From Candidatus Scalindua sediminis (GTDB taxonomy: Bacteria; Planctomycetota; Brocadiia; Brocadiales; Scalinduaceae): 64,000 nucleotides of DNA. The stretch lies in contig VSDH01000008.1 of assembly GCA_008636105.1 (NCBI GenBank), positions 1 to 64,000 of the forward strand, in the 5' to 3' direction. Below, one piece after another: positions 1 through 64,000 of this stretch. A program made the position numbers and the translations under genes. Below the pieces are notes generated by a model. The model did no database searches. It worked only from the letters and a program-made list of their open reading frames with translations, and had not been told where the DNA came from. Positions within the stretch are counted from its first letter, which is position 1, and every line of letters begins with the position of its first letter.

Positions 1-280
1 TTACCAATTAGTACAATAATCTTCTTGGATCTTGCTTATTGAATTCATTTATCAAACACCGTGCCGAACAGTATTGGCGCTGTCCCTATTTGCACAGTGG
101 CTGGGGTATGGTATTGTTAGTAAATTGGCTTAATCACTAATCAAGGTGTGATCTCATTCGGCTCCAGATTTCACTGGATATTATCACTGGAATCTTGGTA
201 ATATACTTTTCTAATCAGCAAATTTATACCTAAAACTGTTAACAGGTCTTTTGTGGGGTTTTTGTGGGACAAAAGCAATA
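1..280. other. left-edge AT-rich non-coding stretch
   Basis: No convincing coding sequence is visible on either strand before the first gene. The segment is AT-rich and has no recognisable RNA gene. It probably holds the promoter of the following three-gene set, but I cannot assign -35/-10 boxes with confidence. Confidence 0.4.
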
Positions 281-1069
281 ATGATAATTGATAATCGTCA
301 TTCAATATGTCACAAAGTAGTATATGAAGTACGTTACAAATATGGGTTTACTTATCTAGACCGTTGTGGGAGCACGGTTAATGAAATTATGAACAGCACT
401 GATGAAGAATGGGAATTCTATGGACGTGAACCAGATCCTCAAAGTGCACCATTGATAAGCCTAAGAAACGGAACAAGGTTTAACTTTTCTGCTCTAAAGT
501 ATGATTTTGCATTGGAACAAAAGGAAGGTGCGGATAAAGATATAGAAAAACAAGATATAGATGGATTTATAGAACAGGTAGACTTGGTTTCATCAATAGT
601 TAATGAAAGGCTTAGTTTAAGGGATTTTAGCCGTGTTGGTTTTAGAATATGGTACTTATTTGCTTCTAGAACGAGAGAAGATTCAGAGGCATGGATATCT
701 CAGCTATTGAAAACTAATGACATTGATAATCCAATAGCTGAGGCATTAAATGGTAATGTAGAAGCGAAGAGTCATGTAGTTGTGGTTGCATCACAAGATA
801 GAAAGTTTCGTATCTCAATAATCGGTGTGGAAAGCCAAGCTCAATTGAATCTTGTAGGAGGTATGGTTAGTATTCGAAAAAGTAAGCTTAGCCGTGGACA
901 AGATAAATATTTAAAAAAACAATTAAAGAGAGCAGCTAATAATCCTGAATTCGCGGTAATGTTTGATATAGATTCATTTGTTGAATCGCCCAAGGATGTA
1001 GAAGCTAAAGACTTCATTGCAGAATCATTAAAACAGATTGAAGAAAAAGTGCCAGTGGCATTTAAATAA
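281..1069 (+). CDS. uncharacterised protein, first gene of a three-gene cassette
   Basis: I do not recognise this family with confidence. The open frame can begin at TTG 251, but ATG 281 (MIIDNRHS...) is the more natural start and gives 262 residues. The product is soluble and charged, with no signal peptide or membrane segment. The N-terminal part (VVYEVRYKYGF) and overall length are loosely reminiscent of the TIGR04255 group of sporadic hypothetical proteins; this is only an impression. The C-terminal half has a lysine/arginine-rich stretch (SKLSRGQDKYLKKQLKR). It is followed 32 bp later by another unknown gene with a good ribosome binding site and then by a PIN-like gene, all on the same strand, so the three probably form one unit. 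AT-rich composition and lack of housekeeping neighbours suggest accessory DNA. Confidence 0.6.
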   Translation: MIIDNRHSICHKVVYEVRYKYGFTYLDRCGSTVNEIMNSTDEEWEFYGREPDPQSAPLISLRNGTRFNFSALKYDFALEQKEGADKDIEKQDIDGFIEQVDLVSSIVNERLSLRDFSRVGFRIWYLFASRTREDSEAWISQLLKTNDIDNPIAEALNGNVEAKSHVVVVASQDRKFRISIIGVESQAQLNLVGGMVSIRKSKLSRGQDKYLKKQLKRAANNPEFAVMFDIDSFVESPKDVEAKDFIAESLKQIEEKVPVAFK

Positions 1070-1101
1070 AAGAGTATTTTTCTAAAAGAGGAAAGTATAT
1101 T

Positions 1102-1674
1102 ATGGGCTATGATACATTAACAGATTTTAATGATGAAATCATTCACCAGTCTAGGGCTTTTGGCTTAACAAAACACACAGAAAGTCAAGGATCAAGAAGT
1201 GTCAATTATGATTCGTATTATAATAAAACTGGTGTGGATGTAAAACCTGTTATTCAGAGAAGATCAAGAGCTGTTTCTTATAAAAGACAAGTTCAACAAA
1301 TTGCAATCTCAGAAGAAGTAAACAGGTTGCTGCGAAAGGCTTCAGAAACAGTTGACCAGCTTGTGGTGACTAAAGACTTAATTGAACAAGCAAATTACGC
1401 ATTTGCATTCAAGGATTGTTTAGAGGATCTTTGGAAGAATAGGAAGAACAGAGAAGACAACTGGGGGGATCTCTTAAATATTGTGCAGGTTGTATTGGCT
1501 CAGGTTGAGTTTGAACAACTTTCTGAAGTACAGAAGTTGAGTATAAAGAAGGTTACGAATGTTTACCTTTGTAAGCCGGAAATATTAGATCCAGACATTG
1601 ACGATGCTTTAGAAGCGCTTTCTGAAGCGGGTTTTGACCCCTGGAGTGGGATTAGTGGAAAGCCTGAAGTATAA
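1102..1674 (+). CDS. uncharacterised 190-residue protein, second gene of cassette
   Basis: No family recognised. A clear Shine-Dalgarno sequence (AGAGGAAAG) sits 6 bases before ATG 1102. The N-terminal 75 residues look polar and probably disordered, including a basic run (QRRSRAVSYKRQVQQ). The C-terminal 110 residues look helical and compact, ending in LEALSEAGFDPWSGISGKPEV. It has no signal peptide or membrane helix. It lies between the first cassette gene and the PIN-like gene with gaps of about 30 bp, which suggests co-transcription. An antitoxin or adaptor role for the neighbouring PIN-like protein is possible but is only inference from position. Confidence 0.6.
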   Translation: MGYDTLTDFNDEIIHQSRAFGLTKHTESQGSRSVNYDSYYNKTGVDVKPVIQRRSRAVSYKRQVQQIAISEEVNRLLRKASETVDQLVVTKDLIEQANYAFAFKDCLEDLWKNRKNREDNWGDLLNIVQVVLAQVEFEQLSEVQKLSIKKVTNVYLCKPEILDPDIDDALEALSEAGFDPWSGISGKPEV

Positions 1675-1704
1675 CTCCAGTACACATTCAATTAATTTAA
1701 CTTA

Positions 1705-2559
1705 ATGCCTACCGGAACAGCTATTTTCCCCGATACATCAATCCATATTGCCAGGTTATTGCGTGAGCCTGAAATAAAGAAGATTATTGAACAGCGTCTA
1801 GCTTCTTATAATCTTGTTGTTTCTAGCTCAGTGGTTGTACAGGAATTCAAACGCCGTGTCCTGCCTGAAGCAATTTATTTGATAAATCAATTGAATCTCA
1901 GAGGGTCTTACCAAAGAGTAAGAAGACATGTAGATAGTCTTCCTGAAGAATGGAAAAGAAAGAGACAGATTTGTGTTGGAATGTTAAATGAAATATTTGA
2001 AACTGTGGATAAAGTTGATGATTCAGAATTAACCGAGCGTGCTAAACGTTATTTACATACACTAATAAAACATGGCATAACTTATTTTAAAAGAAAATTA
2101 GGCCATATAACTACAGGTACAGATTGTTATTTATCTAAGCTGCCTGTTAAAGTGAAAAAACCATATCAGAAATATGATTCAATTGAAAAGAAATGTAGTA
2201 AAGTTTATCCTCTTTGTCCTATAGCCAGTTTTCTCAAAGAAAAAATAGAATTATGTAAACAAATTTTAAAGTATTTGTCTGCTTTACAGGATAGAACAAA
2301 AGAACTTGAAAGCACGCTTGAATTTTTGCGAGAGTTTATTGATAATCCTGATGGCATTCATGGAAAGAACCCATGTTATTGTGTTGGAGATCTTTTAATT
2401 GCACTTGAAAGCAGTAATATTCCTGATTTCTATACTATGAATTACAAAGAAAGTAAGTTTTTTTGTGATGTTTTAGATCAAAATCTAATTGTATTACCTC
2501 ATAATCCTGATAAATCAGAAAGAATCTTTTCAAAGAATTCCAAACCATGGAATCTATAA
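1705..2559 (+). CDS. PIN-like domain protein, third gene of cassette
   Basis: A 284-residue protein starting at ATG 1705. The N-terminus IFPDTSIHIARLL resembles the first strand and acidic residue of PIN-fold nucleases (D in a DTSxxxxxL context), followed by SSSVVVQEFKRRV, which matches the second conserved acidic position (E after a VVSS strand). The C-terminal CVGDLLIALESSNIPDFYTMNYKESKFF resembles the late PIN motif in which an aspartate precedes a helix and a strand ends in a 'TxN' segment. The middle (residues 60-200) is a long helical insertion with several cysteines, unlike ordinary VapC toxins of about 130 residues. By family knowledge PIN proteins are Mg-dependent RNases; activity here is inferred. 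Together with the two unknown genes upstream it may form a toxin-like or defence-like unit. Confidence 0.55.
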   Translation: MPTGTAIFPDTSIHIARLLREPEIKKIIEQRLASYNLVVSSSVVVQEFKRRVLPEAIYLINQLNLRGSYQRVRRHVDSLPEEWKRKRQICVGMLNEIFETVDKVDDSELTERAKRYLHTLIKHGITYFKRKLGHITTGTDCYLSKLPVKVKKPYQKYDSIEKKCSKVYPLCPIASFLKEKIELCKQILKYLSALQDRTKELESTLEFLREFIDNPDGIHGKNPCYCVGDLLIALESSNIPDFYTMNYKESKFFCDVLDQNLIVLPHNPDKSERIFSKNSKPWNL

Positions 2560-2964
2560 GAAATACATATTGCATAAAAAAACATGAGTAAGCAGAATAA
2601 AGACAATGAGCGGGCGATCAAATCTGAACGTGAAAACTGGTCAAGTCTGCCTATAGCTTAACTGGTGAAGTTTATACCCATCTCAAAATAGTTTTCGGAG
2701 AAAATCTAAAAACAATTTTGCCCGAGTATAACTGCAACCAAGATTTGGTTTTTTGAAAAGCCAAAAACCAAACCGGTTTTAGTATATTATAGGAAGATGT
2801 GCTACCAAAACTGTCTCAACCCTTTCTAACGATTATGCCTTTATCGGCTAGCAATAAACGGGCGGTGTTTTTTCGATTAATATTTTAAGGTGATTTGTTA
2901 AAAGTTGAGACCTGACCCCAGAACTTTCTTGACAGGGAATCAATAATGTATTACATCATGTTAC
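2560..2964. other. intergenic region with a copy of the hisF 3' end
   Basis: No gene found. Besides AT-rich sequence it holds the first copy (2816-2843) of a repeat that matches the last codons of hisF. An 'AAGTTGAGACCTGACCCCAG' string lies near 2905. Confidence 0.5.
2816..2843 (+). repeat. hisF-3'-end direct repeat, copy 1
   Basis: Read on the minus strand, this segment encodes GIIVRKG followed by TGA, identical over 25 bp to the end of the hisF gene at 6366-6390. The reading frame upstream on the minus strand continues as LLLADKGIIVRKG, so about 12 codons resemble a diverged hisF tail (hisF has [13 protein letters not shown]). It shares 28 bp with copy 2 at 3264. It may be an attachment-site-like scar or a remnant of a second hisF. 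Confidence 0.8.
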
Positions 2965-3186
2965 ATGAAAACATCAACCTTGACAATCCGATTGGATAAA
3001 GATCTCGAGAATATGTTGTCCAAAGCCAGCAAGAAGACCGGTAAAAACAGAAGTGAAATCGCTCGTGAAGCGTTGCGTCGTCAATTGCGAATTAGCCAGT
3101 TTGAAGCCCTTCGAAAAAGAGTTATGCCTTTTGCAGAAGCCCGGGGATTTTTAACAGATGACGACGTTTTCTTCAAGGTCTCATGA
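2965..3186 (+). CDS. ribbon-helix-helix antitoxin (CopG/VapB type)
   Basis: The 73-residue protein begins MKTSTLTIRLDKDLENMLSKASKKTGKNRSEIAREALRRQL (given here only as the fold description: a short beta strand TLTIRLD, then two helices with the NRSEIAREALRRQL dimer helix). This is the standard RHH fold of CopG/VapB antitoxins, which bind their own promoter as dimers and neutralise a PIN toxin. Its stop codon TGA overlaps the ATG of the following PIN gene (ATGA at 3183), as is usual for such pairs. The toxin partner is truncated after about 27 native codons, so the antitoxin is now orphaned. The -10-like TTACATCATGTTACATG region sits immediately upstream of the start. Confidence 0.85.
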   Translation: MKTSTLTIRLDKDLENMLSKASKKTGKNRSEIAREALRRQLRISQFEALRKRVMPFAEARGFLTDDDVFFKVS

Positions 3187-3296
3187 AAGTCTTTCTGGAC
3201 ACCAATGTCCTTGTAAGCGCAATAGCAACCCGTGGACTTTGTGCGGATGTTCTAAGGGAAGTTTCAACCCTTTCTAACGATTATGCCTTTATTTAA
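3183..3296 (+). pseudogene. truncated PIN-domain toxin (VapC-like), cut at the hisF-end repeat
   Basis: Starting at the ATG that overlaps the antitoxin stop, the frame reads MKVFLDTNVLVSAIATRGLC and on to LREV. This is the typical N-terminus of a PIN-family toxin, with the catalytic Asp6 in FLDTNVL. At 3264 the frame runs into the hisF-end direct repeat and reads nonsense ([10 protein letters not shown]) to a TAA at 3294-3296. An intact PIN toxin has about 130-140 residues with three further acidic residues, all missing here. The break coincides with the repeat edge, which indicates a recombination or deletion event at that sequence. The product would be inactive. Confidence 0.85.
3264..3291 (+). 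repeat. hisF-3'-end direct repeat, copy 2
   Basis: Shares 28 bp with copy 1 (2816-2843) and 25 bp with the real hisF end (6366-6390), all in the same orientation. Unlike copy 1 it has no further hisF similarity beyond these bases. It forms the junction at which the PIN toxin gene is broken. The cytochrome operon lies between this copy and hisF. Confidence 0.85.
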
Positions 3297-3415
3297 TCTT
3301 GCAGATTGAACCAAAACGTTTCGGTTAAGGCTACCCGCCAGAAAGACGAGTCGGGCTGGCAAGCCAGAACCAGCCTGAAATAAGTAGTTGTAAAATATTA
3401 TTGTAATGATAACGT

Positions 3416-3455
3416 ATAAGCCCCCAATATCCATTAAAGGGTATCGGGGGCTTAT
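3416..3455. terminator. bidirectional-looking terminator hairpin
   Basis: A 10-bp perfect stem (ATAAGCCCCC pairing with GGGGGCTTAT) with additional weaker pairing inside encloses a short loop. It lies about 90 bp past the stop codon of the minus-strand octaheme cytochrome and faces the accessory genes on the other side. AT-rich tracts flank it on both sides. It probably ends the cytochrome operon transcript. Confidence 0.75.
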
Positions 3456-3545
3456 TATATTATGGCAACATCTGTCCCTGTTAAAAAAAAATTTTAAATA
3501 ACAGGCCTCGTAAATGCCTTAATTATAAAAGGTCTTTAGAGGTTT

Positions 3546-5237
3546 TTAATTCATTTGTTGCACTTGCTCGTTGGTTTCAACTTTGAAGTTTTTACCATAT
3601 AGGTAACCAATACCGAGTTTTTTCTCTAGAGCTGCCTCTCTACGTATTCTCTTGGCTTCAGCTTGTACATTTCCAAGCTCCTGTAGCATTGGAGACTGCC
3701 CCCACCACCACATTATGTCTTGCTGGGCATGAGCATAACCTTTGTATCCCTGGAGCTTATACCAGAACCACATCTTTGCGTAAGATCTCTCGATAGCAGT
3801 AGGATAGTTCTCTCCCTGATAAAAAAGGGCAAAACCCCCAAAGGTGGGACCGATGACCGGCACCTTTCCTCCTGATTTATTAAAAGCTCCCCATACGGCA
3901 TCCCCAAGTAACTCCGGACCTAGTACTTCGGTAATCTTATCGCCAAATGGGTAGATATCAGTTTCTTCTTCTGCTGTTGTATAAAGAAGATCATCTGTAA
4001 TGAGATCATCAATAATCTTTTGTGCCTTATCGGTAAGGCTGAATGCCTGGAACATGTAATCATCGAGTTGCTCTAAATAAATATCGGCAAAACGAGGGCT
4101 ATGGCAATTCGAGCAGAGTTCGATCCATTTATCCCTCTTATCCAGGTTTTCATCAGAATATATGTCAATTTTATCAGCTATGATTTTTATTCCAAAAGGA
4201 TAATCTTTAAGTGTCGATTTATATTCAATATTTGACGGAGGGGTAGTACCCATTCGCCAGATGCCTTTTGAAACAAAATTGTGCGTGAACCTTCCACCTC
4301 CCTGGTACATATGGCAGAATTGACAGGTCGGTGTGCGATATTCCTCTCCAACTATAACATGTGCAAGCGGTTTTTCAAAATTATAGTGCTCTTCTTCCAT
4401 CTCATAAATAATCCCATGTTTTGATTCACGGTAAGATTCAGCATCAGGATGGTCAGGGCCCATGTGGCATGTCATACAAGCTTCAGGCCTTCTTGCCTCA
4501 GCAGCAGAGAACGTATGCCTTGTATGGCAGGGATCACACTTCTCTCCGATACCATGACACATATCACAGCCTGCGTTACCGGCTAACCACCCCCTTCTGT
4601 ACGCCTCAGGATACCAGGGGACAAGGACGTTGGCCTCCCATGCCTGGATATGATTAGGACGTCCGTGGTCTTTCTCGCTTACAAGCTCCTTTACCTGTCT
4701 TGCATGACATTCGCTGCACTCCTCTGCCGAGGGCATCCTTATTTTCTTTGTCTCTGTGTTCACATGACAGTCAAAGCAATCTACCGAGTCGATTTCACGT
4801 CCTATTATTCCCTCGATAATACTGGTCTTACGGGCAATTATACCGCTTTTCCTTGGATTGTAATGTGCGGAGCGTTTCCAGTCAGCCACAGCACCTGTGT
4901 TTATTCCGTCGTGGCATATTATGCACAAGTCCCTGCGTTCCTTCTCTATGAATATTGTATGGTCTAGAAGTTCCGGTGGCTCGTAATGCCTTAATGGACT
5001 AAAATACATTTGCATTTTTAAAGGTTTATAATAGTCTTTGAAAAGTCCTGCACCTTCTTTAAGACCAACATTGTCCCTGAAAACTGCCTTGTACCAATCT
5101 GGAAACCCTTCATATATGTCCACCTTCTTCGGTACATACGGTTTTTCTTCCTCTGCCAGGACTAATCCTGAAAAAAGTATGGCCGTGACCAGCAGGAAGA
5201 AATTAAAACAAAATCTTAACTTTTTTGCATAATTCAT
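3546..5237 (-). CDS. octaheme hydroxylamine oxidoreductase-like cytochrome c (anammox HAO paralogue)
   Basis: A secreted multiheme protein with a signal peptide ending near LVLAEEE and eight CXXCH haem motifs (first cysteines near residues 105, 154, 174, 224, 234, 254, 305 and 375, counted from the start at 5237). After the sixth motif comes GPDHPDAE, which holds the Asp-His pair of the HAO active site. ATG 5237 is chosen because the Shine-Dalgarno AAAGGAG is 10 bases from it; ATG 5246 is almost touching it. HAO-family enzymes in the anammoxosome oxidise hydroxylamine or hydrazine, or reduce nitrite. Pairing with a diheme cytochrome c upstream is characteristic of the Kuenenia kustc0458/0457 type, a nitrite-reducing form lacking the haem-tyrosine cross-link. 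I infer that type here; the tyrosine position needs an alignment. Confidence 0.93.
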   Translation of the reverse strand: MNYAKKLRFCFNFFLLVTAILFSGLVLAEEEKPYVPKKVDIYEGFPDWYKAVFRDNVGLKEGAGLFKDYYKPLKMQMYFSPLRHYEPPELLDHTIFIEKERRDLCIICHDGINTGAVADWKRSAHYNPRKSGIIARKTSIIEGIIGREIDSVDCFDCHVNTETKKIRMPSAEECSECHARQVKELVSEKDHGRPNHIQAWEANVLVPWYPEAYRRGWLAGNAGCDMCHGIGEKCDPCHTRHTFSAAEARRPEACMTCHMGPDHPDAESYRESKHGIIYEMEEEHYNFEKPLAHVIVGEEYRTPTCQFCHMYQGGGRFTHNFVSKGIWRMGTTPPSNIEYKSTLKDYPFGIKIIADKIDIYSDENLDKRDKWIELCSNCHSPRFADIYLEQLDDYMFQAFSLTDKAQKIIDDLITDDLLYTTAEEETDIYPFGDKITEVLGPELLGDAVWGAFNKSGGKVPVIGPTFGGFALFYQGENYPTAIERSYAKMWFWYKLQGYKGYAHAQQDIMWWWGQSPMLQELGNVQAEAKRIRREAALEKKLGIGYLYGKNFKVETNEQVQQMN

Positions 5238-5283
5238 AACACTCATTCTCCTTTAAATTTTTTTTGCGAAAAACTTATACAGC

Positions 5284-6102
5284 TTATTCCTTCTCTTTAG
5301 ATATTTCTTGCTTAGCAAGAGATTTTACATAATGTACCATACACCAACGATCCTCGTCTGAAAGCTCATTGGCAAAGGATGGCATTGGTGTACCGTTCAT
5401 ACCTGTTGTAAATCTCAGATAGATATCCCGGTCTGTAGAACCTCCCTTATACTTACTTTCCCGTGTAAAATCATAAGGTAATATGGGAATACCCCATTCA
5501 TCCTCCAGGTCGTAACTGCTTGGTCCATCTCCACGACCCGTCTTTCCGTGACACTTCCAGCATTCTTTCTCTTCGTAAAGCTTTTTACCTCTTGCAATAG
5601 TCTTTTGGGTAGGACGCATCTCCCTTCCTAAAATTACCGACGGTTCCGGCTTTCTGTATTGCCAGGCTATAGAAAAGCTCTTTATAACAGGCAGCATTGC
5701 TTTGATTTGCTCCTCTTCAAGTATATCCCACGGTATCATGGACGTTCCATGAATCCCGGTATAAATTACATGAATAAGATCTGCATCCGTTGGTACAGAA
5801 CCTGAAGGGTTAGTGCGTATCTTGAATTGGCCTCTTATGAAATCCCTGGGCTTGGGGTAAAGGGCCCTTGCCAGTGGGCCTTCTCCATCACCTTCCTCAC
5901 CATGACACACTGCACAGTATTTTATGTAAATATCTTTTCCCTTCTTAAATTCTTCCTCGGAAACAGGTTTAAGTGCGTCCTGTGCCATTGCCAAACTGCC
6001 AAGGCATAGCATGGTTACAAAAACGATTGAAATGAATAGAGCGTCCTTCCAGCACAAGTTGCTTCTTTCACTAATTTCTTTTTTCCTGTTTAGATACCCC
6101 AT
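5284..6102 (-). CDS. diheme cytochrome c, partner of the HAO-like octaheme protein
   Basis: A 272-residue secreted protein with two class-I cytochrome c domains: CAVCH at residues 63-67 and CWKCH at 181-185, each followed by G..G(D/E)G. Candidate methionine ligands are in GTSMIPW and GTPMPSF. The signal peptide has a long charged start and a hydrophobic core ending at LAMAQ. A GGAGG ribosome binding site lies 8 bases before ATG 6102. It precedes the octaheme gene by about 45 bp on the same strand, so both are one operon. In the Kuenenia homologue pair the diheme subunit binds the octaheme subunit and feeds electrons to it in a large hetero-oligomer; the same role is inferred here. Confidence 0.9.
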   Translation of the reverse strand: MGYLNRKKEISERSNLCWKDALFISIVFVTMLCLGSLAMAQDALKPVSEEEFKKGKDIYIKYCAVCHGEEGDGEGPLARALYPKPRDFIRGQFKIRTNPSGSVPTDADLIHVIYTGIHGTSMIPWDILEEEQIKAMLPVIKSFSIAWQYRKPEPSVILGREMRPTQKTIARGKKLYEEKECWKCHGKTGRGDGPSSYDLEDEWGIPILPYDFTRESKYKGGSTDRDIYLRFTTGMNGTPMPSFANELSDEDRWCMVHYVKSLAKQEISKEKE

Positions 6103-6162
6103 AGATAATTCCTCCGTTATACTTTCAAAAAAGTAAAAATAATTATAATACTGAATTCATCC

Positions 6163-6328
6163 AGGCTTGCCCGCCAAACTACAGGCTGTGTCGTAATGTC
6201 ATCCCGAACTTGTTTCGGGATCTCTAAGATTGCTAACCTGTTGAAATCATTAGATTCTGAATCAAGTTCAGAATGACAAAATAGGCATTTCCTTTATTAC
6301 GACACAGCCTGCTAATCGGCGGGCAGGC
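6163..6328. repeat. family-1 inverted-repeat element (MITE-like)
   Basis: A non-coding element with terminal inverted repeats AGGCTGTGTCGTAAT (6183-6197) and its complement (6296-6310), flanked by further complementary GCCTGCCCGCC-type sequence. Inside are two hairpins (CCCGAAC...TTCGGG type and ATTCTGAA..TTCAGAAT type). A copy in the opposite orientation occurs at 11160-11357, and related parts at 56650-56850. It lies directly upstream of the cytochrome operon, between it and hisF. Confidence 0.8.
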
Positions 6329-6365
6329 ATGCATATTACTTAATTACGTTAGGTATTGTGTCTCT

Positions 6366-6390
6366 TCAACCCTTTCTAACGATTATGCCT
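6366..6390 (+). repeat. hisF-3'-end direct repeat, copy 3 (native locus)
   Basis: The 3' terminal 25 bp of hisF including its stop codon. Identical sequence occurs at 2816 and 3264 in the same orientation. 3' ends of conserved genes are typical integration sites for tyrosine-recombinase elements, although such sites are more usual in tRNA genes. Confidence 0.85.
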
Positions 6391-7124
6391 CTTTCAGCTA
6401 AAAAATTCTTTACTGTAGCGACGTCGTATTCTTTAAAATGAAAAATAGAGGCGGCTAGTGCTGCATCCGCCTTGCCTGTAGTAAATACATCGTAAAAATG
6501 CTCGAGCTTTCCCGCACCACCGGAAGCAATAATGGGTATTTCCAGATTCTCGGAAATCAGTCTTGTTAGCTCCAGATCGTAACCATCTTTAGTACCATCA
6601 CAATCCATACTCGTAAGTAGTATCTCTCCCGCACCTCTTGATTCTACTTCTCTGGCCCATTCAATAGCGTCTTTGCCGGTAGGAGTGCGGCCTCCATTTA
6701 TGAAGACCTCCCATCCATCTCCTTTTCTTTTGGCATCAATGGCAACTACTATACATTGATCACCGAAGCGCTTTGATGCCTTATTCACAAAATCAGGGTC
6801 CTTTACTGCTGCAGTATTTATTGATACTTTATCAGCACCGGCCTTTAGAAGAGCCCTGATGTCTTCAATAGTCCTAATCCCACCACCAACCGTAAGTGGC
6901 ATGAAGACTTTCTCAGCCGTATGCCCAACTACGTCAATAATGATATTTCTTTTCTCGTGCGATGCTGTAATATCAAGAAAGACTAATTCGTCTGCACATT
7001 GTTTATCATATAACTCGGCAATCTCTACGGGATCGCCAGAGTCTCTTAAATCCAAAAACCTGGTGCCCTTCACCACTCTGCCGTCTTTAACGTCAAGACA
7101 GGGTATAATGCGTTTGGCTAACAT
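6366..7124 (-). CDS. hisF: imidazole glycerol phosphate synthase cyclase subunit
   Basis: A full-length 252-residue HisF starting [20 protein letters not shown], with Asp11 of the catalytic pair in CLDVKDG and the second Asp in [14 protein letters not shown]. The phosphate-binding loops GGGIRT and ASGGAG of the (beta/alpha)8 barrel are present. With HisH it makes imidazole glycerol phosphate and AICAR in histidine synthesis; hisH is not in this window. The last seven codons (GIIVRKG) and stop form the 25-bp sequence that recurs at 2816 and 3264. It is transcribed alone, separated from thiG by about 470 bp of repeats. Confidence 0.97.
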
Positions 7125-7189
7125 TAGTATTTATCTCTTAAATAAATGTATGAGAATTATACATAGCGTCCTAAATACTTGCGCATTCT

Positions 7190-7602
7190 AATGTGTCACC
7201 CTGAGCAAAGCGAAGGGTCTCGCACTACAAAAAAGAGATTCTTCACTTCCCCCCACTTCTTGCTTTCGCAGCGTGCCGCCACAGTGCAAGAAAGCAGTGG
7301 GGGCACTTTCAGAATGACAGGAAGCGAAGGGTTCAAAATGCTGTCTTGAACAAAGTGAAGGCATGACATGAAAATTATAGATTCCCTGTCTGCATTGCCA
7401 TGAAGGTTGAAACCACGGGAATGACAGAGAGTACAATACGTTGTCATTCCCGCGAAAGCGGGAATCTATTTTCGTGTTAAACCTTCATGCCCCTTCAGGG
7501 CACCACGAAGGATGAAAATTAAAACTTTTGGATTCCCTGCGAAAGCGGGGCTAATTGCCGTACCTTCCTTTCGGAAGGAATCCAGAGTTATTTTCGTGTT
7601 AA
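7190..7602. repeat. cluster of non-coding palindromic repeats between hisF and thiG
   Basis: No gene. A 54-bp palindromic unit at 7250-7303 (CCCCCACTTCTTGC...CAGTGGGGG) is nearly the same as the one inside the PilZ gene at 22422. REP-like GTCATTCCCGCGAAAGCGGG sequence lies near 7442-7461. Family-3 ends of the type TTTTCGTGTTAA occur at about 7473 and 7591-7602; the latter contains the thiG stop codon. GTCATTCTGA/TCAGAATGAC-type hairpins also occur. Confidence 0.8.
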
Positions 7603-8369
7603 AAATCCTTTAAAGGGCTGCTGGCCTTGGCATATAATTTTTTAGGCATCCTGCCGGATAAATATGCCAAACGGCCTGACTCACATGCCAGCTTCATCGC
7701 CCTGGCCATCTTAACAGGGTCTTTTGCTATTGCAATACCCGTATTCAACAATACCCCCTTACAACCAAGTTCCATCGCGATACTCACATCAGATGCGGTA
7801 CCAACACCCGCATCAACTATAACTGGAACACTTAATGACTCCAGAATAATCCTTATGTTGTTTTGATTTAGTATACCCTGCCCTGAACCTATCGGGGCGC
7901 CTGCAGGCATTACACTGGTTGCACCAGCATCTTCCAACTTTTTAGCTACTATTGGGTCGTCAGAGGTATAAACAAGGACAGTAAAACCTTCTTTTACCAA
8001 TATCTCGGTAGCTTTTAATGTTTCAATTGGATCAGGCAAAAGGGTTTTTTCATCACCCAATACCTCCAGCTTTATCATATCGGAGATACCCATTTCTCTT
8101 GCCAACAATGCCGTCCTAACGGTTTCATCCGCTGAATAACAACCGGCAGTATTAGGTAATATCGTATATTTTTCTTTATCGATATGATCAAACAGTGATT
8201 CACCAGATTTACCACCAATATTTGCACGCCTTATTGCCACGGTAACAACCTCAGCACCGCTGGCATCCAGGGCCTCTTTCATAATATCAAGAGTTTGATA
8301 TTTCCCGGTACCTACAAACAATCTGGAATTAAACTTATATTTCCCAAGCTTTAATACTGAATCTTCCAT
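7599..8369 (-). CDS. thiG: thiazole synthase
   Basis: ThiG condenses 1-deoxy-xylulose 5-phosphate, dehydroglycine and ThiS-thiocarboxylate to the thiamine thiazole phosphate. The protein starts at ATG 8369 ([20 protein letters not shown]), 8 bases after a GGGGG ribosome binding site; the open frame runs further upstream but overlaps thiS. Family landmarks are [46 protein letters not shown] (with the Schiff-base lysine region), [10 protein letters not shown] and [12 protein letters not shown]. It overlaps or abuts thiS, with nfnAB upstream. Its TAA stop lies inside the end of a family-3 repeat. Confidence 0.96.
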
Positions 8370-8370
8370 C

Positions 8371-8574
8371 TCATCCCCCACCAACGAAGGTGACTATCTC
8401 CAAACTATCATTTTCCTGTAGTTTCTTTTCACTGAGTTGCGTGCGTGGAACCACTTTAAGATTTACTTCTACAGCAACGTATCTCTTATCAATATCCAAA
8501 CTTTCCAATAGTTCAGATACGGAGGTCCCTGCTGGACATTCCTTCTTTTCGCCGTTTACGTTGATTTGTATCAT
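8371..8574 (-). CDS. thiS: sulfur carrier protein ThiS
   Basis: A small ubiquitin-fold protein beginning [19 protein letters not shown] and ending TFVGGG. The C-terminal Gly-Gly is the site of adenylation and thiocarboxylation that supplies sulfur to ThiG. The start at ATG 8574 matches the family (MI.I.VNG); an in-frame ATG 15 bases upstream overlaps nfnAB. The gene is flush with thiG downstream and nfnAB upstream. No thiF or thiH is visible nearby. Confidence 0.92.
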
Positions 8575-8578
8575 TAAA

Positions 8579-10921
8579 TCAGGACTCATTTTTAGCAGGT
8601 TCAGGTTCAGGCTCTGGTTTTCTCCCCATTACATAATTGTCTATCGCTACAGCAGCCTTTTTACCGGCACCCATTGCAAGGATTACGGTTGCTGCACCCG
8701 TAACTATATCGCCACCCGCAAATACGCCTTTCTTTGATGTCACTCCGGTTTCTTCGTCTGCAACTATGTTACCCCTCTTGCTTGTTTCTAATCCGGGTGT
8801 TGTTGTCGGTATTAGTGGATTCGGACCGTTACCTATGGCAACAATTACACACTCAACATCCAAAATAGTTTCGGAACCTTCGATAGGTATAGGGCGTCTC
8901 CTGCCTGATTCATCCGGTTCACCTAATTCCATCCTTATACATTCCATACCCTTTACCCATCCTTTGTCATCACCTAAGATCCTGATAGGATTCATTAAGA
9001 ATTTGAATATTAAGCCTTCCTCTTCACCATGATGAACTTCATCTATTCTGGCAGGCATCTCTTTTCTGGATCTACGATAAACAACATAAACGTCTTCTCC
9101 ACCCAGACGTAAGGCGGTTCTGGCTGAATCCATTGCTACGTTTCCACCACCCAGTACGGCAACCTTCTTTTTTCTCAATACCGGTGTCTCGTATTCCGGA
9201 TCATATGCCTTCATTAAATTTACCCTGGTTAGATATTCATTGGCTGAATATACACCGTTGAGATTCTCACCCGGTATCTGCATGAACATTGGTAAGCCGG
9301 CTCCGGTACCCAGAAAAACCGCGTCAAAGCCATCATTTAAGAGTTCATCTACAGTCTCAATCTTTCCTATAACAGAATTCAATTCAACCTTGACTCCAAG
9401 TTTTATTAAATAATCTACCTCAGATTGTACTATATCTTTTGGTAATCGGAATTCTGGTATTCCGTAAACCAGTACGCCTCCTGCCTTGTGTAATGTCTCA
9501 AAGATGATTACTTCATGTCCCATTTTTGCTAAATCCCCGGCTACGGTAAGACCGGCAGGACCGGATCCTACCACGGCAATCTTGTGACCGGTTTTTTCAG
9601 GGATCTCTGGAATATATTCATCACCATGTTCTCTTTCATAATCCGCTACGAACCGCTCGAGATTACCTATACATACGGGATCGGATTTCTTACCTACTAT
9701 ACAAACCTTTTCACATTGATCTTCCTGGGGGCATACCCTGCCGCATACAGCGGGGAGGCCGTTTGTCTCTTTTATCTTACGGGCTGCGCCAATAAAGTCA
9801 CCCTCACCTATAAGCTTAATAAACGCGGGAATATCTATATTAACAGGACATCCTTCATAACATAATGGCTTTTTACATTGAATACATCTGGTGGCCTCTC
9901 TCTGGGCCTGTTCAACAGTATATCCAAAAGGAACTTCTCCGAAATTTTCTATTCTCGACTTTGCGGATTGCTGTGGCATTATTTGCCTTGGAATTTTTAT
10001 ACGCTTTTCTCCTTCTTTTAAAACAGTCTGCTGACTCATAAGCTCCTTTTCAACCCTTTTATAGGTTTCAGTTTTTTCTTCATCCATCTGACACGGTTCT
10101 GCCTGAGCGCCCTTCTTGCCTTCCTCAGTTTCGCTATCAGTATAAATCCTCAGCCTCTTCATCAACGTATCAAAGTCAACCTGATGGCCATCAAACTCAG
10201 GGCCGTCTACACAGGCAAATTTTGTACGGCCGCCTACCTGTACACGACATGCACCGCACATCCCGGTTGCGTCAACCATAATAGGATTAAGGCTTACTAT
10301 TGTCTTGATATTATACGGTTTAGTTACTTTGCATACAGCCGCCATAAGTGGTACGGGACCAACGGCAAATACGATGTCGATCTTTCTCTTGTTATCAATC
10401 ATCTCCTGGAGTATTTGTGTAGGAAAGCCGTGGAATCCCTTGGAACCGTCATCCGTAGCAATCAATAATTCGTTACTGATTTCACTCAGTCTATCCTCCA
10501 TCAGGAGCAAATCCTCGTTTCGAGCGCTTATGATAGAAACCACATTGTTTCCGGCTTCATGCAGGGCCTCTGTTATTGGCATTGCCAGGGCAATACCCAG
10601 GCCGCCGCCAATACATACAGCTGTCCCAAAATTTTCAATGTGAGTGGGATGTCCTAAGGGGCCTAAGATATCCCTTATACAATCGCCAGGTTCTAAAGAG
10701 GCTAATAGTTTAGTAGTATGACCAACAGCCTGGAAAACTATGTCGATAGTGCCTTTGTCCTTGTCAGAACCAGCAATTGTCAACGGTACCCTTTCACCTT
10801 TTTCATCAGTTATTAATACAACAAACTGACCTGCCTTTCTCTTAACGGCAATCTTTGGCGCTTCAACCGTTATGGAATAAATTGCTTCGGCAATCTTCTT
10901 TTTCTCAGTTATCTTATACAT
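8579..10921 (-). CDS. nfnAB: fused NfnA-NfnB type NADPH:ferredoxin/NAD oxidoreductase
   Basis: A 780-residue fusion. Residues 1-280 match NfnA/SudB: an FAD-binding ferredoxin-reductase domain (GQFVVLITDEKGERVPLTI), an NAD site (CIGGGLGIALAMP) and a [2Fe-2S] site (GMCGACRVQVGG...CVDGPEFDGHQVD). Residues 310-780 match NfnB/GltD-like protein: two [4Fe-4S] motifs (CIQCKKPLCYEGCP; CGRVCPQEDQCEKVC), an FAD site (GSGPAGLTVAGDL) and an NADPH site (LGGGNVAMDSARTALRLG). Nfn couples NADH, NADPH and ferredoxin pools by flavin-based electron bifurcation in anaerobes. The two chains are normally separate genes; here they are joined by a Lys/Glu-rich linker of about 40 residues. ATG 10921 follows an AAAGGG binding site. 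It heads an operon with thiS and thiG. Confidence 0.9.
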   Translation of the reverse strand: MYKITEKKKIAEAIYSITVEAPKIAVKRKAGQFVVLITDEKGERVPLTIAGSDKDKGTIDIVFQAVGHTTKLLASLEPGDCIRDILGPLGHPTHIENFGTAVCIGGGLGIALAMPITEALHEAGNNVVSIISARNEDLLLMEDRLSEISNELLIATDDGSKGFHGFPTQILQEMIDNKRKIDIVFAVGPVPLMAAVCKVTKPYNIKTIVSLNPIMVDATGMCGACRVQVGGRTKFACVDGPEFDGHQVDFDTLMKRLRIYTDSETEEGKKGAQAEPCQMDEEKTETYKRVEKELMSQQTVLKEGEKRIKIPRQIMPQQSAKSRIENFGEVPFGYTVEQAQREATRCIQCKKPLCYEGCPVNIDIPAFIKLIGEGDFIGAARKIKETNGLPAVCGRVCPQEDQCEKVCIVGKKSDPVCIGNLERFVADYEREHGDEYIPEIPEKTGHKIAVVGSGPAGLTVAGDLAKMGHEVIIFETLHKAGGVLVYGIPEFRLPKDIVQSEVDYLIKLGVKVELNSVIGKIETVDELLNDGFDAVFLGTGAGLPMFMQIPGENLNGVYSANEYLTRVNLMKAYDPEYETPVLRKKKVAVLGGGNVAMDSARTALRLGGEDVYVVYRRSRKEMPARIDEVHHGEEEGLIFKFLMNPIRILGDDKGWVKGMECIRMELGEPDESGRRRPIPIEGSETILDVECVIVAIGNGPNPLIPTTTPGLETSKRGNIVADEETGVTSKKGVFAGGDIVTGAATVILAMGAGKKAAVAIDNYVMGRKPEPEPEPAKNES

Positions 10922-11159
10922 GTTTTCCCTTTATTATATGCTTATGTAATTTAATAAAACAAATATTCGCTTAGACCGTTACTTTTTCGATACACTCTCG
11001 GCACAATAATCGTTTCTCTGTTGTTTAACCGAGTATCTATAAGTAAATATACCGAATACCATATATTAAGTCTTATTATAACAAATTCAAGGAAAAAGAG
11101 ACTTTGACAAGCTTTAAATACTCCGATATAATTCGAAACAAACTTCGTTTCCTAAATAA

Positions 11160-11357
11160 TTAACACGAAAATAGATTCCCGTTTATGCCAGCCCACCAAG
11201 CTTCAGGCTGTGTCACAATAACAAAAACACATGATTTGTCATTCTGAATTTATTTCAGAATCTAATGATTCCAATGACTTAGCAACATTAGAGATCCCGA
11301 AACAAGTTCGGGATGACAATTGCGACACAGTCTGCTTACTGGCGGGACGGGAATGAC
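11160..11357. repeat. family-1 element nested in family-3-like ends
   Basis: The inverted repeats AGGCTGTGTCACAAT (11205-11219) and ATTGCGACACAGTCT (11319-11333) enclose the reverse complement of the core seen at 6163-6328. A family-3 type end (TTAACACGAAAATAGATTCCC) precedes it at 11160 and a CGGGAATGACA end follows, so it appears composite. The rest of the 680-bp gap between nfnAB and the UDG gene holds another inverted repeat at 11417-11517. Confidence 0.75.
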
Positions 11358-11416
11358 AGATAAATGAATTTGCAGGAATAGCATTAAATGTAACAAGCTA
11401 GTCATTGGCAATTCCG

Positions 11417-11517
11417 CTGTTGCGGAAATCCATTTTTTTCCTGTAGGAGCAGCATCTTGCTGCGATATTTCGCGGCTAGAAGCCGCTCTTACAAATGGTC
11501 GGAGCTTTCCGCAACAG
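11417..11517. repeat. inverted repeat element with CTGTTGCGGAAA ends
   Basis: CTGTTGCGGAAA at 11417-11428 is matched by its exact complement at 11506-11517. A palindromic GCAGCATCTTGCTGC and GCGGCT..AGCCGC core lies between them. The ends resemble those of the longer element at 42518-42786 (..CTTTCCACAACAG..). Non-coding. Confidence 0.65.
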
Positions 11518-11605
11518 AAACTAAGTAGAAAAATATTCTTTTAACTTTAGGCACTTTAGACACTTCAAACTTGGTTGCGGCTTTGCCGCACTATGATACT
11601 TAAAT

Positions 11606-12397
11606 ATGAGTTCTTCACCCCAATCAGCAAAATTACAAGAAATAAAGGCCGAGATCTTATCATTACTTGAAATCCTTTCTGATAAAGTTGATTTAGAAAG
11701 GAAATTAGGTGCAAATTTTTTGCAGTTGGCTCCAACAAGGAAAGTTTATTCTTCTTCAGAAACTGGTGTTAAACCCTCACAAATTTCACAGAAATCTCTT
11801 TTTGATACCTATAACGAAAGGAAAAAAGTTGAATTGAGCAAATCCGAGAAGACTGAAAAACTTAAGGAATTAGAAGAAGAGGTAAGGCAATGTACAAAAT
11901 GTGGCCTTTGCAAGGGTAGAACAAACGTAGTCTTCGGAACCGGGGATGCGGACGCTGGTCTAATGTTTGTTGGAGAAGCCCCGGGTCACCATGAAGATAT
12001 ACAGGGAGAACCATTTGTCGGAAGAGCTGGCCAGCTCTTGACCAAGATTATAGAATCAATTGGTTTAAAAAGAAGTGAGAGCTATATTGCCAATATCCTG
12101 AAATGCCGTCCACCAGAAAACAGGAATCCTACTGTCAACGAAATAATCTTATGCAAACCGCATTTAATTAAGCAAATTGAGATAATACGTCCAAAAATAA
12201 TCTGCGCATTAGGAACATTTGCCGCACAGACATTGCTCGACACTAAAGAAAGTATAGGTAAATTACGGGGAACGTTCCATGACTTTCAAGGTACAAAACT
12301 TTTGCCTACATATCATCCTGCATACTTACTTAGAAATCCCAATGACAAGAAGAAGGTCTGGGAAGATATGAAGAAGGTACGCGATTTCTTAAAGTAA
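11606..12397 (+). CDS. family 4 uracil-DNA glycosylase
   Basis: The enzyme removes uracil from DNA in base excision repair. The 263-residue protein has a 90-residue charged N-terminal extension, then CTKCGLC (Cys96/99 of the [4Fe-4S] site) and motif 1 GEAPGHHEDIQGEPFVGRAGQLL. The second cysteine pair is in LKCRPPENRNPTVNEIILC, and the late motif HPAYLLRNP contains the catalytic-site histidine. This arrangement defines family 4 (thermophile/anaerobe) UDG. The long N-terminal extension occurs in many family members annotated as phage-type UDG. Its TAA stop codon (12395-12397) is formed by the first bases of a family-2 repeat. Confidence 0.93.
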   Translation: MSSSPQSAKLQEIKAEILSLLEILSDKVDLERKLGANFLQLAPTRKVYSSSETGVKPSQISQKSLFDTYNERKKVELSKSEKTEKLKELEEEVRQCTKCGLCKGRTNVVFGTGDADAGLMFVGEAPGHHEDIQGEPFVGRAGQLLTKIIESIGLKRSESYIANILKCRPPENRNPTVNEIILCKPHLIKQIEIIRPKIICALGTFAAQTLLDTKESIGKLRGTFHDFQGTKLLPTYHPAYLLRNPNDKKKVWEDMKKVRDFLK

Positions 12398-12566
12398 ATT
12401 GAGTGATTTATGCCCGCCCGTACCGAACGGTACGTTCGGGCGGGTAGCCGCAGGCTTTAGCCTGCGTTTACTACCACCTAATATGTTGTTTAAAAGTCCT
12501 TGAAATTACGCAACCTAAAGGTTGCGGCTACAACAGATTATCCATATAAATTGCTCAATTTAGGTT
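12395..12566. repeat. family-2 inverted-repeat element, copy A
   Basis: Ends TAAATTGAGTGATTTA (12395) and TTGCTCAATTTAGGTTA (from 12551) are imperfect inverted repeats. The interior carries a perfect GCCCGCCCGTACC/GGTACGTTCGGGCGGG-type hairpin and GTAGCCGCAGGC..GCCTGCG and GCAACCT..GGTTGCGGCTAC palindromes. Other copies lie at 28470, 36602 and 41271. The left end overlaps the UDG stop codon. Confidence 0.85.
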
Positions 12567-12600
12567 AGAGTAAGGACATCAATTTTAGGCAAAGTAAAGG

Positions 12601-13530
12601 TTAGGTTAAATAATTTTGGTATAAATTTAAATACCTCTCTCCATTATCCGGTAAGATAATTACTACACGTTTGCCCTTGCCCAACTCTTTTGCAATATGC
12701 AATGCGGCAAACGTAACTGCACCTGATGAAATACCAACCAATAACCCCTCTTCTTTAGCAATACGTATGCTTGTATCGAATGCATCCTTATCAGTTACTG
12801 GAATAATCCTGTCAATTATTTCTTTATTCAATATCTTCGGAATAAAACCTGGCCCAATACCCGGTATGTTATGATGCCCCGGTCGTCCGCCGGATAAAAC
12901 AGCCGAGTTTTTGGGTTCTACTGCGACTATCTGAATATCTTTTTTTCTTTCTTTAAACACCTCTCCCACGCCTGTTATAGTACCTCCAGTGCCTACGCCA
13001 GATATAAAGGCATCTAACTCCCCGTTTGTTGCCTGCCAGATTTCTTCTGCTGTAGTCCTTCGATGAATCTCCGGATTTGCAACATTATTGAATAGTTGCG
13101 GCATGAAGCAATTTTTACGTTTTTTTATCAACTGCTCTGCTTTACGAATGGCACCCGGCATACCCTCGATGGACGGCGTAAATTCTATTTCAGCGCCGTA
13201 AAGTTTGAGCAGAGTCCTTCTTTCTACACTACAATTATCAGGCATAGTTAATAACACCTTATAGCCCTTTATCGCTGAGATAAATGCCAATGAGATCCCG
13301 GCGTTACCGCTTGTAGCCTCAATAATTGTATAACCTTTCTTCAACTGGCCTTTTTTTTCTGCGCTTTCTATCATTGCCATACAAACCCTGTCCTTTACAC
13401 TGCCACCGGGATTGGCACCTTCTACTTTTGCCAGGATTTCAGCGCAATCATCTCCAACGATCCTGTTAAGTCGAACTAAAGGCGTGTTGAAGATTAAACC
13501 ACTAACTTCACTTATATTATTATTGAGCAT
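12601..13530 (-). CDS. cysK: O-acetylserine sulfhydrylase (cysteine synthase)
   Basis: A PLP enzyme that makes cysteine from O-acetylserine and sulfide. Landmarks are NTPLVRLNRI, the PLP lysine in NPGGSVKDRV, the substrate loop TSGNAGISLAF, the phosphate-binding GVGTGGTITGVG and the C-terminal SSGAVTFAAL, with about 309 residues from ATG 13530 (MLNNN). A GTG at 13545 would add five residues; ATG is preferred because GGGGAT precedes it at proper spacing. The gene overlaps the end of mnmE by 11 bases, indicating translational coupling. Cystathionine beta-synthase-type paralogues are a weaker alternative. Confidence 0.92.
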   Translation of the reverse strand: MLNNNISEVSGLIFNTPLVRLNRIVGDDCAEILAKVEGANPGGSVKDRVCMAMIESAEKKGQLKKGYTIIEATSGNAGISLAFISAIKGYKVLLTMPDNCSVERRTLLKLYGAEIEFTPSIEGMPGAIRKAEQLIKKRKNCFMPQLFNNVANPEIHRRTTAEEIWQATNGELDAFISGVGTGGTITGVGEVFKERKKDIQIVAVEPKNSAVLSGGRPGHHNIPGIGPGFIPKILNKEIIDRIIPVTDKDAFDTSIRIAKEEGLLVGISSGAVTFAALHIAKELGKGKRVVIILPDNGERYLNLYQNYLT

Positions 13531-14833
13531 GAGAAATCCCCACACAATTCAAAAGATTCTGCTTTATATCACTTAAAATCTCTGAATATTTATCCAGGTC
13601 TTTGTCTTCTTTTATCAAATGGATATACTGCTCAGATACACTTAAGGCCTTCGATAAGCACTCTTGCTGCCGTTTAGTAAAGATTATGGGCTTTTCAGGT
13701 GCGTATCCTGTATACTTCTTAAACTCAACAATTAAGTTTTCCTCAAGCTCTGAAATGCCATCACCTCTTGAAGCAGATATTCGGCATATCGAATTTAACT
13801 CTTTTGTTCCAAGTGCTGATAAGTCCAATTTACAAGGCAGATCTGTTTTGTTTACCACTGTAACTACATTTGGTTTATTCAAATCATTGTCTGTTTTATG
13901 TACTTGAAATCTTTCCATGATGAATTTCATTAATTCTTTATCTTCTCTTTCTACGGGCCTTGAATTATCGAGCATTAAAATAATCTTATCTGCCTGCTTT
14001 AGCTGTCTTTTGCTTTCTGAAACGCCGAGTTCCTCTACTATATGGTTTGTTTCTCTGATACCAGCAGTATCTACAATTGTTAATGGTATTCCATCAATTG
14101 AAAACACACTGTCGACAGCATCTCTTGTCGTACCGGGTTCTGAATGAACAATTGATCTGTCCTCTCTTAAAAGAGCATTAATCAGGGTTGATTTGCCTAC
14201 GTTAGGCTTGCCAGTAATGATCAGTTTTTGAGGAGATGTAATTGCATAACCAAAAGCGGTAGTTTCCAATATCTCTTCCAGCTTATCATAGGTATAGTAT
14301 AATTGCTGTCTAATATCATTAGTAAATTCCAGCTTTTTAATCAGGTCATTTATAAAAGAAGATAATGCACCGTTATATTGGTCAAGAAGGACTTTAACGC
14401 CTAATTTAGTCCTTGCTTGAGGTATTTCTAATAATGCCTCTTTTTGGATTAGGTCAATTTTATCATTTGTAAACGAACGATTGGCCAATTCTTTCCAATG
14501 GGTTTCCTTTGCTCCTGCAGAGACTATACACTCAAGAGTCTTCTTGACTGCCTGTATGCCGCCATGACAATTAACCTCCACTAAATCTTCCCCGGTAAAA
14601 CTATCTTCTTTTCTGAGTACGTTTACAATGACCTCATCAACTGCTGTGCCGTTCAAGTGAATCTCGCCATAGTAGAGCCTTTTTGATTCAGCGTTTCTCA
14701 GGTCTTTGTTTTTCTTTCTCCTGAATACTGAGTTTACGATCTCAAGTGAGCGAGGCCCGGACACTTGTATTATGCCTATTCCTCCTTCACCAATAGGCGT
14801 AGTAATAGATGCAATTGTTTCCTTATTCTTCAT
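13520..14833 (-). CDS. mnmE: tRNA modification GTPase MnmE
   Basis: MnmE with MnmG adds the carboxymethylaminomethyl group to U34 of certain tRNAs. From ATG 14833 (MKNKETIASITTPIGEGGIGIIQVSG, shown in part: ETIASITTPIGEGGIG) the N-terminal folate-binding domain, helical domain and inserted G domain follow. G motifs seen are GKPNVGKSTL, DTAG and NKTD. A GAGAG binding site lies just upstream; the longer open frame to 14914 is unlikely. The usual C-terminal FCIGK is replaced by NCVGISHAQ, so the functional Cys is kept but four extra residues run into cysK. The extension seems tied to the overlap with cysK. Confidence 0.95.
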   Translation of the reverse strand: MKNKETIASITTPIGEGGIGIIQVSGPRSLEIVNSVFRRKKNKDLRNAESKRLYYGEIHLNGTAVDEVIVNVLRKEDSFTGEDLVEVNCHGGIQAVKKTLECIVSAGAKETHWKELANRSFTNDKIDLIQKEALLEIPQARTKLGVKVLLDQYNGALSSFINDLIKKLEFTNDIRQQLYYTYDKLEEILETTAFGYAITSPQKLIITGKPNVGKSTLINALLREDRSIVHSEPGTTRDAVDSVFSIDGIPLTIVDTAGIRETNHIVEELGVSESKRQLKQADKIILMLDNSRPVEREDKELMKFIMERFQVHKTDNDLNKPNVVTVVNKTDLPCKLDLSALGTKELNSICRISASRGDGISELEENLIVEFKKYTGYAPEKPIIFTKRQQECLSKALSVSEQYIHLIKEDKDLDKYSEILSDIKQNLLNCVGISHAQ

Positions 14834-14989
14834 GGTTCTCTCTTTTTTGAAGATTATTATATAAAAAGACTTAGAACCTTGACAATGAAAATCCTCTTTA
14901 CTATGATTAGGCAATTATAAATACCATACCCATTTAAATAAGATATTATTTAGTTAATACTTACGGGTAAAGCGGAAAAGGAACTTTAG

Positions 14990-15361
14990 ATGAAAAAGAT
15001 CAGGATAATTGTAGATGATATCTCTGCTGTAGCAGAACTTTCAGGTAGCAAGACATCGGAAGCGATCTGGGATGCATTACCGATTGAAAATACTGTAAAT
15101 ACATGGGGAGAAGAGATATATTTTGAGATTCCCGTTAAATCCGCCTTGGATGAGAATGCTAAAGAGGTTGTAGGAAAAGGTGATCTGGGTTACTGGCCTT
15201 CAGGAAGGGCATTCTGCATATTCTTTGGCCCAACACCTGCCAGCGAGGGTGATGAGATACGGCCCGCAAGTGCTGTTAATATAGTAGGTAAGGTATCAGA
15301 TGATGTGGAAATGTTCAAGAGTGTACAAGATGGCACAAATATTAAATTAGAAAGAATGTGA
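14990..15361 (+). CDS. cyclophilin-like fold protein
   Basis: A 123-residue protein of the TM1367-like cyclophilin-fold family. Family-type features include a LSGSKTSEAIWDALPI segment, WGEEIYFEIP, GDLGYWPSGRAFCIFFGPTP and the closing VNIVGKV strand. Members are small beta barrels of unclear biochemical role; peptidyl-prolyl isomerase activity has not been established for them to my knowledge. A GGAAAAGGA binding site precedes ATG 14990. Its stop overlaps the GTG/ATG start region of glyS, so it is likely co-transcribed with glyS and the Xer recombinase. Confidence 0.85.
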   Translation: MKKIRIIVDDISAVAELSGSKTSEAIWDALPIENTVNTWGEEIYFEIPVKSALDENAKEVVGKGDLGYWPSGRAFCIFFGPTPASEGDEIRPASAVNIVGKVSDDVEMFKSVQDGTNIKLERM

Positions 15362-15366
15362 ATAAT

Positions 15367-17466
15367 ATGTCTAATCTTTTAATAGAGATAGGAACTGAAG
15401 AGATCCCGGCTGGTTATATAGGACCCGCTCTAAAGCAGATGGAAGAACTGTTTATAGAACAGGTTAAAACCAATCGCTTAAGTTTCGAAAATATACATAC
15501 CACCGGTACGCCAAGACGTCTGGTATTATCTGCAAACGGATTACCTCAGAAACAGGAAAACATCGTACAAGAGATAAAAGGCCCTTCGGCTAAGGTTGCC
15601 CTTGATGAAAGTGGTTCGCCAACTAAAGCTGCCATTGGCTTTGCAAATTCACAAGGCGTTAATGCCAAAGATTTGAAGATAAAGGACACACCCAGGGGAA
15701 AGTATTGTTTTGCAATAAAAAAGATAGAAGGAAAGAAGGTATTCGATCTCCTCCCGGAAATTTTAACCTCCATCATAACTTCAGTTGTTTTTCCAAAGTC
15801 CATGAGATGGCAAGCCGGAAAGTTCTATTTTGCCCGTCCTATACGTTCAATCCTGGCATTGTTAGACAAAGACGTCATCAATTTAGAATTGAATGGGATA
15901 AAGGCCGATCGCAAAGTAAGCGGCCATCAATTCCTTTCTGACAAGGACATAAACCTAAAAAAAGCTGATTACAATACTTACAAAGAAACGTTAAGAAGCA
16001 AAAAGGTAATAGTAGAGATAGATGAAAGACGGAAGATTATAAGGGAAGAGATAAATACTATTCTTTCTGGTTACAGTACCGAGTTGGATGATGAAGAGCT
16101 GCTGGAAGAGGTAACAAATCTTGTTGAGTACCCGGGTGCCGTAAAATGTAGCTTTGATAAAGAGTATTTAAATATACCAGCGGAAATTATTGAGACTGCC
16201 ATGAAGGATCATCAGAGATATTTTCCAGTAAAAGATAAGAATGGCAAATTGTTACCCGAGTTTATTGTGATTACTGATCGGGGATCTAATGATAGCGAAG
16301 TTTCTCGAAAAGGGAATGAGCGTGTCTTGAGAGCCAGGCTTGCCGATGCAAAATTTTTCTGGGATAAGGATAGAAAGGTATCCCTTAATGAAAGAGTTAG
16401 TGATTTAGAAGGACTTGTATTTCACGAAAATATCGGGAGTTATTTGAATAGAGAAGAAAGAATTGGCGAATTGGCGAATTTCATCTCAAAAATGCTAAAT
16501 CTTTCTCCTGAAAAGTTGAAATTAGTTAAACGCGCATCCAGATTGTGCAAAGCAGACTTATTGACTGAAATGGTCGGGGAATTCCCGAAATTACAGGGAA
16601 TAATGGGCCGTGAATATGCACTGTTAGAAGGTGAAAATGAAGAAGTTGCCCGGTCAATAGCTGAGCATTATTCACCGCGGCATGCTACCGATGGGCTACC
16701 GGAGACAGAAGTTGGTACGGTGCTCAGCCTTGCTGATAAATTTGATATTATTGCGAGTTGTTTTTCAATAGGCCTGATCCCCACAGGCTCCCAGGACCCT
16801 TATGCACTTAGAAGACAAACACAGGGGATAGTCCGCATCTTAGAGGCCCAGGATCCTGGTATCTCTTTAAGTAAGGTGATTGAAAGGGCATTATCAAACC
16901 TGACCAACCTGTCTGCCAGCAGTGATAAAAACAAGATTGCCATTGCCAATCAAATAAAGGACTTTTTCAGAGATAGATTGAATAACTATTATCTCGATAG
17001 AGGATTTCGGTATGATATTATCGAATCGGTAATGAAGTCTGGTTTTGATAACATATCGGATTTCTTTTATAGATTAAAAATTATAACTAAAATTTCCGAG
17101 ACTCCAATCTGGCACAGTCTTGTAACCGTTGTAGAGAGGACGTTTAACATAGGGAAGAATTGTACGATCCACGGTGAAGTAAATGAAAGTTTATTAAAGG
17201 AGGAAGAGGAACGCAAGCTATGGACCGTTTATAAAGAGGAAAGGGAAAAACTACTTGGATATGTTCAGCCAAGAAGGTATGAGGAACTATCGATTCTGTA
17301 TAATGATGTATTTGCAGAACCAGTACATGTGTTTTTTGATAAGGTTTTTGTAAATGTTGAAGACGAAAAAATACGAAACAACAGACTCTTATTAGTTAGA
17401 AAGATTAACGAACTATACGTTGAAAATATTGCGAACCTTTCATATATTGTAGAGCGTGATGGATAA
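15367..17466 (+). CDS. glyS: glycine--tRNA ligase beta subunit
   Basis: About 699 residues from ATG 15367 (MSNLLIEIGTEEIPAGY), the family's N-terminal signature. The internal HD-like region shows MKDHQRYFP and DLLTEMVGEFPKLQGIMGREYA, and the C-terminal anticodon-binding domain is present. It forms the alpha2-beta2 bacterial glycyl-tRNA synthetase and charges tRNA-Gly. A GTG start nine bases upstream is possible. The catalytic alpha subunit gene glyQ is usually adjacent but is not in this window. The gene overlaps the following recombinase gene by 11 bases. Confidence 0.96.
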   Translation: MSNLLIEIGTEEIPAGYIGPALKQMEELFIEQVKTNRLSFENIHTTGTPRRLVLSANGLPQKQENIVQEIKGPSAKVALDESGSPTKAAIGFANSQGVNAKDLKIKDTPRGKYCFAIKKIEGKKVFDLLPEILTSIITSVVFPKSMRWQAGKFYFARPIRSILALLDKDVINLELNGIKADRKVSGHQFLSDKDINLKKADYNTYKETLRSKKVIVEIDERRKIIREEINTILSGYSTELDDEELLEEVTNLVEYPGAVKCSFDKEYLNIPAEIIETAMKDHQRYFPVKDKNGKLLPEFIVITDRGSNDSEVSRKGNERVLRARLADAKFFWDKDRKVSLNERVSDLEGLVFHENIGSYLNREERIGELANFISKMLNLSPEKLKLVKRASRLCKADLLTEMVGEFPKLQGIMGREYALLEGENEEVARSIAEHYSPRHATDGLPETEVGTVLSLADKFDIIASCFSIGLIPTGSQDPYALRRQTQGIVRILEAQDPGISLSKVIERALSNLTNLSASSDKNKIAIANQIKDFFRDRLNNYYLDRGFRYDIIESVMKSGFDNISDFFYRLKIITKISETPIWHSLVTVVERTFNIGKNCTIHGEVNESLLKEEEERKLWTVYKEEREKLLGYVQPRRYEELSILYNDVFAEPVHVFFDKVFVNVEDEKIRNNRLLLVRKINELYVENIANLSYIVERDG

Positions 17467-18379
17467 AGAACTTACACGCCCGAACGACGTAGCCGGGCAA
17501 GTTGAATCATTTTTGAATTATCTTATTGTTGAATGTGGTCTTTCTGATAATACCATTAAGGCTTATAAGAGCGATCTGCACAATTTTTCAGAATTTTTGG
17601 AGGATAGAGGTATCAAACGATTTCAGGATCTTCGTGCAAGTATGATAATAGATTACATAGAATGGGGGAAAAAGGAAAAGAGACTTTCGGAAAACTCAAT
17701 CTCAAGAGGTCTTGTCACAATGAAGATGTTCTATAAATACATGGTTATGGAAGGAAAGATTTCCAAAAATCCAATGTCATCTATCAGTTCACTTAAGCTC
17801 CAGAAACGTCTGCCGGAGGTTCTTCATTACAAAGCCGTAGAAAAAATGTTACAAACACCCAATTGTAATGAGAAGCTCGGGATACGAGATAAGGCAATCC
17901 TGGAGCTTATGTATGCGACAGGTGCAAGGGTTTCTGAGGTTGCATCCGTAAAGGTCAGCTGGGTAAGCTTAGATTATGGTTATATTAGATGCCAGGGCAA
18001 GGGTTCTAAACAACGTTTAGTACCTATAGGTGCTAAGGCTATTAACTCTGTAAAAAAATACCTGGAAGAGGTGCGTCCATCACTTATTAAAGGCAAAGAT
18101 GACGAAACCTTATTTTTATCAAGAACAGGTAAGAAGTTAAGACGTGAAAACATATGGGAATTAGTGAAAAAGTATGCCGACAGGGCGGAGATTCAGCCAA
18201 ATATTTCTCCACATACATTAAGGCATTCGTTTGCAACACATCTGCTTGAAGGGGGTGCTGATCTGCGTTCAGTTCAGGAAATGCTCGGACATGTTAATAT
18301 ATCCACGACACAAATTTATACACACATAGACAGAAAGCGTCTAAAATCCATACACCAGAAATATCATCCAAGGGCATAA
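17456..18379 (+). CDS. tyrosine recombinase XerC/XerD
   Basis: A 307-residue site-specific recombinase with an N-terminal SAM-like core-binding domain (residues 13-105) and a C-terminal catalytic domain. All catalytic residues are visible: Arg158 (TGARVSEV), Lys182 (GKGSKQR), His253 and Arg256 (HTLRHSFATHLL), His279 (MLGHVNIS) and Tyr288 (TQIYTH). Size and motifs match the chromosomal XerC/XerD resolvases acting at dif, not phage integrases. Its start overlaps glyS, which suggests a stable housekeeping operon. I cannot tell XerC from XerD by eye. Confidence 0.92.
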   Translation: MMDKELTRPNDVAGQVESFLNYLIVECGLSDNTIKAYKSDLHNFSEFLEDRGIKRFQDLRASMIIDYIEWGKKEKRLSENSISRGLVTMKMFYKYMVMEGKISKNPMSSISSLKLQKRLPEVLHYKAVEKMLQTPNCNEKLGIRDKAILELMYATGARVSEVASVKVSWVSLDYGYIRCQGKGSKQRLVPIGAKAINSVKKYLEEVRPSLIKGKDDETLFLSRTGKKLRRENIWELVKKYADRAEIQPNISPHTLRHSFATHLLEGGADLRSVQEMLGHVNISTTQIYTHIDRKRLKSIHQKYHPRA

Positions 18380-18417
18380 TAAAAAGGCTTTTGGCTCAAT
18401 TCATCAACTTGTATAAG

Positions 18418-20004
18418 TTATTCTCCCTGGATAATATCTATGACCTGTTCCTTACGGTGTTCCATTATTTCCCTTGTCTTTCCTTCTAAGTTCAATCGTA
18501 GTAATGGCTCGGTATTTGATTTTCTCACGTTAAACCACCAGTCCTTATACTCAATGGTGATACCGTCCAGATAATCGACCTTGCCATCTTTAAAATGTTC
18601 AGCAATTTGCTTTATTTTCTCATCCTTATCCTCTACTTCGAAGTTAATCTCGCCAGTTGCATGATACCTCTTTAAGGGCGCAATCAAATTAGACATAGGA
18701 ACATTTTTACGACTCAAGATATTCAAGACTTCTATCAGGGCAATTACTCCTGAATCAGCATAGTAATTTTCTTTAAAGTAGTAGTGCCCGGATAATTCTC
18801 CACCGAAGACGGCATTTTTTTCTCTCATAGTGGCCTTTATATTGGAATGGCCGACCATTTCTCTGTAAGGGTTTCCACCCGCTTTCCTGATCTCTTCAGG
18901 TACAACCCAGCTTGATCTTAGATCGTATACGATTGTACTTCCTTTTTCCTTTTGCAAAAGTTCTTTTGCGATTACGGCCGTAATTATATCACATCCTATT
19001 ACTTGGCTATTTTCATCAACAAAAACGCATCTATCTGCATCACCGTCAAAGGCTACCCCCAGATGACTTCTAGTCTGACGTACCATTTCTCGTAAATCCC
19101 GTAAGTTTTTTTTCTCCAAAGGATTAGGTTCGTGGTTAGGAAAGGTACCATCAAGGTTGAAAAATAATGGTATAAGCTCACACGGCAGGTGTTCAAAGAT
19201 AATTGGAATCATCTTCCCCGCCATTCCATTTCCAGCATCAATAACAACTCTTAATGGCCTGATATTAGTGGCAAAATTAAGGACGTGTCTTCTATAATCG
19301 TCAAGTACATTCTTCTCTATAACCTTACCAGGTTGTTCATAAGTAGGCAACATAGTTTGACTTGCGATTTCTGCAATTTCAGACAGGCCTGTGTCAAAGC
19401 TTATGGGCATAGCTTTTTCATGACATAGCTTAAATCCGTTGTATTCCGACGGGTTGTGCGATGCAGTTACTGTAATACCTGCATCGTAGTTATAATGCCC
19501 TACTGCGAAATAGGTAACATCTGTAGCTACCTCTCCTATATCAATTACATCAATCCCTGCCTTTGTTATGCCCTTTATTAAGGATCTGGCCAGCGAATTA
19601 GACGAGGGCCTGACATCTCTGGCTACCACTATATTTCTAACGTCATCTTTTATACTTTTTAAAAATTGCGCTGTTGCCATTCCTATTTTTTCAGAGGTAT
19701 ATTCGTCTAATTCTACTGAATATATGCCTCGTATATCATAACTTTTAAATATTTTACGATTAATTAATTTGTCTTTGGTTGAATATAATTCCACAACTTT
19801 CCTTGATTTGTTGTTTCCTGGGTTTGATGGCTCAACACTATTTTCTTCCTCTAGTCCCGATGAAACAGCGATAATCTCTGTTCTATAATGACATACAGGA
19901 CATTTTGGGTAAAGAGCTCTTTGACGGCCTTTACAAACGGATATGCTAATATCGTACATATCTCCTGGACATCGGTATTTTGTTTTTACTGTAACATTTG
20001 ACAT
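18418..20004 (-). CDS. phosphomannomutase/phosphoglucomutase with N-terminal zinc ribbon
   Basis: A 528-residue alpha-D-phosphohexomutase. Residues 85-528 hold the four family domains: KSYDIRGIY, the phosphoserine loop TASHNPSEYNGFK (Ser182), the metal loop FDGDADRC and the C-terminal phosphate-binding RKSNTEPLLRLNLE. The enzyme interconverts hexose 6- and 1-phosphates for polysaccharide and nucleotide-sugar synthesis. Unusual is the N-terminal extension with four cysteines (Cys12, 24, 35, 38; CPVCHYRTE), which looks like a zinc ribbon, followed by a 40-residue linker. It converges with the Xer gene, only about 38 bp apart with no obvious strong terminator hairpin between. Confidence 0.93.
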   Translation of the reverse strand: MSNVTVKTKYRCPGDMYDISISVCKGRQRALYPKCPVCHYRTEIIAVSSGLEEENSVEPSNPGNNKSRKVVELYSTKDKLINRKIFKSYDIRGIYSVELDEYTSEKIGMATAQFLKSIKDDVRNIVVARDVRPSSNSLARSLIKGITKAGIDVIDIGEVATDVTYFAVGHYNYDAGITVTASHNPSEYNGFKLCHEKAMPISFDTGLSEIAEIASQTMLPTYEQPGKVIEKNVLDDYRRHVLNFATNIRPLRVVIDAGNGMAGKMIPIIFEHLPCELIPLFFNLDGTFPNHEPNPLEKKNLRDLREMVRQTRSHLGVAFDGDADRCVFVDENSQVIGCDIITAVIAKELLQKEKGSTIVYDLRSSWVVPEEIRKAGGNPYREMVGHSNIKATMREKNAVFGGELSGHYYFKENYYADSGVIALIEVLNILSRKNVPMSNLIAPLKRYHATGEINFEVEDKDEKIKQIAEHFKDGKVDYLDGITIEYKDWWFNVRKSNTEPLLRLNLEGKTREIMEHRKEQVIDIIQGE

Positions 20005-20774
20005 AACGTTAATTGAATTATAATAAATAATCTCTGATCAGTATCAATGATAAAGTAACAGCGGGAATATGTAAAGTAAAATTGGAAGAATAGATTTATT
20101 TTTTTGCAAAATACAGGTTTTCCACATTAATTAAAATCTAACTTTGTCAACAAAATATTTATATGACAAACAAACTTGTTGTTTTTAACGACATTTTTAT
20201 TACTTTTTGCTTATTGACATATCAAGTGTTTATCTTGGCAAATATTGATAATCTCCTAGTAAAGGGCTAAATTCAGACTTCACATATATGCGAAAGACGT
20301 GAATATTTTTTTAATTATAAATTTTAACACTTTTTAAAAATCCACAACTTTTCCACATGTTATACACAAAAGAAAAATACAAAAATTAAAGATAGTACCA
20401 CATAAAATTCTAAAGATAATTTGTGCAACCAGCTAATTATTAATAGCTTAGAGAATGTGATTTTAAAATGTTTTTACATGAATCCTGTAACAAATCATTC
20501 TCCAATATAAAAAGTGTTTAAGAGAAATATTATTTTTCTTTTTTTCTTTACAGGTTGAAAGTTCAATCTTGTTGCTATAAAAAGTTTTATGAATTTGAAA
20601 TGTTGTGCCAAATCCATTTTCAAAAAATATTATCTTTTTAATTTGACAGTAAAAAGGTTTTTGCTAACATTCGCACGCAAAGAATAATTTATTGTAAACT
20701 ACTCAACTAAAGACCTAACCCAATTATATTACGAATTTGTTCTTTTCAATATATTATTCTTTAACACATCTCTC
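20005..20774. other. candidate chromosomal replication origin (oriC)
   Basis: A 770-bp very AT-rich gap immediately upstream of dnaA with no gene. DnaA-box-like nonamers matching TTWTNCACA occur at 20118-20126 (TTTTCCACA), 20349-20357 (TTTTCCACA) and 20360-20368 (TTATACACA); a weaker AAATCCACA lies at 20338-20346. The last three form a tight cluster. AT-rich stretches that could unwind surround them. Position next to dnaA plus clustered boxes is the usual signature of a bacterial origin. The dnaA promoter must also lie here. Confidence 0.75.
20349..20368 (+). promoter_or_regulatory. paired DnaA-box-like sites
   Basis: TTTTCCACA and TTATACACA lie two bases apart in the same orientation, about 410 bp upstream of dnaA. 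Both fit the relaxed DnaA box TTWTNCACA. They may serve origin function and dnaA autoregulation. Confidence 0.7.
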
Positions 20775-22130
20775 ATGAAGCATTCCAAAGTGGATAGACA
20801 CCCGGATGTTTGGGAAAATGTTCTCGGTGAAATCGAGGGCAAAGTTGGCATACGCCAGTACAATTTATGGTTCAAAAACACACGATTAATTTCCTTCAGC
20901 AACAAATCTGTACATATTGGCGTGCCGAATCTATTCATCCAGACAAAAATTCGTGAACATTTTGAACCATTGATAAAAGATTCCATAAATATTGTTACAA
21001 AGATTAAACCTTCCATAAATTTTCTTGTAGAGGACGACATAACTTTTGAAAAAAGCCACAATGAAACGACTAAGGGTATCAAAACCAAGAAATCATCAAA
21101 CCAAAGCCCTGTCAGTACAAATAACAGGCAATTACTACTGGAAAATTTTGTTGTTGGCGATTGCAATAGATTGGCATATGCCGCTGCGCTTGAAATTTCC
21201 AAGCCCGGACCTACGGCATTCAATACCCTCTTTATACATGGAGCCATTGGAGTAGGTAAAACACACCTTCTTCAAGGTATTTTCAATCGGCTGATGGCTG
21301 AAGCAAGTACCGTACGTGCCGTATATATGCCTGCAGAGAGCTGGACAAATGATTTCATTTACTCTCTAAAAGGCGGTAAACTTGAATCATTCAGGAAAAA
21401 ATACAGAGATATTGACACATTCCTCGTTGACGATGTTCATTTCTTTTCTAACAAGAAGGGTGTTCAAGAAGAACTCATTCATACCTTTAACACCTTGAAC
21501 AATCTATCAAAAAGAATAGTGTTTGCAAGTGACGCACATCCCAGATTAATGGACCAACTTAAAGAAAGCCTTGCCAGCAGATTTATGTCTGGAATGATTG
21601 CAAAGATTGGACGCCCAAGTCACAACACTGCATTACAGATATTGCAATCAAAAGTCGCAAAGACGAGAAAGAAGCTCCCTGGAAATGTCCTTGAATTTAT
21701 TTCCAAAAAGTTCAATGAAAACGTGAGGTCAATGGAAAGCGCATTAACTACAGTATTGGCTTATGCAAACATAAATAAAGTTAAAATCAATTTGCAATTG
21801 GCCTGTGACGTCTTGAGTGAACTACACCCTAATGAAGAAAGAAACATTACGATGAAAGATATAGAAGAGGCAGTAATTAAACACTGTAATGTTTCTCGTG
21901 AGAATATTCATTCTGTAAACAAATCAAGAAGCGTTGCACTCTGTCGTCAACTCTGCATGTATATAGCAAAAAAGCTTACCCATGCTTCATATCAGGAAAT
22001 AGGACAATATTTCGGAAACAAAAGACATACAACCGCTATTTTTGCAATAAACAAGGTAAAAGAAAAGATAAAAAACGACGTTGAATTCCGTTATCTCGCA
22101 GAAAGCTTGATTAGAAAAATAAGAGATTAG
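20775..22130 (+). CDS. dnaA: chromosomal replication initiator protein DnaA
   Basis: A 451-residue initiator with all four domains. Domain I is residues 1-90 (VWENVLGEIEGKVGIRQYNLWF), and a short lysine-rich domain II follows. The AAA+ domain III has Walker A GAIGVGKTHL and Walker B FLVDDVHFF, and the C-terminal DNA-binding domain IV contains KSRSVALCRQLCMYIAKKL and FGNKRHTTAIFAINK. The last motif is the DnaA signature that contacts the DnaA box, in slightly diverged form (usual GxRDHTT; here NKRHTT). It binds oriC and opens the duplex. The PilZ gene follows 16 bp downstream. Confidence 0.97.
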   Translation: MKHSKVDRHPDVWENVLGEIEGKVGIRQYNLWFKNTRLISFSNKSVHIGVPNLFIQTKIREHFEPLIKDSINIVTKIKPSINFLVEDDITFEKSHNETTKGIKTKKSSNQSPVSTNNRQLLLENFVVGDCNRLAYAAALEISKPGPTAFNTLFIHGAIGVGKTHLLQGIFNRLMAEASTVRAVYMPAESWTNDFIYSLKGGKLESFRKKYRDIDTFLVDDVHFFSNKKGVQEELIHTFNTLNNLSKRIVFASDAHPRLMDQLKESLASRFMSGMIAKIGRPSHNTALQILQSKVAKTRKKLPGNVLEFISKKFNENVRSMESALTTVLAYANINKVKINLQLACDVLSELHPNEERNITMKDIEEAVIKHCNVSRENIHSVNKSRSVALCRQLCMYIAKKLTHASYQEIGQYFGNKRHTTAIFAINKVKEKIKNDVEFRYLAESLIRKIRD

Positions 22131-22146
22131 TTTTTCATCGTAAACC

Positions 22147-22581
22147 ATGATAGACCAGTTAAAAGGAACTGAAAAGCGATTTGATAAAAGGTTAGAAATC
22201 TCACTACCAATAAGGTTACTTGACGGCGAAGTTATATCAAAGAATATCAGTCCTGGTGGTATTTATTTTGAAGTAATATCAGATGATATCGAAAAGTATT
22301 CTCCGGGAAAAATAATCACGATTGAAATAACCGCAAGTACTTCTACGCACGAGATATCCAACCAGATAATCAAGCTTACGGGAATTGGAGTGATAACCAG
22401 GATAGATAAACTATTTTCTGACCCCGCCTGCTTTCTTGCACCGTGGCGGCACGCTGCGAAAGCAAGAAGGCGGGGTGAAAAATTGGGCGTGGCTTTGAAG
22501 TTCAGTAACAAACTCGAACTATCACTGAAAAACGCGAGTTATTACAACAGATCAAAACACTCGGTAGCAAATCCAGAGTAA
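22147..22581 (+). CDS. PilZ domain protein carrying an in-frame repeat insertion
   Basis: A 144-residue PilZ protein, the cyclic-di-GMP-binding fold. RFDKRLEISLPIRL supplies the RxxxR motif and NISPGGIYFE the (D/N)xSxxG motif. Residues 92-110 (DPACFLAPWRHAAKARRRG) are encoded by a 54-bp GC-rich palindromic repeat (22422-22475) that also occurs between genes, for example at 7250-7303. Removing it restores a normal PilZ strand order (GVITRIDKLFS...EKLGVALKF). Because 54 bp is a multiple of three, the frame is kept. Probable effector of c-di-GMP signalling; target unknown. Confidence 0.88.
   Translation: MIDQLKGTEKRFDKRLEISLPIRLLDGEVISKNISPGGIYFEVISDDIEKYSPGKIITIEITASTSTHEISNQIIKLTGIGVITRIDKLFSDPACFLAPWRHAAKARRRGEKLGVALKFSNKLELSLKNASYYNRSKHSVANPE
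22422..22475. repeat. 54-bp palindromic repeat inside the PilZ coding sequence
   Basis: The repeat starts CCCCGCCTGCTTTCTTGC and ends GCAAGAAGGCGGGG, forming a long imperfect hairpin. Its complement is almost the same as 7250-7303, with differences mainly in the closing stem (CCCGCC versus CCCCAC). Compensating changes in both arms suggest that the stem is maintained. Confidence 0.85.
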
Positions 22582-22596
22582 AACCCCTTTAAATTT

Positions 22597-22616
22597 AGCA
22601 GTAAGTACTTACTGCT
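22597..22616. promoter_or_regulatory. 20-bp perfect palindrome
   Basis: AGCAGTAAGTACTTACTGCT is a perfect dyad without a loop, located 16 bases past the PilZ stop and about 140 bases past the RND transporter stop on the other strand. It may be a protein-binding site; a loopless dyad is a poor terminator. Confidence 0.5.
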
Positions 22617-22756
22617 TAATGATATATGCGTTTAACTACCTCTTTCACTAATTAAATAAATACCTTTTCTTACCAATTCATACAACCGTTTTCATTATCT
22701 AACGGTACTTTTAACCATTTTAATTTCCTATGAAGGAATAACAATGGTGGTAAATT

Positions 22757-25700
22757 TCATTCTTGTATAACAACAGGCTCTAAAGATGCTGATTCCATAT
22801 ATTTCTTCTTACGAGATATACGCATTTTGATATCCATAGCCAGGCTAAAAACTGCAGGGATCAGGAGTAGCGTAAAGATAGTAGAAACTATAAGACCACC
22901 TAATACCACGCTGCCAAGGCCACGATAAAGTTCACTTCCCGCCCCTGGAAAGACAACTAACGGCAACATGGCAAATACAGTTGTCGCTACACTCATAAAT
23001 ATTGGTCGGATACGTGTCCTTACACTCTCTATAAGTGCTTGACGGGACTCCATATTCCCATATCGCATGTTATTAAGAGTCTGGTGCACAATCAAGATAG
23101 CATTGTTTATGACAATTCCTATTAATATAACAAAACCGAGCATCGTAAGCACATCCATCGCCTGTAACGTAAACAGGTTTAAAAATGCAAGACCTACAAA
23201 GCCCCCAACAGCGGCTAAAGGGACGCTAAACATTATGACTATTGGATACAAGAATGACTCAAAAAGTGCAGCCATTAACAGATAAGCAATCAAAATAGCC
23301 AGAATAAAGTTCCATTGCAGTGCCTTACGAGCTTCTTGAAGCTTGTCAGCTGTGCCCGCCTGGTTAGCCCTATATAATCCACCCAGTAAACCACGTTCCG
23401 TCATCGGCGTAATAATCTGTGTATTAATTAGATTGATAGCTCCTTCAAGTGGCATTGTGCGTGGAGGTATTACCTGTATTACGATAGAGCGCTCTCTTTC
23501 AATGTGATCTATCTCTTCCGGCCCTTCACCTATCTGTATATCTGCCACTGTACTTAACGGTACGTAATGACCTGACGGAGTATAAATGAAAATCTGTTCT
23601 AGATCCTGAGTACGTTCAATATATTTGCTCTGGCCAAAAATGACAAGGTCTATCTTATCACCGTGATGCCAGTAATCACCGGCATAAGCTCCATCCACAA
23701 GGGCATCAGTAATATATCCAATGTCAGCAGCCGTTAGCCCCAGGTCTGCTGCATGTTCCCATAGCGGTCTGACCTGCAATTCTGGACTTCCGAGCTCAAG
23801 GCTGGGTACAGGACGGGCTTGTGTACCAGGAGGAAATACCTTCCTCACCTGACCGAATACCTGTGCACCGAGATATACTAAACGATTCAAATCCGGCCCG
23901 GTAAGTTCAATATCTATTGTACGGCCACCACTCAATGTCCGTTCAAACAAGCTTGCCTGCTGAACTATCGTAATCATCCCGGGAACCTTGGCACACACTC
24001 GTTGAAGAACAGGAATAAGTTCTGCAATTCTTTCAGGTTCATCTGATATTATACCCATAAAGACAGACCTTCCACGAGAAACATAAAATCCATGTTTAAT
24101 AGGAGGTCCATCTAACATTTCTGCCTCTTTCGTTCCCTTTTTGGCAAGCCAATAAGGACTCAGCTCCTTTTCCAGAATCAGCCCGACGGCCCTTTGTTCT
24201 TCCATACTATAGCCAGGTGGAGGTAACATAATAGCTATAATCATATTACGATTGCCTTCCGGCAAGTATTCCATCTCTGGTATCATCCACCAGGTAAGAA
24301 ATATTGATACAATTATCAAGGCAAGAATCGTTACCAATCGTCTTTTTAAGCTATTTGTCAAATAATCTACAATTCTTACAATCGTATTAGTTAAATAGCG
24401 TCCAAATGAAACCAGCTGACCGCCACTGCTTAAGAAACCTTCATGTTTAGCGCCTTCACTCTTCTTCCCGCGAGAAAGAATCCTGGCAGCTGCAGTCGGT
24501 ATCACCGTAACAGCGACAATGAGTGAGAGGCCTACAGCAAAGCTTATGGCTATTGCTATGTCCCTGAATAATTGTCCAACTTCCTGTTCAACGAGGATTA
24601 CGGGAATAAAGACTCCTATGGTAGTCAGTGTAGACGCTAGTACTGCACCCCAGACTTCTGTAGTCCCTTTGTAAGCAGCCTGAAATGGATTCTCTCCAGA
24701 CTGCCAATGACGGTAAATATTTTCTAAGACTACGATGGCGCTATCAACCACCATACCTACCGCAAAGGCTATCCCTGCCAGACTAACCACATTGAGTGTA
24801 CGGCCCAGGAGTGTAACCATAAGAAATGTACCTATAGCACTGATGGGTATAGCAAGGCCTATTACCAAGGTACTGCGCCAACTTCTGAGAAATAATAAAA
24901 GTACGATGATTGCCAGAATACCACCGACTACAACATTCTGCCGAACCAGACCTATTGATGATTTTATGTATTCGGTCTCGTCGTAGACTTGCTCCAACTC
25001 CAAGCCTCTATCTTTCAATAAATTTTCATTTAATTCACGAGTTGCCTCTCTCAAACCTTTCATAACCGTTAGGACATTAGCACCAACCTCCCTCTGAGCA
25101 TTCACGGCAATGGAGGCTTCATTTTTTTGCCTGACAAATGCCTGGAGTTTTTTGTACCCCAGTTGTACTTTAGCTATATCCCTTATATAAACTGGAATAT
25201 CATCTCGTCTGGCAATGACCAGATCCCCTACTTCTTCAATGGACTTAAACTGTCCTAAGGTTCTCACTACAAATCTGTTCTTACCCTCATCTATGTCTCC
25301 GCCACTTATATTTATGTTAGTAGAAATGAGAGCTCTGCGAACATCCATAATCGTTAATTGGCGACTTGCCAGTGCATGCGGGTTTATGACAACCTGCATC
25401 TCTCGCTCAGCGCCTCCAAAGATATTACTATTGGCAACACCAGGGACCCTCTCAAACCTTGATTCAATATAATCTTCTGCGAAATCTCTCATGTCATGAA
25501 TATTGATATTTGTTCCCGGAAGAGTTCGCAGTGTAAACCAGGCGATGGGCCGGTCACCAGTATTTACTGCAGTTATAACTGGCTCATCCACATTCTCTGG
25601 ATACTCCCGCACCTGTTCAAGTTTGTTGGCTACATCCAGAAGGGCAATATTTTTATCTACTCCAACCTGAAATTCGAGTAATATCTGCCCGCGGCTATTG

Positions 25701-25954
25701 AAGCTTTTAGAGGTTAATTTTTTGAGGTTTTCAACACTTTTCAACATTTCCTCTTGCTCATGAATTATCTCTTGTTCAACTTCCTCCGGACTTGCTCCAA
25801 TCCAGCGGGTTACAACTGTTATTTGTGGCTTTTCAACATCGGGAACGAGTTGAACAGGAATGCGAAACAAGGCAATGAGGCCAAAAAGCAGTATAAATAT
25901 ACCCCCTACTGTTACCTTTACTATATTCTGTATGGAATATTCTATAATCTTCAT
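22757..25954 (-). CDS. RND family efflux transporter, inner-membrane pump
   Basis: A 1065-residue AcrB/MexB-like resistance-nodulation-division pump, full length for the family. It has an N-terminal helix, two large periplasmic porter/docking loops and twelve expected membrane helices. The proton-relay region of TM4 reads AFAVGMVVDSAIVVLENI, so one of the two usual aspartates is serine. TM10 shows VILIGIVINNAILIVHQ. It would pump drugs or metabolites out with the adaptor protein encoded upstream and an outer-membrane channel encoded elsewhere. The operon order is marR, adaptor, (small inserted genes), pump. It differs from CzcA metal pumps in lacking their metal-site residues as far as I can see. 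Confidence 0.94.
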   Translation of the reverse strand: MKIIEYSIQNIVKVTVGGIFILLFGLIALFRIPVQLVPDVEKPQITVVTRWIGASPEEVEQEIIHEQEEMLKSVENLKKLTSKSFNSRGQILLEFQVGVDKNIALLDVANKLEQVREYPENVDEPVITAVNTGDRPIAWFTLRTLPGTNINIHDMRDFAEDYIESRFERVPGVANSNIFGGAEREMQVVINPHALASRQLTIMDVRRALISTNINISGGDIDEGKNRFVVRTLGQFKSIEEVGDLVIARRDDIPVYIRDIAKVQLGYKKLQAFVRQKNEASIAVNAQREVGANVLTVMKGLREATRELNENLLKDRGLELEQVYDETEYIKSSIGLVRQNVVVGGILAIIVLLLFLRSWRSTLVIGLAIPISAIGTFLMVTLLGRTLNVVSLAGIAFAVGMVVDSAIVVLENIYRHWQSGENPFQAAYKGTTEVWGAVLASTLTTIGVFIPVILVEQEVGQLFRDIAIAISFAVGLSLIVAVTVIPTAAARILSRGKKSEGAKHEGFLSSGGQLVSFGRYLTNTIVRIVDYLTNSLKRRLVTILALIIVSIFLTWWMIPEMEYLPEGNRNMIIAIMLPPPGYSMEEQRAVGLILEKELSPYWLAKKGTKEAEMLDGPPIKHGFYVSRGRSVFMGIISDEPERIAELIPVLQRVCAKVPGMITIVQQASLFERTLSGGRTIDIELTGPDLNRLVYLGAQVFGQVRKVFPPGTQARPVPSLELGSPELQVRPLWEHAADLGLTAADIGYITDALVDGAYAGDYWHHGDKIDLVIFGQSKYIERTQDLEQIFIYTPSGHYVPLSTVADIQIGEGPEEIDHIERERSIVIQVIPPRTMPLEGAINLINTQIITPMTERGLLGGLYRANQAGTADKLQEARKALQWNFILAILIAYLLMAALFESFLYPIVIMFSVPLAAVGGFVGLAFLNLFTLQAMDVLTMLGFVILIGIVINNAILIVHQTLNNMRYGNMESRQALIESVRTRIRPIFMSVATTVFAMLPLVVFPGAGSELYRGLGSVVLGGLIVSTIFTLLLIPAVFSLAMDIKMRISRKKKYMESASLEPVVIQE

Positions 25955-26002
25955 AGCCTTACCTTCAAGATCAGAATTTGCGGTGATTTGCGGCCTTCCG
26001 GG

Positions 26003-26236
26003 TCAGAGACCCAGAAATTCATGCAGTTTTTTTCTCGATCGTTTTAGTGATCGTTCAATCCATCTAGCGTTTGACCGTGACGAATACCTCTTGTGAGCAA
26101 TTATACGCCAAGGCACACCTGCTTTAGTTGATTTTACACGTCCAGCATTGTGTTCTTTAATTCTCTTTTCAAGATCGCTTGTATGGCCAATATATCGACG
26201 TCCAATGCTATCGCTATATAAAACATAGACAACCAT
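26003..26236 (-). CDS. GIY-YIG domain endonuclease-like protein
   Basis: A 77-residue stand-alone GIY-YIG domain: YVLYSDSIGRRYIGHTSDLEKRIKEHN gives the GIY..YIG strands (VLY/YIG) and conserved Arg, then KAGVPWRIIAHKRY and the Glu in ARWIERSLKR. Small YhbQ/UvrC-like GIY-YIG proteins are single-strand or structure-specific nucleases, often mobile. It lies inside the RND operon between a truncated four-helix-bundle gene and the pump gene. The short sequence GTCTC(C/T)GACCC occurs at both ends (near 26001 and 26250), suggesting insertion. Confidence 0.88.
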   Translation of the reverse strand: MVVYVLYSDSIGRRYIGHTSDLEKRIKEHNAGRVKSTKAGVPWRIIAHKRYSSRSNARWIERSLKRSRKKLHEFLGL

Positions 26237-26239
26237 TAC

Positions 26240-26452
26240 TCAACACCCTCTGGGTCGGAGACAACCTTCAGCAAGATTCGCGCATACTGATCTGGACGAC
26301 CTACGCACCTGGTCTGTTAATGAATACTGCTCTTCCCTAGGAAAGCTTTTCGATATCTCAAAAATCTCCATAGCAGATTCAAAGGCCAACTTATAAACCT
26401 CTAAATCCCTCACACTATTTATCCTTTTTGCATTTCTCCCCTCATTCTTCAT
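26240..26452 (-). pseudogene. truncated four-helix-bundle (23S rRNA intervening-sequence type) protein
   Basis: The first 60 residues (SVRDLEVYKLAFESAMEIFEISKSFP..., then YSLTDQVRRSSRSVCANLAEG) are typical of the four-helix-bundle family of about 115-125 residues found in rRNA intervening sequences and in scattered genomic copies. After NLAEG the family normally continues for two more helices, but here the frame ends with CLRPRGC and a stop, just where the GIY-YIG unit begins. The GIY-YIG gene appears to have cut it. Function of the intact family is unknown. Confidence 0.8.
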
Positions 26453-26528
26453 CTCTCGTCCCTCGTCTTTCTTCCCTCTCCATTTCTTGGCTGTCCATTG
26501 TCCATGATGGAATACCTATACTATCAAG

Positions 26529-27629
26529 CTATATATCAGGATCTATCCGTCCAGTTACCTGCACATTCTGTGCATCGAGTAAACGCTCATTACCTCTTAC
26601 AACCACATCATGCCCGGGCTTAACTTCCCCCATAATCTGGATCAAATTTTTGTAAGCGATACCTGTCCGAATAGTAACTTCTGTTACCTTTCCATCTACT
26701 TCTAAATAAATAAATTCCCTGCCTCCACGCCTCACTACACCATCCTTCAACATCATTGTTGCCGATAACAAAGGCCCTATATCAAAGGTTGCCTCGGCAA
26801 ACATGCCGCTCCTAATCATTCCATCCTTATTATCGAGTTTTATATAAACCGGGAACGTCCTGCCACGGGCATTTGCCTGTGGAACTATGTGTATTATATT
26901 CCCATTTCTTGTTATGCCACCGAGCGCTGAAAAACTTACTTTACATTCGTCACCAACTTTTAAATTTTGTATGTACTTTTCTGGAACCGGAACCCTGACC
27001 TTTACATAATCCAGTTCAATCATTGAAACGACTTCTTCCCCCTTATCAAGCCATTGGCCCACCTCGGTATGTTCTTCAATAATCTTACCATCAAAGGGTG
27101 CCGTAATCGTGCACTTTCCAATGCTATCCTCAACACCTTCTACCTCTGCTTCTTGTGCGACTAACTTAGTCTCAAACTCGTCTAATTCTGAATGGGAAAT
27201 TGCTTCACCTTCATATAGTTCCTTGGCACGCTCATATTCAATAAGGGCGAGATGTTCATCTGCTTTCACACCTTTAAGTTGTATTTCTAAGGATCTGGTC
27301 CTGAGTTTTGCCAATACCTGCTCTTTTTTAACATAATCACCTCTTTTTACGGGAAATTCCACTACTAAACCTTCTATTTCACAAGCAACGATGCTTTCTC
27401 TGAGTGGAAAAACTGTTCCCACCATATTAACAGGTTGTAACACGTCCATCTGAACAATACGTGATACCACCACTGGAGCCACAAACATTTCCTTCTGTGC
27501 AAGAACCTTATTGCATATCAAGAAAGTAGCAACAATGTTGAAAATCAGCACAATCATGTATAATGAAAAATACTCTCGTTTGCTATTGTTATGGTTACTA
27601 TACAGATTTTTCATTGACATATTTTTCAT
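26529..27629 (-). CDS. RND efflux periplasmic adaptor (membrane fusion protein)
   Basis: A 366-residue HlyD/AcrA-type adaptor with an N-terminal membrane segment (YMIVLIFNIVATFLICNKVLA). The lipoyl halves are GTVFPLRESIVACEIEGLVVEFPVKRGDYVKKEQVLAKL and CTITAPFDGKIIEEHTEVGQWLDKGEEVV (described by short parts: VEFPVKRGDYVKKEQ and TAPFDGKIIE), with a short coiled hairpin between. Beta-barrel and membrane-proximal domains follow. It links the RND pump to an outer-membrane channel. Three in-frame ATGs (27629, 27620, 27614) could start it; all overlap the end of marR, indicating coupling. Confidence 0.92.
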   Translation of the reverse strand: MKNMSMKNLYSNHNNSKREYFSLYMIVLIFNIVATFLICNKVLAQKEMFVAPVVVSRIVQMDVLQPVNMVGTVFPLRESIVACEIEGLVVEFPVKRGDYVKKEQVLAKLRTRSLEIQLKGVKADEHLALIEYERAKELYEGEAISHSELDEFETKLVAQEAEVEGVEDSIGKCTITAPFDGKIIEEHTEVGQWLDKGEEVVSMIELDYVKVRVPVPEKYIQNLKVGDECKVSFSALGGITRNGNIIHIVPQANARGRTFPVYIKLDNKDGMIRSGMFAEATFDIGPLLSATMMLKDGVVRRGGREFIYLEVDGKVTEVTIRTGIAYKNLIQIMGEVKPGHDVVVRGNERLLDAQNVQVTGRIDPDI

Positions 27630-28053
27630 CCAGATTCTCCCTAATCTTTTCTAAGAGTCTTCTTAAATTTGCTACTTCTTTAGTTGAAATTCCTTTAACT
27701 GCATTATTTCTCACTCCGTGAGCACATTCAGTCATCTTTCTCCAGACACCTTCTACCTTTTTAGTTGGAGTAATTAGTTTTTGACGACGATCACGTGAAG
27801 ACACATTTCTCTTAATCCAACCCTTATGTTCCATCCTGTCAAGTATACGCACCAGTGTAGGACCTTCGACACCTATTAGTTCTGCCAGTTTAACCTGTGA
27901 AATTTCACCTTCTAGAGCCAGGCCTGCAAGAACCTGCCACTGCCTGAAGGTAATTCCGTACCGCACCAGTTTAGCATCCAGCGCCATTCTTAATGCCCGA
28001 TATGCCATTGCGACGGAATAACCAATACTTTCTTTGAAATCGTATTCTAACAT
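27598..28053 (-). CDS. MarR family transcriptional regulator
   Basis: A 151-residue winged-helix regulator. The recognition region reads FRQWQVLAGLALEGEISQVKLAELIGVEGPTLVRILDRME (short: ISQVKLAELIGVEGPTLVR), followed by the wing KRNVSSRDRRQKLITPT with the SRDRR signature. MarR proteins are repressors released by ligands, usually controlling an adjacent efflux operon and themselves. Here the gene overlaps the adaptor gene and precedes the RND pump. A strong AT-rich dyad lies 12-30 bp upstream of its start. Confidence 0.93.
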   Translation of the reverse strand: MLEYDFKESIGYSVAMAYRALRMALDAKLVRYGITFRQWQVLAGLALEGEISQVKLAELIGVEGPTLVRILDRMEHKGWIKRNVSSRDRRQKLITPTKKVEGVWRKMTECAHGVRNNAVKGISTKEVANLRRLLEKIRENLDEKYVNEKSV

Positions 28054-28064
28054 TTTGATAGTCC

Positions 28065-28085
28065 ACTATTAAATAGTATACTATT
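28065..28085. promoter_or_regulatory. overlapping palindromes upstream of marR (probable MarR operator)
   Basis: ACTATTAAATAGT (28065-28077) overlaps AATAGTATACTATT (28072-28085), giving three ACTATT/AATAGT half-sites in a row, 12 bp upstream of the marR start. The position over a likely core promoter suits autorepression of the marR-adaptor-pump operon. Confidence 0.7.
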
Positions 28086-28811
28086 CATTTTATGCCATTA
28101 TCATAAAAAATCAAGAGTAGAACGCTAATCATTTGTGCCTCTGGAATATATCACCAGAAGTAACAAAACCATTTGAGCCAATCTTAAATAGCACTCACAT
28201 TATTAACATTCTTAGAAATAAAGACTTAAGAAGGCATTTATCCGGGTATGCAAAGACTATGCAAAGACATAGAAGAAATTATATTTACGAAAAAATAATC
28301 TTTCGGGTATTATAACTGCCTTCGTTAAGAAATTCACCCCTTACCTATCAACATGAGCTGCAGATGGTGCTTTTTCTAAAACTGGACAGTCATAGTTAAG
28401 GATTATTGATTGTTATCTTCTGACAATTACTTGCAAAAGAGATAAAGAATGTCAATTAATGTTATACTAACTAAATTGAGCGATTTACGTAGCCGCAACC
28501 TTCAGAGCCTGCCCTGAGCGTATCGAAGGGTTGCGTAACTTACGTAAAATTTCCATATACCCATTAGGTGATGAGAAACGCAGGCTAAAGCCTGCGGCTA
28601 CATTGACATTCAATATAAGATCGCTCAATTTAGGTACTATTTAGCTAAGTTAAGAACTAAATTGATCATTTGGCCTGCTTATAGTATAAGCTATCTGCGT
28701 GATAGGTATAGGTACTCAAGTTGAAAACCTATCCTATGATCTCTGTTTACATTGCTTGAAAGCTAATCCCGATTATCATTAAACATTTAAGTTATTTTTC
28801 TGGAGAGGGCT
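28086..28811. other. intergenic region with a family-2 repeat
   Basis: No convincing gene; a 60-codon GTG frame at 28133-28315 has no binding site or recognisable sequence. The stretch holds family-2 repeat copy B (28469-28638) and a partial end (AACTAAATTGATCATTT) at about 28656. Confidence 0.5.
28469..28638. repeat. family-2 inverted-repeat element, copy B
   Basis: Ends AACTAAATTGAGCGATTTA and GATCGCTCAATTTAGGTA are inverted repeats. Inside are GTAGCCGCAACC and GGTTGCG, and GCAGGCTAAAGCCTGC palindromes, as in copies A and C. The core CTTCGATACGCTCAGGGCAG is shared with copy C (in reverse). It is flanked by TA dinucleotides. Confidence 0.88.
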
Positions 28812-29735
28812 ATGAATACAAAAACCAGGATCAGAAAGATAGGCGTAATAGGTTTTGGAGTGATGGGAAGTGGTATTGCTCAGGCTGCAGCAATGTCAGG
28901 ATTTGAGACCATTGTAAGGGATGTACATATAGATTTTATAGAAATAGGGATGCAAAAGATAAAAAACAGCCTGGAAAGATTAGTACAGAATTATGCACGT
29001 ACAGGAGGAAAAAAAGGTATTAGCAAGGAAACTGAGGCTTCAACCCTTGCTAATCTCAAAACCACGCTTTATCTAAAAGAACTAATAGAAACTGACATAA
29101 TAATAGAGGCCATAGTAGAGAGACAAGACGAAAAGGCTAAATTGTTTGATACATTAAGCAAACTTGGCTATAGCGGACTGCTGGTTTCAAACACATCATC
29201 AATATCTATAACTAAACTTGGAGCATCCTTTAAATACCCTGAAAGATTTATGGGTATGCATTTTATGAACCCAGTCCCGTTACAAAAAGGTGTTGAGCTT
29301 ATTCGTGGTTTATCTACATCAGATGACACATATACTGCTGTTTCACGTCTGGCTAAAGATATGGGAAAGACTGTAATTAATGCTAAGGACAAAGCTGGAT
29401 TTGGAATAAACAGAATGTTTATACCTTTTCTTAATGAGGCAATAAAGGTTGTGGAAGAAGAAATATTGAGTCCTGAAGACGCGGATAAGGCAACAATTTG
29501 CCTGGGCCATAAGATGGGTCCTATCGCAACGGCAGATTACATAGGATTGGATACTGTTCTATTCATATGCAATATATTGGAGGAAGGGCTAGGGTCTGCA
29601 TACAAGGCAGCACCGCTACTTAAGAGAATGGTTGATGCAGGTTATTTGGGAGTTAAGACAGGAAAGGGTTTTTATGTCTACGAAGAAGGTAAGTCTATAA
29701 ACGTTAACCCTGATATCAGGAGATTTATCAAATAA
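28812..29735 (+). CDS. 3-hydroxyacyl-CoA dehydrogenase
   Basis: A 307-residue NAD-dependent dehydrogenase of the Hbd/PaaH/FadB family. Features are the Rossmann motif GVIGFGVMGSGIAQAAA, the substrate-site SNTSSISIT, the catalytic-histidine region MGMHFMNPVPL with Glu in GVELIRG, and the C-terminal domain with KDKAGFGINRMFIPFLNEA and GPIATADYIGLDT. It oxidises 3-hydroxyacyl-CoA or reduces the 3-keto form in fatty acid or butyryl-CoA metabolism. It stands with a VanZ-like gene 5 bp downstream. A GGAGAGGG binding site precedes ATG 28812. Confidence 0.93.
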   Translation: MNTKTRIRKIGVIGFGVMGSGIAQAAAMSGFETIVRDVHIDFIEIGMQKIKNSLERLVQNYARTGGKKGISKETEASTLANLKTTLYLKELIETDIIIEAIVERQDEKAKLFDTLSKLGYSGLLVSNTSSISITKLGASFKYPERFMGMHFMNPVPLQKGVELIRGLSTSDDTYTAVSRLAKDMGKTVINAKDKAGFGINRMFIPFLNEAIKVVEEEILSPEDADKATICLGHKMGPIATADYIGLDTVLFICNILEEGLGSAYKAAPLLKRMVDAGYLGVKTGKGFYVYEEGKSINVNPDIRRFIK

Positions 29736-29740
29736 AAAAG

Positions 29741-30118
29741 ATGAATATATATTTTTGGTTGTATGGTCCCTGGTTTCTTTATTGTATATTTATCTTCTTT
29801 CTCTCATCTCTTTCCAGCTCTCCAGATATTCTTACTCTCCCTCTTTCTGATAAAATAAGACATGCATTCCTGTATTTGGTTTTAGCCATACTGACTCTAC
29901 GGGCATTTCGCAAATGGTCCGGAGAACATCCTGGGCGGCGTTACTTTATCTGGGCTATACTATTTTGCATTCTTTACGGGGCCTCTGATGAATGGCATCA
30001 GAGCTTTGTTGCCAATCGGATTCCGGATGTGATGGATTGGGTTGCAGATGTTATTGGTGTAAGCATCGGTGGGATAATTTACTGGAAATATCGTAGGACA
30101 AAGCGAAATATTATATGA
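29741..30118 (+). CDS. VanZ-like membrane protein
   Basis: A 125-residue protein with four predicted membrane helices. The VanZ family hallmark is LYGASDEWHQSFVANRIPDVMDWVADVIG (short: ASDEWHQSF; Asp-Glu and His-Gln conserved), followed by a last helix and a basic tail. VanZ relatives affect cell-envelope drug sensitivity, but the biochemical role is not settled. It begins 5 bp after the dehydrogenase and is probably co-transcribed with it. Confidence 0.85.
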   Translation: MNIYFWLYGPWFLYCIFIFFLSSLSSSPDILTLPLSDKIRHAFLYLVLAILTLRAFRKWSGEHPGRRYFIWAILFCILYGASDEWHQSFVANRIPDVMDWVADVIGVSIGGIIYWKYRRTKRNII

Positions 30119-30479
30119 AAAAATATTCATCTGTTATGTGGAACCAATGAATGAACCTGTAATACTATTCCAATTATTAGCAATTTTGCTTTCATATCTA
30201 CCCTACCCCAAACCATATCTTGTTTACCCGACGGATTGTTTGGCGGGCCGTCTTCCTTATGAATCCTTATATTTATTCTTCCAGAAGCAACGTAAGAAAA
30301 TAGCGCACGCAAGGGATAAAAATAATTTGTGTGGTTAAGATCTGAACTTAAAACATAAAAATCTTCCTTGAATCTAATCTATAATAGTGTATATTTCCCG
30401 CTTAAAAGGGAATCAAAAACCACATCGTTTTAATTAACCCTTATAGTTAATAACAACTTACATTAAAAGGGGTCAGAGA
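30119..30479. other. intergenic, nothing recognised
   Basis: No repeat family member, RNA gene or supported coding frame is visible. A short GC-rich patch (CGACGGATTGTTTGGCGGGC) lies near 30230. Confidence 0.4.
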
Positions 30480-30740
30480 ATGTTGGTACTAAATACCATT
30501 TCTCGGTTACTTCTATCGGTTTTCATCTTTTTTTTCATCATAGCGTCATCCGTTACTGGCTCAATCCTTAAGAAAATCAAACTTAAATTAAGAATAAGTC
30601 CCTATGAAATTGGTTCATTCGAACTAAAGTTAATGAGAGGATATGATGAGGATTCGCCTGTAGATAGTCTTGTGTTTGAAAACTTTTCCTCAAATGCAAG
30701 TTCATATTCTATGAGTCTTTGTAAGGAATTTAGAATTTAA
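30480..30740 (+). CDS. small hypothetical membrane protein
   Basis: An 86-residue frame with ATG 30480 preceded by AAAAGGGGTCAG. The first 28 residues form one hydrophobic helix (LLLSVFIFFFIIASSVTGSIL), followed by a polar serine-rich tail. No family recognised. It sits upstream of the sensor kinase fragment and could be a real small membrane protein or chance. Confidence 0.35.
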   Translation: MLVLNTISRLLLSVFIFFFIIASSVTGSILKKIKLKLRISPYEIGSFELKLMRGYDEDSPVDSLVFENFSSNASSYSMSLCKEFRI

Positions 30741-30807
30741 CTGTTATTTTGTTATGAAAGAACGACTCAAAGAAAGGAGATAGAACAGATGACATACGGA
30801 ATACCGC

Positions 30808-31038
30808 ATGACTATCAGAAGAAAATTATTATTCTGGATCTTACCTCCTATTATCGTAATCGGAACTATTACGGTTGGAACTGTATATTACTTTATTAGT
30901 AAAAATGTAAAACAAAATATCTTTGATCAATTAGAAATAGCTGTAGAAGAGTTACTCAAACACGTTAGTTTTTTCTTAGAAGGGAAAAGAGGACGAACCA
31001 CTGATTTTGTTCCGTGGGGTATCATAAACTATGTTTAG
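30808..31038 (+). pseudogene. truncated membrane sensor N-terminus
   Basis: A 76-residue frame beginning MTIRRKLLFWILPPIIVIGT, one membrane helix, and then the start of a periplasmic sensor domain up to FFLEGKRGRT. Sensor kinases of this kind continue for several hundred residues; here the frame ends after VPWGIINYV. The next gene starts 8 bases before its end with its own membrane helix and a similar FFLERKGN segment. It therefore looks like the remnant of a second, related sensor left upstream of the intact one. Confidence 0.6.
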
Positions 31039-33430
31039 AAATCTAAAGATCAGAACAAAACTTACCTTAACCTTTGTTTCATTAATTGTGTTTTCAATAT
31101 TAGCTATTAGTTATGTTGGGTTTCATATTGCCAAAAAATCATTGAAAAGTACTCGCATTGCAGAATTAAAAAGCATCTCAAACCTCAAGGTGAATAGGAT
31201 TGAGACATTTTTTCTTGAACGAAAAGGTAATATCAAAACAGCACAAGGTTATTACAATATCAAAACCAATCTTCCTATAGTAACTCAGTTTGCGAATGAC
31301 AGAACGAATCCTGCTTATATAGCAGCTAAAAGGATGCTGGATGGCCAGTTAAAAACATTTCAAAATGTTTATGGATATAAAGACTTTATGCTGGTGAGTC
31401 CAGGAGGGAAAATTGTGTATGTAACTAATGAAGCACATGCGGAGACAGATTTAGACCATCCTCTTCCTGATCCTGATGGAAAGGCATTTGAAGAAGGGAA
31501 AGAAGGAACATACATTTCTGTTGTTTTTCTTAGAATTAGAAACAAAATGGAAGGAAGTGATTTTGGAATACTTATCACAGCTCCAGCTCACGATTTTAGA
31601 GGTAAATTTATCGGAGTTATCGCTTTCGAGGTTGATATGAAACCTTTTTATGAATTTATTCAGGATACAACCGGATTGGGTGAGTCGGGAGAGACGTTGA
31701 TTGGTTTAAATAAGGGTGACCATGCCCTATTCTTAAACCCTCTTCGTCACGATGCCGAAGCCGCATTGAAGAGAAAGGCAATCTTTGGAAAAATATATGC
31801 GTTTCCGATACAGGAAGCGGTACAGGGTAGAAACGGGTCAGGGTTGTCAATTGATTATCGTGGCAAAAAAATCATAGCTGCCTGGCGACACATTCCATCT
31901 TTAGATTGGGGGCTGGTAGCAAAGATTGATACTTCCGAAGCCTTCGCCATCATTACACATTTAAGAAATATCACCATCATTATAGCGGTTACGGGCATTA
32001 TGGCTATAGTGGCAATTGCAGTCTTTCTTTCCAAAAAAGTAGCAAAACCTATTCAAAAGTTGATAGAAGGAACAAGGAGGATATCGAAGGGCGACCTTAC
32101 ATATAGAATCAATACAAAGGCAATGGATGAAATTGGGGAGCTTGCAGCTTCTTTTAATGAGATGACGTTTCAACTGGGAGAATCAAAGAAAAAGCTAAAT
32201 GATTATGCACTTAGTCTGGAGGAAAAGGAGGAAAAATATAGAACCCTTGTACAGACAATACCTGACATAATCTACAAAATCGATGAGAATGGGTGTTTTA
32301 CATTTTTAAACAATTCTATAAGGACTTTGGGTTATGAGCCGGAAGAGATTATAGGCAAACATTTTAGTATGATATTACACCCGGATGATGTTGAATCATG
32401 TAGCAGGTCTGTTGTTTTACAAAAGTATGCAAATAAAGTAACTGGTGACAAAAAGGCTCCTAATTTCTTTGATGAAAGAAGGACTAAAGATAGAATGACA
32501 AGAAACCTGGAGATACGGTTAATGCCAAAGATTCATGAGGGGAGAGAAAGTAATACAACAGGGATCAAAGGTCCCATAACTTCTTTTTGTGAAGTAACTG
32601 CCACCGGTGATTATGAGGCTGACGTAAGCATCAAGGACAAGAAATTACTTGGAACATTGGGAATCATCAGGGACATTTCTGAAAAAATAAAATTGCAGGC
32701 AGAATCTATACGTGCTGGCCAACTGGCTGCGACAGGAAAACTGGCGGCAGGTGTAGCTCATGAGATCAACAATCCCATCTATGGCATAATAAATCTTGCC
32801 CAACTTGTTGTGGATGAAAGTGATAAGGATAGCAGGGCACATAAGTTTGGCAAATTAATTATGGAAGAGGGTAACCGTATAGCAGATTTAACCAAAAAAC
32901 TTCTTTCTCTTTCTAGAAGTACAACTGGCAAAAAAAGACCTGTTCAAATATATGAATTAATCCCCAATTCCCTTAAACTGACTAAGGTACAGTTGGAAAA
33001 AGATAATATCATTTTTAAAGACAATATTTCAAAAGATATACCCGCCATAATCGCAAATCCTCAAGAGATTCATCAGGTATTTTTGAATCTTATACAAAAT
33101 GCGCGATACGCCTTAAATGAAAAATATCCCGATAAAGACAAAGATAAAATACTTGAAATTTCATGTAACAAAGTGTTAATTGACGATTACGAATATGTCC
33201 GAATTATATTCTATGACCGAGGAATTGGAATTCCAGAAAACATATTAACAAAAGTAATAAGTCCCTTTTTTACTACTAAATCACCTGCCAAAGGAACAGG
33301 TATTGGTTTAAGTATAAGTCAAAACATTATTAGCAATCATAATGGTAAAATGACTATAGAAAGCATACCAGGAGAATTTACAAAGGTTGTAATTGATCTG
33401 CCGGCAACAGAATTAACGATAAAAAAGTGA
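31031..33430 (+). CDS. membrane sensor histidine kinase (Cache-HAMP-PAS-HisKA-HATPase)
   Basis: A 799-residue kinase. TM1 is around residues 12-32 and a Cache-type periplasmic sensor spans about 35-310. TM2 follows (ITIIIAVTGIMAIVAIAVFL), then HAMP (KPIQKLIEGTRRISKGDLTY) and a PAS domain from about residue 405 (PDIIYKIDENGCFTFLNNS) with an inserted loop. The dimerisation helix has His577 in AAGVAHEINNP. The ATPase motifs are NLIQNARYAL, DRGIGIP and GTGIGLSIS. It senses an external small molecule and phosphorylates the sigma-54 regulator encoded next, with which it shares a GTGA overlap. Confidence 0.94.
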   Translation: MFRNLKIRTKLTLTFVSLIVFSILAISYVGFHIAKKSLKSTRIAELKSISNLKVNRIETFFLERKGNIKTAQGYYNIKTNLPIVTQFANDRTNPAYIAAKRMLDGQLKTFQNVYGYKDFMLVSPGGKIVYVTNEAHAETDLDHPLPDPDGKAFEEGKEGTYISVVFLRIRNKMEGSDFGILITAPAHDFRGKFIGVIAFEVDMKPFYEFIQDTTGLGESGETLIGLNKGDHALFLNPLRHDAEAALKRKAIFGKIYAFPIQEAVQGRNGSGLSIDYRGKKIIAAWRHIPSLDWGLVAKIDTSEAFAIITHLRNITIIIAVTGIMAIVAIAVFLSKKVAKPIQKLIEGTRRISKGDLTYRINTKAMDEIGELAASFNEMTFQLGESKKKLNDYALSLEEKEEKYRTLVQTIPDIIYKIDENGCFTFLNNSIRTLGYEPEEIIGKHFSMILHPDDVESCSRSVVLQKYANKVTGDKKAPNFFDERRTKDRMTRNLEIRLMPKIHEGRESNTTGIKGPITSFCEVTATGDYEADVSIKDKKLLGTLGIIRDISEKIKLQAESIRAGQLAATGKLAAGVAHEINNPIYGIINLAQLVVDESDKDSRAHKFGKLIMEEGNRIADLTKKLLSLSRSTTGKKRPVQIYELIPNSLKLTKVQLEKDNIIFKDNISKDIPAIIANPQEIHQVFLNLIQNARYALNEKYPDKDKDKILEISCNKVLIDDYEYVRIIFYDRGIGIPENILTKVISPFFTTKSPAKGTGIGLSISQNIISNHNGKMTIESIPGEFTKVVIDLPATELTIKK

Positions 33431-35121
33431 AAGCAAAAATCCTAATAATTGATGATGAAAAATCCATTAGGTTTACCATAAAGGAATTTCTTTTAAAAGA
33501 AGGATATGACGTATTTGCGACTGAGAATTTTGACGAAGCATTAAAAATAATTAATACGGAATATATAGACATTATTTTAGCGGATATTGTTTTAGGAGAC
33601 AAGACGGGCATTGATGTCTTAAGAAAGGTTAATGAGAAACGTTTAAACTGTCCTGTGGTTCTGTTTACGGGATACCCAAATATAGAGTCTGCATCTGAAG
33701 CAGTTCGTCTTGGAGCCTACGACTATATGGCAAAGCCCATAAAAAAGGAGGCATTGTTGCATATTGTCCGCATGGCTTTAAGGCATAAGGCCCTGGTTGA
33801 AGAAAAAAATAAGAGCCGTGCTAACCTTGAAGCTATTTTCAAGAGTGTCAAAGATGCCATCATAACAGTTGATAAGGATTTGAAAGTTATTGAGGCTAAT
33901 GATGCAGCTAAAACAATATGTGGTTTTTCACGTAATGAAATTATAGGAAGATCGTTCGACTCTATTTCAAAAACGTGTTGCGGACAGTGTATTGAGGCCA
34001 TTAAAAAAACGATTTTGGAGAAACAATCCCTTGAAATTTATCGTTCCGAATGTAAGCATAAAATTCGTAAGGGACAGGTGGTGTCCCTGAATACATTTCC
34101 TTTAATAGATCATGTGGATGGTATTTCCGGTTGTGTCGTGGTAATTAAAGATGAAACTCATATAGCTGATTTAGAGAATGAGTTAAAGGAACGACAACGT
34201 TTTTTCAATATTATAGGCAAAGACGAAAAGATACAGGAAATTTATTCCTTTATAGAAAACTTATACAATGTTGACACTACAGTACTGATTACTGGTGAAA
34301 GTGGTACCGGGAAAGGGCTTGTAGCCGAAGCGCTACATAACGGCGGCGTGCGTCATCAAGAGCCATTTGTAAAGGTAAATTGCTCCGCTTTGCCAGAAAC
34401 CCTTCTTGAAAGTGAGCTTTTCGGACACGTTAGGGGTGCTTTTACGGGTGCCGTTACAGATAAGGTAGGCCGGTTCAAAAAAGCCGATGGAGGAACGGTA
34501 TTTCTGGATGAAATCGGTGATGTATCTTTAAGTGTGCAGCAAAGACTACTCAGGGTGCTTCAGGAGAAAGAATTTGAGCGTATAGGGGAATCCACACCAA
34601 TTAAGGTAGATGTCCGTATCGTGGCTGCAACTAATCAAAACCTTCAAGAAAAACTCAGGCGAGGGATATTTCGTGAAGACCTCTATTATCGTTTGAAGGT
34701 GTTTGAACTGACTTTACCACCACTTAGAGATAGGAGAAAAGACATCCCGCTTCTGGTTGAACATTTTATAAGAAAATTCAATCAAAAGTTAAAAAAGAAT
34801 ATCAACGATATTTCTAACGATGTCTACAAGATTTTTATGAATTATGACTGGCCTGGCAATATCAGAGAGCTTGAGAATACAATAGAGTATTGCTTTATCA
34901 CCTGTAATAAGACCGTAATTACAGTTGAAGACCTTCCAAATGAATTTAGAGAGATAAAAACTGCTCCTTTTGTAAATGGAAAGAATAATGATGAGTATAA
35001 TACAATCTTACAGGTACTGGAAAAAACCCGTTGGAATAAGACCCGTGCAGCCCGCTTGCTGGGTATAACGCGTAGATCCATTTACAATAAAATCAAAAAG
35101 TTTAATATACAACCAAAATGA
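33427..35121 (+). CDS. NtrC-family sigma-54-dependent response regulator with PAS domain
   Basis: A 564-residue activator. The receiver domain has Asp53 ([11 protein letters not shown]), and a PAS domain spans about residues 130-250. The AAA+ domain has Walker [16 protein letters not shown], the sigma-54-contacting GAFTGA loop and Walker [13 protein letters not shown] Fis-type HTH ([20 protein letters not shown]) ends the protein. It starts at GTG 33427, overlapping the kinase stop by four bases, so the two form a two-component system. The receiver is a close paralogue of the single-domain regulator at 38796. Targets are sigma-54 promoters, one of which may lie just downstream. Confidence 0.95.
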
Positions 35122-35419
35122 ATTCTCATTTATATGTATTTTCACACTTTGTGCATTTCACACTTTGTGTAAATTTCACACTTCTGTAAATTTCACACTA
35201 TTTTTCAACCATAACAAAATATCATTAATCCCCTTCCTTCTTCCCGATAATCCCATTTTAGTGCATAGGAAAAAAGTCCTGATTAAATTACATACTTATG
35301 GCATACATTTTGTTATACAAACCAGCATCTGAAATTTCTGGTCTTAATGTAATAAAGTAATTAACATGACTACTATTATATTTATTTTATAAAATAACGA
35401 TCCAAATAGGAGGGATATT
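35122..35419. promoter_or_regulatory. regulatory region with TTTCACAC direct repeats and a candidate sigma-54 promoter
   Basis: TTTCACAC occurs four times (35140, 35156, 35174, 35191), spaced 16-18 bp, most followed by TTTGTG or TTCTG. Such phased direct repeats are typical activator sites. About 100 bp further on, TGGCATACATTTTGT (35299-35313) resembles the -24/-12 sigma-54 promoter, with GG and a G(T) for GC at the right spacing. The neighbouring regulator is a sigma-54 activator, so it may control the next gene from here. No gene lies in the stretch. Confidence 0.55.
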
Positions 35420-35620
35420 ATGAGATATATATATACTGCGCCTGAGTGTCCGAAATGCGAATCGTTGAAGGACAAGTACATAACTCAAGGTTTAGAGTAT
35501 ATTGAGAGAGATGCAGATAGACTCAAGAATCCGGCTATTGATAGAGACGACATTGATGTTGAGGCATTCATACAGCTCTCTATGCAAAACATGGTTTTGC
35601 CTGTAGAAGTAAACAAGTAA
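35420..35620 (+). CDS. small glutaredoxin/thioredoxin-fold protein
   Basis: A 66-residue protein with a very strong ribosome binding site (AGGAGGG, 8 bases before ATG 35420). It begins MRYIYTAPECPKCESLKDKY, with the CPKC redox motif after the first strand. It continues as LEYIERDADRLKN, matching the second strand of glutaredoxin/NrdH-like folds, and ends MVLPVEVNK, where the cis-proline 'xxLPV' loop is expected. It probably reduces disulfides or carries thiol chemistry; the partner is unknown. It may be regulated by the sigma-54 system upstream. Confidence 0.75.
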   Translation: MRYIYTAPECPKCESLKDKYITQGLEYIERDADRLKNPAIDRDDIDVEAFIQLSMQNMVLPVEVNK

Positions 35621-35729
35621 ATCCAGGCTACTCTTTCATTACATTAATAAAACTGTGCTTTTGAGCTCTTACTTACAGGAATTGATGAACATTAAGTAGT
35701 TATAGTATTAGCATACAGTCTCCATAAAC

Positions 35730-36098
35730 ATGACAACTATTCTTCTTGTAGAGGACGATAAAAATCAGCGATTGCTTTATGAACAAGAATTAAGGCTTGA
35801 AGGTTACGAAATAGTAACAGCTGCTGATGGCATAGATGCCATAAAAAAAGTACAAGAACAAAGACCGGACATGATCATAATGGACATAAGTATGCCAAAG
35901 ATGGGTGGTATTGAGGCAATGGGCATGATTCTAAGTAAACATAAAGGTATTCCTATTATAATTAATACTGCTTATGGCAATTATAAAGATAATTTTATGT
36001 CATGGGCTGCCGATGCTTATATCGTCAAATCCTCAGATTTAACCGAATTAAAAAATAAAATCAAAGAGTTGCTCATAGAGGAAACTGAAGTTGCCTAA
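35730..36098 (+). CDS. single-domain response regulator (CheY-like)
   Basis: A 122-residue receiver domain only: acidic pocket VEDD (Asp9/10), phospho-acceptor Asp52 in MIIMDISMPKMGG, Thr in NTAYG and Lys in YIVKSS. No output domain, so it works by protein-protein contact or as a phosphate sink. It lies downstream of the kinase/sigma-54 regulator and the thioredoxin-like gene. Confidence 0.92.
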   Translation: MTTILLVEDDKNQRLLYEQELRLEGYEIVTAADGIDAIKKVQEQRPDMIIMDISMPKMGGIEAMGMILSKHKGIPIIINTAYGNYKDNFMSWAADAYIVKSSDLTELKNKIKELLIEETEVA

Positions 36099-36376
36099 AC
36101 GGAAGTTCTAAACACGTAACCATTAATCAGAGAAGACCTGAAAGGTTAACTATGCTTTCTAAAGGGTGGGGCAGTACAACCAATGTCTGTGTTATAAGGA
36201 GGAATAAATCATGTACTTGTTTTTTAGAAAGAATTCTGATTTTTGAACCCATTTGAGTTTGATTTTATTAATAACAATGGTCTATTTCTTACTCATAAGG
36301 CAGTTTATATGAAAAATGCTTCTATTTTTTGATGAAGTGAATACGTATTGGTTCAATGAAGACAAGAGGTGGGGAA

Positions 36377-36538
36377 ATGCTAGCAAAATATTCGGAAGAA
36401 AATTACGATGATATTTATCCATCAATTCTAAAAAATCAGCTACCATTTTATAAAAGATACTTATTAAAAATAAGTCAATGTTGGCTGAGTTTTTGTCATA
36501 AAGTTAATCGCATGAATGAGAAAATCCAAATTAGATAA
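36377..36538 (+). CDS. possible small hypothetical protein
   Basis: ATG 36377 follows GAGGTGGGGA at good spacing and opens a 53-codon frame (MLAKYSEENYDDIYPSILKN...). It has no recognisable family and no membrane helix, and a basic C-terminus. It may be real because of the binding site, but length gives little support. Confidence 0.3.
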   Translation: MLAKYSEENYDDIYPSILKNQLPFYKRYLLKISQCWLSFCHKVNRMNEKIQIR

Positions 36539-36601
36539 TAAATCCCTTATAACATTATAACTGAGTGGACTGATAACAAAGGGGAAAGGAGAAACTATAT
36601 T

Positions 36602-36740
36602 CCACCCGAATTGAGCAATTAACGGATATATCACCCACACTATCCCCACCGCAGCCCTCCCCCATTAAATGGAAAGAAGTTTTTATAATTCTTTTCTCTT
36701 TGAGGGTTGCTTTGAGGATAAGAATTGCTCAATTTGGGTT
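36602..36740. repeat. family-2 inverted-repeat element, copy D
   Basis: Ends CACCCGAATTGAGCAATT and AATTGCTCAATTTGGGT are inverted repeats with the same core AATTGAGC as the other family-2 copies. The interior differs (it contains GCAGCCCTCCC and GAGGGTTGC arms in place of GCAACC/GGTTGC), so only the ends are well conserved. Confidence 0.8.
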
Positions 36741-36904
36741 ATAGATACATTGTATTAAAATCTAATAACCAGTAGCTCAAAGACTTATATATTAGCGCAC
36801 ATCTTTTATCTGAGAAAACAAAACATTGGTATTAATTTAGCATAAATTATATCTCTAATTCAAGATACTCAACAACAACTTATCTTTTAATTCCTAAAAC
36901 AAAC

Positions 36905-37132
36905 ATGTCAAACCGCAAGTTAATGGATTTAAACGATTTACTAAATTTGTCTCAAAAAAATATAGAACATATGGAAAAATCAGAAAACATATCTTTGCAG
37001 AAAAAGCTTACACCAAACTTACCCAAGGTTCGAGTTAACGTAGATTACATTTCCTTCAAGAAAAAATGCCCCCTTCATCGAAAAGTGTTTAGGGAATACC
37101 AGTTTCTTTACCTCATTGACGAATTAAAATGA
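36905..37132 (+). CDS. small protein ending in a fragment of a glycogen-binding-like domain
   Basis: A 75-residue frame whose last residues, REYQFLYLIDELK, match REYQFHYLIDGLKW in the CBM48-like protein at 38018. The DNA is also similar over about 45 bp (37097-37140 versus 38329-38372); the Trp codon TGG of the longer protein corresponds to the TGA stop here. The upstream 60 residues have no recognised family. It is probably a decayed, rearranged relative. Its stop overlaps the ATG of the next gene (ATGA). Confidence 0.5.
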   Translation: MSNRKLMDLNDLLNLSQKNIEHMEKSENISLQKKLTPNLPKVRVNVDYISFKKKCPLHRKVFREYQFLYLIDELK

Positions 37133-37374
37133 GAAATACTTCTAGTTGCTTAAGTTCGAACATAGAAGAAAAGGAACTAAAAGATAAACCTAATAATTTT
37201 AATACACGGGTGGGTAAATTGCAAAGTAAGAGGTTATGCTTAAAATGTGGAAAGAAATTTCTTAGCGAAGGTCCTCATAATCGAATATGTGTAAAGTGTG
37301 GTTTAATCAATGACAGAATAATAATAGTAGGAACATATTCTGTAAGTTTGAGATTTTCTGATGTAATGAATTGA
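37129..37374 (+). CDS. small zinc-ribbon protein
   Basis: An 81-residue protein with a clear four-cysteine zinc ribbon: LCLKCGKKFLSEGPHNRICVKC (Cys pairs with a spacing of about 15). Proteins with the CLxCGkxFxSxGPxNRiC pattern are widespread small zinc-ribbon proteins of unknown, perhaps regulatory, role. The N-terminal 35 residues are polar. It overlaps the preceding small gene by four bases. Confidence 0.65.
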   Translation: MRNTSSCLSSNIEEKELKDKPNNFNTRVGKLQSKRLCLKCGKKFLSEGPHNRICVKCGLINDRIIIVGTYSVSLRFSDVMN

Positions 37375-37507
37375 GTAGAAGAACATTTATATGATCTCAA
37401 TTAGACACTTTCTAGGCAGAAAATCGCCATAAGTCAGATGAACCATAGGTTCGCACGGATAATTTGCCCGAGACACGGCATGATTTGTCCGTGTTTCTAA
37501 TTCTAAC

Positions 37508-37921
37508 GTGCCTTTTAATGACAGCTTATTTACGTTTACTATAGAGGAAAATCAGACATTGGCTTATGAGAAAAATGTTATGAAAGACCATGGTAGCCAA
37601 AAACTTATACCGACACTTGCTGATGCAGCAAAAACTTTTATTTCATGTGCTGAGAACATTCGGGAAACTACCGAATCCATTATATGTTCGTGTGTTGATA
37701 TAACAGGTACTAAAAGAGTGGATTACAAGAGTATACCCCATATTAAAATCAATGAGTTGAAAATACTGGCCACACTATACAACTCGGCGGCCAAGCGATT
37801 GAAGGTCGCTGCCAGGAAGCTGCTAGAAGGTGACCTCAGAGATGATACGCTGACTGAAGTAATCGTTTATAGCATATTTTTCATCGATCAACTGAGTTGC
37901 GAAGAGTATAAGGCCCGTTAA
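37508..37921 (+). CDS. hypothetical protein
   Basis: A 137-residue frame beginning at GTG 37508; no family recognised. An internal ATG at 37580 (MKDHGSQKLIPTL) is an alternative start. The C-terminal part is helical (INELKILATLYNSAAKRLKVAARKLL described in part: LKILATLYNSAAKRL). It is soluble, with several cysteines in SIICSCVD. It lies among small signalling-island genes, and its role is unknown. A hairpin with CACGGA/TCCGTG arms lies 20-65 bp upstream of the start. Confidence 0.5.
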   Translation: MPFNDSLFTFTIEENQTLAYEKNVMKDHGSQKLIPTLADAAKTFISCAENIRETTESIICSCVDITGTKRVDYKSIPHIKINELKILATLYNSAAKRLKVAARKLLEGDLRDDTLTEVIVYSIFFIDQLSCEEYKAR

Positions 37922-38017
37922 AACCTCAATATGTTTAGAGAGGGCTACCTGGATAGGCATAATCAAATCGTTCAATTTATGATTAAATAAATTTTAATCA
38001 TCAAAAGGGGTGTAGTA

Positions 38018-38446
38018 ATGGCAAAAACAACGAAAGAGAAATTTACAACTTTGAAAATGAAAGCTTCCGGGGAAAAAACGGTTAGCAAAAAACCTGTTGA
38101 GAAAGAAACACCACTGGTGAAAGTAGCAGCAAGGAATGGTGGGATAAAAAAAACGTATCTTAAGGACAAGGATGTATGCAGAGTTAGGTTCAAATTGCCA
38201 AAAGTCGTTGCTCCTGGTGCAAGGAGTGTGTGTATCGTTGGTGACTTTAATAATTGGAATATTCATGAAAACCCAATGAAAAAGCTAAAAAATGGAGGCT
38301 ACAACGTCAAGCTTGATCTTGAGACAGGAAGGGAATACCAGTTTCATTACCTAATAGACGGATTAAAATGGGAAAATGACTGGAATGCTGATAAATATGT
38401 GAAAAGTTCTTATGGAAACTGTGATAACTCAGTTGTGTTAACTTAA
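38018..38446 (+). CDS. CBM48/AMPK-type glycogen-binding domain protein
   Basis: A 142-residue protein. The first 45 residues are lysine-rich and probably flexible. The rest is an early-set/glycogen-binding domain: VRFKLPKVVAPGARSVCIVGDFNNWN, MKKLKNGGYNVKLDLETGREYQFHYLIDG and KWENDWNADKYV (key parts VGDFNNW, REYQFHYLIDG, NDWNAD). It matches the N-terminal domain of branching enzymes and AMPK beta, but with no catalytic domain. Planctomycete and delta-proteobacterial genomes carry such stand-alone forms. It may bind glycogen or act as a protein adaptor. An AAAAGGGG site precedes the ATG. Confidence 0.85.
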   Translation: MAKTTKEKFTTLKMKASGEKTVSKKPVEKETPLVKVAARNGGIKKTYLKDKDVCRVRFKLPKVVAPGARSVCIVGDFNNWNIHENPMKKLKNGGYNVKLDLETGREYQFHYLIDGLKWENDWNADKYVKSSYGNCDNSVVLT

Positions 38447-38795
38447 TAATAGATTCAATCATGTGGATAAGTTTATCCAATGATAAATGTCTATTTTGTA
38501 TCCGATTATTGTAAACCTGTTTTTTTATCTTGCTAATGTAGGAACAATTCATGAATTCTCCTCAAAAAAACAACTATGATTCGTAATGATCGTTAATTGT
38601 ACGATTCTTTAACGGAGATAGTCATTTAGAGATGATGGTGACTTATCTGCTGTCACTCGATCAGTCTCCGCTTTCATGTTTACATATTCCATTTTATGTT
38701 TCTCCGCGTTTTTTTCATTTAAAAAGTAGAAAAAGTTTTTGAAAGGAAGGTAATTTCTCTACACACTAACGTGTATAGTATTCTTACCCAGGATA
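38447..38795. other. intergenic region with possible RNA structure
   Basis: No gene. Between 38613 and 38670 an outer CGGAGA/TCTCCG stem encloses an inner GGTGAC/GTCACT stem, and an ATCGT/ACGAT hairpin lies just before. It could be a leader structure or terminator for the preceding gene, with no poly-T directly after it. Confidence 0.35.
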
Positions 38796-39158
38796 ATGAA
38801 AAAAAAGATTCTTATAATTGATGACGAAGAAACCATCAGATTTACCATTAGAATAATTCTTTCAAAAGAAGGGTGTGAGGTTTCTACTGCCAATGGGTAT
38901 TATGAGGCATTAGACATAATGGCTAAAAGGGATTTCGATTTGATATTTACGGATGTAATGCTGGAAGGCAAAACGGGACTTGATATCTTGCGAGAAGCAA
39001 AAAAACAAAATTCAGCTTGTCCTGTGGTTTTATTTACGGGATACCCAAATATAGAGTCTGAATCTGAAGCATTTCGCCTGGGCGCTTATGATTACATACC
39101 TAAACCGGTAACGAAGGACAAATTATTACATATAGTCAATACGATTTTACATACTTAG
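38796..39158 (+). CDS. single-domain response regulator, paralogue of the NtrC-type receiver
   Basis: A 120-residue receiver with Asp9-10-11 pocket (IIDDEE), acceptor Asp53 (LIFTDVMLEGKTG), Thr in [10 protein letters not shown] and Lys in YIPKPVTK. It is very similar to the first 120 residues of the sigma-54 regulator at 33427 (same FTGYPNIES and RLGAYDY), so it probably arose by local duplication. It may compete for phosphate from the same kinase. ATG 38796 has no strong binding site. Confidence 0.92.
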   Translation: MKKKILIIDDEETIRFTIRIILSKEGCEVSTANGYYEALDIMAKRDFDLIFTDVMLEGKTGLDILREAKKQNSACPVVLFTGYPNIESESEAFRLGAYDYIPKPVTKDKLLHIVNTILHT

Positions 39159-39707
39159 ATAACTCTTAATACAGTAATTTCGATGGACTAAGTAGGATAC
39201 AGGAACTTGTTATAAAGTTAAAAGATTTTTAAAGAAACCCCAATTTTTGTATACCCGTAATCTCCAAGAAAACTTTACCATAGGATGTAACCTTTGAAAA
39301 AATTGAGCCGTGTGAAGTTCTGCTTTTGTTTGCGTTTCTAGAGGAGCAAATACTTAGCATCCTCCCATACTTAGTTAAAATGTTATTTTTTACTATAATT
39401 TTGTTTTCCTTAAAAATGCCGGTAATTTATTCGTCTGTTTGTAAAATATTTTCTTACATAATAAAAACAACATTTATAGGGATGTGTTCAAAATATGATA
39501 AAATCCGAATTGCAGTCATATGAGTTGGGAACTGTACTAGTTCCTTAATTCAGGAAATCCGCTATTATCGGGACAAGAATCCTGATGATGCTTTCAAGCA
39601 GTCTGAAAACATCATTTGTGCTAATAGATGCTCCCAGGAGATATTTTTCTGCAATAGCGATATAAGCTGCAACGGGAAGGGATATTTTTAAGAAGGGGGT
39701 GATACAT
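39159..39707. other. intergenic, no supported gene
   Basis: A 65-codon hydrophobic frame at 39326-39523 lacks a binding site and family. On the minus strand 39545-39690 reads protein-like (LPVAAYIAIAEKYLLGASIS) but any start would lie within the DUF1540 gene, so I do not call it. Confidence 0.35.
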
Positions 39708-39995
39708 ATGACAATGGAGATGCCAAAAATTTTAATGTGTGACGTGACAAATTGTGCATATAACAAGAACAGTGAATGCCATGCAATGGCAATCACTGTG
39801 GGAGGTACTCACCCTATATGCGATACCTTTCTGAATGTTCCCAAAAAGGGTGGGGTTTCAGATATGATTGGTGGCGTGGGCGCATGTAAAGAAGATGAGT
39901 GCAAGTTTAACCAATTGCTAGAATGTACGGCAGCAGGTATAAAAATTGGAATGCATAGCGATCATGCAGATTGCAAGACTTTTGCAGCTAGATAG
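39708..39995 (+). CDS. DUF1540 double-domain protein
   Basis: A 95-residue protein from ATG 39708, preceded by AAGAAGGGGG at good spacing (a GTG nine bases earlier is possible). It has two DUF1540 repeats, each with four cysteines: CDVTNCAYNKNSEC..ICDTF and CKEDECKFNQLLEC..DCKTF. DUF1540 modules probably bind a metal through the cysteines; the role is unknown and they are common in spore-formers and anaerobes. It stands alone. Confidence 0.85.
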   Translation: MTMEMPKILMCDVTNCAYNKNSECHAMAITVGGTHPICDTFLNVPKKGGVSDMIGGVGACKEDECKFNQLLECTAAGIKIGMHSDHADCKTFAAR

Positions 39996-40347
39996 TAACA
40001 ACATCAATTCCAAGTGTGAAATTGTATTGTCGGGTTAACGTTTATTAATCCCTTCTCATTGCAGTTACTAATTGGAACACTAAAATTTTTCTTGGTGCAG
40101 TAATAAGGAAACAATGGATATTGACTTATTTTTCGCTCTAGAAACCCCGTAACACAAGCCGCCTGAGGCGACTGCCTAAGGCACGACTTCTAGGTCAGAC
40201 ACCCGCCAGAACCCTGCCCGACCGATGGCAGGCGGGGATGTCGGGCTGGCAGTCGGGAAGCCAGGCTGCCACAGTGGGATATGGTACACAATGCGGTGTA
40301 TACCAACCACTCTTGTCCCACGTGGTGTTCCATAAAGCTGTGAAGCT
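39996..40347. repeat. intergenic stretch with REP-like palindromes
   Basis: No gene. CCCTGCCCGACCGATGGCAGGCGGG-type palindrome lies at 40212-40236 (arms CCTGCC/GGCAGG); nearly the same unit occurs at 63855-63879. A further GTCGGGCTGGCAGTCGGGAAGCCAGG block resembles 3353-3376. Together they sit downstream of era. Confidence 0.6.
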
Positions 40348-41250
40348 TCACTTATACCCAAAGCGTTTTAACGCTGCTTCATCCTTTCGCCAGTTTTTGC
40401 TAACCTTGACCCACAGGTCCAGATAAACCTTCTTGCCTAAGAGTTCCTGAACACCTTCTCGTGATTTTGTTCCTATTTCCTTTAACATTTGTCCACGTCC
40501 ACCGACAATAATCAACTTATGAGTAGGCTTTTCCACATATATCGTTGCAGCAATATAGACAAGTTTATCACTTCTCGGAGTAAACTCATTTATCACCACA
40601 GCCACTCCATGAGGCACTTCCTGCCTTGCAAAGATGAGCACCTGTTCCCGAATGAGCTCTGCAATTGTCAACTTTTCCTGCTGGTCTGTGATAGTACCCT
40701 CAGGGTAGTAAGCAGGGCTTTCCGGCAATAGTCCAAGTATCTTATCTACCAGTGTCGGAATATTTATCTTGGTTATGGCTGAAACAGCAACACCGCCCTT
40801 AAAGTCTCCAAGTTTTTTATATTCTTCGATACGGCCTTCAAGATGAGAGATGTCGGAGATATCTATCTTATTAGCCACCAGCAAGATATCCTTCTTAAGA
40901 GAACGTAACAATTGTGCGGCTCGTTTGTCGTCACTATGTGGTGGAGTAGTACTATCCACCACGAATAAGACTACGTCCGCATCTCTGAGACAAGTGCGTG
41001 CTGACTTTATCAGATATTCGTCTAACCTTTGCTTTGGCTTTAATATCCCCGGTGTATCAAGAAATACGATTTGCCCATTTTCAACCTCACATACTCCCAT
41101 TATCCTATTGCGTGTCGTCTGAGGTCTTGGCGTAACGATTGCTACCTTTTCACCAACAAGTGTATTGAGCAACGTTGACTTGCCTACATTAGGCCGACCC
41201 CACATCGTTACAAATCCGGACTTATATTTTTTAGAAGTTTCCTCTGTCAT
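40348..41250 (-). CDS. era: GTPase Era
   Basis: A 300-residue GTPase needed for 16S rRNA maturation and 30S assembly. G motifs are GRPNVGKSTL, the switch region TPRPQTTRNRI, DTPGI and NKID. The C-terminal KH domain carries EIGTKSREGVQELLGKKVYLDLWVKV (parts: GTKSREGVQELLGKKV). Full length for the family. It is a lone minus-strand gene with a family-2 repeat 20 bp upstream of its start. Confidence 0.96.
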   Translation of the reverse strand: MTEETSKKYKSGFVTMWGRPNVGKSTLLNTLVGEKVAIVTPRPQTTRNRIMGVCEVENGQIVFLDTPGILKPKQRLDEYLIKSARTCLRDADVVLFVVDSTTPPHSDDKRAAQLLRSLKKDILLVANKIDISDISHLEGRIEEYKKLGDFKGGVAVSAITKINIPTLVDKILGLLPESPAYYPEGTITDQQEKLTIAELIREQVLIFARQEVPHGVAVVINEFTPRSDKLVYIAATIYVEKPTHKLIIVGGRGQMLKEIGTKSREGVQELLGKKVYLDLWVKVSKNWRKDEAALKRFGYK

Positions 41251-41270
41251 ATAGTCAATCTCATTACTTG

Positions 41271-41439
41271 AACCTAAATTGAGCGATTTTATATTTCATG
41301 TCAATGTAGTTGTCCGCCTAGGCGGACGTTTCCCATCATCTGATGAGTTTATGACAATTTCATGTAAGTTACGCAACCCTTCGATACGCTCAGGGCAGGC
41401 TCTGAAGGTTGCGGCTACAAAAATTGCTCAATTTAGGTT
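41271..41439. repeat. family-2 inverted-repeat element, copy C
   Basis: Ends AACCTAAATTGAGCGATTTT and AAAATTGCTCAATTTAGGTT are near-perfect inverted repeats. Inside are GTCCGCCTAGGCGGAC (a perfect palindrome) and GCAACCCTTCGATACGCTC, then GGTTGCGGCTAC, as in copy B. It lies between era and arcC. Confidence 0.9.
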
Positions 41440-41471
41440 GAAATATTTTAATCCGAAATTTTAAATGTGAT

Positions 41472-42425
41472 TTACGGAATTATCCTTGTACCTGCTTTTC
41501 CTGCAATGGCTTCCCTGACTTTATCTATAGCGGTGATGTAGACAGTGTCACCACCTTCTTTTAAGAAGTTGATTGCTGCCTGAATCTTGGGTCCCATACT
41601 GCCGGCAGGAAACTGCCCTTCAGCCAGATATTCCTCTGCCTCTTTAACAGTAATTGTATCAAGAGGTCTCTGGTTTGGCTCACCAAAATTTACATATACT
41701 TTATCCACACCAGTAAGCATCATCAAGTAATTGGCCTTTATATTCAGGGCCAGCACACTCGAAGCAAGATCCTTATCTATAACTACGTCCACGCCTTCTA
41801 AAGCCCCGTCTTCTTTCGAGATTACGGGTATTCCACCACCTCCTGCGGCAATAACGATCTCACCGGCCTCCAGGAGTCTTTTGACTGATTCATCTTCTAT
41901 AATCTTAAGAGGTACAGGTGAGGCTACTACCCTTCGATACCCTCTATGACTATCTTCAATCATCTTCCAACCCCTTTCCCTGGTGTATTTCTTTGCTTCT
42001 TCTTCAGTGAAGAAAGGGCCTATTGGTTTCGTTGGATTTTTAAAGGCGTTGTCATCTTTATCAACTACCACTTGAGTTAGAATAGTCACAACACATTTTT
42101 TTATATGCTCTTTCTGCAAGCGATTGGCCAGTGTTTGTTGTATCATGTAACCGATCGTGCCTTCAGTATCAGCCACACACATCCCCAACGGAAGCTCAGG
42201 AACTATGCCATGGCTTAATTCTACCATTAATAGCATGTTTCCTACCTGAGGTCCGTTACCGTGTGTTATTACGACCTCGAATCCTTTTTTTATACAGTAG
42301 ATTATGCCCTCAACGCTTTTCTGTGTATTTGCAAATTGTTCCTGTATGGTTCCCTTCTCACCATCCTGTATAAGCGCATTTCCACCTAAAGCTACTACAA
42401 TAATTTTTTTTCTAGTCTTTGACAT
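41472..42425 (-). CDS. arcC: carbamate kinase
   Basis: A 317-residue amino-acid-kinase-fold enzyme making ATP from carbamoyl phosphate and ADP (or the reverse). Motifs are VVALGGNALIQ, THGNGPQVGNML, VVASPVPLKIIE, AAGGGGIPVI and the C-terminal AEGQFPAGSMGPKIQAA. No arcA or arcB is present, so it is not an arginine deiminase operon. It is encoded next to a cyclic-2,3-DPG-synthetase-like NTPase, separated by a repeat element; such neighbourhoods occur in other anaerobes, which suggests a link in carbamoyl-phosphate or purine/allantoin-type catabolism (inference). Confidence 0.95.
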   Translation of the reverse strand: MSKTRKKIIVVALGGNALIQDGEKGTIQEQFANTQKSVEGIIYCIKKGFEVVITHGNGPQVGNMLLMVELSHGIVPELPLGMCVADTEGTIGYMIQQTLANRLQKEHIKKCVVTILTQVVVDKDDNAFKNPTKPIGPFFTEEEAKKYTRERGWKMIEDSHRGYRRVVASPVPLKIIEDESVKRLLEAGEIVIAAGGGGIPVISKEDGALEGVDVVIDKDLASSVLALNIKANYLMMLTGVDKVYVNFGEPNQRPLDTITVKEAEEYLAEGQFPAGSMGPKIQAAINFLKEGGDTVYITAIDKVREAIAGKAGTRIIP

Positions 42426-42517
42426 TTTATAAACAATATTATGTACGCTAGATCCTCAAGGATAAGTCTTTATCGAGCATCGAGTATCAGATAGTTATTC
42501 TAATCGTGAAGCGGAGC

Positions 42518-42786
42518 TAATTAGTATCTGTTGAGGAAACACAGTATTGTCACCCTGAACTCGTTTCAGGGTCTCTTGACATCTTGATATATATAGATTC
42601 TGAAATCCCTGCCTTGCCGGCAGACAGGGGAGATCCTGAAAGAGATGCTGAAATAAATTCAGCATGACAGAAAGCGAAGAGCTCAGCCCCCACAGCTTGC
42701 TAGCTTGCGAAGCGCAAGCGAGCAAGCTATGGGGGTAAAAATGACATTTTTTGGGCATTTAAGCTTTCCACAACAGATACTAATTA
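42518..42786. repeat. 269-bp element with 19-bp terminal inverted repeats
   Basis: TAATTAGTATCTGTTGAGG (42518-42536) is repeated inverted at 42768-42786 with one mismatch. Inside are hairpins of the type TCACCCTGAACTCGTTTCAGGG, GCTGAAATAAATTCAGC and a GCTTGCTAGCTTGCG..CGCAAGCGAGCAAGC palindrome bounded by CCCCCA/TGGGGG. It contains no coding capacity. The 360-bp gap between arcC and the next gene is filled by it. Confidence 0.8.
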
Positions 42787-42793
42787 AGTAATG

Positions 42794-44110
42794 CTATTTA
42801 ATAAGCTCTTTTATCATTTCCTTCAACCCTGGTTTGCTTATCTCCTTAAGTTCGTATTTTGCCCTCACAACGGGTTTGTTTATCTTAATTCTTCTACTTA
42901 AATCGATTGGGGTACCTATGATAACGGTATCACAATCTGTTTGATTAATAGTTTCTTCAAGTTCAAGGATTTGTTTCTGATCATATCCCATAGCCGGTAA
43001 AAGATTACCAATGCCAGGATACTTTTTGAATGTTTCTCTTATACTTCCGACTGCAAACGGTCTTGGATCAACAAGGGTAGAAGAGCCATGTTCCTGTGCT
43101 GCTATTACGGCAGCGCCATAAGCCATTCCACCATGAGTTACCGTTGGCCCGTCCTCTACGGCAAGGACCTTGCGGTCCTTTATGATTTCGGAATCTGCGA
43201 CCATAATATTCAATGATGCGTCAATTACGGTTGCCTTTGGATTTGCCTTTTTTATGTTGTCTTTTACTATGTTGATGTTTTTAACGTCAGCAGTTTCTTC
43301 CTTGCTTATGATTACGATGTTAGCGAGTATAAGGTTGGACTCCCCGGGATAAAACGTTACTTCATGCCCCGGTCTATGGGGATCTACAAGGGTTATGTGA
43401 ACGTCAGGTTTAAAAAAGGGCAGATCATTGTTCCCCCCATCCCAGATGACTATCTCGGCTTCACCTTCAGCCTTTCTTAATATGGCCTCATAATCAACGC
43501 CTGCGTAGACGACCGTGCCCTGTTCGATGTGAGGTTCGTATTCTTCCATCTCTTCAATAGTACAGTTGTGCGTGACAAGGTCTCCGTAGGTTTCGAAGCG
43601 TTGAACCCTTTGCCTTATCAAATCTCCATAAGGCATAGGATGACGGACAACCACAACCTTTTTCCCTAATTCCTCTAATATCTGACATATCTTCCTTGTT
43701 GTTGCGCTCTTCCCACATCCAGTTCTCACGGCACACACTGCAATAACGGGTACTTTACTCTTCAGCATTGTTTGTTCAGCACCCAGAATAACAAAACTAG
43801 CACCCGCAGCCTGTACCTCGCTTGCCTTATGCATTACGTATTCATGAGAAACATCGCTATAGGAAAAGACTACTTCATCAACATTGTGTTCTTTGATAAG
43901 TGCTGTTAATTCACTTTCACTATAAATCGGAATACCGTTGGGGTACAATCTACCCCCAAGTTCGGATGGAAATCTTCTATCAGTGATGTTTGGGATTTGA
44001 GTTGCCGTAAAGGCTATGACATCATAATCCTCATTATCTTTAAAGAAGACATTGAAGTTATGGAAGTCCCTTCCTGCAGCACCCATTATTATGACTTTTC
44101 TTCTTTTCAT
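42794..44110 (-). CDS. cyclic 2,3-diphosphoglycerate synthetase-like P-loop NTPase
   Basis: A 438-residue protein. The N-terminal 120 residues form a Rossmann-like domain (KVIIMGAAGRDFHNFNVFF; VDEVVFSYSDVSHE). A P-loop domain follows with AVRTGCGKSATTRKI and a region EIVIWDGGNNDLPFFKPDVHITLVDP, similar to archaeal cpgS, which makes cyclic 2,3-DPG. Bacterial homologues are widespread and their product is not established to my knowledge, so a GTPase role is also possible. It lies downstream of the toxin-antitoxin pair and upstream of carbamate kinase on the same strand. Confidence 0.85.
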   Translation of the reverse strand: MKRRKVIIMGAAGRDFHNFNVFFKDNEDYDVIAFTATQIPNITDRRFPSELGGRLYPNGIPIYSESELTALIKEHNVDEVVFSYSDVSHEYVMHKASEVQAAGASFVILGAEQTMLKSKVPVIAVCAVRTGCGKSATTRKICQILEELGKKVVVVRHPMPYGDLIRQRVQRFETYGDLVTHNCTIEEMEEYEPHIEQGTVVYAGVDYEAILRKAEGEAEIVIWDGGNNDLPFFKPDVHITLVDPHRPGHEVTFYPGESNLILANIVIISKEETADVKNINIVKDNIKKANPKATVIDASLNIMVADSEIIKDRKVLAVEDGPTVTHGGMAYGAAVIAAQEHGSSTLVDPRPFAVGSIRETFKKYPGIGNLLPAMGYDQKQILELEETINQTDCDTVIIGTPIDLSRRIKINKPVVRAKYELKEISKPGLKEMIKELIK

Positions 44111-44120
44111 CTTTTCATCT

Positions 44121-44594
44121 TTATTTCAGCCTCGATATAAGTTCATCAATGTATTTAAGGTCTTCTCTATCCTTTGCGGTATTCCGGATGAGTTTAGTCC
44201 TCCTTAAATCAGCCAGGCTTGGAACATCTATCTTAAATTTACCCTTTTTAAAGACAGTTCTATTTTCATACATTTCTTCAAAAAACAAACTTCCACCCTT
44301 TACAGAATATCTTCTAGCCCTGAACACATCTACTTTAAGATTGTGCGCGTACAATGTTAATTTGAGTACCTTTTGAGGATCTGATGGTTCTATTTCCATA
44401 TGAAACTTATGGGCAATCTTGATAATCTTCTTTAAGTTATCCAGTTCAGGCGCAATATAAAAATCGTAGTCAAACGATTGTAGAGGTGCACCGTACTGTA
44501 CAAGGGCTTGCCTTCCCACAAGCAGGTATCTTACATCTTCCTTGTTCAAGGATTTAATAAAGTCAATTGGATCAACAAGGTTTTCGCGTTTCAC
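44121..44594 (-). CDS. nucleotidyltransferase-like toxin of a toxin-antitoxin pair
   Basis: A 157-residue protein with a minimal nucleotidyltransferase fold: YLLVGRQALVQYGAPLQSFDYDFYIAP (strand-helix, then the DxD-like DYDF), LKVDVFRA with the third acidic residue, and SLADLRRTKLIRNTAKDREDLKY, typical of AbiEii/MNT-type proteins. The upstream gene is an XRE regulator and overlaps it by 23 bases. Such pairs act as toxin-antitoxin or abortive-infection modules, where the toxin adds nucleotides to tRNA or proteins. The usual GS motif before the first strand is replaced by GRQA, so activity is uncertain. Confidence 0.8.
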   Translation of the reverse strand: MKRENLVDPIDFIKSLNKEDVRYLLVGRQALVQYGAPLQSFDYDFYIAPELDNLKKIIKIAHKFHMEIEPSDPQKVLKLTLYAHNLKVDVFRARRYSVKGGSLFFEEMYENRTVFKKGKFKIDVPSLADLRRTKLIRNTAKDREDLKYIDELISRLK

Positions 44595-44955
44595 TTAATA
44601 ATCTCCTTGTAGCTCTATTATTTATTTCGACAGCACGAATCTTTTGAATGGGATCAAGACGGCTAAACCAATCTATGTTTTCTCTTATCTCCTTTGCCTC
44701 TTCTTTAGAGATTTTTACAACTGACTTTTTTACTTTATTCTTCCTTCCAGCCATAATTCTTAAAGATACATCAAGGCTTGCTCCTGTTAAGTTGGCAATC
44801 TTTTCCAATGTCTTTAGAGAATATCCAGCCTTACCCGATTCGAGGTGTGAAACCATCTTCTGGTTGATACCGAGAAGTTTGCCAAATTCGATCTGAGACA
44901 TATTGAGTCGTGTTCTTATTTTTGTTATATCACCAGCTATCTTACAATTTATCAT
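44572..44955 (-). CDS. XRE-family HTH antitoxin
   Basis: A 127-residue regulator. Residues 8-65 are a Cro/C1-type HTH: IRTRLNMSQIEFGKLLGINQKMVSHLESG and YSLKTLEKIANLTGASLDV (parts: MSQIEFGKLLG, SHLESGKAGYSLKTL). The C-terminal half is charged and may bind the toxin. It overlaps the nucleotidyltransferase gene. An AT-rich dyad 55-80 bp upstream may be its operator. Confidence 0.88.
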   Translation of the reverse strand: MINCKIAGDITKIRTRLNMSQIEFGKLLGINQKMVSHLESGKAGYSLKTLEKIANLTGASLDVSLRIMAGRKNKVKKSVVKISKEEAKEIRENIDWFSRLDPIQKIRAVEINNRATRRLLSETRKPC

Positions 44956-45011
44956 CGTTTTAGCGCCTTTTTAGGTACAAAAATAAATGTATAAAACAAT
45001 ATCATAGAATA

Positions 45012-45037
45012 ATGATACTATTATTTAATAGTATTAT
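45012..45037. promoter_or_regulatory. dyad upstream of the XRE antitoxin
   Basis: ATACTATT (45015-45022) and AATAGTAT (45027-45034) are inverted, separated by ATTT, with outer pairs extending the dyad. It may be the operator of the toxin-antitoxin operon. The ACTATT/AATAGT half-sites resemble those upstream of marR. The rest of the 310-bp gap up to the peptidase gene is AT-rich and empty. Confidence 0.5.
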
Positions 45038-45268
45038 CAACCTTTATTTTTAGATATATTAATAAAAATATCATTAATTTATTCAACCTCTTAGAATAAG
45101 GGTTCATATTTACTTTTTAAACGAGGATTAATATTTAAAATCCACTTGCCTTGATTCTAGATTGAGAATACAATTGCTACTATTACCTGAGGGTTCTAAA
45201 GATGATAATTCCCTGAAAGGCACTTTTACAAATATATTTTTTACAAGTTAATAAAATATAGTGATATA

Positions 45269-46621
45269 ATGTTGAGGTTTTCCATATTATACCTTCTTAT
45301 TATTTCATGTTTACTCCTGTTTATGCATACCTCAACCGCTACACAAATAGAACTAGACCTGAAGGAACATCGTCTGAAAAACGGTTTAAGATTACTCATG
45401 AATGAGGACCACTCATCCCCCATCATAAGCTTCCAGGTCTGGTATCACGTAGGTTCAATAAACGAGAGTCCTGGTATAACGGGTATCTCACATCTGTTTG
45501 AACACATGATGTTCAAAGGTTCAAAAAACGTAGAGCCTGAGGAACACAGCAGAATTATCCAACTAAATGGTGGTACAGATAACGCCTTCACTACAGAAGA
45601 TGTTACCGCTTACTTCGAGAACCTGCCCAGCTCCAAGCTTGAATTGGCCGCAAGATTGGAGGCGGACAGGATGGCACACCTTCACCTTACGGCAGAAACC
45701 CTGGCATCTGAAAGGCAGGTAGTAAAGGAAGAGAGACGGTTAAGGGTAGATAACTCACTCTTTGGTAAACTTTCTGAGGGGCTATACTCAACCGCCTTTA
45801 TCAAACACCCCTATCGCTGGCCCGTGATCGGGTGGATGCCAGACCTGAATACCATGAGTTTAGATGACTGCAAGGCCTTCTACCGTTCTCACTACGCACC
45901 AGATAACGCTACCATCATAGTACTTGGAGACATAGACCCCCAGGAAACTATATCCACGATAGAGAAATATTTTGGACATTTCCCTCCCGCAGGTCGTTCC
46001 GAAGTGGTAATCCCCATCGAAACCTTACAAAAACAGGAAAGACAGAAAGACCTTTATGTTGATACCCAATTTCCCTGGCTTGCCGTTGCCTATCACGTGC
46101 CGGAGGCGGCCCACAGCGACATCCAGGCTTTAGAACTAATAGGAAACGTACTCACGGAGGGGCATAGCTCCAGACTCTACCGGAAAATAATCTACGAGGA
46201 CCAGGCAGCCTTATCCGTCTTTGCCTCGGTGGACGGGAAAAAGGATCCAGGACTATTTATCATTACAGTCATGAATATAAAGCAGGTACATACACCGGAG
46301 AAAATGACTTCGATAATCAATGAAAGCCTGGAAAAACTCAAGACAGAATCAGTAACGGAACGTGAACTTGAAAAGGCGAGAAACCAAATAGAAACAGACC
46401 TCATCTTTGGCCTACAGACAAACTTCGTTAGAGGCATACGGATAGGTTTTAGCCTGACAATGACTGGTGACCCATTAAGGTTTATAAAAGATTTGGATAA
46501 GTACCGCAGTACAACTGCGGATGATATAAAAAGAGTAGCAAAGAAATATTTTACCCAGGAGAATAGAACCGTAGTAAGGCTACTGCCCAAGGAAGAATCA
46601 CAAGATAAATCTGCAAGATGA
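45269..46621 (+). CDS. M16 zinc peptidase, catalytic subunit (PqqL/processing-peptidase-like)
   Basis: A 450-residue secreted peptidase. A signal peptide (ILYLLIISCLLLFMHTSTAT) precedes the inverted zinc motif HLFEH (His75, Glu78, His79) in ISHLFEHMMFKGS; the third ligand Glu is in ERQVVKEERRLR. The C-terminal half is the second M16 domain. The enzyme degrades or processes unfolded peptides in the periplasm or equivalent space. The next gene, 21 bp downstream, encodes a related subunit without the zinc motif, so the pair probably forms a heterodimer like the Sphingomonas or mitochondrial type. Confidence 0.93.
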   Translation: MLRFSILYLLIISCLLLFMHTSTATQIELDLKEHRLKNGLRLLMNEDHSSPIISFQVWYHVGSINESPGITGISHLFEHMMFKGSKNVEPEEHSRIIQLNGGTDNAFTTEDVTAYFENLPSSKLELAARLEADRMAHLHLTAETLASERQVVKEERRLRVDNSLFGKLSEGLYSTAFIKHPYRWPVIGWMPDLNTMSLDDCKAFYRSHYAPDNATIIVLGDIDPQETISTIEKYFGHFPPAGRSEVVIPIETLQKQERQKDLYVDTQFPWLAVAYHVPEAAHSDIQALELIGNVLTEGHSSRLYRKIIYEDQAALSVFASVDGKKDPGLFIITVMNIKQVHTPEKMTSIINESLEKLKTESVTERELEKARNQIETDLIFGLQTNFVRGIRIGFSLTMTGDPLRFIKDLDKYRSTTADDIKRVAKKYFTQENRTVVRLLPKEESQDKSAR

Positions 46622-46642
46622 AATATTGCGTATATTAGATTT

Positions 46643-48049
46643 ATGTTAAATATCATAAAGGGCCATTTACATCGCTATACACTCATAATTATTATGATTC
46701 TCTTTACTTTCCTTGCTAATGACAAACATTCGATGGGTGATGAAGGAAACATAATACCCATGAAGTACCAGAAGGCAAAACTTGATAACGGGCTTAGCAT
46801 AATCCTGGTTGAACACCATGAGTTGCCTGTCGTGGCGATAGAGCTCCTGGTAAGGGCCGGTTCTGTGCACGACCCACAAGAAAAACAGGGACTGGCGAAT
46901 ATAGTTGCACAGCTCCTCCGTGAAGGTACCCGCTCAAAGGATTCTCTGGAGATATCAGAGGAGATTGACTTCATAGGAGGTACGTTAAGTGCGGACTCCG
47001 AATACGACTCTACTTCCGTCACTGCTACGGCCCTTGTCAAACATTTTAAGTCTATACTTGACTTGCTTTCTGAGGTTGCAAGGTTTCCCACATTTAAAAC
47101 AAAAGATATAGAATTTCAGCGGGAAAAGACCCTAACGTCCATCCTCAGGGAAAAGGATAATAAAAGGGCCATTGCCAGCAGGCATTTCAGCGAGATGCTC
47201 TACGGTATACATCCATATGCCCATCCATCTATTGGCACGCTGGAAGGTCTCAAGGCAATCACCAGGAAAGAAATCATACAGTTTCACAAAAACCATTACC
47301 TGCCCAATAACTCCATCCTGACAGTAGTTGGCGATATAGAACCTTCGAATATACTCGCTGTTATAAAAAAGACATTTGGCGATTGGAAGGAAGGAAATGT
47401 TCATAAACCAACATTACCCCTTATGCCCAAAATAGTTAACTACAGGATACGTCTTGTGGATAAACCTGACCTCACTCAGACAGAGATATGCATAGGGCAT
47501 CTTGGCATCAGACGCAACAATCCTGACTACTTTTCACTTATGTTACTTAACTATATTCTGGGCAGGGGACCTACGTCCAGATTATATACAGAGATAAGGG
47601 TAGAGAGAGGCCTTAGCTATGGTGTCAAAAGCCAGTTTGACGCAAGAATATTACGAGGACCATTTTATATAAGGACATATAGCAAAAACGAGACTGCAAT
47701 TGAAACTCTCCGACTGGTACTTGATGAATTGAAAAAACTGAAGGCCGGTGGCATAACCAAGGAGGAATTGGATAGTGCCAAGTCCTACTACATTGGCCAC
47801 TTTCCCCTGAGCCTTGAGACACCCGCCCAGATAGCCTCCAAGATTATAGAGCAGGAATTTTACGGCCTGCCAGAAGATTATTTAGAAAAGTACCTGGAAA
47901 ATATAAAGGCCGTATCCAGGGAAGATGTCAATCGGGCAATAGAAGGACTTATCGATCCTGAAAATCTCGTAATCGTCCTGGTAAGCAAGGCAGAAGACAT
48001 TCTTAAAGAAGCAAAAACATTGGGTGAGGTGGAACTAAAGGGGTTGTGA
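46643..48049 (+). CDS. M16 peptidase-like protein, non-catalytic subunit
   Basis: A 468-residue M16 family protein with an N-terminal signal (YTLIIIMILFTFLANDKHSMG). The segment aligned with HXXEH reads GLANIVAQLLREGT, so both histidines and the glutamate are lost. The C-terminal substrate-binding motif is kept, with GPTSRLYTEIRVERGLSYGVKSQF giving the R..Y pair. This division, with catalysis on one chain and substrate binding on the other, is known for M16B heterodimers. It is encoded just after the catalytic subunit. Confidence 0.92.
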   Translation: MLNIIKGHLHRYTLIIIMILFTFLANDKHSMGDEGNIIPMKYQKAKLDNGLSIILVEHHELPVVAIELLVRAGSVHDPQEKQGLANIVAQLLREGTRSKDSLEISEEIDFIGGTLSADSEYDSTSVTATALVKHFKSILDLLSEVARFPTFKTKDIEFQREKTLTSILREKDNKRAIASRHFSEMLYGIHPYAHPSIGTLEGLKAITRKEIIQFHKNHYLPNNSILTVVGDIEPSNILAVIKKTFGDWKEGNVHKPTLPLMPKIVNYRIRLVDKPDLTQTEICIGHLGIRRNNPDYFSLMLLNYILGRGPTSRLYTEIRVERGLSYGVKSQFDARILRGPFYIRTYSKNETAIETLRLVLDELKKLKAGGITKEELDSAKSYYIGHFPLSLETPAQIASKIIEQEFYGLPEDYLEKYLENIKAVSREDVNRAIEGLIDPENLVIVLVSKAEDILKEAKTLGEVELKGL

Positions 48050-48507
48050 ATTGTACAGGTTTTGGTTTTAAACAGAATTGAAACCTTGCACACATATAAA
48101 AGATAAAAAAATGGATGGATTTGTTTTTTTCTGTATGTCCCAGCATTGTGCAAAGACGTTTTACTTAATCTAAAAATGAGTAATTGCAAATAAATTAATA
48201 ATAAAAAACAATTGCCATCTTCCAAAATTGTGTTATATATATACATTGCATGCCTTATCTCGCTGAGGCCCATCATCCACCCACTCACCTCTACATCACA
48301 TATTCAATAGTAGCGATACCAGCAAAATCTTTCATGATCCAGTAGAAGAGGGCGTTCAAGGAAATAATCTGTTTATAACTTATATACATAGTAGAAATTA
48401 TAGAAAGCGTTTTCTTTTATTTTTTTATTTGAATAAGCAATATAAATAGGCTACTTTTACGACATCGAATTATTGATTTTTAAGCCAGAATTATTGGGAG
48501 TAAGTGA
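48050..48507. other. intergenic, nothing recognised
   Basis: AT-rich stretch without a repeat family member, RNA gene or supported coding frame. It probably holds the promoter of the glycosyltransferase genes. Confidence 0.4.
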
Positions 48508-49761
48508 ATGAATATACAGCCAATAAAGAATGTAGGATTCATTTCAACAAGAATAGCCGGAACGGACGGGGTTTCTTTAGAGATAGAAAAATGGGCAGAG
48601 GTTCTGAAACGAAATCGATTCGATTGTTTTTATTTTGCAGGGGAGATTGATCGAGATGGTGCGATTTCGTTCAATGTCGATGAAGCTCATTTTGAACATC
48701 CTGATATTGTTAGTATAAATAAAAGCGTTTTTGGTGTAACAAATCGAAGTAGAGAAACTTCAAACTTTATTCATAAAATTCAGGAGAAACTAAAATCTGC
48801 ATTATATGAATTTCGCAAAAAGTTTAAGATCGATTTGATAATACCCGAAAATGCATTGACCATACCTGTGAATATTCCATTGGGTATTGCCATTACGGAG
48901 TTCATAGCTGAAACAGGTATTCCGACCATAGCACATCATCATGATTTTTATTGGGAAAGAGATCGTTTTCTGATCAACGCTTGCCAGGATTATCTGGATA
49001 AGGCCTTTCCACCTGATCTCCATTCAATGAGACATGTCGTAATCAATTCCCCGGCATCTGAACAATTGAGCCACAGGTTGGGACTTTCAAATACGATCAT
49101 TCCGAATGTCTATAACTATGCTAAAGAACCAGAAGGTTTAGAAAGCTATCCCTGTGAACTAAGAAATAAAATCGGTATTAAGGAAGACGAACTTTTTGTT
49201 TTACAGCCCACGCGAGTTGTGCCAAGAAAATGGATTGAAAGGTCAATTGAGATTGTACATAGTCTAAAATTACCAAACCCTGCTCTCGTAATCTCTCATG
49301 CATCTGGAGACGAAGGAGATGAATATTACCATCGTATTATGGAATATTCAAAATATATGGGAGTTAAGATCATTCCTATAGACCATCTCATAGGAAGTAA
49401 TCATGCAAATAACGATAAAAAGTATACCATAGCTGATGTATATAAATGCGCCGATATCATCACATATCCAAGTGGTTATGAAGGATTTGGGAACGCATTT
49501 CTGGAATCCATCTACTATAATAAGCCGATCATTGTTAATAGATATTCGATATACGTTGCCGATATAGAGCCCAAGGGTTTTGATGTGGTTGCTATAGATG
49601 GTGTTGTCACTGCAAAAACAATTGCGAAGATAAATCAAATATTAGAAGATGAAGAGTATCGGGGAAAAATGGTTAAAAAGAATTATGACCTGGCAAAACA
49701 GTTTTTTTCATTCGAGATATTGGAAAAAAAATTAATATACATAATGAGCACGTTCGATTAA
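48508..49761 (+). CDS. family 4 glycosyltransferase
   Basis: A 417-residue GT-B enzyme. The N-terminal part binds the acceptor (ISTRIAGTDGVSLEIEKWAEVL, reading in part TRIAGTDGVSLE; HHHDFYWERDRF). The C-terminal half has the donor-site motif SGYEGFGNAFLESIYYNKPIIV, corresponding to the EGFGLPxLEA of GT4, and VLQPTRVVPRKWIERSIE. It transfers a sugar from a nucleotide donor in glycan or glycolipid assembly; donor and acceptor cannot be told. A GGGAGT site precedes ATG 48508. It is followed by a palindrome and a second GT4 gene. Confidence 0.9.
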   Translation: MNIQPIKNVGFISTRIAGTDGVSLEIEKWAEVLKRNRFDCFYFAGEIDRDGAISFNVDEAHFEHPDIVSINKSVFGVTNRSRETSNFIHKIQEKLKSALYEFRKKFKIDLIIPENALTIPVNIPLGIAITEFIAETGIPTIAHHHDFYWERDRFLINACQDYLDKAFPPDLHSMRHVVINSPASEQLSHRLGLSNTIIPNVYNYAKEPEGLESYPCELRNKIGIKEDELFVLQPTRVVPRKWIERSIEIVHSLKLPNPALVISHASGDEGDEYYHRIMEYSKYMGVKIIPIDHLIGSNHANNDKKYTIADVYKCADIITYPSGYEGFGNAFLESIYYNKPIIVNRYSIYVADIEPKGFDVVAIDGVVTAKTIAKINQILEDEEYRGKMVKKNYDLAKQFFSFEILEKKLIYIMSTFD

Positions 49762-49763
49762 TA

Positions 49764-49808
49764 AATCCCCCTACTCCCCCCTTTGTTAAAGGGGGGAGTA
49801 GGGGGATT
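49764..49808. repeat. 45-bp perfect palindrome (21-bp arms, 3-base loop)
   Basis: The left arm AATCCCCCTACTCCCCCC continues with TTT, the loop is GTT, and the exact complement follows. It starts two bases after the stop codon of the first glycosyltransferase. Related half-sequences (AATCCCCCTACTCCCCCC and AACAAAGGGGGATT) occur around 56561 and 56847, so it belongs to a dispersed repeat family. It could also attenuate or stabilise the transcript. Confidence 0.9.
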
Positions 49809-49827
49809 GTAAGATATATGATTGACA

Positions 49828-51051
49828 ATGATTAATATAGCAATCCTTCATTATTCCTGTCCGCCAGTTGTTGGGGGTGTCGAAGAAATTGTCCGACAAC
49901 AGGCATCTCTTTTACATAGATACTATCACCCGATCAAAATTATCGCTGGTGACGGATCGCAATTTACCGAAGATTTTGTCATAGAAATAAATCCTCTACT
50001 TTCCTCCCGTCATCCTGAAATTTCAAAATTGCAACAAGATCCCGTCAAAAACCATAGACGGATTCAGGGAATGGCTGATACGGTCTTTGAATATTTGAAT
50101 GACAGTCTTCAAGGTTTTAAGATCTTAATTGCGCATAATGTTCTTTCGATGCATTACAATTTACCTTTAACATTAGCATTGCATAAGTTGGCAGATACTA
50201 AAACCATTAAGGTAGTAAATTGGAATCATGATTCGCCATATTTTTATAAGAATTATTCAAAGGAATTAGAAAGAAAGCCCTGGTTGATTCTTAAAAAGCA
50301 CAATCCAAATATTTCTTATATAACTATCTCACCAAGCCGGGCAAAAGAATTTCAAGCGTTGTACGAAACAAAAAAGAAAATATCTGTTATCCCAAATGGA
50401 ATAGATCCGATTCAGGTTTTTCGTTTGGGCAAAACTACCATGCGTTTAATAAAGGAAAACAACTTATTTACTACAGATTTATTAATGATACAACCTGCGA
50501 GACTGCATCCCAGGAAAAATATAGAACTTTCTATTGAAGTCTTAAGAGCCTTTCATGATAAAGGCATTAAGGCTAAATTTCTTTTATCCGGAGCTTATGA
50601 CCCACATGAAAGAAAAACATTACATTATTATAACAAGCTGAAAGATTTGGCAGAATCCCTACAAGTACAAAAACACATCATCATACTTTCTGACTATGTT
50701 TTTGAAAGTGGCGAGAAAATGTCGGCACACTGGGAAACGATTCGTGATCTTTACCAGATATCAGATTTACTTTTTCTGCCGAGTAAACGAGAGGGATTTG
50801 GAATTCCATTATTAGAAGCCGGAATGATGAAATTACCGATTGTCTGTTCCGATATAGACACGTTTAAACTTATTGCCGGAGAAAATGTGCTCTATTTTCC
50901 ATTAAAAGATCGTCCAAAAGAGATAGCTGAGAATGTTTTAGAATTTTTAGGACAATTACAAACACATCGTATGTACCGAAGAGTGTTTCGTGATTATATA
51001 TGGGATAATATATATAATAATTTATTAAGGCCTTTCTTAGAAAAAGTGTAA
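49828..51051 (+). CDS. family 4 glycosyltransferase
   Basis: A 407-residue GT-B enzyme from ATG 49828 (MINIAILHYSCPPVVGGVEEI), with the glycine-rich VVGGVEEIV acceptor loop. Donor-site elements are MIQPARLHPRKNIELSIEVL and PSKREGFGIPLLEAGMMKLPIV, which contains the E-x7-E motif. VNWNHDSPYFYK resembles the HD pair in GT4 enzymes. It follows the other GT4 gene after the palindrome, so both probably act on the same glycan. A TTG two codons earlier is an unlikely start. Confidence 0.92.
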   Translation: MINIAILHYSCPPVVGGVEEIVRQQASLLHRYYHPIKIIAGDGSQFTEDFVIEINPLLSSRHPEISKLQQDPVKNHRRIQGMADTVFEYLNDSLQGFKILIAHNVLSMHYNLPLTLALHKLADTKTIKVVNWNHDSPYFYKNYSKELERKPWLILKKHNPNISYITISPSRAKEFQALYETKKKISVIPNGIDPIQVFRLGKTTMRLIKENNLFTTDLLMIQPARLHPRKNIELSIEVLRAFHDKGIKAKFLLSGAYDPHERKTLHYYNKLKDLAESLQVQKHIIILSDYVFESGEKMSAHWETIRDLYQISDLLFLPSKREGFGIPLLEAGMMKLPIVCSDIDTFKLIAGENVLYFPLKDRPKEIAENVLEFLGQLQTHRMYRRVFRDYIWDNIYNNLLRPFLEKV

Positions 51052-51340
51052 ATACTCAGGTATCCGCTTGTATTTAAAAAGCAATGGAGTATCTTGTTGA
51101 GATAAAGCCAATAAATAGAAAATCAAATTTGCCCGACCATATTACACAAAGGAGAAATTATTGTAGGCATTTCTTTCAAGTAGATAAATATTGATTAAGT
51201 TATCTTTCCCCAGAGTGATGAACACAGCAATAAATATCATCTGGTGTTATTCGTTTATTGCTTGATGAGTTAATCATGCACATTCCATTGATATCCAGCA
51301 AAAATAAGGTTTACTGGCCAACGTATTTAGCATAGCCCAT

Positions 51341-54007
51341 ATGCGAAATCTTACCATCAAGATTACGGTTATATTCTTCGCTTTTTTCATCTCAATTATA
51401 ACTGTCATATCGGCCTTTGTCTTATTACTAAACAACGGTAAATTAACATCTTTTATTGAACAAAAGATTAATAAGAAAACAAACTTGAATATCAAGATTG
51501 GTGATATTCACTTAGATATCCTTTCCAGTCTTAGGTTAAAGCAGATTAGTCTACGGGATTCAAAAAATCAAAAAGGGTTTATATTCAGATGTAACACCTT
51601 TGTTATTCATTACAAACTCTTTGAGCTCCTTAAAGGACATATAAAAAACATTGCTCTTTCAGGCGCCCAAATCACCCTGTATACGGAAGGAACGAAATTA
51701 ACCAGTTCCCTTGCTTTGACTGATGCCGAAAGCCCTACCATTAGTATCAAGGATTTGTTTCCAAAAAAAATTCATGTCAAAAACGTCTCTGTCAGAAATG
51801 CTGCAGTACAATTTAAAATGGAAAACCGTATATTGTTATTCTCTGAAGTTAACATGCAAATCAATGATGTTCAATTTGCAAGGCAGTCTGACGTTTCAAT
51901 AAATTTAAATGTTTCTATTTCAAACCATACAAAGACGACACCTCCAAGTATGCTTGGAGAAGTCGTCCTAAAAGGGAAGTACAATCCATCTGGCGATGAA
52001 CTGCTCCTTTACGACACTTCACACCTTTCTATAAATAATAACGGATCGTTTAATGTTGCAGGAAAGGTAGCTTCAATTACCACAGAGCCGGTAATAAATT
52101 GCATTATAAATTCAAGAAACATAGTTCTTGGCAATATCCCCCTTCTGCTGGAAAAATTGGACATAAAAGGGTTGCCATCTCTAACATTAGAAGGAGAATG
52201 TGATATTGCTATTTCTATTCAAGGAAATTCCCAAAAACTAAAATTGAAGTCAAACAATTTAATAAATAATATGAGTTTTACAACAGGGAAAACAGTCTTT
52301 AAGGCAAAGGCGTTAGAGCTTCCTATCGAAGCAATCTTTTCTCTCTCAGATACTGAAATGAAAATAAGCGCTAACGGGGAATGTATTGTGCGTCAGGGTC
52401 ATCTCTTGATAGATGACAAGGAGATAACTGCCCTGAACTTCCCAATAACCTTTACCATGGATTATCCCAATCAAATAACGTTGTCTTCTAATGTTATTAA
52501 GGGTAAATTGCCTTTAGGTAATACCTACTTCCCTATCGAAGATCTCATTTCAAATATCAAGATAGACATCAACCTGAAATGTCCAGACACCATGCAGTTT
52601 TATACATCTGTCAATACAACGTTTTCAGATACTGCACTTCTTACCGTAGTCTTTAATAGGAATAAAAAGACCATCGGAGGCACCACTCTTAAAATTCAAA
52701 ATATGGACTGCAAAGCTCTCTCAGAAACCTTTAAATCTCTTATCCCCGAACATTATAAAGATTGGTCCTTTAATGGTAGTATTTCCATGGACACAACTCT
52801 AGATTGCCTCGATAAAGACAAAACCCAGGAAATGATGACCATTACCAACGTTTCCTTTTCGGAACTCAAATTTGCATCACCCGACAATTATTATTTTGCT
52901 GAAAAAGTAAATGGTAACCTTAAAATAAACGCAAATATCAACCACGGTTTCAATCGATTCTCCTTTCACACTGATTGCTCACTCGAACCCTTCCTTATAT
53001 GGCTTGAACCTTTTACTACTGATATGAAAAATAGGAAAACACGCCTTTCCTTCAACGGTTATTATGATACACAAAAAAGGCTTTTATCTGAAATTGAAGG
53101 AACTTTATCCTGGGAAAATTTAGGGACAATCACAGTAGATGGAAATGTGTTAAACTTAAACGATGCGCCATTCCTTGATCTGAATATAGAAATGAAAGGC
53201 TTGTCCAATGAGGGTTTCTTTGAAACCTTCGTAAAAGACACAATACAAGATTCCCATCCCGCATTGTTCAATGCCCGCATAGACGGAGAATTAAACGCGC
53301 AGTTCCATGTTACGGGCTTTAAAGATGCTATGGACGTTGATGGGTATATCAACATGAAAGAATTAAGCCTTGAATACAAGGATGTTTCTATTGAAGATCT
53401 CAATGTTGACCTTCCAATCTCCATGAAGTATCCGCAGACAAAAACATCGATACGGAAACATGATATTCCCAATTCACAATATGGAACCGTTCAAATCAAA
53501 AGACTTTCATACGGCCCTCTTGAAATCAAAGATATCCAAACCAATCCTACAATCATTTCTAATAATCTTTTCGTAAAAGACCCTCTAAAAATCCCCATCT
53601 TTAACGGGACAATAGACATAGAAGATGTATTTGTGGAAAACATCACAAACCCTGATAGAAAAATCAATTTCACGTTTCAGCTCAACGATATCGACCTCGA
53701 AAAGGTTACGACTGCTTACGAGTTGACACCCTTTGAGGGTACCTTGAGTAGTTCTATTATCTCTTTTCAGCAAAAAGAGCATAAGCTTTTATCAGAAGGT
53801 AAAATGAGAATTGGGGTATTCGGAGGAGAGATTACCATAAGCGATTTAGCATTAACCAATTTTCTAGAACCCCTGATGGGGGTTGGATTTTCTGCGGAAA
53901 TCAATCATCTGGATTTAGGGCAAATGTCAAATACGTTTCGTGAATGGGGAAGCATAACGGGTATCATAAATGGCTCTATAAAGGATTTCGTGTTAGTTGC
54001 CGGATAA
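51341..54007 (+). CDS. YdbH-like intermembrane transport protein (AsmA/TamB-type), ended early by an in-frame TAA
   Basis: An 888-residue frame, an N-terminal membrane anchor (ITVIFFAFFISIITVISAFVLL) followed by a long repetitive beta-strand protein. AsmA-like clan features are LNIKIGDIHLDIL near the N-terminus and GFSAEINHLDLGQMSNTFREWGSITGIINGSI at the end (parts: LDLGQMSNTF; GSITGIINGSIKDF). The YdbH group forms a beta-taco bridge moving phospholipids between inner and outer membranes. The reading frame stops at TAA 54005-54007 within the conserved ending and then continues in frame for 120 codons, so one nonsense change probably truncates it. The DUF1318 gene YdbL follows, as in proteobacteria. 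Confidence 0.8.
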   Translation: MRNLTIKITVIFFAFFISIITVISAFVLLLNNGKLTSFIEQKINKKTNLNIKIGDIHLDILSSLRLKQISLRDSKNQKGFIFRCNTFVIHYKLFELLKGHIKNIALSGAQITLYTEGTKLTSSLALTDAESPTISIKDLFPKKIHVKNVSVRNAAVQFKMENRILLFSEVNMQINDVQFARQSDVSINLNVSISNHTKTTPPSMLGEVVLKGKYNPSGDELLLYDTSHLSINNNGSFNVAGKVASITTEPVINCIINSRNIVLGNIPLLLEKLDIKGLPSLTLEGECDIAISIQGNSQKLKLKSNNLINNMSFTTGKTVFKAKALELPIEAIFSLSDTEMKISANGECIVRQGHLLIDDKEITALNFPITFTMDYPNQITLSSNVIKGKLPLGNTYFPIEDLISNIKIDINLKCPDTMQFYTSVNTTFSDTALLTVVFNRNKKTIGGTTLKIQNMDCKALSETFKSLIPEHYKDWSFNGSISMDTTLDCLDKDKTQEMMTITNVSFSELKFASPDNYYFAEKVNGNLKINANINHGFNRFSFHTDCSLEPFLIWLEPFTTDMKNRKTRLSFNGYYDTQKRLLSEIEGTLSWENLGTITVDGNVLNLNDAPFLDLNIEMKGLSNEGFFETFVKDTIQDSHPALFNARIDGELNAQFHVTGFKDAMDVDGYINMKELSLEYKDVSIEDLNVDLPISMKYPQTKTSIRKHDIPNSQYGTVQIKRLSYGPLEIKDIQTNPTIISNNLFVKDPLKIPIFNGTIDIEDVFVENITNPDRKINFTFQLNDIDLEKVTTAYELTPFEGTLSSSIISFQQKEHKLLSEGKMRIGVFGGEITISDLALTNFLEPLMGVGFSAEINHLDLGQMSNTFREWGSITGIINGSIKDFVLVAG

Positions 54008-54367
54008 CCTTCCAGTTTCGACATTGAATTGACGACCGAAAAGCATTCGAAAGTCAAACAAATCGTCAGTACAAAATTCCTAAAAAGCTTTGTTCCCGGC
54101 GTTGGAAAAGTACTGGACAAATTAGGTTTTACGAATTATAAGTACGCTGTAATGGGGCTGCATGCTATGCTGGAAAACGATTATATCACATTGCAAGGCG
54201 CCGTCAGAGAAGGAGGGAAGGAACTTTTTATGAAAGGAGAGGGACTTAAAAGACTTGAAATTGTTTTTCAAGACGTAGATAGAAAAATCAAATTCAAAAC
54301 ATTTCTGAATTCATTTAAAGGAATGCTAAACTCAGATTTTGAGGATACTAAAGTACAGTTTCAATAA
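54008..54367 (+). pseudogene. C-terminal part of the YdbH-like gene after the in-frame stop
   Basis: After TAA 54005-54007 the same frame reads PSSFDIELTTEKHSKVKQIV to FEDTKVQFQ and a natural stop at 54367. It is the expected ending of this family (a 'PSSFDIE' strand after the GxIxGxI region). A single base change (C to T in CAA) would account for the stop. A restart at TTG 54029 is possible but has no binding site. Confidence 0.75.
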
Positions 54368-54400
54368 CAAACATTCTAATCTTTTAGGAAGGAAACATTA

Positions 54401-55003
54401 ATGAAAAAACAAATTGTAAGATATCTTGGACTTCACCTGTTGATATTTGCTGCCATAAATTGTGCGGTGATTACGGTCAACGTCTACTTTCCAACCGAAG
54501 CCATTGAAGAGGCTGCAGAAAAAATCATTAACGAAATTGAAGGTGAAGAGGAATCGCAAGTAATACCCGACGAAAGTAGTTCACAAAGTCACTTTTGGAG
54601 CAATGTTCCATTTTATGTTTTAGGCAATTCAACAGTTTATGCACAAGAAATCGACCTGAACCTGACAACCCCGGCCATTCGTAAAGTGATTGCTACCATG
54701 AAGACTCGGAATTCTAAGGTCATGCATTTTAAGGATAAAGGTCTTATAGGAGAAACTTATGATGGTATGCTTGCCATTCGAGACATGAGTGATCTCAGCG
54801 GAGAAGATATCAGAACTATAAAACGGTTGTTAAGAGCAGAAAACAACGACCGTAAAACACTATACAAGGAACTTGCAGTGGCAAACAAAATTTCATTATC
54901 AGAAATCAGCAGGATAAAAACCGTCTTCGCAAAGACCCGTCGAACAAAAGGCAAGCCAGGCCACTGGTTTCAAGATGAAAAAGGAAAATGGACGCAGAAA
55001 TAA
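54401..55003 (+). CDS. YdbL-like DUF1318 lipoprotein
   Basis: A 200-residue secreted protein. The N-terminus MKKQIVRYLGLHLLIFAAIN followed by CAVITVNVYFPTEAIEEAA resembles a lipobox with Cys22 and the start of YnbE-like lipoproteins. Residues 75-180 form the DUF1318 domain (YAQEIDLNLTTPAIRKVIATM, then IGETYDGMLAIRD and SLSEISRIKTVFAKTRR). The C-terminus KPGHWFQDEKGKWTQK matches YdbL proteins. In E. coli YdbL assists the YdbH-YnbE lipid bridge. A GGAAGGAAAC site precedes ATG 54401; it follows the YdbH-like gene by 33 bp. The YnbE-like N-terminus and YdbL domain appear joined. Confidence 0.85.
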   Translation: MKKQIVRYLGLHLLIFAAINCAVITVNVYFPTEAIEEAAEKIINEIEGEEESQVIPDESSSQSHFWSNVPFYVLGNSTVYAQEIDLNLTTPAIRKVIATMKTRNSKVMHFKDKGLIGETYDGMLAIRDMSDLSGEDIRTIKRLLRAENNDRKTLYKELAVANKISLSEISRIKTVFAKTRRTKGKPGHWFQDEKGKWTQK

Positions 55004-55137
55004 AATAGAATAAAAAAGTTGCCAAATATTCCAGTGTAAAAATCTCGATACATGTATTCTGATATTGTGGGTACTTATCTTACGGATAATATTAAAGTAT
55101 TTAATTGTATTAGTTTGTTCTCTAAACAAGATTTGTG

Positions 55138-56535
55138 TCAGATATGAATTGCCTTGCCTTCGATTGCATGGAAGGCTTCGGCGAATACTTCTGAGAGTGT
55201 TGGATGGGGAAAGATGGTATTGCTGATTTCTAAACTTGTCGCTTCCATATTTATAGCAAGGGACATGCCTCCTATCAATTCTCCTACTTCATAGCCTATC
55301 AGGTGTACGCCCAGGATTTCTCCCGTGATTGAGTCGGTTATAACCTTTATGAACCCATCCTCTCCTTCTCCCATTATCTGTGCCTTGCCGCTAGCCATGA
55401 ATGGGAACTTTCCTATTTTTACCTTATAACCTTCTCTTTCGGCTTCTTCCTGACTCATACCGACACCGGCAACCTGAGGATTGGAGTAGGTTACACTTGG
55501 AATCGAATTTTTATTTATGGGAGAGGTTTCCTTACCGGCAATATTATTTACGACGCGTAAACCCTGTGCGGATGCCAGATGTGCTAGTAAGGGTGGGCCA
55601 CTAACGTCTCCTATTGCGAATATGCCGGATCGGCTTGTTTCCATATTTTCATTTACACTTATGAACTTTCCATTAAATTCCAGGTTAAGTTCTTCCAAAC
55701 CCAGATCTTTCGTTTCAGGTCTTCTTCCTAATGCCAGCAGGACTTTTTCATTCTGAAGCAGCTCTGTCCCGCCGTCCTTTTTCTTAACCGTTGTCTCAAC
55801 TGCATTATCTTTTATTTCAATCCTGTCAAGGGTAGTTCCGGTAAGGAATTTAATACCCTTCTTTGTGAGGGTTTTTCTCAAAGCGCTTCCAATGTCTTTG
55901 TCATCTGTCGGAAGGATTTCTTCCATCATCTCAATCACAGTTACTTTACTTCCAAGTGCATTGTAGACATAGGCAAACTCAATTCCTATCGAACCTCCCC
56001 CAATAATCAAAAGTGAGGATGGTATTTCCTCTAATTCTAAAATTTCGTCACTCGTTAATACGTTCTTTTTATCAAAAGGTATCCCATCAAAAACTACCGG
56101 AGAAGAACCAGTTGCAATAATGATATTCTTAGTAGATAGCTCTTCTTGATCTTTGCCATTTTTCTTAACCAGAACCTTTTGTGGAGAAACTATCCGGCCT
56201 GTACCCCTTAATACGTCAACATTATTTTTCTTGAGTAAAAGCTCGACACCTCCATGCAGCCTTTTTACAATAGTTTCCTTTCGCCTGTGGAATTCACTGA
56301 AATTTACACTAACATCTTCTATGATTACTCCGTACTCTTTGCTCCTCTTACACAGTTCGTATAGATGAGCCGATTGGATCAGGACCTTTGTAGGTATACA
56401 ACCCTTGTGAAGGCATGCTCCACCAACCTTATCCCTTTCTACAAGACCCACATTCAGGCCCAGTTGTGCCCCCTTAATAGCGGCTACATAGCCACCGGGA
56501 CCACCACCAATAATCAATAAATCATAAGTTTTCAT
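55138..56535 (-). CDS. lpdA: dihydrolipoyl dehydrogenase
   Basis: A 465-residue flavoprotein disulfide reductase. The FAD site is GGGPGGYVAAIKGAQLG, the redox disulfide GGACLHKGCIPTK (Cys pair), the NAD site GGGSIGIEFAYVY and the second FAD site GIFAIGDV. The C-terminal interface motif FPHPTLSEVFAEA contains the active-site His-Glu region. It re-oxidises lipoamide in the pyruvate or 2-oxoglutarate dehydrogenase complex or the glycine cleavage system. No lipoyl-enzyme gene is nearby, so the complex is unknown. ATG 56535 is chosen from the family N-terminus (MKTYDLLIIGGGPGG). Confidence 0.95.
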   Translation of the reverse strand: MKTYDLLIIGGGPGGYVAAIKGAQLGLNVGLVERDKVGGACLHKGCIPTKVLIQSAHLYELCKRSKEYGVIIEDVSVNFSEFHRRKETIVKRLHGGVELLLKKNNVDVLRGTGRIVSPQKVLVKKNGKDQEELSTKNIIIATGSSPVVFDGIPFDKKNVLTSDEILELEEIPSSLLIIGGGSIGIEFAYVYNALGSKVTVIEMMEEILPTDDKDIGSALRKTLTKKGIKFLTGTTLDRIEIKDNAVETTVKKKDGGTELLQNEKVLLALGRRPETKDLGLEELNLEFNGKFISVNENMETSRSGIFAIGDVSGPPLLAHLASAQGLRVVNNIAGKETSPINKNSIPSVTYSNPQVAGVGMSQEEAEREGYKVKIGKFPFMASGKAQIMGEGEDGFIKVITDSITGEILGVHLIGYEVGELIGGMSLAINMEATSLEISNTIFPHPTLSEVFAEAFHAIEGKAIHI

Positions 56536-56559
56536 GATATAACATTTGACAATAAAATC

Positions 56560-56876
56560 CCCCTACTCCCCCCCGCTTCTTGCCCCTGCGCTTTCTTGCC
56601 GAAAGTAGGCTCTGTAAGAGCGAAAGCAAGATGCTGGGGCAGCGGGGCTGAGCTCTTCGCTTTCTGTCATGCTGAATTTATTTCAGCATCTCTTTCAGGA
56701 TCTCCGATTTCAGAATCTATATATCAATGTGCTAAGAGACCCTGAATCCCGACTGAGTCGGATCTCGTAGTTGCTTCAAGGGGCGCCACAGGCGACAAGT
56801 TCAGAATGACAAAATAGGCATTTCCTTTATTATGACACAGTCTTTTAACAAAGGGGGATTTGCTATCTTATTGGAA
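56560..56876. repeat. composite repeat region between lpdA and the formate dehydrogenase gene
   Basis: It begins with the AATCCCCCTACTCCCCCC half of the palindrome seen at 49764. It holds a CTTCTTGCCCCTGCGCTTTCTTGCC..GAAAGCAAGATGCTGGGG palindrome, GTCATGCTGAATTTATTTCAGCATC and TTCAGAATGACAAAATAGGC (shared with 6270-6290), TATGACACAGTC (family-1 end), and closes with AACAAAGGGGGATTTG, the other half of the 49764 palindrome. It looks like several elements nested within one. No gene. Confidence 0.8.
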
Positions 56877-56914
56877 TTTATTTTTCTCAAGATATTGCGC
56901 ATTACATATATGTA

Positions 56915-59623
56915 CTATTGAAGTTTTTCTACTCTGGCAGCACAGATTTTATACTCAGGCATAAGACTCGAATTGCCTTTTGAATGCGTAGCGTTACAAG
57001 AACCTATTGTCAGTAAATTTGCTTGTGCGCTTACAAAATGAAATGGGATCCAGATTTGTTTTGGCATTACCCTGTTTGTAATGTTAGCAGAAAGAGTTAT
57101 CTGGCCTCGTCTTGTAGTTATCCTTACCATTTCTTCGTCTTTTATCCCGACATCATCGGCATCTTCCTGTGAAATCTCGACAAACGAGTAAGGTTGCTTT
57201 TGTACGCTGCCCTTTGTCCTGTGCGTCATAGTACCACTGTTAAAGTGGTAAAGGGTACGTCCGGTACTAAGAATAAACGGATAGTTCTTATCAGTTTTTT
57301 CGTGAGATGATTTGACTTCAGTTGCAGAGAACCTTGCCTTTCCATTACCAAATTCTTCCTCGTATAGAAATTTTGTGCCAGGATGATTAGTATCAGGGCA
57401 AGGCCATTGTATTCCAACATTTTCAATTCTTTTATAATTAATCCCGGCAAAGTTCTGCGAGACCGTTCTTATTTCCTCCCAAATGGTCTCTGGAGAATTA
57501 TAATCCATAGGATAATCCATACAAGTTGCAAGCTCGGAAATTATCTTCCAATCCGCCTTTGCTTCACCCGGTGGTGAAACAGTCTTTCTCACCCTTTGTA
57601 CACGTCTTTCAATATTTGTGAATGTGCCGTCCTTTTCCGCAAAGCAAGCTGCCGGTAATATAACATCTGCATATTGAGCAGTGTTTGACATAAATATATC
57701 CTGTACTATCAATAGCTCTAGATTTTCTAATGCCTTCTTTACCCTTGTTGTATCAGGTTCACTCATCAAGACGTCTGCGCCCATAACATACATCGCCTTG
57801 ACCTTTCCTTTATATGCATTATTGAACATCTCCCTGATCTGCAGGCCTTTATTCTTGGGTAAAGAAACTTTATATATCTCTTCAAATTTCTTACGAACCG
57901 CACGATCAGAAACTGGCTGATAATCTGAGTAAAAGCCAGGAACGGCTCCCATGCTAAAGGCTCCCTGTCCGTTATTCTGGCCTAGAAGTGGATTTATCCC
58001 TGCACCCTCTTTACCGATATTACCCGTCAACAAGGCAAGATTCACAAGGCTATTTACATTGTCAATGCCGAAACTGTGTTGAGTTATTCCATTTCCATAT
58101 AATATTGTTGCCCTTTTTGCATTGGCGAAGATCCTGGCTGCATCCTTAATCGTTTCCTCCGGGATGCCGCATAATCCTTCAGCCTCCTTAGGTTCATCCT
58201 TTGCAACTGCCTTCTCTAGCTCTTTAAAACCTTCAGTCTTTCCTTCTATAAATTTTTCATCATAAAGTTTTTCTTTAATAATTACATTCATCAAGGCATT
58301 AATAAGGTAGGCGTCCGTTCCGGGCTGAAGATTTAAGTAAGTCTTTGCAATCTTTGATAACCAGATCCTACGCGTATCCGCCACTATCAGTGTACTACCG
58401 TTTCTCACTGCTTTTTTCACTTCAAGTCCTATTATGGGGTGCGCTTCTGTAATATTAGCCCCGATGACAAATATAACGTCTGACTTTGAAATCTCCTCAA
58501 TTGAATTTGTTGTAGTGCCAAACCCGAGAGAATTTCTAAGGCCCGTTAAAGTTGGTGCATGACATTCTGTTTCCGATTGATCAATATTGTTTGTCCCAAT
58601 GACTGCCCTTGCAAACTTTTGCATTAGATAATTTTCTTCATTTGTACATCTTCCTGAACTTATAAATGATATAGAGTCACTACCATATTTTGATTTTATA
58701 TCCTTTAGTTTTTTAGAAATAAAATCATAGGCATCTTCCCAGCTAGCCTTTTCAAGATTTCCATTCACCCTGATCATAGGGGTGTCAAGTCTGTCGGGAT
58801 GGTTAACAAAATCATAAGCAAATCTACCCTTCATGCACAGATTACCATTATTTGGCACAGCCCCTACCTCAGAGGTTATCTTGATTATCCCATTATGATT
58901 GGTATGAATATCAATCTGGCACCCGATACTGCAATAGCCACATGTTGATCTTACCTTCTTTACCTGGAAGGAGCGGCCTTTACCCATTGCCTTTTTCTCG
59001 AATAGAGCGGCGGTTGGACATGTAGATACACATTGACCGCAGAGAACACATGAACCATCCAGCAAAGACTCTCCAAAAGGTGTGGCAACCCACATCTTAA
59101 AACCCCTGCCGCCAAATTCTATTGCATAATCTTGCTGGACTTCACCACATATCCTTACGCAGCGTCCGCATCTTATACACTTGCCTGTTTCTCTGTAAAT
59201 AAGCTCATTCCTATCCGGGATGACGCCACCTATTTTCTCTCCACTTCTATAATCAATACCCTTTATGTCCATTGTATAGGCAAGGTCCTGAAGTTCACAA
59301 CAACCTGTAGCCTCACAGGTCATACAGTCAAGAGGATGATCTGATAAGATATATTCAAGTACACCCTTCCTCGTCCTGATAACTTTCTCAGATTCTGTAT
59401 TTACAACCATGCCTTCACCCACCATGGCTGTGCATGAGGTTACTAATTGCCTTGCGCCTTCAACTTCAACCAGGCATATTCTGCATCCACCATATGGATC
59501 AAGACGTTTATCGTAGCAAAGGGTTGGTATCGAGATGTTATTTTCCCTTGCCACTTCAAGTACAGTCTTCCCCTGCTCCGTTTCATAAGTTTTTCCGTTT
59601 ATGGTTAATTTAACCTTTTCCAT
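56915..59623 (-). CDS. formate dehydrogenase alpha subunit, Cys type, with NuoG-like N-terminus
   Basis: A 902-residue molybdo-/tungsto-enzyme. N-terminal [2Fe-2S] ferredoxin with Cys36, 47, 50 and 64. Then a His/Cys [4Fe-4S] (HPLDCMTCEATGCC), two ferredoxin clusters (CIRCGRCVRIC; CVLCGQCVSTCP), and the catalytic part with its own [4Fe-4S] (CGYCSIGCQ). The metal-ligand region SETECHAPTLTGL has Cys354 in place of selenocysteine. The C-terminal bis-MGD domain is present. It oxidises formate (or reduces CO2) with electrons passed along the FeS chain to NAD or ferredoxin. No beta/gamma subunits or maturation genes are adjacent. In anammox organisms formate oxidation and Wood-Ljungdahl CO2 fixation both use such enzymes. 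Confidence 0.93.
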   Translation of the reverse strand: MEKVKLTINGKTYETEQGKTVLEVARENNISIPTLCYDKRLDPYGGCRICLVEVEGARQLVTSCTAMVGEGMVVNTESEKVIRTRKGVLEYILSDHPLDCMTCEATGCCELQDLAYTMDIKGIDYRSGEKIGGVIPDRNELIYRETGKCIRCGRCVRICGEVQQDYAIEFGGRGFKMWVATPFGESLLDGSCVLCGQCVSTCPTAALFEKKAMGKGRSFQVKKVRSTCGYCSIGCQIDIHTNHNGIIKITSEVGAVPNNGNLCMKGRFAYDFVNHPDRLDTPMIRVNGNLEKASWEDAYDFISKKLKDIKSKYGSDSISFISSGRCTNEENYLMQKFARAVIGTNNIDQSETECHAPTLTGLRNSLGFGTTTNSIEEISKSDVIFVIGANITEAHPIIGLEVKKAVRNGSTLIVADTRRIWLSKIAKTYLNLQPGTDAYLINALMNVIIKEKLYDEKFIEGKTEGFKELEKAVAKDEPKEAEGLCGIPEETIKDAARIFANAKRATILYGNGITQHSFGIDNVNSLVNLALLTGNIGKEGAGINPLLGQNNGQGAFSMGAVPGFYSDYQPVSDRAVRKKFEEIYKVSLPKNKGLQIREMFNNAYKGKVKAMYVMGADVLMSEPDTTRVKKALENLELLIVQDIFMSNTAQYADVILPAACFAEKDGTFTNIERRVQRVRKTVSPPGEAKADWKIISELATCMDYPMDYNSPETIWEEIRTVSQNFAGINYKRIENVGIQWPCPDTNHPGTKFLYEEEFGNGKARFSATEVKSSHEKTDKNYPFILSTGRTLYHFNSGTMTHRTKGSVQKQPYSFVEISQEDADDVGIKDEEMVRITTRRGQITLSANITNRVMPKQIWIPFHFVSAQANLLTIGSCNATHSKGNSSLMPEYKICAARVEKLQ

Positions 59624-59734
59624 TTTAATGAATTATCTTTCCTGTTTATCCATCTTAAAAAATTAAATAAAAAGTGAATCTTCAATTTTACAAAAACGAA
59701 AAAACAATGCAAACAAAACCTTTAAAATATTTCT

Positions 59735-59892
59735 CTACATACGTTCCAAACATTCTCTTATCTTACTTGAAGTAGATTCCTCATTGACGGCTGAAATATG
59801 AACAACTTTCCTGCCTAAGACACCCCAGACCTTCGGATCGGTGGTTTTATAAAGACTGATGGTAGGTATTCCTAAATATCCGGAAAGATGGC
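59735..59892 (-). pseudogene. C-terminal remnant of a family 9 glycosyltransferase (heptosyltransferase-like)
   Basis: In a frame not opened by any start codon, the minus strand reads DVSHLSGYLGIPTISLYKTT, then DPKVWGVLGRKVVHI and ends at TAG 59735-59737. This is the typical ending of ADP-heptose:LPS heptosyltransferase-like proteins (GxxHLAxxLGxPxxxLxGxTDPxxWxP). The upstream part is replaced by the end of the ABC transporter gene, whose stop overlaps it. About 50 codons of an originally about 350-residue gene remain. Confidence 0.75.
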
Positions 59893-61680
59893 TTACGTCT
59901 TTTCTTTTTTCAGATACAATTTATAAAGCTGGCTGTATAGCCCTTGTGCACGCATCAGAGTTTCATGAGTTCCTTCCTCAACTTTCTCCCCTTTACTCAA
60001 TACGAGGATACGGTCGCAGTTAAGGATAGTGGAAAGTCTATGGGATATTATTATGGATGATCTATCTTTAGTTACCTTCTTAATAGCATTCTGGATTAAG
60101 GCCTCAGAGATAGGGTCTATATTAGACGTTGCCTCATCTAAGACCAGGATATCCGGATTGTAAGCAAGAATCCTTGCAAAGGATATAAATTGCCGTTCAC
60201 CTGCAGAAAGGTTTGCACCTCTTTCTGCTACTTCAGTATCAAGGCCCTGCGGCATCTTGTTGATGAAATGAGTAAGTCCCAGCTCATCTATGATTTCTAG
60301 AATTCTTTCGTCCGAACCTGAGTTAAAGAGTGATATATTGTCCCGAATAGTTCCCGAAAAAAGGAAAATCTCCTGACTTATCACACCTACAATCTGCCTT
60401 AATTGTGTTTTATCAATGTTCTGAATATTTTTATTGTCTAACAAGATTACGCCCCTATCGATCTCATAAAGCCTCGTTAATACATTTGCCACAGACGTCT
60501 TTCCACTACCCGTGGCACCAACAAGGGCAAGTGATTGCCCTGAGTCAATCTTAAATGATAACTCTTTAAGCACGTAATCACTATCATTGTACGCAAACCA
60601 TACATCTTTGAATTCTATCCTTCCTTCTACCTCTTGTAAGGGTGCTCCTTTACCAAGCGTCAATTTGTCATAATCATTCTCAGGAGATTCTTTCATCAGG
60701 CCAAAGACCCTTTCAGCAGAGGCCATTGCACCCTGAAATATATTGTACTTTTCAACAATATCTCTTATTGGATCGAATATGCCCTGTATATATGCAAAGA
60801 ATACCACAAGGATACCAAGCGTAAGGTCATCACTGAAATATCTAATTGCGCCATACCAGAGAATCAATGCGACAGAGAGGGCATTCATAATGTTAAGCGC
60901 AGGTTGAAAAAGGGCATAGTATCTAACATACCTGACCTGCTCGTGTAGATAATCTTTATTTACAGAATCAAATGTTTCATAATTTTTCTTTTCTCTATTA
61001 AAAAGCTGGATAGTCTTCATTCCCGTTATGTTTTCATTTAAGTATGAGTTTATGCGGGCTAATTTTCTCTTTATCTCTCTAAAGGCTATTTTTATTCTCT
61101 TGCCAAAAAAAATGGAGATAGCAAACATTACGGGAAGTACACATAAAGCTACAAGGGCGAGTTTTACATTTAATAGAAACATCGTTACTATTATGCCAAC
61201 GATGATAAAGACGTCTCCTATTACGACAATGATTCCTGCAGAAAAAAGTTCTCCCAGGGCGGCAATATCATTTGTTAAACGCGTAACCAACCTTCCTACC
61301 GGATTTTTGTCAAAGAAAGATACAGGAAGTGTTTGTATGTGGGAGAAGAGTTCCATCCTTAGATCCATCATCACCTTCTGTCCAATATTCTGAATATTGT
61401 AGTTCTGTACTATTACGAGTAAGGCCCTGAAGGTCTCAACACCTAAAAGGAGTAACGCCATTTTAATAACCATTCCTTTATCTCCCTTGACGATACCATG
61501 GTCAATGGCGTATCCAAATATATATGGACCCAGAAGAAACATCAGTGTTGCCATAAAGACCATTGAAATGGAAAGGAGAGCAGATAACCTGTATCTCATT
61601 ATGTATGACATGAGTTTCTTTATAATGGTTCTGTCATACAGCTTTCCACGTATTATGTCTTCGCTTAAATATTCTTTCAT
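59893..61680 (-). CDS. ABC exporter half-transporter, canonical ATPase
   Basis: A 595-residue protein with six membrane helices (residues 30-320) and an ATPase domain: Walker A GATGSGKTSV, Q-loop, signature LSAGERQ, Walker B DILVLDEATSNID with the catalytic Glu, and switch His in ISHRLST. It resembles MsbA/BmrD/TM288-type lipid or drug exporters. The partner encoded upstream (62000-63760) has a defective ATPase, so the two probably form a heterodimer with one active site. They are separated by 320 bp of repeats. Confidence 0.93.
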   Translation of the reverse strand: MKEYLSEDIIRGKLYDRTIIKKLMSYIMRYRLSALLSISMVFMATLMFLLGPYIFGYAIDHGIVKGDKGMVIKMALLLLGVETFRALLVIVQNYNIQNIGQKVMMDLRMELFSHIQTLPVSFFDKNPVGRLVTRLTNDIAALGELFSAGIIVVIGDVFIIVGIIVTMFLLNVKLALVALCVLPVMFAISIFFGKRIKIAFREIKRKLARINSYLNENITGMKTIQLFNREKKNYETFDSVNKDYLHEQVRYVRYYALFQPALNIMNALSVALILWYGAIRYFSDDLTLGILVVFFAYIQGIFDPIRDIVEKYNIFQGAMASAERVFGLMKESPENDYDKLTLGKGAPLQEVEGRIEFKDVWFAYNDSDYVLKELSFKIDSGQSLALVGATGSGKTSVANVLTRLYEIDRGVILLDNKNIQNIDKTQLRQIVGVISQEIFLFSGTIRDNISLFNSGSDERILEIIDELGLTHFINKMPQGLDTEVAERGANLSAGERQFISFARILAYNPDILVLDEATSNIDPISEALIQNAIKKVTKDRSSIIISHRLSTILNCDRILVLSKGEKVEEGTHETLMRAQGLYSQLYKLYLKKEKT

Positions 61681-61999
61681 ATTGTTACTCTGTTAAAACT
61701 TCTTTCTCCATCTACGTGAGGACTATTTTTTTTGCAAGTTTTTTTAATCGTGATTATTTATGCATTGAGATTCTTCCCCCGCTGCTTCCTTGCGGAAGCA
61801 AGGATGTGGGTCAGAATGACAGGAAAAGCCTAAACTGCATGTCATTCTGAGTCCTTCGCTTTTGTCATTCTGAGCGGAGCGAAGAATCTCTTGTTTACGC
61901 TCAGGATAAACTCCGGGAAGAATCTCTTATAAATTCCCTATTCAGTTATAGCCCCACTTCTTTATATTATCTCTGCCTGCTGTCAACTGCGGTGAGCTT
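61681..61999. repeat. repeat-filled gap between the two ABC transporter genes
   Basis: Contains CCCGCTGCTTCCTTGCGGAAGCAAGGATGTGGG-type hairpin (arms CTTCCTTGC/GCAAGGA) near 61778-61812, and GTCATTCTGAG repeats with AGCGGAGCGAAGAATCTC and GGGAAGAATCTCT near 61840-61930. No gene. Confidence 0.7.
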
Positions 62000-63760
62000 T
62001 TATATTTCCATGCTCTCCCTTACAACTTCTTTCTCATATAATGATTTATAAATTCCTCCTCTTTCACTTAATTGCTGATGTGTACCTTTTTCAACAATTC
62101 TACCCTCCTGCATCACAACAATGAGATCAAATTCCGTAATAGCTGGTATTCTGTGTGTAACCACTATAAGAGTACGCCCATTTGCTTCTGTGGAGATATT
62201 TTTGATTATTACCTCTTCTGTCCTGGCATCTACACCAGAAAGGCAATCGTCAAGAATTAAGATTCTGGGGTTTATGGCAAGTGCCCTTGCAATGGAGATT
62301 CTCTGCTTTTGACCGCCGGAAAGATTTATTCCCCTCTCACCCAGGTAGCTATCGTATCCTCCTGGCAAGTCATCTATTTCCTTTGATATCATCGATATGT
62401 CTGCAAACTCTATTACCTTACGTTCATCAGATAGTTCAGGATTACCAAAAGATATGTTGTTCTTAATCTTTTCAGAGAATAAGAATGTGTCTTGCGAAAC
62501 AAAACCAATATGTCTCCTGAGTTCCTTAATGTCTATTTTATTAATGTCAATATCATCAAGGAGTATTTTGTTGTGTTCTGCAGGGAGAATCCTTGGTATC
62601 AAGTTAACCAACGTAGTCTTACCGCAGCCGACTGATCCGGTTATGGCAACTTTTTGACCTGGATTTATCTTTAGATTAATATTTCTCAGGGTAAAATCCT
62701 CGTTCTTATTGTATCGGAAACTTACATCATTGAATTCTATTCTGCCGGTGGGTTGGATATTTTTTATCGCGGACTTGCTGCTTACTATTTCAGGGCTTAT
62801 GTCCATAATTTCATCCACCCTTTTCATAGATGCCTTTCCACGCTGGAATAATGATAAGCACCATCCTACTGCCGTCATAGGCCAGACCATCTTTGATATA
62901 TACCTCTGGAAGGCTATTAAGGTACCTAACGTGATCGTGCCTTCCAATACCATATTCCCACCAACTAAGAGGAGGATGATAATCCCCATATATGTGATGT
63001 ACTCAAAGACAGGCCCCAAGAGGGACTGTGGGATTACGAGTGAAAGATTCTTCTTCACAAAGTCCTTGCATAAACGGCTGAATGTCCTTTCTTCTTGATT
63101 GGACATGTTAAAACCCTTTACCACGCGGATGCCTGATATGTTTTCCTGTGCCTTTTCGCTTATGTTGGAAAACTGTTCTTGAACTCTTCTGAATCTTTTA
63201 TCGATAACGTTTTTTATCTTGTATGCAAAGTACGGCATCAGTGGTAAAGGTAAGAATGTATAGAGTGCGAGTTTCGGTGATAAATATATGACTATGGGAG
63301 GTATGAGAAAAAAGTAAAATAGTGCATCTAGTCCTATGAGCATGCCGGGTCCAACGGCCATCCTCACGGCGTTTAAATCATTAGTCGCCCGGGACATTAA
63401 GTCTCCTGTCTTATATTTCTGGAAAAAGGACTGTGACAGTGTCTCCATGTGTTTAAAAAATGCCATCCTTAAATCATAATCACAACGGAAAGAAGTGCCG
63501 ATAAAGTGCATTCTCCATAAATATCTTCCTATGCCCTGTACAAGACTCAGGAGGATGTAAATACCGGAGATATATAATATCTTTGTGATGCTTCCACTGG
63601 ACGTGAGTGTGTCAATCGCCTCTTTTATGAGGAGTGGTGGAATAATGTTAATTATGTCCACTATTATGAGGGAGATGGCCCCAAGTATGAAGTATTTCTT
63701 ATATTTTTTTATGAAAACCTTATATATTAAATTTTCTTTGAGAATTGACGAAAAAAACAT
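62000..63760 (-). CDS. ABC exporter half-transporter with degenerate ATPase site
   Basis: A 586-residue half-transporter with six membrane helices and an ATPase domain: Walker A GSVGCGKTTL, signature LSGGQKQR and Walker B RILILDDCLSGVD, where the catalytic Glu is Asp; switch His is present in VTHRIPA. Asp at this place is the hallmark of the impaired subunit in heterodimeric exporters such as TM287/288 and BmrCD. It lies upstream of the canonical half on the same strand. Substrate unknown (lipid or drug). The start near 63760 has in-frame ATG and several Met nearby. Confidence 0.92.
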   Translation of the reverse strand: MFFSSILKENLIYKVFIKKYKKYFILGAISLIIVDIINIIPPLLIKEAIDTLTSSGSITKILYISGIYILLSLVQGIGRYLWRMHFIGTSFRCDYDLRMAFFKHMETLSQSFFQKYKTGDLMSRATNDLNAVRMAVGPGMLIGLDALFYFFLIPPIVIYLSPKLALYTFLPLPLMPYFAYKIKNVIDKRFRRVQEQFSNISEKAQENISGIRVVKGFNMSNQEERTFSRLCKDFVKKNLSLVIPQSLLGPVFEYITYMGIIILLLVGGNMVLEGTITLGTLIAFQRYISKMVWPMTAVGWCLSLFQRGKASMKRVDEIMDISPEIVSSKSAIKNIQPTGRIEFNDVSFRYNKNEDFTLRNINLKINPGQKVAITGSVGCGKTTLVNLIPRILPAEHNKILLDDIDINKIDIKELRRHIGFVSQDTFLFSEKIKNNISFGNPELSDERKVIEFADISMISKEIDDLPGGYDSYLGERGINLSGGQKQRISIARALAINPRILILDDCLSGVDARTEEVIIKNISTEANGRTLIVVTHRIPAITEFDLIVVMQEGRIVEKGTHQQLSERGGIYKSLYEKEVVRESMEI

Positions 63761-64000
63761 GTTTTTTGCTTAATCTTTATATTTGGTTAATACTTTAAAA
63801 CAGATTAAACCCTCAATGCCACTCTGTGACAACACGAATCATTAAAATTGGATTCCCTGCCCGACAAATGGCAGGCGGGCTTGCGAAAGCAAGGTTGCCC
63901 TCCCTCTCGGGAGGCGTCCTCGTCCGCCCTGGCGGGATTCCATAGCTTATTTTTGTGTTAAAATCTTTTTCGTAATGTTTAATATAATTGTACATCTCAG
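63761..64000. repeat. family-3-like repeat region at the right edge
   Basis: Ends ACAACACGAATCATTAAAA (63829) and TTATTTTTGTGTTAA (63947-63961) are inverted, matching the TTAACACGAAAAT-type ends at 7591, 7473 and 11160. The inside holds the palindrome CCCTGCCCGAC..ATGGCAGGCGGG (63855-63879, same as 40212) and a CTCTCGGGAGG hairpin with GATTCC ends. No gene. Confidence 0.75.

Follow-up and report, generated by a model that had tools for sequence, protein, structure and literature searches.

A conserved gene trio encoding a PIN-like protein in Planctomycetota, a candidate tripartite toxin-antitoxin-like module

Near one end of a contig from Candidatus Scalindua sediminis, three closely spaced genes, the last of which encodes a PIN-like protein, raise the question of whether they form a single system and what such a system might do. 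An earlier reading of the DNA, made from the sequence alone (the sequence-only reading), had singled them out as a candidate undescribed system of defence or addiction. The locus is examined here in a window of 64,000 nucleotides, the whole stretch of DNA analysed, to which coordinates without a further label refer.

Results

Window base 1 is the first base of the contig (C69 of genome G000), and the cassette lies on the forward strand, comprising g1 (281-1069, 262 aa), proposed as a third component that is an antitoxin partner or sensor, g2 (1102-1674, 190 aa), the proposed antitoxin, and g3 (1705-2559, 284 aa), the PIN-like, proposed RNase toxin. The mechanical open reading frame (ORF) of g1 begins at a TTG at 251; the ATG at 281 is taken as the start, in agreement with the start in close relatives. 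The three consecutive genes with gaps of about 30 bp lie where the sequence-only reading had placed them, with gaps of 32 bp between g1 and g2 and 30 bp between g2 and g3, and its inability to name a family for any of them is borne out by Pfam and NCBIfam profile scans, which matched g1, g2 and g3 to no family and in Pfam gave g1 and g2 noise-level scores only. A PADLOC search returned no solid match to the trio and an Rfam search returned none. A PADLOC match of g3 to CARF-HEPN/Cmr5 (E=1.4e-6) was set aside as an effect of composition, being limited to the helical insert of g3 and absent from its relatives. A phage or virus origin of the cassette was likewise dropped, viral contigs and phages having given zero matches.

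Searches with g3 were performed on 294 and then 392 genomes of Planctomycetota, the phylum to which genome searches were directed, with other phyla represented by plasmid records alone. Full-length g3 is present at eight planctomycete loci, including that of the window, and g1, g2 and g3 follow the same order at seven of them, g1 being the first cassette gene in seven genomes; at the eighth (G145) the contig stops before g1. This order is retained at identities falling to ~20%, and at one locus (G345), which was detected by the g3 profile alone, g1 (E=9e-38) and g2 (E=3e-13) are nevertheless present and overlap one another. The recurrence of gene order and reading frames in seven other genomes establishes a conserved operon and rules out chance ORFs, so that the gene order asked after in the sequence-only reading does extend across the phylum. 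Pairwise identity matrices of the three genes correlate at r=0.98-0.99, indicating that the genes move as a unit.

Within the order, the distribution is patchy: of 62 genomes, 5 carry the cassette, and there is one further match that is weak and partial. HisF is 85% identical between the window and G345, a genome of the same family, and 74-78% identical in three genomes of other families, whereas g3 is only 28% identical in G345 and 59-69% identical in those three other-family genomes. Cassette identities are therefore at odds with species kinship and are best explained by horizontal transfer among planctomycete genomes, in keeping with the earlier description of the segment as accessory. The G345 cassette is surrounded by transposases and a phage-type DNA methyltransferase, which mark a mobile region (L023 3195-15708). 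In a second genome (G041), an ORF just upstream of g1 (L020 6005-6499) has a phage-type match to phrog_11747 (E=4e-30) and faint similarity to a ClpP-like SDH protease, and in a third (VGXV01000019) an ORF downstream of the cassette (L008 9424-9783) is MazF-like as judged by eye. Enrichment near defence genes, suggested earlier as a check, was not borne out, as the planctomycete cassette loci have no consistent defence neighbours.

A comparison of 13 g3 sequences from Planctomycetota and Cyanobacteriota, with identities as low as 15-28%, reveals that D10, T11, S12, E47, E111, L117, C141, C171, F176, C224, D229 and C254 are invariant. The N-terminal motif is F.DTS, and D10, E47 and D229, together with an N or D at position 246, follow the order of acids in PIN domains (D, E, D, D/N) and are presumed to be metal-binding residues. 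The long cysteine-containing insertion remarked on previously is real: ~150 mostly helical residues (1903-2367, forward strand; ~residues 67-221) separate the E47 helix from the D229 helix and hold the invariant C141 and C171, while C224 and C254 lie just outside, and the four invariant cysteines may bind metal. When g3 was compared by hhalign with 21 PIN domains drawn from planctomycete genomes, matches of E=5e-5 to 9e-5 with probabilities from 60% were obtained, improving to E=2.5e-5 and 75% after addition of cyanobacterial g3, with only the first 50 residues aligned; decoy profiles stayed below 1%. The Pfam PIN profile PF01850 matched g3 below threshold (E=0.02-0.28), and after removal of the insert matched three of seven members (E=0.02-0.18); its scores of 12.9-15.9 bits without the insert and 13.0 bits in the own-genome search do not reach the curated cut-off of 23.6 bits. 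An AlphaFold2 model of g3, built on eight sequences and of middling confidence (pLDDT 71), has an order of predicted elements compatible with a PIN domain carrying an insert. A Foldseek search of the PDB with this model gave no PIN structure and no usable match, and a PDB profile search with insert-free g3 gave zero PIN proteins. The earlier assignment of g3 as PIN-like is thus upheld by motifs and profile comparison but not by Foldseek, and a PIN-like fold is probable.

The AlphaFold2 model of g1 is fairly confident (pLDDT 78.5, pTM 0.81), and its best PDB matches in Foldseek are TATA-binding proteins (TBP; E=1.5e-4), with TM scores of 0.28-0.41 that make the overall resemblance partial; a TBP-like alpha/beta fold is predicted. 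SecB is absent from the listed PDB matches. In the NCBIfam scan, no g1 member reaches the curated 30-bit cut-off of TIGR04255, a family that no paper was found to name in a literature search confined to open papers. In a two-way HMM comparison, TIGR04255 proteins rank ahead of background with the g1 profile, and g1 proteins do so with the TIGR04255 profile (rank-test p=3e-7 and 5e-5, values that are optimistic because a floor value was assigned to unscored sequences and because related sequences were used). The best match between the two scores 12.2 bits against a maximum of 10.6 in 3,000 shuffles, a motif ending R.G.R falls in register, and hhalign gives a probability of 1.3%, which is noise level. 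From this weak HMM signal, g1 is likely to be remotely akin to TIGR04255.

The phylum search for TIGR04255 gave 21 matches, and wider stretches were examined for 20, in most of which a short variable gene comes immediately after the TIGR04255 gene and a third gene after that. This third gene encodes PemK at one locus (L094/L027) and a PIN protein at two (L099/L032 and L107), and a PIN ORF also lies downstream of the TIGR04255 gene at L106. The genome of the window has two such operons of its own: in one (G000:C9:20298-21029; L030, L097) the third gene is a Pfam DUF7689 member, to which the third gene at L092 is similar by eye, and in the other (G000:C28:37379-38041; L041, L100) genes two and three look like HicB and HicA by eye, with zero Pfam matches. 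A Vibrio parahaemolyticus plasmid (L114, CP063527.1, 158-2105) carries TIGR04255, a hypothetical gene and a zeta toxin. Most third genes of TIGR04255 operons have no recognisable function. The cassette fits this recurring layout of TIGR04255 gene, short gene and toxin, and a three-gene arrangement ending in a nuclease is consequently less unusual than had been supposed: trios with the toxin last are not rare, and TIGR04255 genes often lead them.

In alignments, g2 varies in its N-terminal part and is conserved in its C-terminal part, and the protein resembles no known antitoxin, with no DNA-binding domain seen. With g3 from G345 as the tblastn query, a Tolypothrix plasmid gave a weak match (E=0.03); the protein encoded there scores 50.5 bits against the g3 profile, and the gene immediately before it matches the g2 profile. 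At least six Nostocales plasmids, from Tolypothrix, Nostoc edaphicum, two Trichormus strains, Nostoc linckia and Scytonema, carry full-length g3, and its partner there is a 136-aa protein matched by the C-terminal part of g2. When the ORFs of these cyanobacterial loci are ranked by the planctomycete g2 profile, the ten g2 genes examined there take the first ten places. The pair adjoins ParA/ParB in Trichormus and lies near partition genes in Tolypothrix and Scytonema. On the Tolypothrix plasmid (L112 4305-5536), a gene for a NucA-type endonuclease and an inhibitor gene also adjoin the pair. While g2 and g3 are adjacent at all eight planctomycete loci and at the Nostocales plasmid loci read, g1 was sought at the cyanobacterial g2-g3 loci and none was found, showing that the three genes are not obligatorily together. 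The separate occurrence of homologues, which the sequence-only reading had named as evidence against a system, is therefore seen in part: the trio is linked in Planctomycetota, but g2 and g3 do without g1 on Nostocales plasmids.

On six other Nostocales plasmids g2 is intact and g3 is missing, with a scar of g3 in four. In three of these (Anabaena cylindrica, TIOX110 and Dolichospermum), intact g2 precedes a scar whose end is the final 53 bp of g3, and a DEAD/DEAH helicase gene comes next; NIES-3756 retains g2 and a 142-bp 3' piece of g3; and on the plasmids of a Lobaria cyanobiont and UHCC 0302, g2 is present and g3 absent. Across the three plasmids with the common scar, g2 has a dN/dS of 0.17-0.29, indicating that it is still under selection after the loss of g3. 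Among the loci examined, no intact g3 lacking g2 was seen (g2 of N. edaphicum spans the record start), and a Calothrix plasmid holds just a small fragment of g3. Such one-way loss, in which g3 goes and g2 is kept, is the pattern of a toxin and its antitoxin, as read from a small sample of related plasmids with few independent events. Immediately downstream of orphan g2 genes, at almost constant spacing (~228 bp; L117, L118 and L120 at 3001-3639, L121 at 3001-5436), lies either a DEAD/DEAH helicase gene or a CBASS operon. Some chromosomal toxin-antitoxin systems are anti-addiction modules (PMC12548467), and by analogy an anti-addiction role is possible for the orphan g2 genes.

Beside the cassette and outside it, the toxin-antitoxin remnant and repeat scars noted in the sequence-only reading are real. 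A MITE-like scar at 2813-2925, the first copy of a dispersed repeat (CAACCCTTTCTAACGATTATGCCTTTAT...GTTGAGACCTGACCCC), flanks the cassette. It is followed on the forward strand by an intact, VapB-like RHH antitoxin gene (2965-3186; PF01402 E=2.2e-5, with a RelB-like NCBIfam match below cut-off) and the truncated start of a PIN toxin (MKVFLDTNVLVSAIATRG...; 3183-3297), which is interrupted by the second copy (3261-3292). Together these form a VapBC-like remnant (2965-3297) in which the toxin is cut short by the repeat and the antitoxin has again survived it. A 32-nt direct repeat was initially considered a CRISPR repeat, but this was dropped: the five genomic copies (the two above, G000:C43:11211, G000:C43:14515 and G000:C69:6367) are scattered and the repeat extends to ~110 bp, which identifies a dispersed element.

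Discussion

The cassette is probably a tripartite toxin-antitoxin-like module and possibly a defensive one, and in our reading of the comparative evidence g2 is the antitoxin, g3 the toxin and g1 a third component added to the pair. Its conservation, linkage and horizontal spread, the acidic residues of g3, the plasmid pair without g1 and the survival of g2 beyond the loss of g3 are all seen in the sequences. Mechanistically, g3 would be a PIN-fold, metal-dependent RNase that, if free, would cut RNA and stop growth; g2 would bind g3 and keep it inactive; and g1 would stabilise g2 or the complex, or sense a trigger. Loss or diversion of g1 or g2 would then free g3, and RNA would be cut. The original observation is confirmed as regards the order of the trio, the PIN-like g3, the uncatalogued families and mobility, but the trio is not obligatory and its layout is not rare.

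A different division of labour would make the cassette an anti-phage system and not an addiction module, with g1 and g2 as a sensor that activates g3 as an abortive-infection RNase on infection, and neutralisation of g3 by g2 unnecessary. This overlaps with the toxin-antitoxin reading, and a patchy, horizontal distribution, an orphan plasmid g2 upstream of a CBASS operon and others upstream of DEAD/DEAH helicases, and the precedent of CmdTAC, a tripartite toxin-antitoxin-chaperone system that works in phage defence (PMC11618068), are in its favour. We nevertheless consider it unlikely, as the planctomycete loci lack consistent defence neighbours, the trio has no solid PADLOC match, and both the g1-less pair by plasmid partition genes and the loss of g3 but not g2 suit a toxin and antitoxin better.

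RNA maturation enzymes occur among PIN proteins, and g3, with its long insert and conserved cysteines, might instead serve the cell as a specific, non-toxic RNase in an RNA-processing or regulatory operon, with g1 and g2 as cofactors. Such a role is very improbable for a horizontally moving cassette that ~90% of the order's genomes do without, that has plasmid copies close to partition genes and in which g2 is retained once g3 is lost. It is also highly doubtful that g3 is no PIN nuclease but a helical protein whose DTS motif arose by chance, in a cassette that does something else. The negative Foldseek and PDB profile searches, the subthreshold PF01850 scores and the confinement of the profile match to the first 50 residues would agree with this, but four acids in PIN order across 13 sequences down to 15-28% identity, with D10, E47 and D229 invariant, an order of predicted elements that suits a PIN domain with an insert, and decoys below 1% probability argue against it.

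Beyond the tripartite toxin-antitoxin-like module itself, we tentatively propose that TIGR04255-type proteins, including g1, may quite generally supply the third component of tripartite toxin-antitoxin systems in several phyla, as a counterpart of the SecB of TAC systems that is combined with different, exchangeable antitoxins and toxins (PIN, PemK, zeta and others of no recognised kind); the cassette would be one branch, in which the toxin and antitoxin families are new. If these readings are correct, the cassette would add a toxin and an antitoxin family that the searches of Pfam, NCBIfam and PADLOC did not return, and TIGR04255, a widespread family of unknown function, would gain a testable role as the third partner in toxin-antitoxin operons. 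The three-gene form in Planctomycetota, the two-gene form in Nostocales and the antitoxin-only plasmids offer a natural comparison, in which the part of each gene could be tested in E. coli and in Nostocales such as Trichormus variabilis ATCC 29413.

Among known systems, the cassette resembles type II VapBC (PIN toxin, PF01850) in having a PIN-like candidate toxin last and a small putative antitoxin before it, in its plasmid pairs and in an antitoxin that outlives the toxin gene. It differs in the 284-aa g3, which has a ~150-aa insert and falls under the Pfam cut-off, whereas ordinary VapC toxins are about half as long, in a g2 that matches no VapB family, and in the third gene, g1, carried in Planctomycetota. 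With TAC and CmdTAC (PMC5105189, PMC11618068) it shares an arrangement of three genes, one of which, the third component, may govern the antitoxin; in CmdTAC, a phage capsid protein draws the chaperone away, whereupon the antitoxin is degraded and the toxin freed (PMC11618068). The order of the cassette is, however, reversed, with g1 first and the toxin last, and the g1 model is TBP-like, with SecB absent from the listed PDB matches; since g1 is unlike SecB, the tie to CmdTAC is a likeness of design and not one of membership. The TIGR04255 ('sporadic' family, unknown function) operons share a first gene of ~250-270 aa, a variable short gene and sometimes a toxin (PIN, PemK or zeta), whereas g1 falls under the family cut-off and at noise level in hhalign, and g2 and g3 each form a separate family.
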